This document shows, one piece after another, positions 1 through 64,000 of a DNA stretch of 64,000 nt. Both the position numbers and the translations under genes were made by a program. Within the stretch, counting starts at the first letter, position 1. Every line of letters starts with the position of its first letter. The stretch is from NCBI GenBank assembly GCA_039105265.1, contig JAPFFF010000006.1, positions 4,650,001-4,714,000 of the forward strand. Reading direction: 5' to 3'. The notes under the pieces are model-generated. The model did no database searches and had not been told where the DNA came from. It saw nothing but the letters and a program-made list of their open reading frames with translations. Source of the DNA: Tritrichomonas musculus (taxonomy: Eukaryota > Parabasalia > Tritrichomonadida > Tritrichomonadidae).

Positions 1-3000
1 TGCGAATTTAGCATTTTCAGCGATTGCTGCCAACAAGTCCTTTGTAAAAGTGAACTTCCTCTCAATAATTTCAGGCGGATCAACTTGCCTTGATTCTGTA
101 TCAAAAGCCGCAAACTTTTTGAGAACTTGATATTTATTTTTTTGCAACTTTTTCTGAATGATAATTGTACTGAATGATGATTCATCTTCTGAAGTCATTT
201 GACTTCTGGAACTCATCGCGCCGTCGACATCGACAAGCGAGCTTATTTGCATTTGATGCTGATTTGTGTCAAGTTGACGAAGAACATATTTGTGAGCAAC
301 TGCATCGATCAAAAGCATCAAAGCTCTTCTCATTTCGCCAGTATTATTTTTGTTGGATTCCGCTTCATGACGAAGTTTCTCAATCAAATGATTTTGATCG
401 TCGACAGTCGAGTACGATGACGATAGAAAAGTGTTGATTTGATCAAGAAGACTTGCGGAATTATTAATGGAACTAGAATCATGACTTTCGTCATCAAAAC
501 CTGGAACTTTAAAAGTCGGTTTTGGCAGTGAAGTCATATTAAGTTCAGCATCATCTCCATCTTCATATTCGCTATCGTTATCGTCATCGCTATCACTATC
601 GTTTCTCTTCTTCTTTCTCTTCTTTTTTCTGAGCTTTTTGCTGCTGCTTGAATTCGACGCTGACTTGTCTCCATCTTTGTCAGTGTCCCACGGCGTGTTT
701 GTCAGAACTTTGTTTCCATTGAATGCAACGTTACTGAACTCGGGACAATTTGACTTCTTGTATTCAACACCATCGGCAGCAATGATTGTGCCAAATTGTT
801 GATCAGGGTCCTCAAAAAGTGACTTTCTTTTCTTTGCTGATTTTGTCGCTCTTTTCTTTTTCGTTTTTGGAGCTGACGTTTCAGTTTCTTCTTCTTCTTC
901 TTCATCATCATCTTCAGGAGAGAATCGTTGTGGAATTACCTTCCGAATGAGCGATGATATATGTATGCGCATTTTGTCATTTTCATCTTCAATTGTCTCC
1001 ACTTTTTCTGAATCATTCGTGAGGCTTGGAGGTTTAGGTTTTGCCGATGAATCGTCAATGAGCAACTCCAAAACTCTTAAGTATTTATTGGTGAGCATTG
1101 CAGCACGCTCACCATCTGTGTATTCGAAGTATCCAGGATCATTAACGAAGTTCTTACTCAAGTCACTGATTGAAATATCATTCAATTTGAAATCAGTGCC
1201 ACTTTTTGAATCATCATTATCAATATTTTCATTCTTTATTAAAATTGAATCAGATACATTTGAATGATTTGAATTTATACTCGTCTCTGAATTATTATTT
1301 TTAATTTCACCTTTAGGTGAAATTGTTGTGTTGAGAACGGTTGGGATTTCTTCAAGACGAGGAACAAAAACAGGCTTCTCAAATAAATCATCGTCATTCT
1401 TAAGACTTTCCAACTCTTCTTTTGAATACATCTCGTATTCAACACATTCGTTGATTTTCTTAAGTTCACTCGTTGCTGTGTCATGCATGTCACTCAGCTC
1501 TTTCAGTAAGAATTCACGACTGCTCATCATTCTCGTTGCCTTCAAACTTTGGCGAAGCGGACTGAACTGTTCGTAACCGGAATCCAACTGAAATCTTGCT
1601 TGAGAAGCAGTCGAATTCAGCTTGTTAATTAATTTGAGGTTATGAATGGTCGCTGATGACTCTTTGACATCAAAAATGTCTTCAGGTTTTCGACGATATT
1701 TCCTATCGTTCATGTCGATACTTTTCTTGACACTTTCTATCGGCCTGAGGAATGGATGGTCTGAATTTGAGTCCTTTGAAGCATGGTCACGACCAGGTGT
1801 AGATGGACGATAAAATTTGAGGTCCTTCTGAATTTTCAATACTTTATTTTCATTCAAATTTTCAATTGACTCAGAATTGTCAGTTTCTGAATTCTTACTG
1901 CTTTTTCCTTTCTTCTTCTTGGTCTTGATCTTGAGGCTGGTGACGTCTTCGATTGGAATCTGATTTATTTCGAATTTTTTCGAAATTTTGTGAAGTGAAA
2001 TTGCAGCATTGTGAGTGTCAAAGGCCATTAATAACGATATGTCTCTCTTTAACGTCTGCTTCATCAATGATTGCCGCTTTAAGTCTTGCCGATCTTGATG
2101 CACTCTGTAGACACGAAGCTCATTCATGTTGTAAAGGAGGTTGTCAGAACGGAATTTTTTAATTATTTCAATTTTTTCATTTGGTGACTTGAGCGACTTT
2201 TTGAATGAAGGCGACTTTTTCAGTTGAGAAAGAATGAGAACCATTCTAAAGAAAAGATCCTTGACTTCTTCTGAAGAACTTTTTGTATACCAGTCCACAT
2301 CACACATTTCATAGTCATTCAAATTTGAATAGGCTTTATTTGTTTGATGTAAAGTAGTCGAACAGACCTTGACAATTGGCAACTCATCATTCATTCTTTT
2401 CTTCATTTTTATTAACCGTTTTTTATTCACCTTTCTTGTTGAATTTGAATAGGGAATTGATCGTTTTTTTGAATTGTTCTCAAAAAGTGGGAAATTGAGA
2501 GGATCCGATTGAATTCCCAAATTTTGCTTAAATATGTTTAAAACTGACTGAAGATTTGATTTTTGCTTGGCTTTGGTCAATGACCAAGTAATGAATCTTC
2601 TTTTATCATGATTCATTTCAATCAACTTTTTCCAATCCAAAAAAGCCGATACAAAAGCAAAATGAGGGAAGTCACTCTTTAAAAGGAAGAATGTTTTTAG
2701 CATTAGAAGATTATTTTTAATGACTAAGTTGTGTAAATAAACACTTCTTAATTCTTCTTCAATTACAAAATTTTGCCACTTTTTGAATGAATTTTTTAAA
2801 CATTTAAGAAAACCTCGATATTTCAAAACTGATTCCTTCATTCTTGAAGTAATTTGTAAATCAATAACAGTGTACCAAGCACGAATGACCCTTCGTTTAA
2901 TGTTCGATTTAAACTGTTTTGTTGCTATCAAAACGTTAAATGCACGAAGTGAAGTTGTCATCAATAAATTTTCATGATTTTTTTGAACATTTTCAAAGGC

Positions 3001-4008
3001 TTTGTTGTAAACAGATCGACTTGCCGTATTAATTCGAAGATGAGAAATAATAACCGTTTTGACGTACCGTTGATGTAATTTATCCGCTATTTTATTCAAT
3101 TTTTTTTGTTTCTTTTTCTTCGAAATATAAATAGACCATTCTGTAAGAAATAATTGATTCTTCTTCGATGGAATCTTTCCACTTTTTTTGAATTGCGCCC
3201 ATCGCTTCCAAAAATAAAAAGTCCAAAACATCGGACCAAATAACGATCGTTTTCGGGAAAGTTCTTGCATTGGTCGCGAAGTTCGTCGTAAGGCTAGCTT
3301 TTCTGAAGCAAGTGAAAACCAATGCGAAAATATATTTGAAATAAGTGGACTATAGAAACTTCGTTGATATCTTTGTATAACTTTGGAAGGATATCGTGGC
3401 TGAATAAAGAGAAAATCAGTCCTCATTGCTTGGTTAAAATTATTAACGTTGTAAAATTTATCTTTCGTAATTAAACCTTGATTTTTGCCTTGCTTGATAA
3501 TATACCCATATATTTGCATAAAAGAAATCACTTGATTATAACTAGTAATTGAAACATCTGCTGGCTTTTTTAACGAAAGAATCCATAAATGCAAAGCAAA
3601 TCTCATTCTTTTTTTTCTGATTGAAATAATAAAATTGACAAACTTGTGAAATCTACGCCTTTTTATATAAGCTCTCCAATTTTTTTGAATTTTGAGTGCG
3701 CTATCGGCATAATGAGTATCTCCGTTGTTGTACATGACAAAAGTTTGAATACTTCTTGGCGTAGAATAATCCTTTTGTTCTGTTAAGAATTTTATATGGC
3801 TTGATTTTCGATCACTTTTTTCTTCAAAATCATCTAGATCACTAAGCGGAATAGCTAGAGGAGGAACAAATCTGGATTTCTTTGCTGAACTAGGCGTAGA
3901 ATAGAGTTTTGCTTTTTTTTCAACTACCAAATTAGTAATTTTTGGTATTCTGGGAGTGGTGTATTTACTTTTACTTTTTAAATTTAATGAAAAAAGATCC
4001 AGGTTCAT
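1..4008 (-). CDS. Large IQ-motif, Trp-rich/charged protein, 3' end outside window
   Basis: A single reading frame starts at the ATG at 4008 and stays open, with no stop in any of its 1336 codons, to the left edge, so the C-terminus is missing. I checked every row in this frame. An IQ calmodulin-type motif (IQKNWRAYIKRR) lies at residues 107-118. Residues about 40-500 are helical, basic and rich in Trp, with spaced patterns such as KKWQNFV, FLDWKKLI and WKRWAQF that recall Sfi1-type centrin-binding repeats. The later half is polar, with a run of acidic residues near 895-915 and Lys/Arg clusters followed by an acidic stretch near 640-530. A role in binding calmodulin or centrin at basal bodies or the cytoskeleton is inference. 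The protein is otherwise unrecognised. An in-frame stop lies just upstream of the start. Confidence 0.75.
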   Translation of the reverse strand, partial: MNLDLFSLNLKSKSKYTTPRIPKITNLVVEKKAKLYSTPSSAKKSRFVPPLAIPLSDLDDFEEKSDRKSSHIKFLTEQKDYSTPRSIQTFVMYNNGDTHYADSALKIQKNWRAYIKRRRFHKFVNFIISIRKKRMRFALHLWILSLKKPADVSITSYNQVISFMQIYGYIIKQGKNQGLITKDKFYNVNNFNQAMRTDFLFIQPRYPSKVIQRYQRSFYSPLISNIFSHWFSLASEKLALRRTSRPMQELSRKRSLFGPMFWTFYFWKRWAQFKKSGKIPSKKNQLFLTEWSIYISKKKKQKKLNKIADKLHQRYVKTVIISHLRINTASRSVYNKAFENVQKNHENLLMTTSLRAFNVLIATKQFKSNIKRRVIRAWYTVIDLQITSRMKESVLKYRGFLKCLKNSFKKWQNFVIEEELRSVYLHNLVIKNNLLMLKTFFLLKSDFPHFAFVSAFLDWKKLIEMNHDKRRFITWSLTKAKQKSNLQSVLNIFKQNLGIQSDPLNFPLFENNSKKRSIPYSNSTRKVNKKRLIKMKKRMNDELPIVKVCSTTLHQTNKAYSNLNDYEMCDVDWYTKSSSEEVKDLFFRMVLILSQLKKSPSFKKSLKSPNEKIEIIKKFRSDNLLYNMNELRVYRVHQDRQDLKRQSLMKQTLKRDISLLMAFDTHNAAISLHKISKKFEINQIPIEDVTSLKIKTKKKKGKSSKNSETDNSESIENLNENKVLKIQKDLKFYRPSTPGRDHASKDSNSDHPFLRPIESVKKSIDMNDRKYRRKPEDIFDVKESSATIHNLKLINKLNSTASQARFQLDSGYEQFSPLRQSLKATRMMSSREFLLKELSDMHDTATSELKKINECVEYEMYSKEELESLKNDDDLFEKPVFVPRLEEIPTVLNTTISPKGEIKNNNSETSINSNHSNVSDSILIKNENIDNDDSKSGTDFKLNDISISDLSKNFVNDPGYFEYTDGERAAMLTNKYLRVLELLIDDSSAKPKPPSLTNDSEKVETIEDENDKMRIHISSLIRKVIPQRFSPEDDDEEEEEETETSAPKTKKKRATKSAKKRKSLFEDPDQQFGTIIAADGVEYKKSNCPEFSNVAFNGNKVLTNTPWDTDKDGDKSASNSSSSKKLRKKKRKKKRNDSDSDDDNDSEYEDGDDAELNMTSLPKPTFKVPGFDDESHDSSSINNSASLLDQINTFLSSSYSTVDDQNHLIEKLRHEAESNKNNTGEMRRALMLLIDAVAHKYVLRQLDTNQHQMQISSLVDVDGAMSSRSQMTSEDESSFSTIIIQKKLQKNKYQVLKKFAAFDTESRQVDPPEIIERKFTFTKDLLAAIAENAKFA

Positions 4009-5710
4009 TTATTTTATTTATATTAAATAACGTATTTATTGAAATTAAAATTTGATCATAATATTTGCATTATGCTTTTTAATTTGATTTTTATCAATAT
4101 TTTAAATACAATTATAAAGTTAAATTAATACTATCAGTATGAATCCGATTTATGCATCCAATAAAAAGTTTTTTTTGATTAGACTTTTTATTTTGAGAAT
4201 CGATATCAAAAACGTCACTTTTTTGCATCAGACACTCGATTATCAGTTTAAAATCTGATATCGAGATTATCATGATATCAGATATAAAATGTGATATAAA
4301 AATAATGGTAGACTTCAAAAAGGGCTAAACCACATTCCTTTTACAACATTCAAATTTGAATAAATCAATCAAAAGATTCTATGCGTTTTCACAAAATTAC
4401 CAAGATCTCAAACAGATTTATCTTTTTTTACAATTGATATTTGTGATTTTAAAATATTTAAAAATAAATAATAGAATGTATTGATATTTATATTAAGATT
4501 AAAATCAAAAAACACATTCTTTTTATGAAATATTTGAGATTCAATTACGATCATATATTTATCTAAAAGATTAATTGAAAATTCTGAAATCGATCTCAAG
4601 AATCAGTGCATATTTATGTATCGATATCAAAAAGTCATTCAATTATCGATCTCGAGAATCGGAGAATAGCAAGCCTATTTTTGATCCAAAAAAAAAAATT
4701 ATAAAGAAATTGTTGATCTTTTCACAAAAATCTTCTGATATTACATTGCTGAAATAAAAAATCATTAGAAGCCTAAAATTCAATTTCAATTAATTGAAAT
4801 ATCATGGGTGGGACACTCTTTTTTTGACCTCAAAAAGTTTCAAAATCTCTTCGAATTTTAGGTTTTATTTGGTGATTTTAATAAATTTTCTTACCCATTT
4901 AATAATCTTTAAATTGGTCATTGAAACCAATCAAAAAACTTAATATTCATCGAGTTTTTTTTGACTTCACATACTAATAGATCTCTCTTCGTAAGAGATA
5001 TCCTTCAAAACTACTAATACTATTTGATTTTATACATATGCATTATACATTATAAAACATAAATATTTATAATTACTTTGCCGTTAGTCCAAAAAAGTTA
5101 ATATAATAATTATTTTTAAGTTTTTTCGATACATGATCTTTTCTAACTTTTTATTTTGTAATATTCGATTTCTTCTTTTAATGCTCAATAAAATGATATA
5201 TTTTGTTTGAACATAACTTCAAAGATAAAGTTTAGTTTGAAAAATGAATTCAAAAAGTTGAATTAATAAACGGAATGATTCAATTTTCGGCGGTTAGAAA
5301 ATTAATTTTAAACGATCAAACTCAATATTTTTGCTTTAAAATATATTATAAGAATAGGGAATATTATTTAAAATGAGGTTCCGCCATTTATAAAATCAAA
5401 AAATTCAAAATGACCATTTTTTACCCAAATTATTTTTTATGGAAAATAAAATGCGATTATCTAATTCACCTTTGATGATTTTGATTTTTTAAATAGTAAA
5501 TTATATGTAGCTATTAAAAATCTATCTAAATATAAAATAACTGGAAAAAGTCTTGGATTGCTTACTCATGAAATATCAATTAATGATGAACATACTTGAC
5601 AATAAACAAAAAGAAAATTATTATTTGAATTAATAAATAATATACTGTTCAATAAAAAAAAAAAAAATAGCATCACAATAAATAAATAATAATTAATTTA
5701 TTAAAAATTT
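4009..5710. other. AT-rich intergenic region
   Basis: No credible gene was found. Open frames here are at most about 68 codons and low in complexity. Around 4190-4270 and 4580-4660 there are loosely similar stretches built on GAATCGATATC-like and CGATCTC-like words, which may be remains of an old duplication. Poly(A) and poly(T) runs are common. Confidence 0.5.
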
Positions 5711-6064
5711 TTAAGGTTCTCCTTTCAAATTCATAAGATAAAATTCAATGAGATTTCACAAATAAAATATACATAAATATCGTTTTTAAAAATGAATTAA
5801 AATATAAAATTTATATAGATATATATTTCAAAAGATTGAATAAAAATATATTTATGAAATCTTACCGATTTTGTTTTTTTCAGATAGAAATCATAGAATT
5901 AAAGATTCAATAAAATTTTGAATAAAATAAGATTTAATCGTTGAGGCCAAATATTTTTATTTTTCACCAAAACTTTTTCCGAAAAATGCTCTATTGAATT
6001 ATATATTCTATGAGTTAATTCAATATTGAATAATATACATTTTTTTAGGGAAGGAGAACCTTAA
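5711..6064. mobile_element. TTAA-flanked miniature inverted-repeat element
   Basis: TTAA at 5711-5714 is followed by GGTTCTCCTT. AAGGAGAACC at 6051-6060 is followed by TTAA at 6061-6064. This gives 10-bp perfect inverted ends (one more match follows a mismatch) and duplicated TTAA, as for piggyBac-like targets. The 354-bp unit has no coding capacity. Its right TTAA contains the stop codon of the leucine-rich repeat gene that ends at 6061. Other TTAA-GG-ended units occur at 9662-11499 and 10241-10489, suggesting one mobilising source. Confidence 0.6.
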
Positions 6065-9000
6065 GTAAATTCGATAACTTTAACTTTCGGAGAGAAATTG
6101 CATAAATGCACTTGCAATGACCTATGAACCATTACTTGATTCAATGCAGTACAACCATCGAAAGCATTTTTATTAGATTTATCGAATACGAAATTAGAAT
6201 GAATTACCACCCTTTCCAATGCAGTGCATCCTTTGAAAGCCATTTTTTCGATGCAATCCACAGAAGGAGGGATAGATATTTCCTTTAACGACCAGCAGCC
6301 TCTGAAGGCTAGTTTCTCAATTTTTACCAAAGAAGAAGGAAGATTTATTTCTGCCAATGAAGAGCAATTGTCGAAAGAGCCAGTCCCAATCACTTTGACC
6401 GGAGAAGATATTGAAATATCAACCAATTTGACACATTTTAAAAATGTATTTGGCTTTATTTCAGTTATTTGTGCATTAATTTCTACTTTTGTTAAATTGC
6501 AGCAACTTGAAAAGGCATACGTACCAATATATTTAACTGAAGAAGAAATTGAAATTTCACAAATATTAGATTTGGCGAATGCGAAGTCATCTATATAATT
6601 CAAAGAAGATGAAAACGTTAATTTTTTTAATTCATTACAATCTTTAAATGCATTACTTCCAATTGAAGTCACAGAAGTAAGATTTGTTACTTCAACCAAT
6701 GAAGAACAACCTTCAAAAGTACTTTGGCAAATTGTTTGTAATGAAGGAGAAAGATCTATGCGAGTTAAATTGTGGCAATTCTCAAAACAATTGAATCCAA
6801 TTGATGTTACAGAAGAAGGAATATCTATTGAAATTAATTCTTTACAATCTTTGAAAACACCATTTTCTATTTTGGTTATGGAAGAAGTAATTTTAATCTC
6901 TTTAAGTGAACTACATCCTCCAAAAGAGTTAGATCCAATTGATGTTACTGAAGAAGGAATATCTATTGAAATTAATTCTTTACAATCTTTGAAAACACCA
7001 TTTTCTATTTTGGTTATGGAAGAAGTAATTTTAATCTCTTTAAGTGAACTACATCCTTCAAAAGAGTTAGACCCAATTGATGTTACAGAAGAAGGAATTT
7101 TAATCTCTTTAAGTGAAATACATCCTTCAAAAGAGTTAGATCCAATTGATGTTACAGAAGAAGGAATTTTAATCTCTTTGAGTGAACTACATCCTCCAAA
7201 AGAGTTAGACCCAATTGATGTTACTGAAGAAGGAATATCTATTGAAATTAATTCTTTACAATCTTTGAAAACACCATTTTCTATTTTGGTTATGGAAGAA
7301 GTAATTTTAATCTCTTTAAGTGAACTACATCCTTCAAAAGAGTTAGACCCAATTGATGTTACAGAAGAAGGAATTTTAATCTCTTTAAGTGAAATACATC
7401 CTTCAAAAGAGTTAGATCCAATTGATGTTACAGAAGAAGGAATTTTAATCTCTTTGAGTGAACTACATCCTCCAAAAGAGTTAGACCCAATTGATGTTAC
7501 TGAAGAAGGAATATCTATTGAAATTAATTCTTTACAATCTTTGAAAACACCATTTTCTATTTTGGTTACAGAAGAAGGAATTTTAATCTCTTTAAGTGAA
7601 CTACATCCTTCAAAAGAGTTAGATCCAATTGATGTTACTGAAGAAGGAATTTTAATCTCTTTGAGTGAACTACATCCTTCAAAAGAGTTAGATCCAATTG
7701 ATGTTACTGAAGAAGGAATATCTATTGAAATTAATTCTTTACAATCTTTAAAAACACCATTTTCTATTTTGGTTACAGAAGAAGTAATTTTAATCTCTTT
7801 GAGTGAACTACATCCTTCAAAAGAGCTAGATCCAATTGATTCTAAAGAAGGTGAAAGTGTTACATTTTCTAGTTTAGAACAATTGTAAAAAGCAAGGTAA
7901 CCAATACTTTTTGCAGAACTTAAATTTGGTGCGTATAATAATGATTCACATGCATAAAAAGCGTTTTCTCCAATTGATTCCAGTGGAGATTTGGTAATAA
8001 ACTTCACTAAAGATGAACAATCACCAAAACATCTATTACTAATTGATTTTATTGAAGAAGACATGATTGTCACTTGAATTAGTTGTGAACACTTTTCAAA
8101 TGATGATTCTCTAATTGATTGGACTGAAGAAGGAATTGTTATTTCTTTTAATGATGTGCAGCAATAAAACGCCATTTTTTCAATTGTTTCTAGTGATTCT
8201 GGAAGTGATACTTTTCTCAATGATGTACATGATCTAAAAAGGCCTTCTTTAATAGATATAATATTAGAAGGAATCTTGATTTCTCTTAATTTCTCACATG
8301 ATATTAAAGCGTTATCATTAAGTTCAATGTTTTTCTGATCTAATAAATATTCAACAATTTCAACATTGTTTCTTCGTCCTGCTGTATGTATCGCTTTTTC
8401 TCGTTTTTGTTCATGACGAAACCTATTTACATTTATTTCGTTAATATCAACTTTCTTTTCTTTAACATAAAATTTAACAAATTCGAGATAGTCAAATTCA
8501 ACAAAATAAAAGAATAATGATAAATCATCAATAAAATCTTTTTCTTCATCATCAAGAACAGCTTGAATTAAATCATAATTATGATAACGAAAAGTAGTTA
8601 TAATGCTCTTTTCTTTAGAAGTAAGATTTGGTTTATCATGTTGATTTTTTATTTGATAATAATAATACTCTTCTTCTTCTTCTTCTTCTTCTTTTTCCTT
8701 TTCTTCTTCATTTGGCATTTTGAATAAATTATCTCGAATGTAATGCGCAATGTTATTATGGTGACATTTAATTGATTCATTGTAACATTCTTTATATGTT
8801 TCATCTTCAGGAATTACTTTTTTTTCTTCAAGAAAATGAATCAATTCTGGATTATTCGAATGAATTCCATAAATCCACAATGATGGACTCAAATTGGCTT
8901 TATTCATAAACAAATAACGAATTATTTGCATTGATCCAAAGAAACATGCATATTCAATCATTGATATTTTTTCCTTTGTCATCAAAAAGTGGTTAGTTTC

Positions 9001-9636
9001 ATAAATTGAATGACTAATTTGACCATTTGATGAAATATTCTTTCTATTGAAATTAACAATGAAGTCATCAATTGAATCGTTTCGAATTAAACTGCAAAGA
9101 TAATCATCATTCTCCCCAATTGTTAACTTATCGTCTTCAATTGATGCATAACCGTTTAAATGCATTTCTGCTTCAATAGATTTTTTCATATCACTTGTTA
9201 ATTTTTCTTTGATCTCATTGAAAAAGTAGAATTTGTAATTAACGTATTTTTTATTCAAAATAAAGTCGTGAAGGATCTCGTCATCAATGACAACTATCTT
9301 TTGCTGTATTAAAAAAAGAAGAACTCTTTTATTGTGTTTGAAAAAATTAAAAATTCGTGAATTTGAAAAAGTCTGTTTGATTTGATCCTTATAATGATTT
9401 AAGATTTTTTCTGTTCTCTGAATTAAATTTTGATGGCGACTATGATTTTTGGAGATTTTGTTAATTATTATCATAATTTCATGGATATTATCTGAATTTT
9501 CGAAAATATTTTGATTTTTGATATTATTTACTAAATTGATAAAATTTTCATCTTCGTTTTCATCTTCTGATTCTAGGAAATCAATAATAAGATCGTAAAT
9601 ATTTTTCATAGCAACGCAATGCTCTTTTATTTCCAT
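6061..9636 (-). CDS. DUF3447/ankyrin-type N-terminus fused to BspA-like leucine-rich repeats
   Basis: This 1191-residue protein starts at the ATG at 9636. Residues 1-310 have the trichomonad DUF3447 layout: NHYKDQI, SRIFNFFKHNKRVLLFLI, then IEYACFFGSMQIIRYL and ESIKCHHNNIAHYI. An acidic and poly-Tyr stretch (about 310-330) and one ankyrin-like unit follow (about 410-440). From about residue 455 to the end there are some thirty 23-residue BspA/LRR_5 repeats of the form IPSSVTSIGSNSFEGCSSLKEI. The central repeats are almost identical. No signal peptide or membrane segment is seen, so an intracellular binding or scaffold role is more likely than a surface adhesin. The stop codon falls in the TTAA of a neighbouring repeat element, so the original C-terminus may be lost. 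The N-terminus is paralogous to the pseudogene at 45048-48945. Confidence 0.9.
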   Translation of the reverse strand: MEIKEHCVAMKNIYDLIIDFLESEDENEDENFINLVNNIKNQNIFENSDNIHEIMIIINKISKNHSRHQNLIQRTEKILNHYKDQIKQTFSNSRIFNFFKHNKRVLLFLIQQKIVVIDDEILHDFILNKKYVNYKFYFFNEIKEKLTSDMKKSIEAEMHLNGYASIEDDKLTIGENDDYLCSLIRNDSIDDFIVNFNRKNISSNGQISHSIYETNHFLMTKEKISMIEYACFFGSMQIIRYLFMNKANLSPSLWIYGIHSNNPELIHFLEEKKVIPEDETYKECYNESIKCHHNNIAHYIRDNLFKMPNEEEKEKEEEEEEEEYYYYQIKNQHDKPNLTSKEKSIITTFRYHNYDLIQAVLDDEEKDFIDDLSLFFYFVEFDYLEFVKFYVKEKKVDINEINVNRFRHEQKREKAIHTAGRRNNVEIVEYLLDQKNIELNDNALISCEKLREIKIPSNIISIKEGLFRSCTSLRKVSLPESLETIEKMAFYCCTSLKEITIPSSVQSIRESSFEKCSQLIQVTIMSSSIKSISNRCFGDCSSLVKFITKSPLESIGENAFYACESLLYAPNLSSAKSIGYLAFYNCSKLENVTLSPSLESIGSSSFEGCSSLKEIKITSSVTKIENGVFKDCKELISIDIPSSVTSIGSNSFEGCSSLKEIKIPSSVTSIGSNSFEGCSSLKEIKIPSSVTKIENGVFKDCKELISIDIPSSVTSIGSNSFGGCSSLKEIKIPSSVTSIGSNSFEGCISLKEIKIPSSVTSIGSNSFEGCSSLKEIKITSSITKIENGVFKDCKELISIDIPSSVTSIGSNSFGGCSSLKEIKIPSSVTSIGSNSFEGCISLKEIKIPSSVTSIGSNSFEGCSSLKEIKITSSITKIENGVFKDCKELISIDIPSSVTSIGSNSFGGCSSLKEIKITSSITKIENGVFKDCKELISIDIPSSVTSIGFNCFENCHNLTRIDLSPSLQTICQSTFEGCSSLVEVTNLTSVTSIGSNAFKDCNELKKLTFSSSLNYIDDFAFAKSNICEISISSSVKYIGTYAFSSCCNLTKVEINAQITEIKPNTFLKCVKLVDISISSPVKVIGTGSFDNCSSLAEINLPSSLVKIEKLAFRGCWSLKEISIPPSVDCIEKMAFKGCTALERVVIHSNFVFDKSNKNAFDGCTALNQVMVHRSLQVHLCNFSPKVKVIEFT
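6780..7860. repeat. 69-bp coding repeats in 276-bp higher-order units
   Basis: The basic 69-bp unit encodes one 23-residue leucine-rich repeat. Four units form a 276-bp block present twice nearly unchanged (about 7010-7285 and 7286-7561). Partial copies lie on both sides, at about 6820-7010 and 7560-7840. Near identity at the DNA level points to recent unequal crossing over or gene conversion. Confidence 0.85.
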
Positions 9637-9825
9637 TTTGAATATCGATTATAGACTAAACTTAAGGGGGACCTTTCCCCGTTTACTATTTTTTTTTAAC
9701 GATCATTGTTTCACTTTGATATAATCGTTTTCCCTCAAATTTTCATTCAATTTTAAAAAGGAAATAACTAAAGATAGAAATCAAATCGATGTTTGCTTTT
9801 TGTTTTATCAATACTGTATTCAAAA

Positions 9826-9982
9826 AACTTAAAACTTGACGGTGACAAAATGTTAAAAAAAATCAATGCAATTTAAAAAAAATCAAAAAAATCATAAATA
9901 TTTTCATTTTTTTTAATAATTTATTAAATAATAAACTTAATGATAATTAAACCAAAAAATTGCCACCGTCAAGTTTTAAGTT
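9826..9982. mobile_element. 157-bp foldback/MITE
   Basis: Perfect 19-bp inverted ends: AACTTAAAACTTGACGGTG at 9826-9844 and its reverse complement at 9964-9982. Each end contains a TTAA (9829-9832, 9976-9979), but the match runs 3 bp past it. TTAA may therefore be part of the repeat rather than a target duplication. The interior is almost pure A+T. Confidence 0.65.
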
Positions 9983-10240
9983 ATGGTACATTCTCTATAT
10001 TTATTGAATTAATAATTTGACTTAGATATCCTGAAATGAGTTATTTCATTTTTAAATTTTCTTTTGTTGTTATAATTTAGAAAAAAACATATTTTTATAA
10101 AGCAATAAGAAAAAACTGGTTATTTATCAATATTCACAATAATAATGATCAATTAAATACATTAACAAGAGAAAAAACTCGTTTTTTTGATCAATTATAA
10201 TTTACTTAAATTTTTATCATAAATGATCATATCAGTTAAT

Positions 10241-10489
10241 TTAAGGTACAAATCCAGTACGTTATTTTTTGAATAGGAGAACGTTTATTATTTGAATAGT
10301 TGCATGTCTCTGAAAAAGTTTAAATTGACTAGGTTTGTTTTTGACACTTATTTTACAATTTAAATAAACATTATGACATGTTATATGAAATGGATGAAAA
10401 TAATCGTTTTTTATTTAACATGTCATCTTATTCTTTGAGAATGTCAAAAAAAAATTGCGGTTACTAAACTTACTGGATTTGTACCTTAA
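10241..10489. mobile_element. 249-bp TTAA-flanked MITE
   Basis: TTAA at 10241-10244 is followed by GGTACAAATCCAGTA. The exact reverse complement lies at 10471-10485, followed by TTAA at 10486-10489. The ends are 15 bp and perfect. There is no coding capacity. The GG start and TTAA flanks match the larger element that surrounds it. Confidence 0.75.
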
Positions 10490-10981
10490 AAAAAATAATG
10501 AATTATTACCAGTTTTTATATATTTATTTTCAATTTTATATATAATATGTGTTGATTTGCTTTTTTTTTTTTTAGAAAAATCAAAATGATTAAGCCTTGG
10601 TTTTTGTATTTACAATTGTATACAACTTGTCCGTTTAAAAATTACAATTGTAATTACAATTGTAAATACGTTATGTTCTCGATATTAGTTTTTTATTTTT
10701 ATCTTGATCTACAATTATTTTTTTATATTAAAAATGTTTTAAATAATTTAAAAATAAAAAGATAAAATAGTAAAATGTTTTTCAAATTAAATAATATTAT
10801 TTTTGATTCTTCATAAAATTTAAAAAAAATTATTCGTATTCAAAAAGTTTCATTGATACTACAAATCAAAAAATCGTTATTTTATGAAAAAATACGTTAA
10901 AAAGCCGTTTATAGTATTTGTGATGTAAAAAAAAAGGCCTAAAAATGATACAAAATTGAGTCGTTTCATTACTCATAAAAG

Positions 10982-11120
10982 CATTATTTTTCTGGAATGC
11001 TTATTGAATTCCAATTTGTTTTACAGTTGTCTTTTAAAATATGAAAAAATCATTGCAAACCCTCTTTGAGAACAAAGCTTTGTTCTTTTATTAACATGCA
11101 ATTCCAGAAAAAAAATAATG
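10982..11120. repeat. Foldback unit with CTGGAAT ends
   Basis: CATTATTTTTCTGGAATGC at 10982-11000 is matched in inverse by 11098-11120 (GCAATTCCAG followed by an A-run and TAATG), with small length differences in the A/T run. A perfect 16-bp palindrome, GAACAAAGCTTTGTTC, sits inside at 11070-11085. Just downstream the words CATGCAATTGGAAT and GATTTATAATATC recur as direct repeats (about 11125-11260). No clear target duplication was seen. Confidence 0.45.
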
Positions 11121-11598
11121 TAATAAAATTGATTTATAATATCCAGAAAAAATTCATGCAATTGGAATAGTGGAATTGTTTTTTTCATTATTTTTTTTCA
11201 TGCAATTGGAATTGAAGTAAATAATATATGTAAAGATGTATAAAATTGATTTATAATATCTTAAGTATTGTATTGCTATTTTATAGCGTATATGATATAA
11301 TCGATCAAATTCAACAAAAAAAAATCTTGAAAAAATCATAACTATTGAATTCGTATTTTGATAAAATCCTTGTAATCTCTCTAAAAATCAAAAAAAATGA
11401 TGAGCTTCGGTGAGTGTAATGAAAATAAAAAAAATGGATATTTAACCTAAACCGTAAACAATTAGCCTTGATCGTTTTCCTCAGAAAGGTCCCCCTTAAA
11501 GAAAAAGGCAGACCACTATTTTTTCCCTCAATTATTATGACATAAAATATTTCTTCTCATTTTTAAAATTTTATAAAATTTTATCTCAAAATCTTATT

Positions 11599-13138
11599 TA
11601 CCCATATTTATAAACGTCCGTCTAAAATTGCAGAAGAGACCTCTGTCACTTAACTTTTCAGAAAAAATCCACTTTTAATTAAGCAATTCAAAAAAGAATT
11701 TACATCTTTGAAATATCTCATTTTTTTCAATAAAAATAACTTTTTGAATTAATTTACTAATTGTTATAATGATTTTCTATTGATTTACTATCAAATCATT
11801 GGCACTTTTTATTTGGTCAATAGATTCCTTAATTTACAGTCTCCTTATTTCAGCCAGATTTATACATAAATCAACAAAAAATCATCAAAAAAGCAATCGG
11901 AATATCGATAGACGACTCAGCAAAGCCCAAAAAATCGAGATATAGACAGATCAGCGAAACCAAATCCTACCGATTACCGACGGAATATACAAAAATTGAA
12001 AAGTTTTTAGGTTTACGATCACTATCTAAGCATATAATGCTTAATTTGAAGTTCCTTTTGGCATGCATATTTCATTTTTTTGAGATTTTTCTTAAATCTC
12101 TCTTTTTAGTTGAATATATAACAAACATTTTATAAAAATTTATATTTGATAATGCTTTATTGTATAATTTTTCTTTTTTCTTGTTTTTTAAGTTTTTATT
12201 TTCTAAGAATTGGTTAACTTTTTCAATGCTTTTTTGGTCAAATTTCTTTTTTTCTTCTCAAAATGAATTGTTCAAAATAAGCCTAAGAAAGCTTTTTTAA
12301 AACAAAAAAATATATAAAATAGCAATATTTATATATTTTAAAGATAACTACATATTTATTTTCCAAAAATAAGGAATTTGGTTTGATAAATAACGGACCA
12401 AAAATAAATTTTCTATTTGATTATTGCATCATATGGAGCATCTGATGACAATTCTAAATATACCAATATAAACAAAATATATTAAAGTTTTGCCTTAAAA
12501 AATAGCAAATATTACTTGAAAAAGTGAAACTTTTTGTGAACTAATTTTTAAATTCGCTTTTTACCGTGATATTCTTATAGAGTGAGGAATGAAAGTAATT
12601 TTTGGCAGAGTAAGTATGGTTGTATCTTGTGAACATCAAAAGATATTTACAAATTTGATGTTCCAAAATTCAAATTTTTGGATAAAAATAAGAATATAGC
12701 TTCATCTATTAATAACTAAGATGATGATAAATTTTGTTTTGAGATTGATAAAGTGGATATATGACTTTTTGCACTCCAACTAAAAATTAAACGGACAAAA
12801 AATGTAACCATCACACAAAATTTTATTAAATTGAGAGGAGAAAAAAGAATTGTCACCAATTTGAATAAATTTTACGACGATAAATTTTTAATTCAGAAAA
12901 AATTGTGAGTATTTAAATTCAAGTGAATAATTGAATTAAACATAAATCTATTTATATCTCTAAAAAACAATCGATATTTATAAAATATAAAATTACTTAT
13001 ATTTAATATATATTTTATAACATATTATTATTATACTTATTTGTTGTAAAATATAAAATATGAAGGCTTTTTTGTAACTTAAAAATCGTGTCAGAGTTCT
13101 CTTCTGCGATTTTAGATGGACGTTTATAAATATGGGTA
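11599..13138. mobile_element. 1.54-kb TA-flanked element with 49-bp terminal inverted repeats
   Basis: TA at 11599-11600 is followed by a 49-bp repeat (11601-11649) starting CCCATATTTATAAACGTCC. It is matched in inverse at 13088-13136, followed by TA at 13137-13138. Only 4 of 49 positions differ. Long inverted ends and a TA target fit the Tc1/mariner superfamily. No frame above 60 codons is found inside, so no transposase is encoded and the copy is non-autonomous or badly decayed. Confidence 0.75.
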
Positions 13139-13597
13139 CCAATCTTTTTTTTTTTTACGAATTTCATCAATATCTCAGCAAAAACTTCAAGCAATCGCTA
13201 AATATGCATCAAAGAATTTTTTTACTCTTTAAACATTACAATTTGTAATATTATTTGATCTATTCAGATATAAAATTTTTAACCAATTTTCAATCAAAAA
13301 CACCAAATTTCACGTAATACACTCAACAACAAGAAGCTGTCATTAAAAATTATCAGTTATGCGCCAAAACAAGGTTTTTTACACCTTTTATTTTTTGATC
13401 ATATCTCATTGAACAGCACGACATAGCGAGTACGTATCAACTGTTTTTTTACAATAAGAAAATTATTTTTATATTAATTTTCATGAAAATAGAAAGCGAT
13501 CCTAATGAAAAAAAGAGCAAAACTATTTTTTTAGTAAAACCCATTTTTATTCAATTTTAAATCATTAATCATTGAAAATTTATAAAATTCAATTGGA

Positions 13598-13719
13598 AAA
13601 AAACTCAGACCATTTTTTGAATATAAAAGCGTATATACGATCAAGAATTTGAATATAAAAAATTTATAACGATCATTTAAAGTATTCAAATTATATTCAA
13701 TTAGTGGTCTAAGTTTTTA
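13598..13719. repeat. Foldback unit with GGTCTAAGTTTT-type ends
   Basis: The left arm (about 13598-13623, AAAAACTCAGACCA...) and right arm (about 13694-13719, ending AGTGGTCTAAGTTTTTA) are inverted copies matching at roughly 22 of 27 positions. The word GTGGTCTAAGTTTT also occurs near 38130, and AGACCACTA near 11510. A dispersed family with this end is possible. Confidence 0.4.
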
Positions 13720-13909
13720 CTTTCAGTTTATAAAAAAATATTCCGTTTGTATTTTTTTATATAGAAAAAAACATGAGTAGCTACCCATGCTTTTTTTTGC
13801 AAAAGTGCAAAAAAGTTCCAGACTTTTTTTTCTATGGTACGATACAAGGTCAATATTGACCTAAACCGCCACAGGCGATTTCGATTTCCCGATTTATTTT
13901 TTTTTTAAA

Positions 13910-14010
13910 TAAAGTGTGTCCACTATTAGGATAGTTAAAATTGTGAAAACTCATTCAATATTTCTATGAGCTTATTCAAAAAATACTTTCCTAATTGTGG
14001 ACGCACTTTA
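13910..14010. mobile_element. 101-bp TA-flanked mini-element
   Basis: TA at 13910-13911 is followed by AAGTGTGTCCACTATTAGG and five more bases. The inverse copy lies at 13985-14008, followed by TA at 14009-14010. The 24-bp ends differ at 3 positions. Half of the unit is terminal repeat, as in mariner-type MITEs. It ends about 100 bp downstream of the coiled-coil gene's stop codon. Confidence 0.65.
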
Positions 14011-14107
14011 CATATTAAAATTATAAAAAACATTCACTAAAAACATCAAAAAAATAATAAAACGCTCTATTTTTATTACAAATATAAAAGATTATTAAAT
14101 CATAAGA

Positions 14108-16048
14108 TTAAAAAATATTATCTATTAGATCATACCAAGTAACAAGCATAGGAGGTGTACCATATGGAACATTTTCCCACTTTTCTTTTTCAATCAGTAT
14201 TTTCTGAAATATTTCATCATATGAACGTATCCTCTTTCCATGATAAAGTTTAACAATGCAATTACAAAACATTATTTCATCAAGAGAATATTTGGAAAAT
14301 TTCGGATTATTGTAAAAATCACATACATTTTGAAGTCTTTTCTTCCTTTCAATAAGAGCGAACCTTCTTTTCTGAATATTTTTTTGACGAAAATAAACTA
14401 ATGATTGCATTTTTTCTATCGTGCAACAATTTTTATCGTCAATTTGATTATTCTTCGAAGAAATGGTTGGATTTTTGTTATCTTGGGAAATCTTTTCATC
14501 ATGATGAAAATCTTTATTGCGAAAGTTAATTTTAGTACGATGTGGAAAAGCTGGACAATTGATCAAATCTTTATGCTCATGATTAATAAATGTTAAATTT
14601 TTAATTTGCTTTTTAATTTTCTTAATTTCTTTAAGAATTTGGTCTATTTTCTTTTGTAATTTAAATTGGTTATCTGAATATTTATTTACCAACTCATCAT
14701 TTGGTACATAATTAATAAATTTATGAGAATCAAGATCATCTCCTACTTTCTCTGAAAAAGCAATATGCTGATTAATCTGTTCGAGAGTGCCAATTGCTGA
14801 TTCTATTTTTTTACTCTCATTTTTAGAATCATTTATCATTATTTGCTCTTTGCTCTTTATTTTAGAATTAACATCTTGAATAAGATCAGTAATTTTGTTT
14901 GATTCATCAATTTTTCTTTCATAATTTTGCAGCTTAACATTAATTTCTGGGATTTTCTTTGTATCTATTTTTTTCTTCATATGTATTTCCCCTATTTTCC
15001 TTAAAACTTCATCTTTTTCATCTTTCGTTTCTAATATTTTTTTTAGAATTTGAAATTCTTTCATAGTTTTACATTTTTTCATTATTTTAATAATTTTATA
15101 CATTTCACAAACATCTTTTTTTGCATCTTCAATTTGATTTTTGTCAAGACCAAAAAGATTTTGACGATGTTCAGCTTTTTTTTTGAATTCTTTTTGGTTT
15201 TCTGTCATCTGAGCCATTCGATCATTTGACTTTTGAATGCTTTCTTTCATCTCTTTTAGTTTTTTTTCATTTTCTTTTTGTTGATCATCATACAATTTAA
15301 ATTTTTCTGTTTGAGCGTTTAATGATTTTTTTAATAAATTAATATCGCTGGAATTCTTAGCTTTTGAAAGCTTATTATCAATTTTTTGAACTTTTTGCTT
15401 TGCAATTTGATTATGATTTTGAATTTTTTGGTGGGTTTTAGAAATATCATTTATCTTATTTTGCAATTCATCTATAATAACATCAGTTGCAATTATATCC
15501 TCATTAACTTTTTTAATATCCAACTTTGTACTCGTAGGTTCATTTTCTTTAATATTTTGTTCTAATTTGGCTACTCGATCATTAATTTCTTTTTCTTCTT
15601 TTAATAAATCATCGTCCATCCCATGCAAATCATCGATCTTTTGCTTAATTGACGATTTTTCTTGGGAATATTTTGTTAATTTATTTGAAATTTCAACGCT
15701 AATTGTTTGTATTTCAGCTAATTTCTTCGAAACTTCGATGATAACATTTTCAATTGATTCTTGTTGATTTCTCATTTGCGATTCGAAGTCTTGTTGATCT
15801 TTTTCAAATTGATTTTTGAATTCCACTAGCTGTTGAGCATATTTTGCAACACTTGCTTCTCTCTCAGCTATTCGCTGAACTATCGATGAACTGTTTTTTC
15901 TTACATTTTCAATTTCTTCAGATCGATTAAACAAATTATTAAAGTGGCTTCCGATTTTATCTGATGTGGTATCTAATGTATGATTAAAAAAAATATCTTT
16001 CGAATTGCTATATTGAATAGCTGATGATAATGGGATATTATCATTCAT
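14108..16048 (-). CDS. Long coiled-coil protein
   Basis: 646 residues from the ATG at 16048. From about residue 45 to 490 the protein is an almost unbroken coiled coil rich in Glu, Lys, Gln and Ile (for example KLSKAKNSSDINLLKKSLNAQ and MKESIQKSNDRMAQMTENQK), with a short break near 150. The C-terminal 110 residues are different: basic, aromatic and probably folded (EIMFCNCIVKLYHGKRI to GTPPMLVTWYDLIDNIF). No motor, kinase or DNA-binding motif is visible. Such proteins in trichomonads are often cytoskeletal or centrosomal, but that is inference. It is divergent from the membrane-protein gene at 16478, with a 429-bp spacer. Confidence 0.85.
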   Translation of the reverse strand: MNDNIPLSSAIQYSNSKDIFFNHTLDTTSDKIGSHFNNLFNRSEEIENVRKNSSSIVQRIAEREASVAKYAQQLVEFKNQFEKDQQDFESQMRNQQESIENVIIEVSKKLAEIQTISVEISNKLTKYSQEKSSIKQKIDDLHGMDDDLLKEEKEINDRVAKLEQNIKENEPTSTKLDIKKVNEDIIATDVIIDELQNKINDISKTHQKIQNHNQIAKQKVQKIDNKLSKAKNSSDINLLKKSLNAQTEKFKLYDDQQKENEKKLKEMKESIQKSNDRMAQMTENQKEFKKKAEHRQNLFGLDKNQIEDAKKDVCEMYKIIKIMKKCKTMKEFQILKKILETKDEKDEVLRKIGEIHMKKKIDTKKIPEINVKLQNYERKIDESNKITDLIQDVNSKIKSKEQIMINDSKNESKKIESAIGTLEQINQHIAFSEKVGDDLDSHKFINYVPNDELVNKYSDNQFKLQKKIDQILKEIKKIKKQIKNLTFINHEHKDLINCPAFPHRTKINFRNKDFHHDEKISQDNKNPTISSKNNQIDDKNCCTIEKMQSLVYFRQKNIQKRRFALIERKKRLQNVCDFYNNPKFSKYSLDEIMFCNCIVKLYHGKRIRSYDEIFQKILIEKEKWENVPYGTPPMLVTWYDLIDNIF

Positions 16049-16477
16049 ATTTCATTAAAATAATAACGTATAAAATATCAATCAAATATTTGGATGAATA
16101 CATAGAATTTTCAAAATGCAAATATGACTTTTTACTGTATTAAAAAAATACAAAAGATGCCAGTAAAATTAGAAAATAAAGCTATAGTACAGTTACCAAA
16201 TTCAAATTTTCGAGATAACTAAAAAATTTGATTCTAAAGTAATAAAATTCTTAATAAATCTTATTTTCGATATGGAGCGATTTAGCAAATTTGATTTTAG
16301 AAGATTTCTGGAGAAAACTCCAAATTTATTTTATCGAATTTATCAAATCTTCAATCTTGTCTTTGGACAAATCTCCAATTGATATCTGACCAAATAATAA
16401 ACTTTTTCAAACCATATAAAAATAATATTGAATGCCCTTGACCAAATTTCTCGGTCTCAATTAAAATTTCATAAAAA
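16049..16477. promoter_or_regulatory. Divergent intergenic spacer
   Basis: The 429-bp AT-rich spacer sits between two divergent genes and must carry both promoters. On the plus strand, Inr-like TCAATT (about 16457) and TCATAA (about 16469) precede the ATG at 16478, in keeping with the very short leaders of trichomonad messages. No repeat element was noticed. Confidence 0.35.
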
Positions 16478-17239
16478 ATGGAAAATTACCTTGATTCTAC
16501 TCTTACACCTGAACCAAAAAATAATAATATAGATGTTATCACACTAGTTGATGGAATAAACTGTTTTGGGTTTCTTATTTCTTTGATATTTTTAATTAAT
16601 TCTACGTCAACAACTTTATATACATTTTTTATTATTTCTATTGTTCTTGTTCACGCCATTTTATTTGTTAAAACAGTATTTCCTCATTTTCAGATTGAAG
16701 CAGATATCGCACAGAGATTAGTTTTATGCTCAGATTTCCATTATTTAACAATAGCGCTTCTGTTTTTCATATCCAAAGTTTGCCCTTTGTCTTATATATT
16801 TTTATATATTTTACTCTTTGGTGTTAAGGCATTTTCTTTTTGCTTTAAATATATTCTTCCTTTAACTCCAGCAAATGACAGCCCAATAGTTGACAGAATA
16901 AATGAGGTAATAACGAGCCCTTTGATAATTAAACTTCCCTCATATGTAGAAATTGTACTAGAAGTTCAATTATTAATTAATGCTTTTATTGATTTTAGGA
17001 TCATGACATGGATCTCATTTATTGCTTATTCATTCTGGATCTTAATATTTAATTTTGCTAATAATGAAGTTCACTCTAAAATTTGGACTTCCGCATCAAT
17101 ATGGTTGAGAGAGTATGCTGCCCAAAATGCTGAAACTTTCGGTCCAAACTTAGAAATAGTTGTTGATAAAGTTACAGAATTTGCAAATATCGTTGCTCAA
17201 TTCTATCCAACAAAAGAGCTCAAAGTTCATCTCCAATAA
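16478..17239 (+). CDS. TMEM33/Pom33-family-like membrane protein
   Basis: 253 residues, close to the usual length of the TMEM33/Pom33 (Tts1) family of ER and nuclear-envelope membrane proteins. Hydrophobic segments lie near residues 22-42, 46-65, 86-100, 103-127 and 160-195. The central block has the family order: a membrane segment, then PHFQ at 69-72, a short amphipathic stretch, HYL at 88-90, two more membrane segments, and a soluble C-terminal helix region. In other eukaryotes the family shapes ER tubules and helps nuclear pore assembly. The assignment rests on this pattern, read by eye, and is probable rather than certain. No signal peptide is needed, as the first membrane segment can serve. 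Confidence 0.7.
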   Translation: MENYLDSTLTPEPKNNNIDVITLVDGINCFGFLISLIFLINSTSTTLYTFFIISIVLVHAILFVKTVFPHFQIEADIAQRLVLCSDFHYLTIALLFFISKVCPLSYIFLYILLFGVKAFSFCFKYILPLTPANDSPIVDRINEVITSPLIIKLPSYVEIVLEVQLLINAFIDFRIMTWISFIAYSFWILIFNFANNEVHSKIWTSASIWLREYAAQNAETFGPNLEIVVDKVTEFANIVAQFYPTKELKVHLQ

Positions 17240-18792
17240 AAACTATTAATAAATGTCAAACTAATAAGAATATTTTATCCTTTTGAATATTACTGATAAT
17301 TTAATTAATTATTCGATGGAAGAGTGTAAACCATTTTTCAAGATCAATCAAATTCAGGATTCTAAAAGAACAAATGAAAACAAAATATTTTATAATAAAT
17401 TATTAAATAAATTATTTTTAATTATAGCATGAATATCTATCAAATATAGAGGTACGGGTACTAAAAATTTTTTTAAAAATTCTTTATATTAATATATTTT
17501 ATCAAGTATATTCAATATTATATAAAAAATATTTAATGAAAGAGTTTTGTTCGTCAGGTGGAGTTTTATGAGTATTTTTATTAATTTTCGTAAACCATTG
17601 AAATTTTAAAAAAAATTCATCAAATATTTTTCATGTTTTTGCATAAAAAAAGTCATAAAATATTAAATGCATCTTTATTATATGAAAATGTTTAATAAAA
17701 AAATTAATTCAATCGATCTTGTAATAATATCATTTTAAATTTCTATGAATTAAATGATAAATGTGTAAAATGAAGAATGATTTTTGCATAATATAATATG
17801 ATTTATCTTTTGAAACCTTTTCTACTCTTGTAAACATGAATTGCTAAAAGCTGATATTTAATATTCTCAATGAAATCTTTTAAAAATGCCTTAAGATATG
17901 CGCTGATGATTTATTTATTTACCATAATTGGTTTAAATAAGAGATTGTTGGGAGAAATTAATGAATATGTCGCAATCTTTGTATTTTTATTATAAATTAA
18001 AACTAGTTTATCTCAGTAAAAAAAGAATTTTCTTTGTTTTTAACAGAGCAATTTAAAAGATGACTATTGGAATAATGTATATTTTAATATATAATTTATC
18101 AAAAAATATTTTGTATGCTTTAATTTCCTTCTTGAAAAAAAAAGCAAATAAAAAAAAATTCAATATGAACCGGAAATAGTCAAATATCCAACCGGAAATA
18201 GTCAAAAAGTTTTTGACATATTAAAAAAAATCTTTGAAAAAGATTCATGCCAATTATTTTTTTCATTCAAAAATTTAAATTTTAAAAAAAAAATTAAAGG
18301 TTAAAACGCAGCTACGCCTGACGAGTCGTTTTTTATTTTCATATATTTATTGTGATATATATTAATTATCCTATAAATTGATATATAGTTATCCCTTGAG
18401 AATTAAACAACCATTCCAAAAAATGAGTTGTAAAATACAATTTTTTTTTAAATTTTATTTTTTTTCATGAAAAAAATTGTTTTATTTTATATAAATAATT
18501 ATTTAATATCAATATTATATTTATTAGTTAAATATGCGATAATTATGAATTAAAAATATTTTTTCATTAAGATATTTATATATATTTAATGATTTTTGGC
18601 AATTATGTAACTTCTTTCCCTATGAATAAATAATCAAAACAATAAGTATTTCATATAATACAATAAATGTTTAAAATAAACATATAATAAAATTATTGAG
18701 ATATAAAATATTAAAGGAAATAAAAGCAAAATATTAAATAGACAAAATACGTTATTTTAGTCCCCGCACTTCTTCAAATATAATAATATAAT
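17240..18792. other. AT-rich intergenic region with a short tandem direct repeat
   Basis: No coding frame can be supported. AACCGGAAATAGTCAAA occurs twice in tandem near 18170-18206. A small GC-richer patch (ACGCAGCTACGCCTGACGAG) near 18306-18325 stands out in otherwise almost pure A+T and may be the trace of an old insertion. The spacer lies between convergent genes and so should contain two 3' ends. Confidence 0.4.
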
Positions 18793-19623
18793 TTAATTGA
18801 AGAAAATTGGTTTTTCATTTAAATCCGAATCTGAATTTTCACATTTAAAAGTTATACCGAATCTTTTAAGCGAAGGATTCATTCTTTCAATGAGCCTGTT
18901 TGGAGTAATATTTGGACAATCACTTGTTATTTTGCAAAAATAGTACGTAAATAAGCCATGAGACAGCCTTCCTTCTTTTGTTTCGGGCTTTACTGTTTTT
19001 TCAACGTAAAAGGAAATCATATTTTTGGCTGGAATTGCATTTACATTGAAAACAGAACCGCTTCCAAGAGAGTCAGTAATAAAAACAACACGAGCCTTTC
19101 CATTGTAGCTAGATGTGACAATTTTAACTATTGTTTCTTTCATTATACATGTATTTGGGAATGATATTCCACTCTCTTTATTTGTTGTTCTTCCGGTGTA
19201 AAAAACAGTCAATGCTTTCCTTGTGTTCTTCATGAAGAAGGCCAAATAATTGGCAAATTCAATGTCCTCGCCGTTGTAAAGATAGAAAACTTTGAAGCCA
19301 AAACGATGATGCTTCAATCCCATCAAATAACCGTCGTTTAATGGACCAACTCCGAGTTTGTTGTTTTTTTTGTCATCGTAGTCATTAATGACAATGAAGC
19401 ATACTTTCGCATAGTCACCTTGGGGAAGAGTGGAAACTGGCTTATTGTTTAAACACAGCGCAATTCGTCCAAATGCTTTCAAGATTTTTTTATGAGTTGA
19501 AACTTTACGGACATGTTGGAATTTTTTGCTGGAAAATTCATTGTCTTTAAGATCAAGTTTGATTGTTCGATGTTCATAATGTGGATGCTTTTGTCTTTTT
19601 CTCGGTGTATCAACAAATGACAT
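18793..19623 (-). CDS. Caspase/metacaspase-fold protein without catalytic residues
   Basis: 276 residues with the order of a C14 caspase-like p20 fold: strand-forming KVCFIVIND (73-81), GLKHHRFGFKVFYLYN (102-117), ALTVFYTGR (137-145), then ARVVFITDSLGSGSVFN (177-193), and a C-terminal HGLFTYYFCK, like the late helix-strand of metacaspases. In active family members the third block carries a Ser-Gly-His and the fourth an Asp-Cys-Cys-His-Ser-Gly. Here the His position is Arg (TGR) and the catalytic Cys position is not Cys (DSLGSG). A pseudo-protease, perhaps a regulatory or scaffold protein, is the best reading. The basic N-terminus (PRKRQKHPH) could be a nuclear signal. It is divergent from the USP gene at 20654. 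Confidence 0.65.
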   Translation of the reverse strand: MSFVDTPRKRQKHPHYEHRTIKLDLKDNEFSSKKFQHVRKVSTHKKILKAFGRIALCLNNKPVSTLPQGDYAKVCFIVINDYDDKKNNKLGVGPLNDGYLMGLKHHRFGFKVFYLYNGEDIEFANYLAFFMKNTRKALTVFYTGRTTNKESGISFPNTCIMKETIVKIVTSSYNGKARVVFITDSLGSGSVFNVNAIPAKNMISFYVEKTVKPETKEGRLSHGLFTYYFCKITSDCPNITPNRLIERMNPSLKRFGITFKCENSDSDLNEKPIFFN

Positions 19624-20653
19624 TATAATTAAAAAAATGAAATGAAATAAAAAAATTTTTTTTTATGCTTTTCAGACAATTATTGCTGTATTCAATTTTC
19701 AATTAATTATATAAATAATTTTCTTTTCAAAATCTTTTCAAAAAATCAAAAAAAGATTTTGTTTTTGTAATAAAAAAATAAAAACTTATAATATTTCCTA
19801 TTAAAATTAGTTATTCAATGAAATTAAAATTAATTTATAATTTATTTATATTATAAATTATAAATAATGAATAATATTAAAAAATAAAATCACTTTGCAA
19901 GGGTTATTTAAAATATTTATTTTCATCGATTTAATTCAATTTTTTTTATCTTTTATCAAATCGATTTTTTCATCAACATAATCAATCAATAATATTTTTT
20001 TTTAATAAATTTAAATTGATTTCATTATATCAAAGATGCATTAATGTTTTCAAATAGTTCTACTGCAAATTTACTTGAAAAATATTAATATTGAAATAAA
20101 TTGAATAATTCTTAAAATAAATTTACTTAAAAGTGGTATAATACGTTTATATCAACTATTGTTCAACTTTTTTTCGTACTCAATCTTTTTATGTTTGAAG
20201 TAATATCAAAATCAATATTATCAGAAAGTTGAATTTGTTTTCAGCGGTCTTGAAATATAAATTATTGATATTTTGTCTGAAGGAATAGTAATAAATATCA
20301 TATAAACTTGATATTTTTTAAATATGTTTAAAGGTTGATAAGGATATGTTAAACCTTGGAACTCTTAGGTAATATCGCAAATATACAATATGTTCATAAC
20401 TAAATTGCACGAATATTACTTATTTTAGAAAGGTTAAAATAGAAAAAACAATACTTTCTATAGACCATTTATCATCTCAATTTTTTCAATTCGTTAACTA
20501 ATTTCATGTAAAGCTAAAAATGAACTATTCTTATTTATATGCTAAAAACAATCATATTTATTTGCAAATTAATATTTTGGAAAAAATCATTTTGGCGGCA
20601 AATTTAAAATCATAAACTTTTTGTATAAAATATAATCGTCTTGCAAAATCTAA
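19624..20653. other. AT-rich divergent intergenic region
   Basis: About 1 kb between divergent genes, with poly(A)/poly(T) runs and no coding frame. Both promoters should lie here. Inr-like TCA words are too common in such DNA to choose among. Confidence 0.4.
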
Positions 20654-23473
20654 ATGACTATCCCTCCTCCTTCACAACAAGTTTCTATTATCCGCAATCT
20701 CGAAAAAACAACAAAGCTTACACCAAACGAACCCGCTTATCTTATTTCATCGAAGTGGTTTAATACTTGGAAAATTGCTGTTGGATTTTCCAATTTTCAA
20801 CCAAAAGACATAGTTGTTACTGATATTGATAATAATGATTTATTAGATGGCGATTCTATTCGACCTGGGACTGCAGAAGGCCTCGATTACGATATAATAA
20901 CAATGAAAGTATGGGATAAATTGCATAATTGGTATAACGGAGGCCCAGAAATCAAAATTCCAGTTGAATATGATGATGTTGAAAAACGTAATGTAGCTGT
21001 TGTTCGCAAACCAGTATTTCAAATTTATTATCGAGATGGACGACGACCTTTTCCTTATTCAATATATCAAAAAATTGGCGATTTAAAAGAAATTGCATGC
21101 AAAAGTTTTGAATGTGATCCCAAACGAACTCGTTTATGTGATTTCGATGGAAGAATTCGTAATACAGCTCTTGACGATACCAAAACTCTTAAGTATTATC
21201 ATATTACAAATGATGATCATTATCTTTTACTCGAATCTCAACAAGAAGATGGCACATGGATTACTGTTACACATAATACCATAGCACCTTCAAATTCAAC
21301 TCCAATTCATACTGTTACTTTTAATTCCAACAGTTCTAGCAGTTCCACCGCAAATTCAATACCCAGTAATGACGGCAAAGGAATCTTATTAAATTCTTCC
21401 TCATCAATGCAAACCATAGTTGAAAACGCCTCTGAACCGGGCATTTGCGGTATTATGAATATTGGAAACAGTTGTTATATTAATGCAGCTCTTCAATGCT
21501 TATGTCATACTCAATGCGTTTGTGATTTTTTCCTCAAAGATGAAAAATGGCGTCAACAAATCAATCATTCTAATAAGAAAGGCACTGATGGAGAAGTTAC
21601 GGAAAAATTCTATGAAGTTATGCAAGAATTATGGAATGGAAATAACAACAAAATTTCAAGTGGGCCACGTGAGCTCAAATTCACAATTGGTCATTTAAAG
21701 GCTAATCAATTTTCAGATACCAGTCAACAAGACTCTCATGAATTTCTAATGATATTAATGGATATCATGCATGAAGACCTTAATCGAATCAATCCCCTAA
21801 GTGTTCCCAAGGATTTAGAATCAGTTTATGGTGATGGCACCAATGATCTAGAGACAGCAGAGAAATCCTGGGAGCGTCATAAAAAGATCAATGATTCCTT
21901 TTTTGTAGATAATTTTCATGGTCTTTTAAGATCACGAATGATTTGTCCCAAATGTCATAAAACGACCATTGTTTTTGATCCCTTTATGTCATTAACCATT
22001 CCACTTCCAATTCCACGAACATTATCGCCACGATTTACCTTTGTACCATATGATTTAACACAGCCACGAGTAGAGATGCAACTTAGTGTTGTATCACCTG
22101 CCACTGTTCTTGAATATGTTGAAGAACTCAGCCAACGACTTAAACGAAAGATATCAGATATAGTATTTGCCGAGAGGGCCCCCAATTCAATGGCCCTTAC
22201 GTGGAGACAATCGATATCAGCGCAAGGAGCTCCATGTTTTGCCTATGAACTTCCTCCTCATGGAGAAAATTCAGTTTTTGCATGTGCACGATTAGTTGCG
22301 TCCAAACAGATCAAAGAAACCCCAGCTATTACTGAATTAGACGGCATTTTCTTAGTTGAATTGCCATCTGAAGATGCCACTGAAGAAGATGTTCAAATTG
22401 CATGTGAGAAACGATTTCAACCTTTTTGGCATTCAACGCCAGGAGGCGAAGCAGACATTTTAAGCAATCCGTTTTGTGCCGAATTCCACTCCTCTCTCTG
22501 CAAGGACACCAAGAACAGCTTCAAAGAAGGAGAAAAAATGAAAGCACGGCCAAAAGTTCATCCTTTAATTGAGCTTCGATTTGATCGCGAAAGACACCTG
22601 AAAAGTGTCTCATCGACGCCGATAGAAGTAGTTTTAAATCCCGATGTAATCAAGGATCCTTCTAATTTTGATTGGTCGATGCTGCATAAAAAAGTCATTG
22701 ACTCAAGTGAGACAGAAATTGAAAAGAGGAAAAAAGTGACACTTGAAGAATGCTTCAAAATATTCCAACACGACGACGTCCTCGACGTCAATAATAAATG
22801 GCACTGCCCGCATTGCAACCAATTTGTTTGTGCCAACAAAAAAATGGACGTTTGGAAATCGCCTGAAATTCTTATCGTCCATTTGAAGCGGTTTCTTCAT
22901 ACAGCTTCGAGCCACTTGAAGCTTGACATAAACGTCAAGTATCCGAGCGTTCTTGACATGACAAGCTACATAAATGCGCCAAAGCCTGCCGACGAAGAAG
23001 TCAAGTACAACTTGTTCGGCGTGATCGAACACATCGGAAGCATGAGTGGTGGCCATTACACTGCCCATTGCTATCATCATATAAAGAAAAAATGGTTCTT
23101 CTTTAACGATGACGTCGTTAAACCGGCAAGGCCGGCTGCGGCTCACAATAAGGAAGGATACGTCTTGTTTTATTTGAGATCAAACGACCATTCATCAAAG
23201 AAATTCCAGAAAGAGAAGATTAACGTAACCGAGGAAATGAAAAAACAAATGTTCATGCCTAAAATTATTTTGCCCGTCGTCAATTTGGAACAGAAACAAA
23301 CTAGAAAATTAACTAGCAAGATCCCAATGAGATCTCAGTCTGCGGCTTCAACGGGAAAAATTAATTTTAACTTGAACGATATGAGAAATAACTTGCTGAG
23401 GGTGTCAAAGCCTTTTCAACAAAATCTAGAAAAAAATGATGAACAAGTTAAAAAGGACGATGAAACAAAATAA
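20654..23473 (+). CDS. Ubiquitin carboxyl-terminal hydrolase (USP4/11/15-like)
   Basis: 939 residues. Residues about 15-110 resemble a DUSP domain (YLISSKWFNTWK) and about 118-200 a ubiquitin-like domain. The USP catalytic core starts with the Cys box GICGIMNIGNSCYINAAL (Cys274). The His box SGGHYTAHCY places His801, followed by WFFFNDD, which supplies the Asn/Asp. Zinc-knuckle cysteines (CPKC near 432 and CPHC near 718) are present. An insert of roughly 250 residues with a second ubiquitin-like stretch splits the core, as in USP4/15. The protein should remove ubiquitin from substrates in the cytosol or nucleus. A Lys/Gln-rich tail of about 95 residues follows. Base composition changes inside the gene: the 5' two-thirds is AT-rich, while about 22.5-23.2 kb is clearly richer in G+C. 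Confidence 0.95.
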   Translation: MTIPPPSQQVSIIRNLEKTTKLTPNEPAYLISSKWFNTWKIAVGFSNFQPKDIVVTDIDNNDLLDGDSIRPGTAEGLDYDIITMKVWDKLHNWYNGGPEIKIPVEYDDVEKRNVAVVRKPVFQIYYRDGRRPFPYSIYQKIGDLKEIACKSFECDPKRTRLCDFDGRIRNTALDDTKTLKYYHITNDDHYLLLESQQEDGTWITVTHNTIAPSNSTPIHTVTFNSNSSSSSTANSIPSNDGKGILLNSSSSMQTIVENASEPGICGIMNIGNSCYINAALQCLCHTQCVCDFFLKDEKWRQQINHSNKKGTDGEVTEKFYEVMQELWNGNNNKISSGPRELKFTIGHLKANQFSDTSQQDSHEFLMILMDIMHEDLNRINPLSVPKDLESVYGDGTNDLETAEKSWERHKKINDSFFVDNFHGLLRSRMICPKCHKTTIVFDPFMSLTIPLPIPRTLSPRFTFVPYDLTQPRVEMQLSVVSPATVLEYVEELSQRLKRKISDIVFAERAPNSMALTWRQSISAQGAPCFAYELPPHGENSVFACARLVASKQIKETPAITELDGIFLVELPSEDATEEDVQIACEKRFQPFWHSTPGGEADILSNPFCAEFHSSLCKDTKNSFKEGEKMKARPKVHPLIELRFDRERHLKSVSSTPIEVVLNPDVIKDPSNFDWSMLHKKVIDSSETEIEKRKKVTLEECFKIFQHDDVLDVNNKWHCPHCNQFVCANKKMDVWKSPEILIVHLKRFLHTASSHLKLDINVKYPSVLDMTSYINAPKPADEEVKYNLFGVIEHIGSMSGGHYTAHCYHHIKKKWFFFNDDVVKPARPAAAHNKEGYVLFYLRSNDHSSKKFQKEKINVTEEMKKQMFMPKIILPVVNLEQKQTRKLTSKIPMRSQSAASTGKINFNLNDMRNNLLRVSKPFQQNLEKNDEQVKKDDETK

Positions 23474-24153
23474 TTTGATTTGGGATCTTTTAGTAATTGA
23501 ATTTGTATTTTTTTTTTTTTTATCTATTTATCTATTTTAAATAAGCATATAATTATCATTTTAATTTTTTTTTTTTTTTTTTTAATTCTGTCATCAAAAT
23601 AAATGAAATACTTTTGGATTCTGTCATCTTTGCTTTCTGCTGTGCAAAATCACATTTTTTTTTTTTTTGAAAGATATCTGAATAAATCTCAATGATAAAA
23701 CGAAATTCCAATCAACAAAAATCACATATCAAACATTTTTTTTGTATTTTTATGCTTTCTTTTTGGGTTTCTTAACTTTTCCAAAATTGGAAATTATTAT
23801 CAAAAAGAAATTTAGGTAAACTTTAAATCCTTTATTTTTAAATCCTTTAATTAAAGTTTGTAGTATGAATGAAAATCATCAGTTATATTCTTTGAATACA
23901 TAATAATCGTTAAGAATTTGTTATTGAAAATTTCCCATAAAAGAATGGAAATAAAAATTCCAATAATTTACCACTTTGTTAGAAACATTTCACAAGATAA
24001 GGTGATGTGATATGAAATTCAAATGAACATATCATAAATTGAGATATTCATGCTCCAAAATATCTCAAATAATAACTTTTTCAATGAAATTGATTTATTT
24101 TCCATTCTTTTCCATAATTAAAAAAAACTTTTAAAATTTCAAATAACTTCACA
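23474..24153. other. AT-rich intergenic region
   Basis: Contains several long T runs (near 23510, 23567 and 23658) downstream of the USP stop. Inr-like TCAAAT near 24139 and TCACAA at 24148 sit just upstream of the kinase ATG. No gene is seen. Confidence 0.4.
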
Positions 24154-27100
24154 ATGTCTCTAATGTCTAATAGAGCTAATGAAATCGACATTACGAATTT
24201 CAACATTAAAGAGTCAATCAACGAATGTACTGGAACAACGCTTTTTAAGGTCAACGAAAAAGGAACAAAAGAAGATTTTGTTGCCAAAGTTATTAAATGT
24301 GGCGATGATGAAGAGAAATACGATAAAAGTACTCAAGAAGAGATTAAAATCATGATGGATATCAAACATCCAACAATTATAAAATTATACGGATATTCAA
24401 AATTCGATTTTAATAAAGATCCCAATTATACAATCATAATGGAACTATTCAAAAATGGATAACTTGAAAATGTTATACAAAACTTTATGAAAAATATTCC
24501 TCCAAAAAACTATACAAATACTTCACGCCAGATAATTTTATCAGGAGTTGCTCAAGGAATGAAATACCTCCATGATCACAACGTTGCACTTAATTACTTG
24601 AAACCTAGCAAAATTTTGTTGGATGAAAAATATCATCCAAAAATTGATCACATTCACAAAATAAAAGATTTAAAAAAAGAGTTCTCTACGAATAATTTAG
24701 ATGCATACTCGATACCATACATTGCTCCCGAAGTCATCTTATCAAACGAATATAATGAAAAATCAAATGTTTATTCATTTGGTATCATAATGTATGAGGT
24801 TGTTACGAACTCGTTTTCTTATCCTGAACTTTTACTCGGAACTATGAACTCATACCAATTCATGGAAAAAGTTGTGATACAAAATCACCGTCCCAAATTT
24901 CAAAATCAGATCAACATTTCTATTCAGCAATTAATTGAACAGTGCCTGTCAAGTGATCCTAATAAAAGACCGACTTTTGGTGATTTATTTAATAAACTTG
25001 CAAATCAAAATATTGATGAAAAAAACAAGTATTTACTCGATTCAATCGATATGAATCAATTTGAAAATTATATCAAAGAAATTACTCATATTGTTGATCC
25101 TTTAAAACAATTTTGTGAAAATTATGAAGAGACGCAGAGCGACGTAGAAATACTGATAAAACAATTTCAAACAAATCATGAAACAATTTTATCATTTAAA
25201 AAAGAAAATCAACAAATCGTCGATGAATTTGATTCCATTATAAAAGAAAACGAACATTTTAATGAAGATTTGTATCAATTGATAAAGAAAGCGGATCTCT
25301 TACAAAAGCAAATTACTACTTATTATGAAAAGAATCAAAGATATCTCAAAATTATCAAATCAATTGAACAAGAAAATGAGAAGAATCAACAAATTTGTGG
25401 GAATTTGATAAATAATATTGAAATAAAACAACAAAAGCTTTACATTATAAAACAAAAAAATGAAAATTTTCTTAAAAAAATCGAATCAATTAAAAGTGAA
25501 AGTTTTGGTAACAGTGAATCTTATTTGCAATTTGAAAAGAAAAATGGATTACAACAGCAAGAAGGTTTCAATATTGATGAAGAAAATAATACTTGCTTAA
25601 TTAAGACAGAGTTAATTAAAAACAAAAACGAAGGAAATTACAAATTATGCTTGTTACTGGAAAAAGAAAAAGAGACTCCACAAATAACAAATCAGCACAT
25701 TGAGAAGTTCCATAAAAATGCAGAAATGATTGAAAAAGAAAATGAAGAGAATCATAAGTACTTTTTATTATTGAAAAGACAAAATGAATTAATCCAAGAA
25801 AAAATTGTAAAACAACAACAATTAAACCAAGAGATTTTTCAAGAGATCAAATCAATCAATCAAAAATTTAAAGATAATAAGAGCCTTTGGTTTAGTTTAT
25901 ATAATGAAAATGAGACAATTACACAAGAAAGCCAAAATTTATTAAACAATAAAGAAAATGAAGAATTACAAGAAGAAAAAGAAAAAGAGGATACAAATAT
26001 CATTTTACCAAAATTACAACAAAAAAACCAACAACAATACAAGTCAAAAATAGCAAAATTACGCATGAATATTGAAAATATCAAAGTTTTCTCTAATATA
26101 AAACAAACACAAAATTTTGATATCAATTTAGTTTTTGATACCAAAACATCAAACAAATATATTGCAAAAACTTTTAAAAACTTTGATAATGATTTCGATT
26201 TAAATAAGTATATTTTCATGCTCCACCAATTTCAACACGTAACAATTGCCAAATTTGCTGGGTATTCTGAATTGGATTTTTCGGGAAAACCAAATCCAAC
26301 TCTTTTTATACAATATGCTAATAAAGGCTCTCTAAATGACAATAAAGAAAATGATATGAAATTTGGCACAATTTTTCTTCTTGGAATTGCACGAAGTATG
26401 ATGCTGCTACATAAGCATAACATTGTTCATGGCGACCTTAAGCCAAGCAAAATTTTGCTGGACGATAATTTGTATCCATATTTATCAGATCTAGGAATTT
26501 CCCAATTTAATAATTCGAAGATCTCAAATACATTTCTTTATACAGCTCCAGAAGTGCTTAAAAATCAAAAACTTTGTTTAAAGTCGGATGTTTATTCATT
26601 CGGAATAATAATGTATCAAATAGCAACTAATTTTAACAATACATCAAATTTTGAGTCATTAACTTGCACTCATCAAAAAGAATTAATAATAAAAGGATAT
26701 CGTCCACATTTCGCATCACCAATAAATACAATATTGGAGAAATTAATAAAGAGGTGCTGGTCAGAGAATCTTGATGAAAGGCCATCTTTTGAAGAAATTT
26801 TTTATTCACTTGCATACGACACAAACTGCTATATTAATGGAATTCTAACAGATCATGTATTGAAGTATATTGATTGTATTAAAAAAGATTTAATCTTCTG
26901 TAAAGTTTGCCAAGAAAATATTGAAACTAATGATCTTCTGTATTATTCTGGATATCCTTATCACAGGGAATGCATTGAGTGTGCCGAATGCCATAAAAAA
27001 CTTTCAAATAATGAATTGAATGATTTCAAATGCATTACACCTGGAATGTTCATTTGCAAAGAACATTATGATATCATTCAAAATAACTCAACACCTTCTC

Positions 27101-28782
27101 AAAATATACTTGAAATTTATCATGATAAAAAGATAGAAAACATGGCCGATGAAGTTTTTAATCCACCAATATATAACGACGATAATATTCTGCAATATCA
27201 ACCTGATGATGTATTTATCGATTCTGATATGATTCAAAATTCATTCCAAATAAACAAACCTTATGATTGCATTATTCCTACAGTTAAATTTCATTGTGAT
27301 AAACCTCTTAATGAAATTGATTTCAAAAAGCTTCAAGAATTGCTTGGTGATGATGTGATTATACTTAAAATTGAATCAGGCAGTATATTTTTAAAAATAG
27401 CTTTTCTTACTCATAGCAGATTATCTAAGATTAGAGACAAGTTTAATCAATTTTTGGAACCATTAAAGAATAAATTAAATTCATCAATAGGAAAATCAAT
27501 TGTTGGCAATTTCGTAAATGATCCTGAAAACAGCATTCCAAACGATCAAGATATCAATAACATTTACAACATGAAATCAATCAACATTCTTCAAAACACT
27601 TTAGATCTAGATAAAATTGAAATGCAATACATTGAAAATGAAGTTAACTCTTTATTATTAAGAGAAAATACACACCAAAACTGGTCTTTTTTGTTTAGGA
27701 ACAAGAATTTATTTGAGGATGCTGAGATTCAAGTTCGCAAAGATATTCAAAATAATGCTTTTGAAATGATAATTACAGGACAAACAATAATTGCAAATAG
27801 ATATTTAGATGAATACAACAAAATAAAAACGAAAATTCAATCTGGGAATACTTTTGAAGGCTTTCTTTACCATGGATCAAGAATCAACAATCATCAAAAA
27901 ATTGTTGATCAACATTTTTTAATGCCGGGCGTAGATGCTGTCCAACAATTAGATATGGGCTACTACGGAAAGGGTATCTATGCTACAGAGAATTTGTTTT
28001 ATGCTGCCGTTTATGGAGCTGGCTATCATATTTTAAATGTAAATGAAAAAACTTCTGTTTTTTGCTGTAGAGCAATTTATAACAAATCAAAAGTTAAAGA
28101 ACTCTATGATCTTTCATGCTATGGCCAAAAAATTCAAACTGACATTGCAGGCGATTTTGGAATTCATCATTCAATGGTTGGAAACAAAAAAGCATTTCAT
28201 CCAATATCAAATTCAGAGAAAGAAGTGAACTCAATTGTTTCTGAAGAATTCGTTTTCGCTAATAAATTCCAAATCATCCCAATTTGCTCATTTACAGTAA
28301 TGAGATCTGATCACTTGATACTTTGGAAGGATGAGAATATTGAAAACAATGAAAATTCCGGTTATTTGAAAGAACTCTCAAAGAAAATTGAAGCCAACAT
28401 TTACTTCAAAAAATCGGTTGATGACGCACTGGATCTTATCAAATTAAAAAAACACAATCAAATCAAACTAATCACAAATGGAGGAATTGGATTGACAGGT
28501 AAAAAGCTGATTGAAGAATCAAGAAAAATAATTAAATCAAATTTTGTTTGTTTAGTCTTTGCAAGAGATTCAAATCACTATAAATGGGTATCTGAAATCG
28601 AAAACGTTCTTTTTACTACAAATTCTGCTTATTTTAAAGAATTTGCAGAATTGAAAATGATTAAAAAAGATGTTCTCGATTTTATTCATAAACTTGAAAA
28701 AAATACTTCATTTAAGTTTAAGATCAATGAAAATGAGCTTTTGAATTACCCACTTTTTAAAAATCACATACCAATTGGATAA
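24154..28782 (+). pseudogene. Pseudokinase-coiled coil-kinase-LIM-PARP fusion with one internal stop codon
   Basis: One frame of 1543 codons is interrupted only by TAA at 24460-24462 (codon 103). Order: a first kinase-like domain (residues 10-290) lacking key residues (ALNYLKPSK where HRDLKPxN is expected, and IDH where DFG is expected), so a pseudokinase; a coiled coil (about 310-630); a second kinase domain (about 640-890) with HGDLKPSK (Asp761), SDLG (Asp779) and TAPEVL; a LIM-type zinc finger (about 910-975, starting CKVC); a linker domain; a PARP catalytic domain (about 1140-1395) with triad His1240 (YHGS), Tyr1276 (GKGIY) and Glu1365; and an unnamed C-terminal alpha/beta domain of about 140 residues. 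The family could couple phosphorylation to ADP-ribosylation. The stop sits in the Gly-x-Leu turn after the hinge, where a Ser would be usual. It may be a recent nonsense mutation, a sequence error or read-through. The 1431-codon part from 24487 alone lacks the first N-lobe. Confidence 0.85.
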
Positions 28783-29128
28783 AATATTAACCATTTGTTA
28801 AAATTATGCTCATTATTTGTACTCAAAAGATAAACTCTATTAAATAGCCATAAATTAAATAACAACTTTGAATTAATATACCATATGAATTAGATATTAT
28901 TTTTGAAATAACTATATTAATTAATATCTTATATTATTATTAATAAGTCTATTGCATAGCAGTTAGTATAAATAAGGAAAAGTAACTTGTTTACAATTTA
29001 TTCTTTAAAGAATTATATAAATTTTTTCTAATAAGAAGTGAGCGTGATTTTAATTAAATTGAAATCACTTTGTAAACGGGATCAAACAATATATAAGTTA
29101 TCTTATTGGTATTATAGGTTTAAAAAAA
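28783..29128. other. AT-rich intergenic region
   Basis: A 346-bp spacer between convergent genes. No gene, repeat element or RNA is seen. Confidence 0.4.
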
Positions 29129-29521
29129 TCAAGGATGGTCTTCTGGAACAAAATTTTGAATATCACGGTTTAAAATTACTTTAATTCGAATTGGTTCTGG
29201 AACATCTCCTGGCTGCGACATAACTTTTTTTTTCTTTGTATATTCAATATAATTTGGATGCATATTTTTGAATGTTTCTGCTAATTGCTTTGCTTGCTCT
29301 CTGAACTCATTGCGAATAGTTTCTTCGGCCATTTGCCACATCTTTCCAATTAACTTATTAATATCATTTTGAGAAAGATTTGGATTACTTTGAGAAACGG
29401 ACGGACTTACCGCTTTCATAAATAAAATAAAGGCATTCGGAGGCCTCTTATCAAAATCGGTAATATCAGTTACTAGAGTTTGCAGATTTTCTTGTAGAAT
29501 AGTATTATCATTCCCAAACAT
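29129..29521 (-). CDS. HMG-box protein
   Basis: 130 residues with one HMG box at about 24-99: RPPNAFILFMK, then INKLIGKMWQMA, FREQAKQLAETFK and HPNYIEYTKKKK. These are the first-helix Pro-Asn-Ala-Phe, the second-helix Leu/Gly/Trp and the third-helix Tyr plus basic tail of sequence-specific (Sox/MATA-type) boxes. It should bind and bend DNA in the nucleus, as a transcription factor or an architectural protein. The short flanks (23 and 31 residues) carry no other domain. The ATG at 29521 is the first in frame. Confidence 0.9.
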   Translation of the reverse strand: MFGNDNTILQENLQTLVTDITDFDKRPPNAFILFMKAVSPSVSQSNPNLSQNDINKLIGKMWQMAEETIRNEFREQAKQLAETFKNMHPNYIEYTKKKKVMSQPGDVPEPIRIKVILNRDIQNFVPEDHP

Positions 29522-30663
29522 AATTTACCTATACAATTTTAAATTTAATAAAATTTTGGAAATATCTTAGTATTTTTACCTTTATAAATTGTTTTTTATA
29601 TGCATTTAAATCATATAGACTCTTTAAATTTTTAAAAAATATAATGTATGCTTTTATTTTACCTAAATTTATATATAAATTTTTATTTTATAAAGTATTG
29701 AAAGAATCTTTTGGTTAATAACATATAAAGCTTTATTGTTAACCAAATTCGCTTTTTCAGATAAAAAACGTTAATAAAAAATTAATTCTAATCAATCTCG
29801 GGGATTGTAAAATTGGACTTTTTTTATGCAAATTTTGGTTTATTATATAATTAATATTTGCATAACTATACTTTGGGAGTTGTTATAAGCTTATTTTTAA
29901 TATATGCTTAAATGATTTCTTATTTAGTATTCTGCAATATCTTATAAATTCTATTGTAAGTTTAGTGGATAAATCATACAAAAAATAAGTTTCTTTGATT
30001 TTATATAAAAATGAATAAAAATATAAATAAAGAATCAAATCCTTTTTTGTTTAAAAAGATACTAAAAACTTTTTTTATTTAATACACAAATTAGTAAAAA
30101 TATAAAATCAATTATAATAAATTAATAATAAAAAATAAAGAAGATATTTTATAAATAAATAAAAGTTTTAACTATTCAATTTTTTTAATAATAATTTTGT
30201 CAAGGTAACAGTTATTGAGATATTATTACCATCATTTTAATCCAACAAAAGAAAAAGATTTTAGATCAATGAGAAGATGCTTGAAAACACTTAGGAATAT
30301 TTTCAATTCAAAGTCAATTTCAAGCCATATTCTATCAAATCGTAAATCGCTTTTTTCTCATTAATGATGAAATAATTTTGTATTCGACTTTAGGTATTTT
30401 GATTGTATACAATCCGACTTCAATTTTTTTTCCCGCCTCATAATGTTTACTAAAATTACTCATTACTAAATATTTAGCAAGTACTACGGATTTATCAAAC
30501 TTTTCTGTGATTAAAGTGGAATCCACTTAGTGGATTTCTTAGTTGTAATCACTAAAAGATTATGAAATATTCTCACACTTTACATTTAATTATTCTATGC
30601 TTGATATATGAAATAATAATAATTAATAAGTTTTCCAAAAGCTTTTTATTTATTGAATCAAAC
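29522..30663. other. AT-rich intergenic region
   Basis: No supported gene. A 63-codon minus-strand frame (30335-30526) has a somewhat protein-like composition but nothing recognisable, and could be debris. A short palindrome AATCCACTTAGTGGATT lies near 30520-30536. Confidence 0.4.
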
Positions 30664-32889
30664 TCAACTATTGCTTATATTTCTGACTTGGTACTCGTTA
30701 ATCACTTTAATTGATGTAACATCTTCTTCATCTTTAGAGGCGTTAATTAACCTATTGTAGTAGTTCAAGTAATTATTAACAGATTCGTTTTGAATAGGTG
30801 GTGAATACAACATTTTCGATATATCATTGTAAGCTTCAAGTTCTTCACGCATCGATTTGAAAGTTTCACTTTGTTCATTTTGAGAATCCCATATTTCTGT
30901 AACTCTTTTGACAAAATTATTGATTTCTTCTAATTTGCCAATGTTATCATCATAATTTGAAATTACAGATGATAATGCATTTTTCCCTGATTCAGTGAGA
31001 TTGCTATCGATTTTTTCAAATTCTGCCTGCTTTTCAGATATCAATTTTTGCAAATGACTAATGCTGTTTTCTAAATCTTTAACAACTGCACTTTCTTTAT
31101 CTTGATATCTGACATAGAAAGAAATGACACCTGTACAATTATAAGATTTTCCCATAGCCAAACCGGCAGCAGCACCAACAGGAAAAGCAAGAGGAGCAAG
31201 ACCGAAAAAGCTTATAGCGACGACAGCAGTTCCTGCTGCAATCGCTGCAATTACTTTTTGAGCTTTCTTGCCTTTTGTGGCTGATGTATATGCAACTTCA
31301 AAGTCTTCTACTGGCTCTTCTTTTTCGTTAATGCTTATCAAAGTTCTATGATTATCTTCATCCCAGTATTCTGTAAATTTATCAATGTCAAAATTGATTA
31401 TTTTATCACGAATTGTTCCTTCATCAAGATGCTCTTCAACAGCTACAAAAGGAATTGGAAGATTATACTTTACGACGTAATCTCTCCATTGTTTAACGAA
31501 GCTAGCTGGCTCATCAAACGGATGATCATAATACTTAATAGGTGGAGCAGTAAGAATTCTCTTTTTTTGATTTTGAAGTTTCATCATATCAGATTCAAAT
31601 TTTCTAAGAACTTTCCTTGTTTCATCCTTTTGTTCGGTGAGATCTGCAAGCAAATCTTTCAAATTAACTTCGATACCTTTTTGGAGATCTTCTAATTTTT
31701 TTTGATTTTTATTTCTTTCTTCTTTATTCTTTTGAATCAACAATTCGATAGTTTCAGGTGGGAATTTTAAGCTAAAAAAGACATTATTAATGGCATCAGC
31801 AAATTTTCGAAGAGTTTCTTCAAAATCTCTTGAAAACCTTATTCGATTCTGATCACAACAATTGAAAGATAAACTAGCTTTGTTTATTGTTGGCAACTGA
31901 AGCATACATTGACGAAGATTTTCTATTGACCATTCTGATAAGGCATTAATATATCCATATCTTCCTGCCTTGAAATTAAAATCGATCAATTGTGCACATC
32001 TTTCAATTTTATAAGCCTCCTGAGCACTTTTAACATCATTTAATGTTTCTTGAGCCTCATTTACTATTGAATCAGCGAGAGAATCTTTTTCATTATTATT
32101 TGTGGTTTGAGTTGAACTTTGATCATTACTTATTGTTCTTTTTACAACTGCTGTAAAAGCTTTTGATGTAAAATCGCCAGCCATATTGGTTACTTTTTGT
32201 AGTCTTTTCATCAACTTTTCTGAATTTTCTTTGGCAGCTTTAACAAGTTTTTCTGATATTACAAGTAATTCTTTTCTTACAATTTCATTCCTTTCTGGTT
32301 CTTGAGCACTATAAAAATCTTCTGCTTCTGGTCCTGGTGGTGGTGTATATCGATTGAGCAGATAAAAAACAGGAACATCATTTGTTAGAACAACTCTATT
32401 TAATAACTTTACTGCATCTTGAACTCTTGTAAAACCTTTTGAAAAATCTTGAAAATCTTCGAGATAAACTATTCTAACTGTTGCTGCACTTTTGATTGCA
32501 GCATCAAGTAAAATTGATGCTGCAGCGACTTCATCTGGATCTTTATCTGTTCCAAAAAATCCTTGTGTATCCAAGTAAAAGATATCATTTTTCGGATCTT
32601 TATATACAGCAGGAAAAACTGTACACATTAAACCTGATTTTTCATCACATCCCATTGGAGCTTGATGGCTTTCACCGGGCGCTGGCACAAGAACTCTTTT
32701 ATTTTTACTATCAGGAATAAATTTAGTTCCTAAGAGTGAATTAATTGTTGTACTTTTACCGACTTGTTCTCTTCCAATGAGGACAACCAAGTTCTTTCCT
32801 TTGCATTCTCTGATCCTGTTAATATTTTTGGCAACCAAGAGGACAGTATTTGAAACGATTGGAGTATAAATTAAGTCTTGATTTTCCAT
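30664..32889 (-). CDS. P-loop GTPase with hydrophobic hairpin (dynamin/atlastin-like)
   Basis: 741 residues from the ATG at 32889; a TTG two codons upstream is less likely as the start. The G1 motif GREQVGKS is at residues 39-46, G3 DTQGFFG at 107-113, and a G4-like LLNRY at 177-181. The GTPase domain is followed by helical and coiled-coil segments (about 360-430). A hydrophobic stretch follows (about 540-575, IAAIAAGTAVVAISFFGLAP onward) that could be a membrane-inserted hairpin. A final coiled coil ends the protein. This layout suggests a large membrane-acting GTPase of the dynamin superfamily or the GB1/atlastin type. The exact family is uncertain, because G4 is not a classical NKxD. A second, rearranged copy lies at 35268-36889. 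Confidence 0.75.
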   Translation of the reverse strand: MENQDLIYTPIVSNTVLLVAKNINRIRECKGKNLVVLIGREQVGKSTTINSLLGTKFIPDSKNKRVLVPAPGESHQAPMGCDEKSGLMCTVFPAVYKDPKNDIFYLDTQGFFGTDKDPDEVAAASILLDAAIKSAATVRIVYLEDFQDFSKGFTRVQDAVKLLNRVVLTNDVPVFYLLNRYTPPPGPEAEDFYSAQEPERNEIVRKELLVISEKLVKAAKENSEKLMKRLQKVTNMAGDFTSKAFTAVVKRTISNDQSSTQTTNNNEKDSLADSIVNEAQETLNDVKSAQEAYKIERCAQLIDFNFKAGRYGYINALSEWSIENLRQCMLQLPTINKASLSFNCCDQNRIRFSRDFEETLRKFADAINNVFFSLKFPPETIELLIQKNKEERNKNQKKLEDLQKGIEVNLKDLLADLTEQKDETRKVLRKFESDMMKLQNQKKRILTAPPIKYYDHPFDEPASFVKQWRDYVVKYNLPIPFVAVEEHLDEGTIRDKIINFDIDKFTEYWDEDNHRTLISINEKEEPVEDFEVAYTSATKGKKAQKVIAAIAAGTAVVAISFFGLAPLAFPVGAAAGLAMGKSYNCTGVISFYVRYQDKESAVVKDLENSISHLQKLISEKQAEFEKIDSNLTESGKNALSSVISNYDDNIGKLEEINNFVKRVTEIWDSQNEQSETFKSMREELEAYNDISKMLYSPPIQNESVNNYLNYYNRLINASKDEEDVTSIKVINEYQVRNISNS

Positions 32890-34209
32890 TTTCAAGAGAA
32901 AACTATCAAAGTGAGGTGAATTGAAACAACAAACAATTTTCTATATAATCTAACATAAATTTCACCATCGCAACAAAAATTGATTATTTTATCACTTTTT
33001 GTATAGTTTGATAACCGTGGTCATTGACTTTTATTGATTTTTTTTCTCACTTTTTGTAGAGTTTGATCTTTGTGCTTTTGCGTTCTATAAGTTATAATAA
33101 AAATGTTATTTTGTTATTAAATAATGATTAATACTGAATTTTAGAATATTATTAAAAATAAAAGATGAATAATTTTATATTGAAATTATTATGTGAAATA
33201 CAAATAAAAAAAAAATCTTTTTACATCAAAAATTATTATTAAAAAAACATTTTACAACTAAATGAAAGTCTTACAAATAACTTAATTCTATTTTTTTTGA
33301 AAAATTTACCTATAGAGATGAAAACTATTTAATAGAGTTTATTTTCTTATTGAATATCGATTTTTGGATGTATATACTCTTTTCATTAATTGATTTATAA
33401 AACATGTCATTATATATAAAATTGTGAAGAAATCAAGACAAACAAAAGAGAAAATTATCCTCTTTTAAAAATTCATATTAAATTAAACATTTAAATGAAA
33501 ATTCGTTCTGAAACAAATTATCATATTTGCTTGATTTTTTTTCTTTTTTATTTAGTGATCTTATTTTCAATCTCAAATGTAGATCAACATTGAAGTTTTT
33601 TCATTAAAGAATTAATGCTAATAAGAGAATTAATAAAAATCAATGAATCTTAACCTATTATAAAAATTGTCAAGATATAAAACAAATATTTATTAAAATA
33701 ATTATATATTTTTATATTTATTTTCTACTTCAAAGAAAAACTTCTCTAATTTTATAACATAAATTCCATTTTGAAAACAATCTTATTTAGAATATTACAT
33801 CCTTTATGTTTAAAATTGAGAAAATAAGAAAAAAATAAATTGTTAAGAAATCAAGACAATATAATAAATAAAAAATTGTAAATAAATCGTGACACAAGTA
33901 GAGAATAACCTTAATTTAATTGGAAAGATAGAATGACTTTTTATACGAGCAATGAAATAAGAGCACTTTCACTGCAGGTCTCAGAAGACATTTATTATAA
34001 TTATGAATTTTAATTTGGTATTAATAATGTCATGATATGATTTCATAACAATATCGTTGTGACTTTTCAAGACATTTAATTAAAAAGACAATAAAAGTTT
34101 AAGATATTTTTTAATGATTTAATGAATAAGTTTATTAATATCAAAGGAAAAAGTATGTAAAATCATTACTAGGGGTAATAAAAAAATTTCTTAGGTTTTT
34201 AAAATTGAC

Positions 34210-34240
<31 letters not shown>

Positions 34241-34622
34241 ATAGTTAAATTATTCATAATTAATTACATGATAATCTATTATTAGTTACTCAATACAAAT
34301 TTTACTTTCTTATAAAAAATATAATTCATGATATAAAATTGAAAAATTCTATAATCATATTAATAAAAAAAGTTTTTTATTAGAAATAATTTTAGATTTA
34401 ACATTCCTATTATATTCTTTATCTTCATTAATTTATCCTTATGTATAAAAATTAACATTTTAGATTGTTGTAGTGATCTGGTTAATGAATGATCCTGAAT
34501 CGTTGAAAGCACCAAGAAATAATTCATTTATATAAATAGATGTTTTATTTGATGAAAAAAAGTTTTTTTTCAAATAATAATATTGAAATTACAACGATGA
34601 TGACAATATTTTTATTAAAAAG

Positions 34623-34662
<40 letters not shown>

Positions 34663-35267
34663 AAAGAACCTGATCAAAAAGAGTTAGAATTGATGGAATA
34701 TCATCATTTCTTTTCTCAAAGATTACCGATATACTACGTCTATCAAATATCTACTTCCTTTTTATAGATACCACTCTTTACAGGATGACTTCAAGATATG
34801 GAAAAAATATGCATTTTTGAGTAATCGATGAAAGTCATAGAAAATCATTTTGTTTAATTTATCGTGCATATCGAAAAACAACAAAATTTATAAAAATAAT
34901 GATTTTTTTTGTTAAACAGAACAAAAGCAAAAAAGCTTCGATTGAGACAATTATCAGAAAACTTAATAACACCAATTATTTTATAATAGAATATTCAAAA
35001 AAATTCAAAGTAGTCTTGGAGATTATGAAACAATCACACAAAACACTTAATGAATCTATCACTTATAACTCTGAAAAGTTTAAGCATGTTGAGAATTCAG
35101 TCGTTCTAATTCTAGTTTTTTTGTTTTGAGAATTATATATTGAACTAGAACAACTTGAACCGAGACTAAACAACGTGATTTTGATAATTTTATTTACTGT
35201 CTCTGTATAGCAAGAAGATAAATGACAATAAGCGAATAATAATATGAGAATCTACCAAAATACTTTT
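32890..35267. other. AT-rich region between the two GTPase copies
   Basis: 2.4 kb with long homopolymers (about 31 A near 34209-34239 and about 29 T near 34627-34655). Two short plus-strand frames (34540-34767, 34899-35129) run partly through these tracts. The second has a polar, protein-like composition but nothing recognised. The first about 100 bp upstream of the GTPase ATG is shared with the second copy. Confidence 0.4.
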
Positions 35268-36889
35268 TTTATTGAATCAAACTCAACTATTGCTTATATT
35301 TCTGACTTGGTACTCGTTAATCACTTTAATTGATGTAACATCTTCTTCATCTTTAGAGGCGTTAATTAACCTATTGTAGTAGTTCAAGTAATTATTAACA
35401 GATTCGTTTTGAATAGGTGGTGAATACAACATTTTCGATATATCATTGTAAGCTTCAAGTTCTTCACGCATCGATTTGAAAGTTTCACTTTGTTCATTTT
35501 GAGAATCCCATATTTCTTTAACTCTTGATTTCTTCTCAAAATGAACAAAGTGAAACTTTCAAATCGATGCGTGAAGAACTTGATAGGTGGAGCAGTAAGA
35601 ATTCTCTTTTTTTGATTTTGAAGTTTCATCATATCAGATTCAAATTTTCTAAGAACTTTCCTTGTTTCATCCTTTTGTTCGGTGAGATCTGCAAGCAAAT
35701 CTTTCAAATTAACTTCGATACCTTTTTGGAGATCTTCTAATTTTTTTTGATTTTTATTTCTTTCTTCTTTATTCTTTTGAATCAACAATTCGATAGTTTC
35801 AGGTGGGAATTTTAAGCTAAAAAAGACATTATTAATGGCATCAGCAAATTTTCGAAGAGTTTCTTCAAAATCTCTTGAAAACCTTATTCGATTCTGATCA
35901 CAACAATTGAAAGATAAACTAGCTTTGTTTATTGTTGGCAACTGAAGTATGCATTGACGAAGATTTTCTATTGACCATTCTGATAAGGCATTAATATATC
36001 CATATCTTCCTGCCTTGAAATTAAAATCGATCAATTGTGCACATCTTTCAATTTTATAAGCCTCCTGAGCACTTTTAACATCATTTATTGCTGCTCTTTT
36101 CATCAACTTTTCTAAATTTTCTTTGGCAGCTTTAACAAGTTTTTCTGATATTACAAGTAATTCTTTTCTTACCGTTTCATTCCTTTCTGGTTCTTGAGCA
36201 ATATAAAAATCTTCTGCTTCTGGTCCTGGTGGTGGTGTGTATCGATTGAGCAGATAAAAAACAGGAACATCATTTGTTAGAACAACTCTATTTAATAACT
36301 CTGTAGCAAGCTGAATTCGTGTAAAACCTTTTAAAAAATCTTGAAAATCTTCGAGATAAACTATTCTAACTGTTGCTGCACTTTTGATTGCAGCATCAAG
36401 TAAAATTGATGCTGCAGCAACTTCATCATGATTTTCATCTGTTCCAAAAAATCCTTGTGTATCCAAGTAAAAGATATCATTTTTCGGATCTTTATATACA
36501 GCAGGAAAAACTGAACTTATTAAACCTGATTTTTCATCACATCCCATTGGAGCTTGATGGCTTTCACCGGGCGCTGGCACAAGAACTCTTTTATTTTTAC
36601 TATCATGAATGAATTTAGTTCCTAAGAGTGAATTAATTGTTGTACTTTTACCGACTTGTTCTCTTCCAATGAGGACAACCAAGTTCTTTCCTTTGCATTC
36701 TCTGATCCTGTTAATATTTTTGGCAACCAAGAGGACAGTATTTGAAACGACTGGAGTATAAATTAAGTCTTGATTTTCCATTTTCAAGAGAAAACTATCA
36801 AAGTGAGGTGAATTGAAACAACAAACAATTTTCTATATAATCTAACATAAATTTCACCATCGTAACAAAAATTGATTATTTTTTTCACT
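35268..36889 (-). pseudogene. Rearranged second copy of the GTPase gene
   Basis: Nearly identical to 30650-32995, including about 100 bp upstream of the start, so it arose by recent segmental duplication. The reading frame starts at 36781 and keeps the G1 and G3 motifs. There are two deletions. About 170 bp is missing where 36086-36100 joins, removing residues near 225-280. About 630 bp is lost near 35525-35585, removing the end of the coiled coil and the whole hydrophobic hairpin. At the second site an inverted copy of about 47 bp of neighbouring sequence has been inserted, so 35460-35508 and 35534-35581 form a hairpin. The remaining C-terminal segment is out of frame. A truncated GTPase-domain protein could still be made. 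Confidence 0.9.
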
Positions 36890-37575
36890 TTCCCTGATTG
36901 GCAGCCACGAACCAGTGTCACTTTTCTGCTGTCGTTCACATACAGCTGCGATTTGTACCGATGGTGAAGTCATCTTCATCAACCGTGACTCAATCAGTAA
37001 TTCACCAAACGGTTTCTTTTCCAGGCGGCGAGAAGGCGACAATTGTTGCCTGCCTCGACAAATCAGTTTTTGCGCTGAACTGGAACGGGCGAGACTTCGC
37101 GTCAGTTATCGAATCAGGAAGCTGCGTCATCGAGTTTTCAGAGGTTTCAGAACTGTCAGGCCAAAAAGTCGTCTGGCCGTCTGGCTCGTACGATCACTGC
37201 CAGACAGTCAGCAGTGAAGGCCGGGTCTTTGGGCGTGGATCAAACTGTTTTGGCCAACTCGGCTTTGAGCAAGGAAGAAGTGAAGTTCCCTCGTACACTG
37301 TGATTTCGTCACTTCCTGGTCAGAAAATCAAGGCAGCCTTCGCCGGATGTTATCATTCACTTTTCGAGACGCGTGAAGGCAAAGTCCTCGCCTGTGGATA
37401 CAACCGTTATGGCCAACTCCTCCTCAGCAGTGGCCCAAGCGATGAATACGTTTATTCACCAACAGAGACGACGATCACAGGCGGTGCCACTTTCTGCGTT
37501 GCAGGTTTATATATAAGTGCTGTTTTCAACTGTGGAGATCGGCCGCCAAACACACCAAACACGCCAGTCCGCTAA
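36890..37575 (+). pseudogene. RCC1-repeat protein fragment, frameshifted
   Basis: GC-rich stretch encoding RCC1-like repeats. One frame reads SHEPVSLFCCRSHTAAICTD and then INRDSISNSPNGFF. After about 37015 the sense continues in another frame as FPGGEKATIVACLDKSVFAL, then GRVFGRGSNCFGQLGF and KVLACGYNRYGQLL, ending at 37573-37575. The change of frame needs a single-base event. There is no 5' end: the homology starts exactly where the duplicated GTPase segment stops, at about 36890. RCC1 repeats form beta propellers. This piece holds about three blades and is almost certainly non-functional. Confidence 0.75.
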
Positions 37576-38582
37576 CAACACTGAGCAATTCAAATTGAAA
37601 TGAAATTCTATTCAAAATTTTGATTGATTATCTTACTAAAATATGAAATATTTTCTATTCAGCGATGCATTTTGTAATTATATTTCATTATTTGGTGTGA
37701 TATTGAAAAAAAAGTTTTTTGAGATAAATATAGAAAAAGGTTCGTTTTATGCAAAATAATTCATTATCTTATTCACTCAATCGACTTTTGCTAAAAACTA
37801 CAAAACGCTCAATTTGGATGTTCTCAAAATGATTTGCATATAATTCTGTGTTAATCAAAATGTTAACCATATAAACAAGCCTATTCTTTGAAATCTTAAA
37901 TAGATCAGTCTACACAACATAATATCTAAATATATTTTGTTAACTTTTGTTTCAACTTGTTCAAAATCGTTTATAAATAGAGTATCAAGTATAAAACTTT
38001 TTTCTTATATTAAGCCAAACCAAAGTTTAAAGGAAATTATACTAAAAGGATTTTTGGTCTGTTTGCTTAGTTTTATTTTTAGAAGAATTTCCTAGGAAAC
38101 CTTTAATATTTAATTTCACTTGGATTGAGTGGTCTAAGTTTTCTTCCTTTCGGAAAGACGATGCTTCGTATTAAGTTGCATTAAGATATAATAAATTTTA
38201 GATAATCTATTTCAATACCTTTTTTCGTTTTAATAGTATCGTTATGTGAATTCGAATTTTCATTTGTAGATGAAGTTTGTTCTTGATCTAATAGAATATT
38301 TTGAGTTATAAAAAAAATGAAGCATATAACTTATCAAGAATTGATGAAAAATTTTGGTTAATGCATTCAAAAAGTGTATTAAAATCATCAAAATTAGCTG
38401 AGATAATATATTTCTCGGCAAATTCCCAATTTATATTAGAAATAGGAATTGAAATATTTAATGATTATGAAAAGCATGGAATCGAAAAAAAAATCTTGAA
38501 AACATTTTTTTTTTTTTTTTTTTTTTTTTCAAGTGAAATTGTATTTCCATCTGTTGTTTTAAACTAAGTACCGTAAATAAAA
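37576..38582. other. AT-rich region with possible gene debris
   Basis: No intact gene. GTGGTCTAAGTTTT near 38130 matches the end of the foldback at 13598-13719. The plus-strand frame 38301-38567 ends in a T-run. Its section with FSANSQFILEIGIEIFNDYE could be coding debris upstream of the BspA remnant, but this is weak. Confidence 0.35.
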
Positions 38583-38740
38583 TATGAAATTTCAGATGAT
38601 TCACAACTCCAAGTAATAGAAACAAGAGCATTCGGCACAACACAATTTGAAGCATCATCGATTGTAAATTGGTAAATTGGAAGTAATTGAAAATTTCGCA
38701 TTTAAAGAAGTTCCTACATGATTCATACATTTGTTTATAT
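38583..38740 (+). pseudogene. BspA-like leucine-rich repeat remnant
   Basis: Two broken repeat units can be read in different frames: YEISDDSQLQVIETRAFG (38583 onward), then LEVIENFAFKEVPT (about 38677-38718). Both have the BspA/LRR_5 form (I/V-E-x-x-A-F). Stops and a frame change separate them. Confidence 0.55.
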
Positions 38741-38952
38741 AATCATATGCTATTTTCTACTGTTTTTTGTTGAGATTTTTTTGTCTAATATGTAAATATA
38801 AGTATAGCTAATTAATGGGATTCATAAAATAAAAGTAGTTTATTGAAAAAAAGTACAGTAAAAAATAAGTAGAAAAACTAAAACAAATACAATATATATG
38901 CCACATGTCAGGCATTCCAGGTATTATTTTAATATGTCTACAGAGAAAATTA

Positions 38953-40497
38953 CTAAAACTGATCATTAAGTTTTTGAAGTTGATCTTCAAGCGCCGTTGC
39001 TTTAGCTTGAACTTTCTTTAATTTTTCTATTGATTTATTAAGCAACTCTTCTGCTTCATTAGCTTCTCTTTTTTTAGAAATAATGTTTTGAATAATAGTA
39101 TAATAGTTAAGAATGTTATTTAGCCAAGCATAGATGTTTGCACATGCAGATGAAGATCTTATAACATCTGATTCTTTAAAGGTCCATTTTGCAACTTTTT
39201 GTTTGGTTAATTGCATTATATTATCATTCCAATTTTCATGAAGATGGTGAAGTTTGTACATGAAAACATTCGTGTTACATATGAGTTTTTTTGCTGCTTT
39301 CCAAGATAAATCAGGCGCAGGTCTTCCTCCTTCTGAAAGGATAAGAACGATGGCTTCCATGACATCTCCCACTTTACCTGGTGGAGATGAGAAGGATGAA
39401 AGTTCAGTTATACATTTTCTATCAATACAATCAAGAGCTGCCATAGCCCTTACTCTAAGAATTTGTTCTTTCCTAAGTTCTTCAAATACAAATGCTTGTC
39501 TTTCTTCTGCTTGTTCTTTTTCACGTTGAGCGGCTATTAATTCCATCTTCGCAATTGCTGTATCTTGTAAAATTTGATCAATAAGTGCAGCTCGTTCAGC
39601 TTGTTTATCAGCGATTATTTTAGCTTGTGCTTCCAACTTCTTCTTCATGATGACCGCTTCTTTGTATGAATCTTGAGAACCTTTACTATATTGCTGTTGG
39701 CTGATGATGATTGTTTTTTTGTATAATGAAATGGGCTCCATATAAGACTCTTGTGTTGCATAGTTATGTTTTTTTTCAGCTTCAAAATGTTCTGATGAAT
39801 TTTGAATAACTTTTGATTGCGGTTGCTTCTTGCAATTTATAAGATTGAATACTTTAATTAAATCGGCACCAATTTCAGCCATATTGTAGTTGCTGGCTAA
39901 ATTAAATCGGAAAGCATTGCAGCCTTCCAAATATGATGCAAGGCGAACTAGATTCTTCTTGCCTGAACGTCCAAGAAAGATAAATAACATGCTTTTTTGT
40001 GGATTGTTGATACCTTTTGCAATTTGAAGAATGTTTTCAATGGCATCATCGAAAAGAGAGTGATTCATAACGGAGTAGTTTGCTAATTCTAATGAAACTA
40101 TTGGTGTAATACATTTATCAAATACTGAATCATCACCATCTGGTGGAAAAGCACAAAGCATTTGCTCATCTCTTGTCGTAACGATTTTAAGGATCTTTAT
40201 TATCTGTGAAATAACGATATCCATCACCTTCTGATAATGAACAAGATAAACAATCCTATCATTATAAACATGAATACTATCTGTAGAAGGAAGTTGTATC
40301 ATTTGTTCCGGCGTGTTAACAACATTAGGCATTGCATGAAAAACACCTTGAAGCAATTGACATTCATCATGAAGAATGAATATAAAATTAAATTTAATAG
40401 CGGTTGGAATGAATGTCTTTGTAATTTCTTTGTTGATGTTGGTAAATGGTCGAATGTATTCGTAATCAAAATCAATCATGTATAAAATAAAATACAA
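38953..40497 (-). CDS. Free-standing dynein heavy chain piece: degenerate AAA4 plus stalk
   Basis: 514 residues. Residues about 90-215 follow dynein AAA4: SLFDDAIENILQIAKGI, then SMLFIFLGRSGKKNLVRLAS, FRFNLASNYNM and AEIGADLI. The P-loop is altered (LGRSGKKN for GxGGSGKQS). Residues 270-360 form the outgoing coiled coil of the stalk. SSPPGKVGDVMEAIVLIL (about 370-388) and AAKKLICNTNVFMYKLHHL match the microtubule-binding tip. SSSACANIYAWLNNILNYYT and the final coiled coil match the returning stalk. A real dynein heavy chain is about 4,500 residues. This frame is uninterrupted but lacks the motor ring and tail, so it is either a fragment that has kept its frame or a new microtubule-binding protein. 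The start may be the internal Met at residue 7 (MIDFDYEYI). Confidence 0.75.
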   Translation of the reverse strand: MYFILYMIDFDYEYIRPFTNINKEITKTFIPTAIKFNFIFILHDECQLLQGVFHAMPNVVNTPEQMIQLPSTDSIHVYNDRIVYLVHYQKVMDIVISQIIKILKIVTTRDEQMLCAFPPDGDDSVFDKCITPIVSLELANYSVMNHSLFDDAIENILQIAKGINNPQKSMLFIFLGRSGKKNLVRLASYLEGCNAFRFNLASNYNMAEIGADLIKVFNLINCKKQPQSKVIQNSSEHFEAEKKHNYATQESYMEPISLYKKTIIISQQQYSKGSQDSYKEAVIMKKKLEAQAKIIADKQAERAALIDQILQDTAIAKMELIAAQREKEQAEERQAFVFEELRKEQILRVRAMAALDCIDRKCITELSSFSSPPGKVGDVMEAIVLILSEGGRPAPDLSWKAAKKLICNTNVFMYKLHHLHENWNDNIMQLTKQKVAKWTFKESDVIRSSSACANIYAWLNNILNYYTIIQNIISKKREANEAEELLNKSIEKLKKVQAKATALEDQLQKLNDQF

Positions 40498-41506
40498 ATT
40501 ATAAAGTACTTTTAATACAAAATGATAAATCTGCCCAAAACACCAATGTTTGAAAATTTAATTACCGACAAGTTGTATTTTCTGGCAACATAATAGCCAA
40601 ACTCCCCAATAAAAAAAAAAAAATCGATAGAAAATATAACTTGTTGGTAATTAAATATGAATATAATATAAAACAAACAAGCTCAAAAAGTTCATTTCAT
40701 TGAAAAAGTTTTGATTATTTTTGAATAGTATTCTCAATTTTCATACAACTTTTTATGAAGATAAATGGTCGGGAAATTAAGAGAACCGTTATTTTTTGAA
40801 TATTCTATTTCAAAAAAGAGCAATTATATTTTTCGGGAAGTGCGTGCTAGCATTCCTCCATTAAAGATCGAATCCAATTTGTCTATATTCCACGTGGACA
40901 AAGTGGGAAGTGGAGGATGCTAGCACTTGCGAAGGAAGATATGTTTAATTACAGATTATGCATTGCTGAAGATTCAAGAGATGGAGCTCTCCATCTCTTG
41001 AATCTTCTGTTCCCGATTATTCAATTACTGGGAATGAAAACATAGAAAAGTATCCACCCCAGAATTTATCATTGAAAAAATTGAATAGATAAATAAATAT
41101 AAAAAATAAAACCCAAAATATCTGTTTTATTTTTAATTTATTTTAAAATTTTATACAAAATTACATATTTAAAATATCTGTTTTATTTGTAATTTATTTT
41201 AAAATTTTATACAAAATTACATATTTATAATATTCATATTTTTAAGAAAAGTTAAAATAATGTAGGCATATCGCCAAAGCATGATTTTAGCAAGTTGGCA
41301 GAAGTCGAAGATGGGAAGGAGATATTAATCTGCGATCAATCCCTGACGACTTAATGAGACACATAAGTAGATGGAAGACCGAATCTATAAGCTTTGTTGA
41401 GAATGACAGGAAGAACATGATGGGTGAGTAAATCGAATATATAATTCAATCCATTTTGAGGTTGAGCAATGAAAATAGCTCTTAATTCAGATTTTCTTGC
41501 TTTTAT
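40498..41506. other. Intergenic region with two hairpins and possible coding debris
   Basis: A foldback lies at about 40839-40928, with arms built on GTGCTAGCAT(T)CCTCCA. A stronger hairpin lies at 40968-41007: 19-bp perfect arms (GAAGATTCAAGAGATGGAG) around a 2-bp centre. Near 41100-41225 a segment of about 60 bp is repeated directly (TATCTGTTTTATTT...ACAAAATTACATATTTA). On the minus strand, about 41360-41490 reads RAIFIAQPQNGLNYIF and on without a stop for about 45 codons. It is protein-like but unrecognised. Confidence 0.4.
40968..41007. repeat. Perfect 19-bp-arm hairpin
   Basis: GAAGATTCAAGAGATGGAG at 40968-40986 and its exact reverse complement at 40989-41007, separated by CT. This is too perfect for chance. 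It could be a small RNA hairpin, a terminator-like fold or a collapsed foldback element. Confidence 0.7.
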
Positions 41507-42120
41507 TCATGTGACAGGCTGTTTAATCTTGATTTTCCCGTCTGTGAAGACGATCATTCTGTTCAGAAATTCACCGTGCTCATAATTGAATATTTTTCCA
41601 TCGTCCAGATATAAAGGACCTTCTGCATTTCCGTCCTCGTCACAGCCAACGACGAGCTTGATCGGGCTCGAACTTGTCTCTTCCATGCTCCTTCCAACAG
41701 ACGTGAAGAAGGGGAGAATGGAGCCTCCTCTCACGAACAGAGCAAGCGAATGATTATACACATCGATTGTAACCGTCGACCAGTCGGTCAATTTTTGACC
41801 ATTGGTGAAATTATACCAAATTCCTGGCGGTTTCACATTTTTCCTCGTCTTCGCGTCCTCGTCGAGAATCGGCGCAACCATGAGTGACTGCCCGAGATGA
41901 AGAGTTCAGGTGGGCGTGGCTCCGAAAAAGTGGGTATTAAAAGGACCCAGCTTGATACCAACGAGTCACCAATTGTTCAGACGTGTTCAAATTGAAGCCT
42001 CCCATGTCAGCACCAGTCATCGGCATGCCGCACAGACCAGCAACAAGGGCCATTGGAACAGAGCGCCTCAAGTGGCTGTAGTTGGCCGTGTTGTCGCCGC
42101 TCCAGAACCACGAGTAACGC
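41507..42120 (-). pseudogene. Glycoside hydrolase family 31 (alpha-glucosidase) fragment
   Basis: GC-rich minus-strand coding debris. From 42119 it reads RYSWFWSGDNTANYSHL, then MALVAGLCGMPMTGADMGGF, SEQLVTRWYQAGSF, a stop codon, and PLFRSHAH. These are the GH31 blocks around the acid/base Asp (SGDN) and the GGF and RWYQ motifs. About 60 codons expected next are missing. The sense resumes in another frame at 41881 as MVAPILDEDAKTRK, then PPGIWYNFTNGQKL, LALFVRGGSILP and DDGKIFNYEHGEF, to a stop at 41507. The upstream catalytic nucleophile region is absent. It is clearly a pseudogene piece of a starch- or glycogen-degrading or glycoprotein-trimming glucosidase. Confidence 0.85.
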
Positions 42121-42385
42121 TGATATTCGTATATGAAAATGCATATGATTCAATTGTTTGTAAATTAGAATTTGATGAAATTTCAAATTTACTTAATTCT
42201 TCACAATATTCAAATGCATATGATGAAATGATTTTGATATTTGAAGGAACATGAATTTCAACAATGTCACGACTTGCAAATAAAAGAATGTCGAATTCAT
42301 CTTTATTTTCATCACTTTTACCAATTAAATATTTGTCATCGTTGAATATGAAATGATTATTAAATGATGAAATTTTAATTTATTT
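42121..42385 (-). pseudogene. BspA-like leucine-rich repeat fragment joined to the GH31 fragment
   Basis: Minus-strand frame without stops: DDKYLIGKSDENKDEFDILL, FASRDIVEIHVPSNIKIISS, YAFEYCEELSKFEISSNSNL, and QTIESYAFSYTNI, ending near 42122. This is a typical trichomonad BspA N-terminal block followed by two repeats. It has no start codon and stops abruptly where the GH31 sequence begins, in a different frame. AT-rich sequence meets GC-rich sequence at the joint. Confidence 0.75.
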
Positions 42386-43085
42386 TCAAATATATTGTTT
42401 CATTACACCACCATTTTTTCAATTTAAAGGTGTAGTTCGTTTTCAATATCTCGTTATTTACATTGTTTTGAAAAGTTATATTAATAAGGATGTCTCCAAA
42501 AAAATTTTTTTTTCAGAAAAATCTGGATTTTTCAGAAAAAAGAGCTTTTTTCAAAAAAAGAAAATTATCTGAAAAATCTTTATTTTTCTGAAATTCATAA
42601 AATGTGAGAATACATTTAAAATCTTATTTTTCTAAATTTTTTTTTTTAAATGTATTCTCAAAAAACAAATAAAATTTTCAGAAAAATAAAAAAATCTGAA
42701 AAAACAACTTTTTTCAGAAAAATCAAGATTTTTCAGAAAAAAAAATTTTTTTGGAGACACCTCTAATATATTTATGATTGTTATATGCCACATATTTTAT
42801 TAAAACAATAAAAGAAATGAACTTCATTGACAAAATGATCTCAAAATATCTCTTTTTTCCAAATCTTTATTTTTGAATGCCATTGATGAATAACATTAGA
42901 AATGAGATATTATAAACGATTTAACTATTATTTTTTTTTTTTAACTTTTTTATTTGAATATGAGATATGAATTTTTTTTTTTTAGAAAGCACAAAGTGAA
43001 TTTTGATATTATAACACCAAATGAATAAACAACTCTCTTGGCTTGAATCTTCAAGTGTTTACAAAAAAAAGATATGTGCAAAAAA
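42386..43085. other. Intergenic region carrying a large nested hairpin
   Basis: Apart from the inverted-repeat element at 42489-42763, no gene is seen. The end towards 43085 holds T runs and the short terminator-like TTTTTT downstream of the tRNA-like gene on the minus strand. Confidence 0.4.
42489..42763. mobile_element. 275-bp inverted-repeat element, nested hairpin
   Basis: TGTCTCCAAAAAAATTTTTT (from 42491) is mirrored near 42739-42760 (ending TTTTTTTGGAGACA). The inversion continues inward through GAAAAATC and TTTTTCAG words. At the centre TGAGAATACATTTA (42605-42618) and its exact inverse (42647-42660) form another stem. The whole unit can fold into one long hairpin. No coding capacity; a clear target duplication was not found. 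Confidence 0.65.
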
Positions 43086-43159
43086 TGGAACTTCGAGGAG
43101 TCGAACCCCGATCTCCGCTTTTTCTCTTCGCGGCGCATTGCCAATTATACTAAAGTCCC
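43086..43159 (-). tRNA. tRNA-like gene with abnormal anticodon loop
   Basis: On the minus strand the acceptor stem GGGACTT pairs with AAGTTCC (one G-U). The D arm GTAT/ATGC has GG in its loop. The T arm CGGGG/CCTCG has loop TTCGACT. The discriminator is A and TTTTTT follows, a polymerase III stop. Internal promoter boxes are intact (A box TAGTATAATTGG, B box GGTTCGACTCC). The anticodon arm is odd: only CCGC/GCGG pair, giving an 11-base loop with no U33, so the anticodon cannot be assigned. It may be a pseudo-tRNA or a tRNA with a misread or edited loop. Confidence 0.6.
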
Positions 43160-43275
43160 TTCTTATTATATAATGTTTTCTTCCTTTATTTCTTTATTTA
43201 GCAATTATCATTTTTTTTTATTTTTCAAATACAGCTGTTTCGGAAAAAGATTTGAATTTTTTGGAAATAATAATA

Positions 43276-44742
43276 TATAGTTGGTGGACATAATTCTGTT
43301 TTGGAGACATAATTATGTTTTCACATCATTTCTATATATTCAAATTGGACTTTTAAAAAAACAATTGTAGAACAATTAATATCATATTGGATACATTCTA
43401 TTCCCCGATTTTCATTCACTTTTATCAAACTAAATTTGATCATAAATATGATATCGAATTTTTAATTTCTGAATATTTTTTTATTATTTGAAAAAAATCA
43501 TAATTTACTTTTCATCTATAATTAAAATGTATCATTATTATTTATTGAAATAAAATAGATAATTAGAAAAAATGGTTTCATTTTCATTTCACTACTCAAA
43601 AAACTCATTTCATATCACATTTCATGCTTTTTCCATAAAAAAAAAGGTTGTTTTAATTTGCTCTAACATAGTTATTATTTTAGAATATAATGTATATATT
43701 ATATTTTAGAAAAAATTTATTGAAATAATAATTATATAAAAAGAAAAAGAGTTTTCAAAATATGACAAAAATCATTCATACAAAATTACTAATTTTGAAA
43801 AATGAGTTTATTTTATTTCAAATTAGATGCAGTATTAATCATCTATATGATGTATATAATATATTAAATATAATAATATGGTTGAAAAAGAATCAATCTT
43901 GGAAAAATTTCATTTTTCTTTTTTTCATTCAAAATCATTCATAAATCACTCATGCATAATTGATATGATTTCAGAATTACATTATTTGATAACACATACA
44001 ATGAAATATATTATTAATCCTCTAAAAATCATTGTTGCCCATCAAGATTTCAGGTTTTTCTAAGAAATATACAAATTTCACTTTTTTATTTTTTCTATTA
44101 TTATAGCATTAAAAATAGCAATTAATCAATAAATATTAGGTAAGTATAGAAGAACTATTAAAATAATGAAAATAATTTCTCAATGTCTAAAATTGAAAGT
44201 CTTTTTAAGGTATTTCAGAAGTTACTCTTTTTCATTAAGGTAATAGATCTTGATTAGAACCGCCAATTTTATTCTTTCAATATCATTATACTATATGCAT
44301 TATATCAAATATTTAAATAAAAATTTAAAAGTTTTTATTTTTTATTGGAAAAAAACAAAAAAGTGATATGATTTTTAACAATATTTTGTGCATCAAAATT
44401 TTCTTATATGAAAGTTTTTAGATATCAATTATCTGACAAAATTATATCATTACTGATTATGAATTAATGATATTATTATTAAATCCCAAGTTTCAATTAT
44501 TGAGAATAAAATAAGCATTTTGACTTTTTTTTACATTAATGGCAAAATTTCATATAAATCACAAATATAATAGCTCATTTAATTAAATAATGATGTACAT
44601 AAAATGCATTAATAAAGCATATAATATTATCAAATTATCTTTAAAAAGTATTGAGAAAAATGTGTTTTATTTTTGTGTACCATTCAAAAAGTTGAGCAAA
44701 CATGATTATGTCCCAAAAACATAATTATGTCCACCAACTATA
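43276..44742. mobile_element. 1.47-kb TA-flanked element with 43-bp terminal inverted repeats
   Basis: TA at 43276-43277 is followed by a 43-bp end (43278-43320, starting TAGTTGGTGGACATAATT). Its inverse is at 44698-44740, followed by TA at 44741-44742. Only 4 of 43 positions differ. Each end contains a smaller palindrome built on ACATAATTATGT. Frames inside are about 60 codons at most and not transposase-like, so this is a non-autonomous Tc1/mariner-type candidate. It lies about 115 bp from the tRNA-like gene. Confidence 0.75.
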
Positions 44743-45047
44743 TTTGTTATCAACATATTAATACAAATATAAAAATTAGCATAATTTCACAACACTTTCT
44801 GTATCGTTTGTACTGATAATCATATGTAAAATACAATGGAGAATATTATTTGAGATGACAAAGGTTTTTAATCGAGCAAAAAAATTAAAAAAAAAAAAGA
44901 ATCTTAAACATGGGATAAAATCAAAAATATCCTTATATAAAGAGAAAAAATAAAATATAAAATTCAAATTAGAAAAAGTTTTTATTTAAAAAAACTCAAA
45001 AAATACTGCATGTTTTATTTTTCGTGTCTTCATCTTTTTCATCTTTA
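44743..45047. other. AT-rich intergenic region
   Basis: No gene is visible; a 63-codon minus-strand frame is low-complexity Phe/Ile. It separates the mobile element from the ankyrin pseudogene. Confidence 0.35.
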
Positions 45048-48000
45048 TCATGCATTTAGATTTGTTGCTTTTTTTTCTTTAAAAATTTGTAAAATTTCTT
45101 TATTATTTTTCTCAACTGCCAAATCATAAGCTGATTTATTATTCAATATTTTAAATAAAAACTGAATTGAAATAATATATTTGAATAGTATTGAAAGATA
45201 TGATTTTCAATTTCATTCAAAGATTTCATTTCAAATTTTATAAAAAATTAAAAAAAATATATTCAAGATTGACATCAAATTTGTCATTCATTAATAAAAG
45301 TTTCACAATTTCGATGTTCTCTTTTTCAACGGCCAAATATAATGCTGTTTTATTAATACATATTACATTAAAATTTCATTCAAAGATATGATTTTGAATT
45401 GTATTGAAAGATATGATTTCGAATTCTATTGAAAGATATGATTTTGAATTTCATTGAAAGATATGATTTCGAATTATATGAAAAATTATGAAAAATATTA
45501 AGAATATTGATGTCAAGTTTGTCATTCGTTAATAAAAGTTTCACAATTTCAATGTTTTCTTTTTCAACGGCCAAATATAATGCGGTCTTATAAATTTCTT
45601 TTATATCAAAATTTCATTCAATGATATGATTTTAAATTTCATTGAAAGATATGATTTCGAATTCTATTGAAAGATATGATTTTGAATTCTATTGAAAGAT
45701 ATGATTTCGAATTATATGAAAAATTATGAAAAATATTAAGAATATTGATGTCAAGTTTGTCATTCGTTAATAAAAGTTTCACAATTTCAATGTTTTCTTT
45801 TTCAACGGCCAAATATAATGCGGTCTTATAAATTTCTTTTATATCAAAATTTCATTCAATGATATGATTTTAAATTTCATTGAAAGATATGATTTCGAAT
45901 TCTATTGAAAGATATGATTTTGAATTTCATTGAATGATATGATTTAGAATTTCATTGAAAGATATGATTTTGAATGATATCGAAAGATATGATTTCGAAT
46001 TTTATAAAAAATTATGAAAAATATAACCAACATTGATGTCAAGTTTATCATTCGTTAATAAAAGTTTCACAATTTCAATGTTTTCTTTTTCAACGGCCAA
46101 ATATAATGCGGTCTTATAAATTACTATTACATCAAAATTTCATTCAATGATATGATTTTGAATTCTATTGAATGATATAATTTTGAATGATATTGAAATA
46201 TATGATTTTGAATTCTATTGAAAGATATAATTTTGAATTTCATTGAAAGATATGATTTTGGATTTCATTGAAAGATATGATTTTGGATTCTATTGAAAGA
46301 TATGTTTTTGAATGTAATTGAAAGATATGATTTTGAATATCATTGAAAGATATGATTTCGAATTCTATTGAAAGATATGATTTTGAATTTCATTGAAAGA
46401 TATGATTTTGAATTGTATTGAAAGATATGATTTTGAATTGTATTGAAAGATATGATTTCGAATTCTATTGAAAGATATGATTTTGAATTTCATTGAAAGA
46501 TATGATTTCGAATTTTATGAAAAATTATGAAAAATATTAAGAATATTGATGTCAAGTTTATCATTCGTTAATAAAAGTTTCACAATTTCAATGTTTTCTT
46601 TTTCAACGGCCAAATATAATGCGGTCTTATAAATTTCTATTATATCAAAATATCATTCAATGATATGATTTTGAATTTCATTGAAAGATATGATTTTGAA
46701 TGACATTGAAATATATGATTTTGAATTCTATTGAAAGATATGATTTTGAATGACATTGAAAGACATGATTTTGAATTCTATTGAAAGATATGATTTTGAA
46801 TTCTATTGAAAGATATGATTTCGAATTCTATTGAAAGATATGATTTCGAATTCTATTGAAAGACATGATTTTGAATTCTATTGAAAGATATGATTTTGAA
46901 TTCTATTGAAAGATATGATTTCGAATTCTATTGAAAGATATGATTTTGAATGACATTGAAAGACATGTTTTTGAATTCTATTGAAAGATATGATTTTCAA
47001 TTTCATTGAAAGATATGATTTTGAATTGTATTGAAAGATATGATTTTGAATTCTATTGAAAGATATGATTTTGAATATCATTGAAAGATATGATTTCGAA
47101 TTTTATAAAAAATTATGAAAAATATTAAGAATATTGATGTCAAGTTTGTCATTCGTTAATAAAAGTTTCACAATTTCAATGTTTTCTTTTTCAACGGCCA
47201 AATATAATGCGGTCTTATAAATTGTTATATATCAAAATATCATTCAATGATATGATTTTAAATTTCATTGAAAGATATGATTTTGAATTCTGTTGAAAGA
47301 TATGATTTTGAATTCTATTGAAAGATATGATTTTGAATTCTGTTGAAAGATATGATTTCGAATGTTATTGAAAGATATGATTTTGAATGATATTGAAAGA
47401 TATGATTTCGAATGTTATTGAAAGATATGATTTTGAATGTTATTGAAAGATATGATTTTGAATGTTATTGAAAGATATGATTTTGAATTCTATTGAAAGA
47501 TATGTTTTTGAATGAAATTGAAAGATATGATTTTGAATGATATTGAAAGATATGATCTTGAATATCATTGAAAGATATGATTTTGAATTCTATTGAAAGA
47601 TATGATTTTGAATTCCATTGAAAGATATGATTTTGAATGTAATTTAAAGATATGATTTTGAATGTAATTGAAAAATATGATTTTGAATAGTATTGAATGA
47701 TATGATTTCGAATTTTATTGAAAGATATGATTTTGAATGATATTGAAAGATATGATTTTAACATAATTAAATGAATGTCAATTGAAATTGTATTAACAGA
47801 ATATTAAAATTTCTTTTTTATTTATATTTATGGCTTTGTATTTCAAAAAGATATCAACAAGTGCACAATAATCGTACTTACACAAGTTCCAAAATGAAGA
47901 TTCACTAATGAATTCTTTTTTCAAAAAGGCGAAATTATGGTATTTGATACATTGTTTGATTGAATCCTTTGAATTTTCTTCATCATTTTGCAAGAAGTTG

Positions 48001-48945
48001 TTTATGAAGTAATTTGCAATGTCGTTGTGGTGGCATTTGATTGATTCATGAAAGACTTGTTTGTATGATTCATCCTTTAATTCAACATGATTGTCTTCCA
48101 GAAAGTGAATTATTTCTGAATTTTGATCATGAATGGCCAAAGGCCACAACGATGGCGTTAATTCAACACCTTCAAGTCGTAAGTAGTTAAATATTTGGAT
48201 TGAGCCAAAAAATACAGCATACTCAATCAATGAAAATCCGCCATCTTTTTTTATCTTCTTAAGTAAAAATGAATTTGTTTCAATAATTTGATGGTGGAAT
48301 TTTTGAGTTAAGTGAAACATCATTTCTAGTAACGTGCGCAACAAATTCTGTAATCATGTCCTTTCGAATCAATTCACAGATTTGGCTGTCATTTTCGCCT
48401 TCCTTTCGCCTTTCATAAAAATTTTCGGGCAATTCTTTCTTTATCTCTTCAACCCATTCATTTTCCTTTGTATTTGGATCATATTTTGTGAACCATTTTT
48501 CATTGATGAATGGTTGGATTTCTGGCTGAAAATACTGTGGATATTTGGCCCTTATGTATTGGTCTGTCTTTGCAATTTTTCTTACTATATATTCATCAAT
48601 AATTATTAGTTGTTGTTCAATAAGGAATAAAAGAATCCTTTTGTTGCTCCTAAAAATATTGAATACTTCTGAATTTGAAAAATATTTTTTGATATCTTCT
48701 TTGAAAAATAGCAAAATTCTTTCGATTCTGGCGAAAAAGTTGGGGAAACGATAGTGATTATACACAATGTTAGAAATTAAGTGCATTAATGACAAAAGAT
48801 AATACTTAGAATCACTTTTTTTTGTATCATTAAATTTACTTTCAAGAATTAGAAAATTTTCTTCTGAATTAGCTTCCTCTTCAAGAAAATATACAATATT
48901 TCCTTCAATATCCTTCATTGTATCCAAGTATTCTTGAAAACTCAT
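45048..48945 (-). pseudogene. DUF3447/ankyrin-repeat gene disrupted by frameshift and satellite expansion
   Basis: The N-terminus starts at 48945 (MSFQEYLDTMKDIEGNIVYF) with the DUF3447 features NHYRFPNFFARIERIL and SEVFNIFRSNKRILLFLIEQ. Near 48290 a one-base frameshift ends this frame; the sense continues in the next frame (ETNSFLLKKIKK, SLIEYAVFFGSIQIF, ESIKCHHNDIANYF) to 47793. Downstream are six ankyrin units of the form KTALYLAVEKENIEIVKLLL and TNDKLDINI, starting near 47230, 46640, 46130, 45842, 45604 and 45364. A last unit NKSAYDLAVEKNNKEILQIF ends at the TGA at 45048-45050. Arrays of a 25-bp repeat separate the ankyrin units. The N-terminal half is paralogous to the start of the gene at 6061-9636, where no frameshift is present. 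Confidence 0.85.
45370..47770. repeat. 25-bp minisatellite interleaved with ankyrin units
   Basis: The unit GATATGATTTTGAATTCTATTGAAA (25 bp, shown here only to define the period) recurs in six arrays between ankyrin-coding blocks. The arrays are at roughly 45385-45480, 45615-45720, 45860-46010, 46140-46520, 46650-47110 and 47240-47770, and they lengthen towards the gene's 5' end. Blocks at about 45380-45600 and 45620-45845 are near-duplicates. Three units make 75 bp, so any one frame yields a 25-residue peptide repeat. Confidence 0.9.
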
Positions 48946-49688
48946 AATTTTTACGAAATGTTTTTTTTTTATCTCAATTTATTCAATTTTTTGAAATAAA
49001 AAAAGCTAAACTAAGAGTAGTATGATGAAAAGGGTGATTTTAGGACTAAGTCCCAAAACCCCCCTTTTTGCATCCCGCGCCTAGTGAAAGTACAACTGTC
49101 AAACTTTCGGTACAATTCCATATATGTTTTCCAATAATATCTACAACAGGCGTGATTTTTCAAAAATTACACTCAGACTTGTTTTCAAAATCGAAAATTT
49201 ACATCATCGAACTCAAAATCATGAACTTTTTTGATGATCTCAAATTTATCGAAATACATATGCGAGATAAATTTCTGAACTTTACATATGTTTTCAATAC
49301 TGTTTTAATATTTGATCTGAGGTAGGTGATTTTAGGACCTGTATTGCGCATAAGAACTTTTCAATACTTATTCAAATTTTTTACCTTGCCACGTGGATAG
49401 ATAATTTTTTTTTCGTTATTTTATGCTTATTCAAAATTTACCTTGGCACGTGTCATGATAAACTTCTGAAATTACCTTGTCATTCTGCTTTTGTATTCTT
49501 TTCATTACTTATTCAAATTTTTTACCTTGCCACGTGGATAGATATTTTTTTTCGTTATTTTGTGCTTATTCAAATTTTTTACCTTGCCACGTGGATAGAT
49601 ATTTTTTTTTCGTTATTTTGTACTTATTCAAATTTTTACCTTTCCACTTGCCAAGATAAATATTATTTCCAAATCTGAAAATAAAAAA

Positions 49689-49765
49689 TGATGGTCCTTC
49701 TATATTTCGAACCATGTAACTTTGCACTTATGAAATACCACTGAGCTAGGATTTCAATTATGATT
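49689..49765 (-). tRNA. Possible tRNA relic / pol III promoter-like boxes
   Basis: On the minus strand, TAGCTCAGTGG (49738-49748) is a perfect A box. GGTTCGAAA (49705-49713) is most of a B box, followed by AGAAGGACCA, which resembles an acceptor end, and then a T-rich run. The spacing between the boxes is about 10 bases shorter than in a tRNA, and the acceptor stem does not pair, so this is at best a decayed tRNA or a tRNA-derived end sequence. Confidence 0.3.
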
Positions 49766-49884
49766 TCAATTATGATTTTAATATTTGAAATTCAATTCTG
49801 AAAAATCAAAAATGAAAAAAACATGATTTCTAAAAATTTCTGTTTTCATTTATTAAACATAATTTTTGTTTTCCATTTTTTTTA

Positions 49885-49903
49885 TCAAACATAAACAACA
49901 CAA
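49885..49903 (+). promoter_or_regulatory. Inr-like start upstream of polymerase gene
   Basis: TCAAAC at 49885-49890 lies 18 bases before the ATG at 49904. The same TCA plus A-rich short leader recurs before other plus-strand genes of the element (54568, 61360), in line with trichomonad Inr-driven transcription. Confidence 0.4.
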
Positions 49904-52900
49904 ATGACAAAACTAGAGGACACACCTACGCCAAAATTATACGAACTTTTGAGCATGATAGAAAATGAGAAGATAACAGAAGGCGATCTCGATATTGACA
50001 GCAAGGACGAGCTCATAGATATTATCGCTTTTGATATTCTACAACTTGGTTACAATGGTGATAACAATTATGAAGCTATGTTCTGGTTCATGAAAGGTAG
50101 AGAACAAACGAAAAACACAAATGAAGTCCCAAATGTTCCTCCTCCAAGAGAAATTCCACGCTATATCGACAATAATGATTATTACTTTTTGAAGAACATC
50201 AAGAACAACATATGGAGGAAGGTCACTAAGGATGATTCTTTTGTGAAGATAACTTATAACGATTTCATTAAGCTCAAGGACGAGCAGGAAAAAATAGTGG
50301 ACGCAATTATGAAGAAACTTTATGATTCCCCTGAGTATTGGCATATAAATTTCGAGCAACTTACGAACAGAGGTAGAGAATTAATATTTCCTGCTCTTCA
50401 TAATTTCTTTAACACTATTGTCAAAAATTTCTCTGTCACAAATCAATATAAGCTCAGGTTCAAAGTCAATAATGAATGGCGCACTTTACCTCTCACTTCT
50501 GAAAACTTCAACAAGCTTATGGAAAACTTTACGAAGAAACATTTTATATTCGACATGGATGATGTCAAGCCTGAGTACTTTTATGAGAAGGGCAGTATGG
50601 AACTCCCAGAATGGTCTCTCTTTTCTCAGCTCATTTTCAGCAAAACCAAAAATGTCAGAAGTAATGCAGATCGCGGAGGTTCATTCTTTCAATTCTTAGT
50701 CAAAGAGAGCTGCCCAAAAGAGATAGTAAAATACCTGACTCGCCTACAAATTTTCGACAATCTTGCTAACAACAAAGGTACACAACGAAAAGAACTTGAT
50801 GACTGTTGTTTCATATATGCTCTTCAACAAACAGGGTCCTATGATGAAGAAACCTTAAATCAAATGCGGCTAAGAATCAACAACAGATATCTCTCCAATT
50901 CTGCTATCAACAATCTATGTCAGGAATTTAAGATCCACATCAGCGTTTCTTACATAAATGAAGACGCGAATTCCAAAAACAAAAAGAAATCACTAGGGAA
51001 GAATTCATATATAGGAGTCGAGAAAGCTGAGCCAAATCGCACTCACAAATTCAACATTTACGAGAAACACTACTTTATAGAAGAAAAGACTCCCTTTTCC
51101 ACATACTACATCAATAATCTCACTTCTCTTACACCAGACAAGGCGAGCATGGAGTACAAGCAAGGACACTGGATAAAGGCTAGGTATTTCATAAGTTCTT
51201 CCAATTTAGTACGCACACTTATGAAGGAAAATTATTTCCGACCTTTAAACTTTGGAGATGGCTGTATTCTCAAAACTGTTTTCAATGATGATATCAAGAA
51301 GGATGTTTCTAGAATTAACTTAGAATATGATGAAAAGTCCTGCACCCAACTTATAAAGCCCAGAACATTTAAGAAGAAGGGAGGAGAGGAGAAACAAGGT
51401 GAAAAGTCATATTGGTATTGTGATTCTGAGGCAGATACTTCTGGTGATATTCATCGTCCATACATGTTTGTTCTCCAATCTCAAGATGGTACAATAACGA
51501 AAACCTTTAAAGGTGAGGATTGTAGTGTTTCATTTCTGGATTTCCTTCCTGATTTCTCTGTAGTGTACTTCCATAACTTAGCTTACGATATCAGATTTCT
51601 TTGTTCTTACGGCATAAGGAAGTCTGTCATTAAGGGTAACAAATTTATGAAAGGCACAATTATCTATAAGTCTAAAACCCTCTACTTCCGAGACACACTT
51701 CCTATACTCTCATGCAAACTTTCACAACTACCATCAATGTTTAATCTCGATAGTGGACAGAAAGAAGTTTTCCCCTACAAGTATTATACCATGGAAAGGC
51801 TATCCAAAAATATAGGTGTAATAGAGGAAGCAGGAGAGAATGAAGATAAGAGATGGACAGAAGAGACGAAACAACAATTCCGCCACAACATAGATATTAT
51901 AGGCTGCCGTCTCTCTGATACCACTTTTGATATGTACAAGTATGCAGAATTTTATTGTGCCCAAGATGTGAACATTTTGCGACAGGGATTTAATAAATTT
52001 AGAGATGGTTTTATAGAAGATTTCAACATAGATCCTTTCAACTTTGTCTCCATCTCTTCTCTCGCGAATGAAGTTTTCAATAACAAAGTTTATTATGGTC
52101 ACGATTTATATAAAATTGGTGGTGTTCCTAGATATTTCTGTGCACATGCTATCTACGGCGGGAGGTGTATGACGGCGTACAACAAGAAATGGCACACACA
52201 AAAGAAGGTATGTGATTTCGATGCAGTTTCTTTATATCCGTCTGCTATGGCACGCCTATGGACCGTAAGTGGCACTCCTAAAGTTATAGAAAAAGAGAAT
52301 CTCAACATGGAATTCCTATCTAAGCAGAGTGCGTATGTTGTCGAGATTGAAGTTACAAAAGTTAACAAACATTATCCTTTCCCTCTTCTTGTTCGTAAAG
52401 TAAATAACCTGAACTTAAATGATGATAATATAGATGAGCCTGTGACGATGATAGTAGATAACATTTACCTTACAGACCTCATACGTTTCCAGAAAATAGA
52501 GTTCACATTGCTGAGAGGGTACTACTGGGATGGTAAGAAAGACTACACAATTCGCAAGGTCATTAGAGAAATCTTCAACAAGAGGCTCGAATACAAGAAG
52601 CAAAAAAATCCTCTCCAAAACTTATACAAACTTATCATGAACAGCTGCTATGGTAAAACTATAGAAAGGCCCACAGATAAAGAATTTAAGTATATGTACG
52701 AGGGAGAAGAGCTAGACAAGTACTGGAAGAAGAATTATATGAAGATCAAGGAAGATGTACAGCTCCATAACTCAAAACTGCACTCCCTAAAAGTCCTAAA
52801 ACCTATAGATGACCATTTTAATTTCTCCCTCTTAGGAATACAAGTTCTGTCCATGAGTAAGAGAATTATGAACGAAGTTATGTGCCTTGCCTACGATATT

Positions 52901-53371
52901 GGATGTCACATATACTACCAAGATACAGATAGCATGCATATAGAGCTCGCAGATTTACCAAAACTTGAGAAAGCCTATAAAGAAATGTACGGAAGAGAAC
53001 TCATAGGTAGTGATTTAGGACAATTCCACTCTGATTTCCCAACTATCAACAAGCATGATGAAATTCCTGTCGCCATTGAAAGTTACTTCCTGATGAAGAA
53101 AATGTATATTGACAAACTTACAGATTCCACAGGTGATATAGATTTTATGATTCGCGGTAAAGGTCTAACATTAAATTCTATAAAACATGCTGCAAAACAA
53201 TTTGGTGGTGATTATATGAAACTTTACGAGCATCTCTACAATGGAAACTCAGTAATGTTTGATCTTACTCAGGGGCAGCCATGTTTCAAGTTCAATTCCA
53301 ACATGACTATCTCTACACTTACGAAATTCCAAAGAAAGATCAAAACAAATTACGAAGAAGGATATGAATGA
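49904..53371 (+). CDS. polB: Protein-primed family B DNA polymerase of Maverick/Polinton
   Basis: 1155 residues. The N-terminal 480 residues are poorly characterised; within them RKELDDCCFIYALQQTG (about 293-309) resembles a conserved block seen in such polymerases. The 3'-5' exonuclease motifs follow: CDSEAD (near 507), HNLAYDIRF (near 560) and YCAQDVNILRQGF (near 685). Polymerase motif A is DAVSLYPS (Asp773), motif B is KLIMNSCYGK (Asn913, Tyr916), and motif C is YQDTDSMHIE (Asp1007, Asp1009). All catalytic residues are intact. The protein should replicate the element from a protein primer at its ends. It is the first gene inside the left terminal region and converges with the integrase gene downstream. 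Confidence 0.95.
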   Translation: MTKLEDTPTPKLYELLSMIENEKITEGDLDIDSKDELIDIIAFDILQLGYNGDNNYEAMFWFMKGREQTKNTNEVPNVPPPREIPRYIDNNDYYFLKNIKNNIWRKVTKDDSFVKITYNDFIKLKDEQEKIVDAIMKKLYDSPEYWHINFEQLTNRGRELIFPALHNFFNTIVKNFSVTNQYKLRFKVNNEWRTLPLTSENFNKLMENFTKKHFIFDMDDVKPEYFYEKGSMELPEWSLFSQLIFSKTKNVRSNADRGGSFFQFLVKESCPKEIVKYLTRLQIFDNLANNKGTQRKELDDCCFIYALQQTGSYDEETLNQMRLRINNRYLSNSAINNLCQEFKIHISVSYINEDANSKNKKKSLGKNSYIGVEKAEPNRTHKFNIYEKHYFIEEKTPFSTYYINNLTSLTPDKASMEYKQGHWIKARYFISSSNLVRTLMKENYFRPLNFGDGCILKTVFNDDIKKDVSRINLEYDEKSCTQLIKPRTFKKKGGEEKQGEKSYWYCDSEADTSGDIHRPYMFVLQSQDGTITKTFKGEDCSVSFLDFLPDFSVVYFHNLAYDIRFLCSYGIRKSVIKGNKFMKGTIIYKSKTLYFRDTLPILSCKLSQLPSMFNLDSGQKEVFPYKYYTMERLSKNIGVIEEAGENEDKRWTEETKQQFRHNIDIIGCRLSDTTFDMYKYAEFYCAQDVNILRQGFNKFRDGFIEDFNIDPFNFVSISSLANEVFNNKVYYGHDLYKIGGVPRYFCAHAIYGGRCMTAYNKKWHTQKKVCDFDAVSLYPSAMARLWTVSGTPKVIEKENLNMEFLSKQSAYVVEIEVTKVNKHYPFPLLVRKVNNLNLNDDNIDEPVTMIVDNIYLTDLIRFQKIEFTLLRGYYWDGKKDYTIRKVIREIFNKRLEYKKQKNPLQNLYKLIMNSCYGKTIERPTDKEFKYMYEGEELDKYWKKNYMKIKEDVQLHNSKLHSLKVLKPIDDHFNFSLLGIQVLSMSKRIMNEVMCLAYDIGCHIYYQDTDSMHIELADLPKLEKAYKEMYGRELIGSDLGQFHSDFPTINKHDEIPVAIESYFLMKKMYIDKLTDSTGDIDFMIRGKGLTLNSIKHAAKQFGGDYMKLYEHLYNGNSVMFDLTQGQPCFKFNSNMTISTLTKFQRKIKTNYEEGYE

Positions 53372-53429
53372 ACATCACAAAAAAAGTTCACCATATTTTT
53401 CTCTTCATTCTTTAGCTATATTTTTCTCT

Positions 53430-54557
53430 TTAATAATTCTTCTTTAATCTATATCTTGGCACAACTTGCTCTCTATTTTTGTTATCTCGCACTCTGTACA
53501 AACCTTCTTCATACCCTACTACAAAATGTTCTCCAGGCTGTACTACCCTTCTTCTTTTCATCATTGTATCTTTAGGATTGTAGACCTTTACATTAGCCCC
53601 CTTTTCTAATTTCCAATCTTTTCTGTTCATAATTTCATAGTTCTCTTGTACGATCTTCCTTACTATGAATTCTTCTAGGTCCGCATCATCTTGCACCATC
53701 TTTGGAGTTATATCAAATCCTGCATACTTAGATAGAGTTTTATGAGGAGAATTATTATACTGCCACACAATTTCTGTCATAATATTTGGTGTTATTCTTT
53801 CTACTTTCATTAAGTAAGCCATATCACGAATAGTACGTATAACTCTATCTATAATTCCCAGAGACGAGTGCAAAGGTTCCGTATGTCCTCCCACAGTTTG
53901 TCTTCTCACTTTTTCAAACTTAATTCTTTGTGGGAAATCATGATAAACATTTATAGCCTCCTCAGAGATAAAAGCTTTTTCTGCATCCCCTATTAACTTT
54001 TCCACATATAGATTATCAAAGTCTACCATATCACCAAGAGCATTTATAAATACCTGCGCTGATTTTATTTCTCTTGTGATAACTCTATTACCGTTATTCA
54101 CTGCTACATTTACAGGTCTAGCAAATAAGTAGCGAGTATTAATGTTGATAGCAATAAGGTACACTATATCCTGAGTCTGCATCAAGTCTATCAAGTATGT
54201 ATATCTACTAGCGACAGAGTGCAGCTGAAAGTTTTTGATGTTCTCCTTTAATGGAAAATTATTACTGTGGACCTCCTCTGTGTTCTTCCTAAGTCTACTC
54301 TCTAATTCTTGTAACCTTGCTACCTTATTTTTGGACTTGAATCCTATGAAGTTATTTATAGGTGGCTCCACTAATAAATCACCATATTTTCTGACATACC
54401 TTTTCTCATATTCTTTATACCAACTATCTAGCTTCCTCTTTGTAGGTCTAAAATCTTGCATAAGTAAGTTAAATTCGTTGTAGGTAAGCTTTTTAGGGTT
54501 TTCATTTACGAGTTGCTCTATTCTTACTCCCTCAAATGCTGATGAGAATAAATTCAT
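53430..54557 (-). CDS. int: Retroviral-type integrase of Maverick/Polinton
   Basis: 375 residues from the Met at 54557. An ATG ten codons upstream would overlap the divergent gene and is less likely. The rve-type catalytic core runs from about 112 to 280: YLIDLMQ gives Asp124, LIGDAEKAF gives Asp191, and SLGIIDRVIRTIRD places Asp237 where cellular and retroviral enzymes have Glu. The start is basic and helical. The C-terminus (about 325-375) ends in a small beta-rich module (HFVVGYEEGLYRVRDNK, VVPRYRLKK), like integrase C-terminal or chromodomain-type folds. It should insert the element with a 6-bp target duplication, as for other Polintons. The gene converges with polB, leaving a 58-bp spacer. 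Confidence 0.9.
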   Translation of the reverse strand: MNLFSSAFEGVRIEQLVNENPKKLTYNEFNLLMQDFRPTKRKLDSWYKEYEKRYVRKYGDLLVEPPINNFIGFKSKNKVARLQELESRLRKNTEEVHSNNFPLKENIKNFQLHSVASRYTYLIDLMQTQDIVYLIAININTRYLFARPVNVAVNNGNRVITREIKSAQVFINALGDMVDFDNLYVEKLIGDAEKAFISEEAINVYHDFPQRIKFEKVRRQTVGGHTEPLHSSLGIIDRVIRTIRDMAYLMKVERITPNIMTEIVWQYNNSPHKTLSKYAGFDITPKMVQDDADLEEFIVRKIVQENYEIMNRKDWKLEKGANVKVYNPKDTMMKRRRVVQPGEHFVVGYEEGLYRVRDNKNREQVVPRYRLKKNY

Positions 54558-54577
54558 ACTTTTTATTTCAGCTAAAA
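54558..54577. promoter_or_regulatory. 20-bp bidirectional promoter spacer
   Basis: Only 20 bp separate the start codons of the divergent integrase (54557) and small basic protein (54578). TCAGCT at 54568-54573 is an Inr-like start for the plus strand. Any minus-strand initiator must overlap it or lie in the neighbouring coding sequence. Confidence 0.45.
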
Positions 54578-54808
54578 ATGACAACATCCTTACCCCCGCT
54601 TAGAAGACCACATCAGAGAAGTACTTTTGCAACTCAAACCTTAAAGCAGATCAACAGTAGACTTCAATATTACAGGCGAGTTCTAAACACACCTATGCCC
54701 GAAGATGAGAAAGGAATAATGAAAAGACAGAAATTACAAGCCAAATATGACAGAGATATGAAAGTTAGAAGATTATTAAACAGAGCTATTTCAAATTATT
54801 ATTCATGA
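54578..54808 (+). CDS. Small basic Maverick protein
   Basis: 76 residues starting MTTSLPPLRRPHQRS. It is strongly basic (many Arg and Lys), with a helical middle (TLKQINSRLQYYRRVL) and end (KYDRDMKVRRLLNRAISNYY). The ATG at 54578 is preferred over one 42 bp upstream because the latter would overlap the integrase start. A role in DNA condensation or binding inside a virion, as for core proteins, is possible but is inference. Confidence 0.6.
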   Translation: MTTSLPPLRRPHQRSTFATQTLKQINSRLQYYRRVLNTPMPEDEKGIMKRQKLQAKYDRDMKVRRLLNRAISNYYS

Positions 54809-54836
54809 GCATTTTTTGTTTCTTGTTGATTATTAA

Positions 54837-55400
54837 ATGTCCAACACTCTTCGCCAAGCAAGAATTTTATCAAGTGAGAATGACGCTAGTGTAAAACAAG
54901 AGCAGAGTACAAATGTTAACATAAAAATAACTCCCAACAAAAGTACTCCACAAGTTACATATCCTCAAGTTTCTCCTGTAAATTTTACTTCACAGACGAC
55001 AGCATCAGCATTTCCATCAGTACAAGCAACAAGCAGAGGTATAGCAGATTTGGGCACTGAGTTAGATACACTTGAGAAGAAAAACAAATTTTTAGAAATG
55101 CTGGTTGCCATGTATGAAACAAATCCTCTGAAAATCAATAGTTATGTAGTTTGTGATAGTAAATTGCTGATGAACATGATTAAACTTTTAACAGACGCCG
55201 ACAAAATAGAGTTAGTATTAGATGAAAGTGATGTTGGGTGTGGCTGTGAGCATGGTGGTCGTGGTGCCAATAGTAAGTTCATCAAGATAGACAAAATTCT
55301 GGTATACAAAAATAACAAAGCCGAAGATCTAAAGTATGGTTATAACGAAATCTATACACAATTTATAAGATATGGTGTAAGTTTGAAAATTGTAGTGTAA
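54837..55400 (+). CDS. Hypothetical Maverick protein
   Basis: 187 residues. The first 70 residues are Ser/Thr/Gln-rich and probably unstructured. A helical stretch (TELDTLEKKNKFLEMLVAMY, about 74-93) and an alpha/beta C-terminal part follow (ADKIELVLDESDVGCGCEHG, then KFIKIDKILVYKN). No known motif. It starts 28 bp after the small basic gene's stop, on the same strand, and converges with the fibre-like gene (50-bp gap). Confidence 0.7.
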   Translation: MSNTLRQARILSSENDASVKQEQSTNVNIKITPNKSTPQVTYPQVSPVNFTSQTTASAFPSVQATSRGIADLGTELDTLEKKNKFLEMLVAMYETNPLKINSYVVCDSKLLMNMIKLLTDADKIELVLDESDVGCGCEHGGRGANSKFIKIDKILVYKNNKAEDLKYGYNEIYTQFIRYGVSLKIVV

Positions 55401-55450
55401 GTAATGAAAAATAATAAATGAAAAATAATAATGATGAACATGAATGACCC

Positions 55451-57592
55451 TCACAATTTAAACAATGCTAGTGTATGTTCATTTATTTTTGCACTTACTT
55501 TTCCAACTATACTTTGCTGAATCTTTAAAGTCATAGCATAATCCTCATCTAAGATTCTGCCATCATATAAAAGCACATCTCCTACAGCATAAATGTTAGC
55601 ATCGTCAACATAGAAAAGGTAGTCTCCATGTGTAGCAAAAGTTATGTTACCGTTTTCTTCATCCACCTTAGTAACAACACCCACAAATTCTTTCCATGTT
55701 CCATCTATAATTACAGAACATATGCAATCTGTACTGTCTGTCGCTGATGATGAAATCCAAACACCATTTTCTCTTTTATACACATGTCCTGACATAAACA
55801 CAGGTTTTCCAATTTTGAAGTCAGATATTTCCTCTCCAGCTTCTATAGGTGCGAGATGTGTAATGGTAGTGCTGTTTGCAGATGTTATAGTACCTGTGAC
55901 AGTAAGGTTGCCATGAATTCCTGTTGATCTTCTTAAGTCAATATAATCTGTGATCCATGATATTGTAGGTTCTAAATTACGAAATCCAAGAACACCTATT
56001 GCTGGCTCTTGATAACTAAGTGAAATCATACTAGCTTCTGCTGGTCCTTTTCCAATATTAATTCCAACAGTAAAATTATTACTTAATAGAGAATTAGTGA
56101 TATACATCCCTGTTGGAAAAGTTGTTTCTACTTTTAAAATACCATTTATTGTAGAATTCCCCGTAGTTTTCACATATTTTTCATTTGCTGTGACTTCTGT
56201 AAGAAAAGGTTTCTGATCCTCAAGATTACAGGGATTTGCTAATAAAGTTTGTTTGTCATCTTTATCATAATGAAGAATAATATTATCATTTATATCACTT
56301 ATTAAAAAACCACAGGGTGTAGCTCCAAAACTAGCTTCATTATAAGAAGAATCATAATTTATAATCTTTAAAGCTGGATTTCCATAATGTGATTCTAGAG
56401 ATACACATTTATTATTATCTGTGTTTGTCATCACAATTTCATTCTTTTCTGCATCATACTTAAACAAATTATATTTTGTTAGTTCTTCTACTAATTTTAC
56501 AGTAGGCACAGCAACATCATTTGTGGTAGAACTTTCATCATACTGCTGTGAATTTACCACAGTTGGAATAGATGTAATCTGGGCATATGTAGAAAGATCT
56601 GGTAATTCAGTTTTGAGAGCATATGGTTCTAGATCAACAGTAGGAATATCAGTTTTGAGAGCATATGGTTCTAGATCACCACCATAAGTCACATATTCTG
56701 TAAAGTATGTTTCGTCAGGATCATGATTTAAAAGAGTCTCATCAGAAAAATTGGAATTAACGTTCAAAAATCTGACTTTACCATCTTTCCAATAATAAAT
56801 GCTGGTGTCTAACCTAATTTGAGTATATCCTTGTTGCCCTGGGAATGTAAACCTTTTCTTGGTACCGCTAGTAGCATTTTGAACTTCTATATTTTGAAGA
56901 GTACCATTTATAACATCTGCTGTGATACCCACCCAATCTGGCTCGTTCGCAGAATTTGTCCACCTCAGTACTATTTTTACACCAAAATTCGTAGGTTTCT
57001 TAGCTAAATTAAATACAAAAGAATTTCCCCCATCCTTTCTGTCAACTTCATATGGGATATTATTAGTTTTAGTAGCATATGGAGTAAGATCATAAGTAGG
57101 AATATCAGTTTTGAGTGCGTAAGGTTCGAGATCAACAGTAGGGATATCAGTTTTGAGTGCGTATGGTTCGAGGTCCACAGTAGGGATATCAGTTTTGAGA
57201 GCATACTTCTCTTCTGCAACTTCTTTAGTCTCATACTTATTAAACTCATATGCTAGTTCATCTTCGTCTACAAATTTCTCTTCTACTTGTGCAGAGGTAT
57301 AATACGGACTCAAATCTACCGTAGCAATTTCATCTTTCTTCACATATGGAGTAAGGTCAGGAATTTCATCTTTCTTGGCATATATGGTCATATCTTTATT
57401 TTCAACAGCTGCGATTCTCTCTTCATGATTTACAAGCTGTGATTTTATAGAAATTCCTCCAAGAATCATATCTCCATCAACAATAATATCATCTTTAACA
57501 TATATAGATTCATAGTCATTATTGTCATTACCAGAATTGCTATTTACAAAAGCGCCATCCTCAACATTTTTCTTTGTTAGTATTCCTGTCAT
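55451..57592 (-). CDS. Fibre-like repeat protein of the Maverick
   Basis: 713 residues if it starts at the ATG at 57592. The same frame is open for 25 further codons from a TTG at 57667 and would add a hydrophobic stretch (LLLVSFLTVTTLSIVIVGLF), which could be a membrane anchor but lacks an ATG. The N-terminal third has repeats with the core PYALKTDIPTVDLE (at least six, some diverged as LTPYVKKDEIATVDLSPYY), resembling shaft repeats of trimeric fibres. One shaft block recurs after an inserted domain (about residues 180-300). The C-terminal 170 residues (from about VTGTITSANSTTITHLAPIE) look like a beta-rich tail-fibre head (GKPVFMSGHVYKRENGVWIS, VGDVLLYDGRI). A host-attachment role is inference. 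Short 28-bp repeats lie upstream. Confidence 0.75.
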   Translation of the reverse strand: MTGILTKKNVEDGAFVNSNSGNDNNDYESIYVKDDIIVDGDMILGGISIKSQLVNHEERIAAVENKDMTIYAKKDEIPDLTPYVKKDEIATVDLSPYYTSAQVEEKFVDEDELAYEFNKYETKEVAEEKYALKTDIPTVDLEPYALKTDIPTVDLEPYALKTDIPTYDLTPYATKTNNIPYEVDRKDGGNSFVFNLAKKPTNFGVKIVLRWTNSANEPDWVGITADVINGTLQNIEVQNATSGTKKRFTFPGQQGYTQIRLDTSIYYWKDGKVRFLNVNSNFSDETLLNHDPDETYFTEYVTYGGDLEPYALKTDIPTVDLEPYALKTELPDLSTYAQITSIPTVVNSQQYDESSTTNDVAVPTVKLVEELTKYNLFKYDAEKNEIVMTNTDNNKCVSLESHYGNPALKIINYDSSYNEASFGATPCGFLISDINDNIILHYDKDDKQTLLANPCNLEDQKPFLTEVTANEKYVKTTGNSTINGILKVETTFPTGMYITNSLLSNNFTVGINIGKGPAEASMISLSYQEPAIGVLGFRNLEPTISWITDYIDLRRSTGIHGNLTVTGTITSANSTTITHLAPIEAGEEISDFKIGKPVFMSGHVYKRENGVWISSSATDSTDCICSVIIDGTWKEFVGVVTKVDEENGNITFATHGDYLFYVDDANIYAVGDVLLYDGRILDEDYAMTLKIQQSIVGKVSAKINEHTLALFKL

Positions 57593-57667
57593 TTGATATA
57601 AAAAGAAAAGTCCAACAATAACGATACTCAGAGTAGTGACAGTCAAAAATGATACCAATAATAGCAA

Positions 57668-57954
57668 CTTTCATAAATGATATCTACACTACTAAAATCT
57701 AATACTGTTACTATAATTATTGACTTTCATGAATGATATCTACACTACTGATTTTCATAAATGGTAGTAACAAAAATGAAATCATAAAAATAATTCCCTA
57801 TAATGACAATCATCAACGATACCAACAATATTGAAACCTACATGTGATATTCTATTCCAGACTTCCGAGAAACTACTCTCACTATCAAATGACCTCATTT
57901 AATACTCCTACTACATACTGATTTTCGATATTTACACTACTAACTCGGAAGTTT
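57668..57954. other. Upstream region of the fibre-like gene
   Basis: Contains direct copies of TCATAAATGATATCTACACT-like words (near 57671 and 57730), which lead into the 28-bp repeat block. No gene is seen. Confidence 0.4.
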
Positions 57955-58330
57955 TGTCAAGAATATTAAAACAGAGATTTGATAAGTAGAGTAGCAGAAC
58001 AGAGATTTAATAAGTAGAGTAGCAGAACAGAGATTTGATAAGTAGAGTAACAATTATGAAAGCCAGTATTGAGAGTAGCATGTGTATTTTCCGAATTGAG
58101 AGTAGCAAAAATAGATGTCAGTATTGAGAGTACCATTTATGAAAGTCAGTATTGAGAATAGCAAAAATAGATGTCAGTATTGAGAGTACCATTTATGAAA
58201 GTCAGTATTGAGAGTACCATTTATGAAAGTCAGTATTGCGAGTACCATTTGTGTTTTCAGAATTGTGGGTACCGTTTCTGATTATCGCTATTGAGAGTAT
58301 CATTTCTGATTATCACTATTGTTTCGCTCT
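57955..58330. repeat. 28-bp tandem repeats upstream of the fibre-like gene
   Basis: Two related series share a 28-bp period. Three copies of ACAGAGATTTGATAAGTAGA plus eight bases start at 57971, 57999 and 58027. About nine variants of GTCAGTATTGAGAGTACCAT plus eight bases run from 58054 to about 58320. Some units carry AAAAATAGAT or TTCTGATTATC ends instead of TTTATGAAA. The array lies between two minus-strand genes. Confidence 0.85.
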
Positions 58331-58340
58331 CATTCTTTGT

Positions 58341-58673
58341 TCAGTATTCTAATTTCAGAAATAGTGTAAAGTTATCTGGCTCAATAATGTTACCATTCGT
58401 GTCTGTAAACCATACTTTAAATTGTCTTTTCGTACCTACAAATTCATATTTTCTATTATCATCAGGAGGTACAACATTTGCATACCATACTAGAGAATCA
58501 CAATATTCGTCCCTCTGTATAAAACTACAGTGAATTTCAGTTTCGCCATCAAGATAACCTTTGCAAGTTGCACGACAGTATTGAAAGGAAATATATCTTT
58601 TGTTAAGACTGCTAGTAAATTCTGAGGGTAAATTATTGTTGTAGTCTTTGGTGATGAAGTAAGTTTTTACCAT
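58341..58673 (-). CDS. Small hypothetical Maverick protein, probably beta-rich
   Basis: 110 residues with the ATG at 58671-58673. It alternates hydrophobic and polar residues (KRYISFQYCRATCKGYLDGE, YEFVGTKRQFKVWFTDTNGN) and ends IIEPDNFTLFLKLEY. The closing pattern (a strand, Asp-x-Asn-Gly, then a strand) resembles the last strands of jelly-roll virion proteins, so a minor capsid or penton-like role is possible but unproven. Four Cys residues are present. It is divergent from the 440-residue gene at 58816. Confidence 0.65.
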   Translation of the reverse strand: MVKTYFITKDYNNNLPSEFTSSLNKRYISFQYCRATCKGYLDGETEIHCSFIQRDEYCDSLVWYANVVPPDDNRKYEFVGTKRQFKVWFTDTNGNIIEPDNFTLFLKLEY

Positions 58674-58815
58674 TTTTTTATGAAAAAAGAAAAATTTGTG
58701 AATAATCTATGTTTTGTAATTTGTGAATATTATCTATGTTTTGTAATTTGTGAATATCATCTCTGTTTTGTAATTTATGAATATCATATATGTTATTTTT
58801 TTCTGAAAATTTAAA

Positions 58816-60138
58816 ATGGCACAGCAAGAAGTAAATATTGAGGATGAAATTTTAGATAATTTGCCGATAGAAACTATTCCACAGCAATTATGGCACCCAC
58901 AAGCACAAGTACAAAGAGCAGAGTTACCATCACAGTTTGTACCAGGAGCACAGTGGAATAAGACGCCTAGAGATAGAGATTTCAAGAGTTATGGACTTCC
59001 TAATTACATGGATCCTAGAAATAGTAATGTTCAAGAAATCATGGGACATACAAATACCGATGCAGACTTACTTACAATGTTTAATAAGCTCAATGGTACT
59101 GACATCAAACCTGAAAACATGGATGAACTTTTTGGAACTACAGAACAACAAAGAGCATATGCAAGACAGTGGTTAATAAAAGGTATAACAGAAAAGGTCA
59201 GCAACATTAATCCAGGTGGTTTCACTTCTAAAGTTGGTATGGACGATCTTGCAAAATTAATCCTAAACATGAAACGTGATATCACTAGAGTAAAACAAGC
59301 AATATCACCAGCAGGCGCAGATCGTATGGTATCAAAACATAACTCAAAAGCAAAGCCAAATGCAAAATGGTTTCTCAACAAAAAAGACCCCAATGGTCCT
59401 GCAGAAATTACAAACTTAACTGATATCAACAATGATGGAATTCCTGATGTTGTTGTATATAATTCCAGAAACCAACCTTTATACATAAATGGCTACACAA
59501 CTACCGTCTCTAAATTCCCACATGACCTTGCTTACTACCAACAATTCCCACTAAGGAAAGACAGAGCAGGAAATCCTAAGAATAAGTGGCTTCGGGAACA
59601 ATTTCATAACTTACGCTATATCGATGATGACGGTACTGATCCTAGAAATATCGGTAATGTTGCTCCAGGCTATAGAGGATTTCCAGAAGGTGTGAACACT
59701 ACTGGCTACTCTGTTCGTAAAGCTAAGAGACTTTCACCATTCCAGAGATTTAGGAAGTACCTTCTCGATAAAGAACTCACACTTAAGTATGCTTATGCTC
59801 CAATACAGAATTTACCAGCAGAAGTTAAATTGCCTATTATTCAAAGAGCTATAGCACACTTATGGCAAACATTATTTATAAATCCTATATTGAACAAATA
59901 TGGTATAGATGGTAATAATCCTAGCGCTGTTGCCAAAGCTAAGAAGGATTATAGAGATGAAATTGATGATCTGGTGACTGGAAGTATAAGTGACTTGTAC
60001 TACGGAAATCAACAAACCAAAGATAACACAAGAAATAACATCATTACTACACTCAAATCTGCCATCATACAATACTGCCAAGCTAATAACATTCCATATG
60101 ATCAAAATGCACAACCACCACCACAAAGAAGACAGTAA
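58816..60138 (+). CDS. Hypothetical Maverick structural-type protein
   Basis: 440 residues from the ATG at 58816. The N-terminus is acidic, then Pro/Gln-rich. The centre has a calcium-loop-like segment (DINNDGIPDVVVYNSRNQPL, about 203-222) resembling EF-hand-like or FG-GAP loops. The C-terminal part is helical (PFQRFRKYLLDKELTLKYAY, LPIIQRAIAHLWQTLFINPI) and ends in a Pro/Gln/Arg tail. No enzymatic motif is seen. Its size and position between the fibre-like and packaging ATPase genes suggest a virion protein, but this is inference only. Confidence 0.75.
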   Translation: MAQQEVNIEDEILDNLPIETIPQQLWHPQAQVQRAELPSQFVPGAQWNKTPRDRDFKSYGLPNYMDPRNSNVQEIMGHTNTDADLLTMFNKLNGTDIKPENMDELFGTTEQQRAYARQWLIKGITEKVSNINPGGFTSKVGMDDLAKLILNMKRDITRVKQAISPAGADRMVSKHNSKAKPNAKWFLNKKDPNGPAEITNLTDINNDGIPDVVVYNSRNQPLYINGYTTTVSKFPHDLAYYQQFPLRKDRAGNPKNKWLREQFHNLRYIDDDGTDPRNIGNVAPGYRGFPEGVNTTGYSVRKAKRLSPFQRFRKYLLDKELTLKYAYAPIQNLPAEVKLPIIQRAIAHLWQTLFINPILNKYGIDGNNPSAVAKAKKDYRDEIDDLVTGSISDLYYGNQQTKDNTRNNIITTLKSAIIQYCQANNIPYDQNAQPPPQRRQ

Positions 60139-60224
60139 GAAGGGGAACCATAAATGAGAGGAACCATAAGTGAGAGTTATTTATTTTTGCCGCTACTGTG
60201 CTTTCCCAATTTACCAACAGCAAA

Positions 60225-61034
60225 ATGAGTCTAGAAAAAGTTCATGACATAGTATCACAAGCACTGGAGATAAACAAAAATAACTTAAGTGGCAGCAGCA
60301 TAGATGAAATCCACAGTGATATAGATGTTCGCTACAACTCTGTGAATGTTATAGTAGGAAAACAGTCTATGGGGAAAACTGTGATAGCACTACAGGAAAT
60401 CATAAAAATATCACTTCTTAGTACACACCATTTGTTAATATATGTTACGAAGAACGGAGATGAGAATGATAAAAGTTGGCAGTCACTGAAAACATTTATT
60501 CAAATCCCGTATATAGTAATAAGTGAGAAAAATTGTAAGGACGCTATTCAAGAATTAATATCGGCTAAGAACCTGTACTATATGATAAAGAGAGAAAATT
60601 TAGAGGAAAAAATAGATGATGATCAGAAGGAGGATATGCTACAAGTATTGCACGTTCATGATTTCAGCAAAGACAGCCTACATACTCTTATACTCTTTGA
60701 TGATATAGCAAATTCAAAATTGTTCGCGGCACCAGAATCATATTTCTCACAACAACTACGACGCTGCAGACACACAAATATATCTTACTTCTTGCTTATA
60801 CAATCATGGAAAGGACTCGCACCACATATCAAGAACGAAATCACAACATTATTTATCTTCCCGTGCTTTAATAAACAGCAACTTCACTTCATATATTCAC
60901 AGTCCGCGAGTAACTTAACTTTTGAAGAATTCTATGATATGTATAAAACTATGTCAGAAATGAAAAATAAACGTCCTTATATGATAGTACATGTGACAGA
61001 AGGAGGAGAAACTATGGTGCGCGCACATTCATGA
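60225..61034 (+). CDS. FtsK/HerA (A32)-type genome packaging ATPase
   Basis: 269 residues from the ATG at 60225; a frame extension to 60198 has only a GTG. Walker A is VGKQSMGKT (residues 44-52), Walker B is TLILFDDIAN (about 166), followed by QQLRRCRHTNISYFLLIQSW with the sensor-type Gln of this family. The enzyme should pump element DNA into capsids. It is a core gene of Polintons, with relatives in adenovirus-like and other double-jelly-roll viruses. Its last codons overlap by 6 bp the 3' end of the convergent small gene at 61029. Confidence 0.9.
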   Translation: MSLEKVHDIVSQALEINKNNLSGSSIDEIHSDIDVRYNSVNVIVGKQSMGKTVIALQEIIKISLLSTHHLLIYVTKNGDENDKSWQSLKTFIQIPYIVISEKNCKDAIQELISAKNLYYMIKRENLEEKIDDDQKEDMLQVLHVHDFSKDSLHTLILFDDIANSKLFAAPESYFSQQLRRCRHTNISYFLLIQSWKGLAPHIKNEITTLFIFPCFNKQQLHFIYSQSASNLTFEEFYDMYKTMSEMKNKRPYMIVHVTEGGETMVRAHS

Positions 61035-61352
61035 TTTATCTTGTGGAGGATTTAAGAATTGTATGATCCTGTTTATAGTTTCTTTCATTTGGCGTATCTC
61101 ATCTTGCACATTCATTTCTGGCTCCTCCTCCTTTTTCTCCTCGTGCTTCTTCTCCTCGTTCTTCTTCAGCATTAAAACATCTTTGATTTTGGTAATTCTG
61201 TAACCTCGTATGTGATAGAGCTTATTAAGTTTGTGAGTTGTGGTGCTATCTATTTCCTCCTTATGCTTGTTGTAAAATAAATTAAATTCGTCTGGGGATT
61301 CAAATTCTTTTATATAATTTGTTATAGGCTGGAGTATTTTGATTTCTGTCAT
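61029..61352 (-). CDS. Small charged Maverick protein
   Basis: 107 residues from the ATG at 61352 (MTEIKILQPITNYIKEFESP). Residues 20-60 form a compact helical unit (DEFNLFYNKHKEEIDS, HKLNKLYHIRGYRITKIKDV) that may bind nucleic acid, like small SAP/HeH-type units. A Lys/Glu-rich stretch (NEEKKHEEKKEEEPE) and a C-terminal helix follow. Function unknown. Its 3' end overlaps that of the packaging ATPase gene. Confidence 0.65.
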   Translation of the reverse strand: MTEIKILQPITNYIKEFESPDEFNLFYNKHKEEIDSTTTHKLNKLYHIRGYRITKIKDVLMLKKNEEKKHEEKKEEEPEMNVQDEIRQMKETINRIIQFLNPPQDKS

Positions 61353-61369
61353 CTTTATTTCAAACAAAA
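61353..61369. promoter_or_regulatory. 17-bp bidirectional promoter spacer
   Basis: Start codons at 61352 (minus) and 61370 (plus) are separated by 17 bp. TCAAAC at 61360-61365 matches the Inr-like word before polB. Confidence 0.4.
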
Positions 61370-61504
61370 ATGATAATAACAAATATTCTTCTTTCGTGTT
61401 TAATCATAGTTGAATTTTTACGATTGTGTGTGGAAATAAAAGCTGTACTCCCTGCTGAAGATCCGCCATTAGATGAAGAAATGAGGAAAAAATTGTACTG
61501 CTAA
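61370..61504 (+). CDS. Tiny membrane protein of the Maverick
   Basis: 44 residues, MIITNILLSCLIIVEFLRLC at the start, then VEIKAVLPAEDPPLDEEMRK and a short end. A single hydrophobic helix (about 2-20) is followed by an acidic tail. The ATG has the same TCA plus A-rich leader as other genes of the element. A TAA at 61502-61504 ends it 28 bp before the 3' end of the convergent gene. It could be a membrane or virion-associated peptide; the function is unknown and the call rests on start context and position only. Confidence 0.5.
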   Translation: MIITNILLSCLIIVEFLRLCVEIKAVLPAEDPPLDEEMRKKLYC

Positions 61505-61532
61505 AAATAAATGCCAGAAATTCAAACCTACC

Positions 61533-61844
61533 TTACTTCAGCATAGGAACATCAAATCTGCCTGGATTTCTGCGTCTTCCCATATTGTGCATGAGTCCTA
61601 ATTGTGGATTGCTATATTGTGGTTGTAATTGTGGAGGGCTATCATTATTGTTATTATTTTTATCACCATTTGCCCAAGCATCTGCCTTATCTGCAAAATT
61701 ACCAACAGTATTGAGAACATTTCCTACTGTACCACCAAAGACTGGAGCTACTGCTTTTGCTACTTTAGATACTATAGGTGCTGCTTTACTTACGACATTT
61801 TTCACGCCTTTTGCTATTTTTTTGAAGAAACTTCCGAAAGCCAT
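61533..61844 (-). CDS. Amphipathic, Ala/Val/Lys-rich small virion-type protein (protein VI-like)
   Basis: 103 residues from the ATG at 61844. The frame continues upstream without an ATG that fits the spacer. It opens MAFGSFFKKIAKGVKNVVSK, an amphipathic helix, followed by AAPIVSKVAKAVAPVFGG and glycine-rich and Asn-rich stretches, and ends near NMGRRRNPGRFDVP. An amphipathic N-terminus with a basic Gly-Arg tail recalls adenovirus protein VI and related minor capsid proteins of Polintons, which disrupt membranes and sit under the capsid. Here that role is inferred from composition and from the position next to the capsid gene. Confidence 0.6.
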   Translation of the reverse strand: MAFGSFFKKIAKGVKNVVSKAAPIVSKVAKAVAPVFGGTVGNVLNTVGNFADKADAWANGDKNNNNNDSPPQLQPQYSNPQLGLMHNMGRRRNPGRFDVPMLK

Positions 61845-61887
61845 GATTTTGAATTCGTAGAAAAAGATAATTTTTTTGAAAACACAA
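61845..61887. promoter_or_regulatory. 43-bp bidirectional promoter spacer
   Basis: Lies between the start codons of the protein VI-like gene (61844) and the capsid gene (61888). TCAAAATC on the minus strand is Inr-like, close to the minus start. Pairing the two genes would co-express major and minor virion proteins. Confidence 0.4.
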
Positions 61888-63816
61888 ATGACATTCCACA
61901 ACGCTCAAGTAAAGAATTTAGGAAATGATGAAGGAGACGTACTCGGGTTTTTCCAAAATAAGATGCGCAATTTAATACAAAAAAACGGTGGCGATAATAG
62001 TTTTTCATTTATTATGGAAGAATTTAAAGACAAAGATGCTCCTCTCCCTGTTGGAACTAAAACACGAATAAAACTCACACACTCAGGACATACAATAACA
62101 CAAATAGAAAAGTCGTTTTCTACTATACTCCTCGACTTCAGAATAAAATTATCAGACCCTATAGATGTTTCCGCAGATAAAAACAGACTTATGAAAATCT
62201 TTGTTGGTTTCAAAAATGCTGTAGAATTCTATGAGGACTGTAGATTCTGGATAAATGGTACTCTCCTCACTGCCTACAGACAAGATGATCTCCAACGAGA
62301 GTCTTTCGCGTATAACAGTATCAAACCTAGAGATGCAAAAGCTTCTAGTAAATTCAGTCATAGTATCTGGGAAAACGTTGCACAATACTCACCATCTGTC
62401 TGTGGAACTTACATTGACTTGGTAGACATAGCTGATGGACAGCCACATACTTTCACTATTGAGCTTACAATTCCATTTACAGATCAACTTGTACTTCAAG
62501 CATGGCAACTCTACCCAAATGCTATCTGTGGTGAAATAGAAGAGGAAGTCAAAACTAGCCTCCGCGCTATGGTCTGGTGTCAAATAAATCCAAATATTGT
62601 AAAAGAAACATTGCAGTTCTTGGAGGATAAAGAAATTACAGAACAAATTCCGGCAGTCGTACCTATCTCACGTAAGTTCACACAAGTAGGAAGACCATCA
62701 AATATCGTCGTTCATTATTCAGAAAAGCCAGCCTCTACACAAACTCTCCACATACAATACCAAAGATTACACGCAAGAAAAGCTTACACAGATACAGAAC
62801 CAGCAAGTAGGGCAGACACACATAATGATGAAGCAGAACCTTTGACGATAGACTTTCATTATACAGAAGCTGACTACACTAAATATGGAGTCAAAAAGGA
62901 GGACATAAATAAAGCTACTTTTGCGACTATGATAGCTGCTGCCAATCCTGATTATGTTCTCAGTGCTGGAGATGATGTAAAAATCATAAGTGAAAAAATA
63001 GAAGGAGCTTTAATTACTGATGTTAAAGATAGCGACAACAATATCAACCTCAGCGTAGGTAAAGTAACTCTAGATGTCCTTAGTGGCACAATACAATTGG
63101 GACGCAGCAACTTGGCAGGATTTGGACTAAAACAAGAAACATACCAAGGTTTAGTTCGAGAATTACAAACACCATTGCTAGTACCTGCACAAGAATTAAC
63201 ACGAGAAATCTTTGAGGGAAGTGCAAAGGTAAACGGACTTGAAATCTCTAAGTCTGTACCTCTTCGTAACGCTACTAATATTACGATGATGTTTCCAAAA
63301 TCGCCGGCAGATATCACCTGCTTTGATAATATTATGTACAGAAATGTTCAACTTGTAGTTAACAAAAGAACATACCCAGATACTGAATTCAGTGATACTT
63401 GTGCAGCAAGGTTCTATCAACATCAACTTATAGCAAATGAACTTGATGGAACTTTAGAAGCAACACAGGAATTTGAGGATTCTTTCACGCAGCCACTTAA
63501 TGATCCTGCTACGGGGAAAAGATACACAAATTGTAGAAGTGATGGTACTTCTTTCGGTATCAACTTCCAAATGGAGAGAAGTAATGCTGGCTATGTCTTT
63601 GACGGTATCGACACTGGTACAGCATCTATTACAGTCACATTTAGAGGACAACCTATGTACCAAGGAGAGAACGACACTTACTTTATACCAGACCCAGAAT
63701 ACCCAGACCAACACCCACCTGCACCAGAAGCTTGGATTTGCAGCGATACATACTGGACCTGGAGCACAAATGGTGTAGAGTATTATGCTGTAGGTGTCCC
63801 TGCTGGATATGAGTAA
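61888..63816 (+). CDS. Probable major capsid protein (double jelly roll) of Maverick
   Basis: 642 residues from the ATG at 61888; the in-frame TTG four codons upstream is less likely. The protein is rich in beta-strand patterns throughout. The first half has FEYDCRFW-like segments such as YEDCRFWINGTLLTAYRQDD and HTFTIELTIPFTDQLVLQAW. The second half has LDVLSGTIQLGRSNLAG, ARFYQHQLIANELDGT and ASITVTFRGQPMYQGEND. Size, the Trp/Tyr-rich polar composition and the place after the packaging ATPase and protein VI-like gene match the double-jelly-roll capsid proteins of Polintons. No enzymatic motif is seen. The fold is inferred, not shown. Confidence 0.75.
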   Translation: MTFHNAQVKNLGNDEGDVLGFFQNKMRNLIQKNGGDNSFSFIMEEFKDKDAPLPVGTKTRIKLTHSGHTITQIEKSFSTILLDFRIKLSDPIDVSADKNRLMKIFVGFKNAVEFYEDCRFWINGTLLTAYRQDDLQRESFAYNSIKPRDAKASSKFSHSIWENVAQYSPSVCGTYIDLVDIADGQPHTFTIELTIPFTDQLVLQAWQLYPNAICGEIEEEVKTSLRAMVWCQINPNIVKETLQFLEDKEITEQIPAVVPISRKFTQVGRPSNIVVHYSEKPASTQTLHIQYQRLHARKAYTDTEPASRADTHNDEAEPLTIDFHYTEADYTKYGVKKEDINKATFATMIAAANPDYVLSAGDDVKIISEKIEGALITDVKDSDNNINLSVGKVTLDVLSGTIQLGRSNLAGFGLKQETYQGLVRELQTPLLVPAQELTREIFEGSAKVNGLEISKSVPLRNATNITMMFPKSPADITCFDNIMYRNVQLVVNKRTYPDTEFSDTCAARFYQHQLIANELDGTLEATQEFEDSFTQPLNDPATGKRYTNCRSDGTSFGINFQMERSNAGYVFDGIDTGTASITVTFRGQPMYQGENDTYFIPDPEYPDQHPPAPEAWICSDTYWTWSTNGVEYYAVGVPAGYE

Positions 63817-63900
63817 ATTATGGGCGCTCTTGAATTGTGATTTTGAGGATTTTTATTTTTGTTTGAACTTTTTTGAATTTTATCACATACACAAAAATAG

Positions 63901-64000
63901 ATGGCAGAGAAAACAATAATTACACCAAAGAACATCGAAAAGTACAAAATTTATTATGGTTATAGATGTTTAACAACAACTGCGATCATGAATGTTCTAA
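63901..64000 (+). CDS. Start of next Maverick gene, cut by window edge
   Basis: An ATG at 63901 opens a frame MAEKTIITPKNIEKYKIYYG and on that stays open to the right edge (33 codons). A short A-rich leader precedes it (ACACAAAAATAG). Polintons also carry an adenain-like protease, not yet seen in this window, but 33 residues are too few to say whether this is it. Confidence 0.5.
   Translation, partial: MAEKTIITPKNIEKYKIYYGYRCLTTTAIMNVL

Follow-up and report, generated by a model that had tools for sequence, protein, structure and literature searches.

Does the locus at 24154-28782 (+) of the 64,000-nucleotide stretch of DNA analysed here (the window), which comes from the mouse gut protist Tritrichomonas musculus, encode one intact protein that links phosphorylation with ADP-ribosylation? 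The original prediction had read it as such a scaffold, with two kinase-like domains, a coiled coil, a LIM zinc finger, a PARP domain and a novel C-terminal domain. Domain identities and order withstood closer analysis, as did the classification of the first kinase as a pseudokinase; the intact scaffold is not supported for this gene, since the frame is cut within kinase 1 and kinase 2 falls short of catalytic features. The locus is, in our view, rather probably one copy of a T. musculus ADP-ribosyltransferase family, in which a C-terminal LIM-X-PARP-pseudo-receiver module is joined to an exchangeable N-terminal part.

A reading frame interrupted within the first kinase

Translation of the locus contains a single stop, a TAA at 24460-24462 (+) after 102 codons, and therefore the proposed single frame of 1542 residues does not exist. 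The frame that remains open (24463-28782) comprises 1439 residues, ending in a C-terminal tail with its stop codon (28753-28782 (+), from the translation), and the first in-frame ATG past the TAA, at 24487, leaves 1431 residues with all codons open. Upstream of the stop, the 102-codon front part of kinase-like domain 1 (24154-24459 (+)) matches PF00069 with an E value of 4.4e-9 and keeps the VAIK Lys and the helix-C Glu, the glycine loop being degenerate. The rest of the domain (24463-25008 (+); delimited by sequence comparison, its end by eye) carries LNY in place of HRD with its catalytic Asp, as expected of a pseudokinase. Sequence comparison moreover showed that the kinase homology on both sides crosses the TAA gap-free and in the same frame, and that at this position an ordinary amino acid is found in a related kinase of T. 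musculus. The simplest account is that kinase 1 is decaying in this gene; any product accordingly most likely begins after the stop and would consist of a kinase-like recruiter and the PARP module.

Decay might also extend to the entire locus, which would then be a family pseudogene giving rise to no functional protein. The TAA is consistent with this, as is P0021, a sister protein of 1278 residues with 93% identity over that length, whose predicted start likewise lies downstream of most of kinase 1. Furthermore, partial or stop-containing relatives are numerous genome-wide: a search with the C-terminal 477 residues gave 77 matches across the T. musculus genome, 41 of which (window included) cover at least 430 residues, three of these with an internal stop, and the remaining 36 span fewer than 430 residues, many with stops, indicating much decay in the family. 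Against a pseudogene speak the 1431 open codons from 24487 and a PARP domain identical to that of P0021 in 190/190 residues, even if this identity could stem from gene conversion, with selection as the alternative. In comparison with L019, the closest paralogue in the genome, dN/dS amounts to 0.27 for kinase 2, 0.21 for PARP and 0.11 for the pseudo-receiver, values that are unreliable with dS above 1 (for LIM-X, dS is saturated) and that would nevertheless be unlike those of a freely decaying kinase 2. On balance, we regard a pseudogene as rather unlikely.

Less probable still is that the TAA represents an assembly error or only one allele, with an intact longer gene in the population. The unbroken kinase homology would fit this scenario, and stops are uncommon in matches to the kinase front, being present in 3 of the 150 scored in the genome. 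However, the DNA of kinase 1 and the coil has no second copy in the T. musculus assembly (the next best match reaches 71% over 322 bases), and the sister protein as predicted also lacks most of kinase 1.

Charged linker and second kinase

The two kinases of the window gene are separated by a charged linker (25018-26082 (+), assigned by eye from the translation), a probable coiled coil by the same judgement, in which 315/355 residues are identical to P0021. Kinase-like domain 2 follows at 26083-26817 (+), with matches to PF07714/PF00069 and 223/245 residues identical to P0021. As predicted, it is recognizable as a kinase with both Asp in place (HRD as HGD, DFG as DLG), in addition to the VAIK Lys; what the prediction missed is that the glycine loop is absent (T/Q/F at the loop positions) and that the helix-C Glu is replaced by Tyr. 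The retained Lys and Asp residues, together with the low dN/dS relative to L019, speak against simple decay of this domain, which may have kept weak activity. That a single intact scaffold links an active kinase to an active PARP is nonetheless very unlikely: the Lys and both Asp of kinase 2, the complete PARP triad and the relative L023/P0022 (see below) are in its favor, but the window frame is stopped by the TAA, kinase 2 lacks both the glycine loop and the helix-C Glu, P0021 and L019 both have HGN, the N lobe of L019 being also shortened by a stop, and P0001 begins downstream of the kinase N lobe.

The C-terminal module

The LIM zinc finger (26899-27069 (+)) was borne out by a PF00412 score of 27.4 bits (cut-off 22.9) and profile matches to solved LIM domains. 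LIM domains have eight ligands with a typical spacing, and the window sequence fits this consensus with C-x2-C-x17-H-x2-C-x2-C-x2-C-x21-C-x2-H. It is followed by a small domain of the beta-alpha-beta-beta-alpha type, termed X (27262-27483 (+); residues 127-200 of an AF2 model, low confidence), which is identical to P0021 in 84/85 residues.

The PARP/ART catalytic domain (27712-28311 (+)) goes unreported when the whole window protein is scanned with Pfam; two cut-out pieces score 26.9 and 28.5 bits against PF00644 (cut-off 26.7), and some relatives stay below this threshold (P0001, 23.9 bits; P0004, 25.1 bits). Foldseek returned a best match with an E value of 1.2e-9, the fold matches comprising PARP1, PARP4 and tankyrases, and PARP16 was found as a profile match. 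Scores above the Pfam cut-off and the ART fold thus place the domain among the PARP/ART proteins, in line with the initial assignment. The H-Y-E triad is likewise complete: in the numbering of the 1439-residue frame, it consists of H1137 (27871-27873 (+)), Y1173 (27979-27981 (+)) and E1262 (28246-28248 (+)), which are conserved in 33/34, 34/34 and 34/34 aligned modules, respectively.

The C-terminal domain (28312-28752 (+)), initially thought to be a new module, turned out to have a receiver-like (CheY-like) fold, with 143/156 residues identical to P0021. It lacks the phospho-acceptor Asp: at the corresponding column, picked from secondary structure, 31 aligned sequences have Asn (21), Ser (7) or Thr (3). 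It therefore differs from response-regulator receivers in 31/31 cases and can be likened to the pseudo-receiver of CikA (2j48). In the T. musculus genome, PF00072 detects no receiver domain.

The composition of this module is not fully fixed, as several paralogues have no LIM or a reduced one, and one ORF has a pseudo-receiver without PARP. Based on the alignment, inspected by eye, LIM is missing in L033, L041, L048 and L050 and partial in L031 (1216), L035, L045, L046, L047 and L049. P0051 combines a ubiquitin-like match (22.7 bits, below the cut-off of 25.4) with PARP and pseudo-receiver and has no LIM match. In L060 (78-1664 (-)), a 529-residue ORF contains a coil-like stretch and the pseudo-receiver with neither PARP nor LIM in frame, and Pfam gives a single weak match below cut-off. 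The pseudo-receiver hence usually, though not always, accompanies PARP. Three short PARP-pseudo-receiver copies with near-equal scores lie within about 142 kb on C41 (1049426, 1087493 and 1189883) and are probably recent duplicates.

Genomic surroundings

Upstream of the PARP locus and on the same strand, a DUSP-containing ubiquitin carboxyl-terminal hydrolase is encoded at 20654-23473 (+). The window also contains an ORF in which ankyrin repeats precede a long BspA-type LRR_5 region (6061-9636 (-)), another that holds part of a dynein heavy chain (its D4 and the microtubule-binding stalk; 38953-40479 (-)) and an ORF with a DNA polymerase B of the organellar and viral type (49904-53371 (+); PF03175, E value 1.8e-39), which we take to be possibly part of a Maverick-type element. 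The block at 46001-48000 shows a GC skew of 0.386, all other 2-kb blocks falling between -0.129 and 0.056.

Related genes and exchange of front ends

The same domain order recurs in relatives: P0021 matches the window gene from the last part of kinase 1 onwards, up to the C terminus, and the paralogue L019 has the order kinase-LIM-PARP-CTD, which argues that the architecture is more than a chance juxtaposition. Neither kinase 1 nor the coil was found in the 1.9 kb upstream of L019.

From a sample of 35 family regions, the N-terminal parts of 28 ORFs were scanned with Pfam; 18/28 have a front-end domain above cut-off, and the other ten have none. Kinase front ends occur in L019, L022 (with AAA), L023 (with Sel1), L035, L049 (with LRR_5), L050, L051 and L052, and BspA-type LRR_5 front ends, besides that of L049, in L032, L040, L047 and L048. 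According to the accessible text of PMC11978803, kinase is the most prevalent domain of the T. musculus genome (3411 copies) and LRR_5 is present in 2,217 of its proteins, and given this abundance, the share of both among the front ends is by itself unsurprising. Other members begin with ubiquitin (L020), an E2 domain (L045 and L046, whose VWA matches are below cut-off), RCC1 (L041), profilin (L025) or three thymosin repeats (L026). The latter two belong to families that bind monomeric actin, making actin a possible target of ADP-ribosylation. At the opposite end, 4/33 T. musculus ORFs (L025, L031, L048 and L050) terminate in C-x-x-x, possibly a prenylation signal.

Among 11 kinase-like domains of ten T. 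musculus family genes (including the split gene L044 and L022, the N lobe of which aligns poorly), Lys, helix-C Glu, HRD Asp and DFG Asp are all kept only in L023 and L050. In L050, the His of the PARP triad is lost to Ser. L023/P0022 retains the full triad along with the four kinase residues, though not the glycine loop, and judged by these residues would be the best candidate for a dual kinase/ADP-ribosyltransferase, a more plausible one than the window gene.

When 34 modules were placed on a quick tree, the nine rows with kinase required at least five changes of state. The DNA of L021 (C64) and L023 (C41) is 96.4% identical along a 2519-base stretch that leads from a 36-base coding repeat array through the module (dS 0.05, dN/dS 0.38), and sequence comparison found no significant similarity between their N-termini outside the repeat; that of L021 has no Pfam match, and that of L023 comprises kinase and Sel1. 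At the sequence level, this looks like a recent front-end swap with a visible hinge, the 36-base repeat being the likely site of recombination. The N-terminal dN/dS of 0.70 for this pair is meaningless, as it results from the forced alignment of unrelated parts. Across five close pairs, dN/dS for modules or whole ORFs ranges from 0.34 to 0.48, with 0.48 for L027/L029, 0.45 for the L040/L032 module, 0.42 for the L031 pair and, for L045/L046, 0.34 (module) and 0.48 (whole), the N-terminal part of the latter pair reaching 0.53.

Taken as one copy of this family, the window gene suggests a mechanism in which the PARP domain would transfer ADP-ribose from NAD+ onto partners recruited by the N-terminal part, with LIM and pseudo-receiver acting as adaptors or regulators. 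In the clade of the window gene, the kinase-like domains would not phosphorylate but serve to bind partners or nucleotide. Genes would recombine to give new combinations, at least once through a coding repeat.

Comparison with known systems

LIM kinases combine LIM and kinase within one protein, and so does the window gene; in contrast to LIM kinases, its LIM domain lies behind the kinase and is linked to PARP, and the kinase is degenerate. By its ART fold and H-Y-E triad, the family belongs to the PARP/ARTD proteins (PF00644), from which it differs by the flanking LIM and pseudo-receiver and by front ends of the kinase, profilin, thymosin and RCC1 type. Even within T. musculus, ten PARP ORFs that score higher (L009-L018) have no match to the pseudo-receiver profile (10/10). 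As far as the accessible texts of two surveys go, T. vaginalis PARPs carry PfamB_2311 or UBA and PARP is fused to UBCc in other eukaryotes (PMC2964712, PMC4245714). Specifically, PMC2964712 names no domain other than PARP and PfamB_2311 in T. vaginalis clade 6E, which shares with the T. musculus family that both are parabasalid PARPs, and ubiquitin-linked PARP6/8 homologues carry UBA or UBCc (PMC4245714), resembling in this link the ubiquitin of L020 and the E2 of L045/L046. The terms LIM domain, receiver and profilin are absent from the main texts of both surveys as accessible to us, and thymosin from that of PMC4245714; kinase is mentioned twice in each, neither time as a fusion. A literature search, with most subscription journals outside its reach, likewise yielded no description of the kinase-LIM-PARP-receiver chain, in agreement with the original prediction, which knew of no such described architecture.

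Implications

In this family, a single genome joins an ADP-ribosyltransferase core to many recruiters, and in one pair the joint, a coding repeat, is visible. The core adjoins a receiver-type fold that PF00072 misses in the T. musculus genome. It is possible, if somewhat doubtful, that exchangeable recruiters fed by recombination aim one ADP-ribosylating core at kinase partners, ubiquitin/E2 pathways, monomeric actin and LRR ligands, and that some members such as L023 may be true kinases and ADP-ribosyltransferases in one. Such swapping of recruiters can be likened to the domain swaps of polymorphic effectors or NLR-type sensors. Since candidates follow from the profilin, thymosin, ubiquitin and E2 front ends, the targets of these protist PARPs become directly testable.
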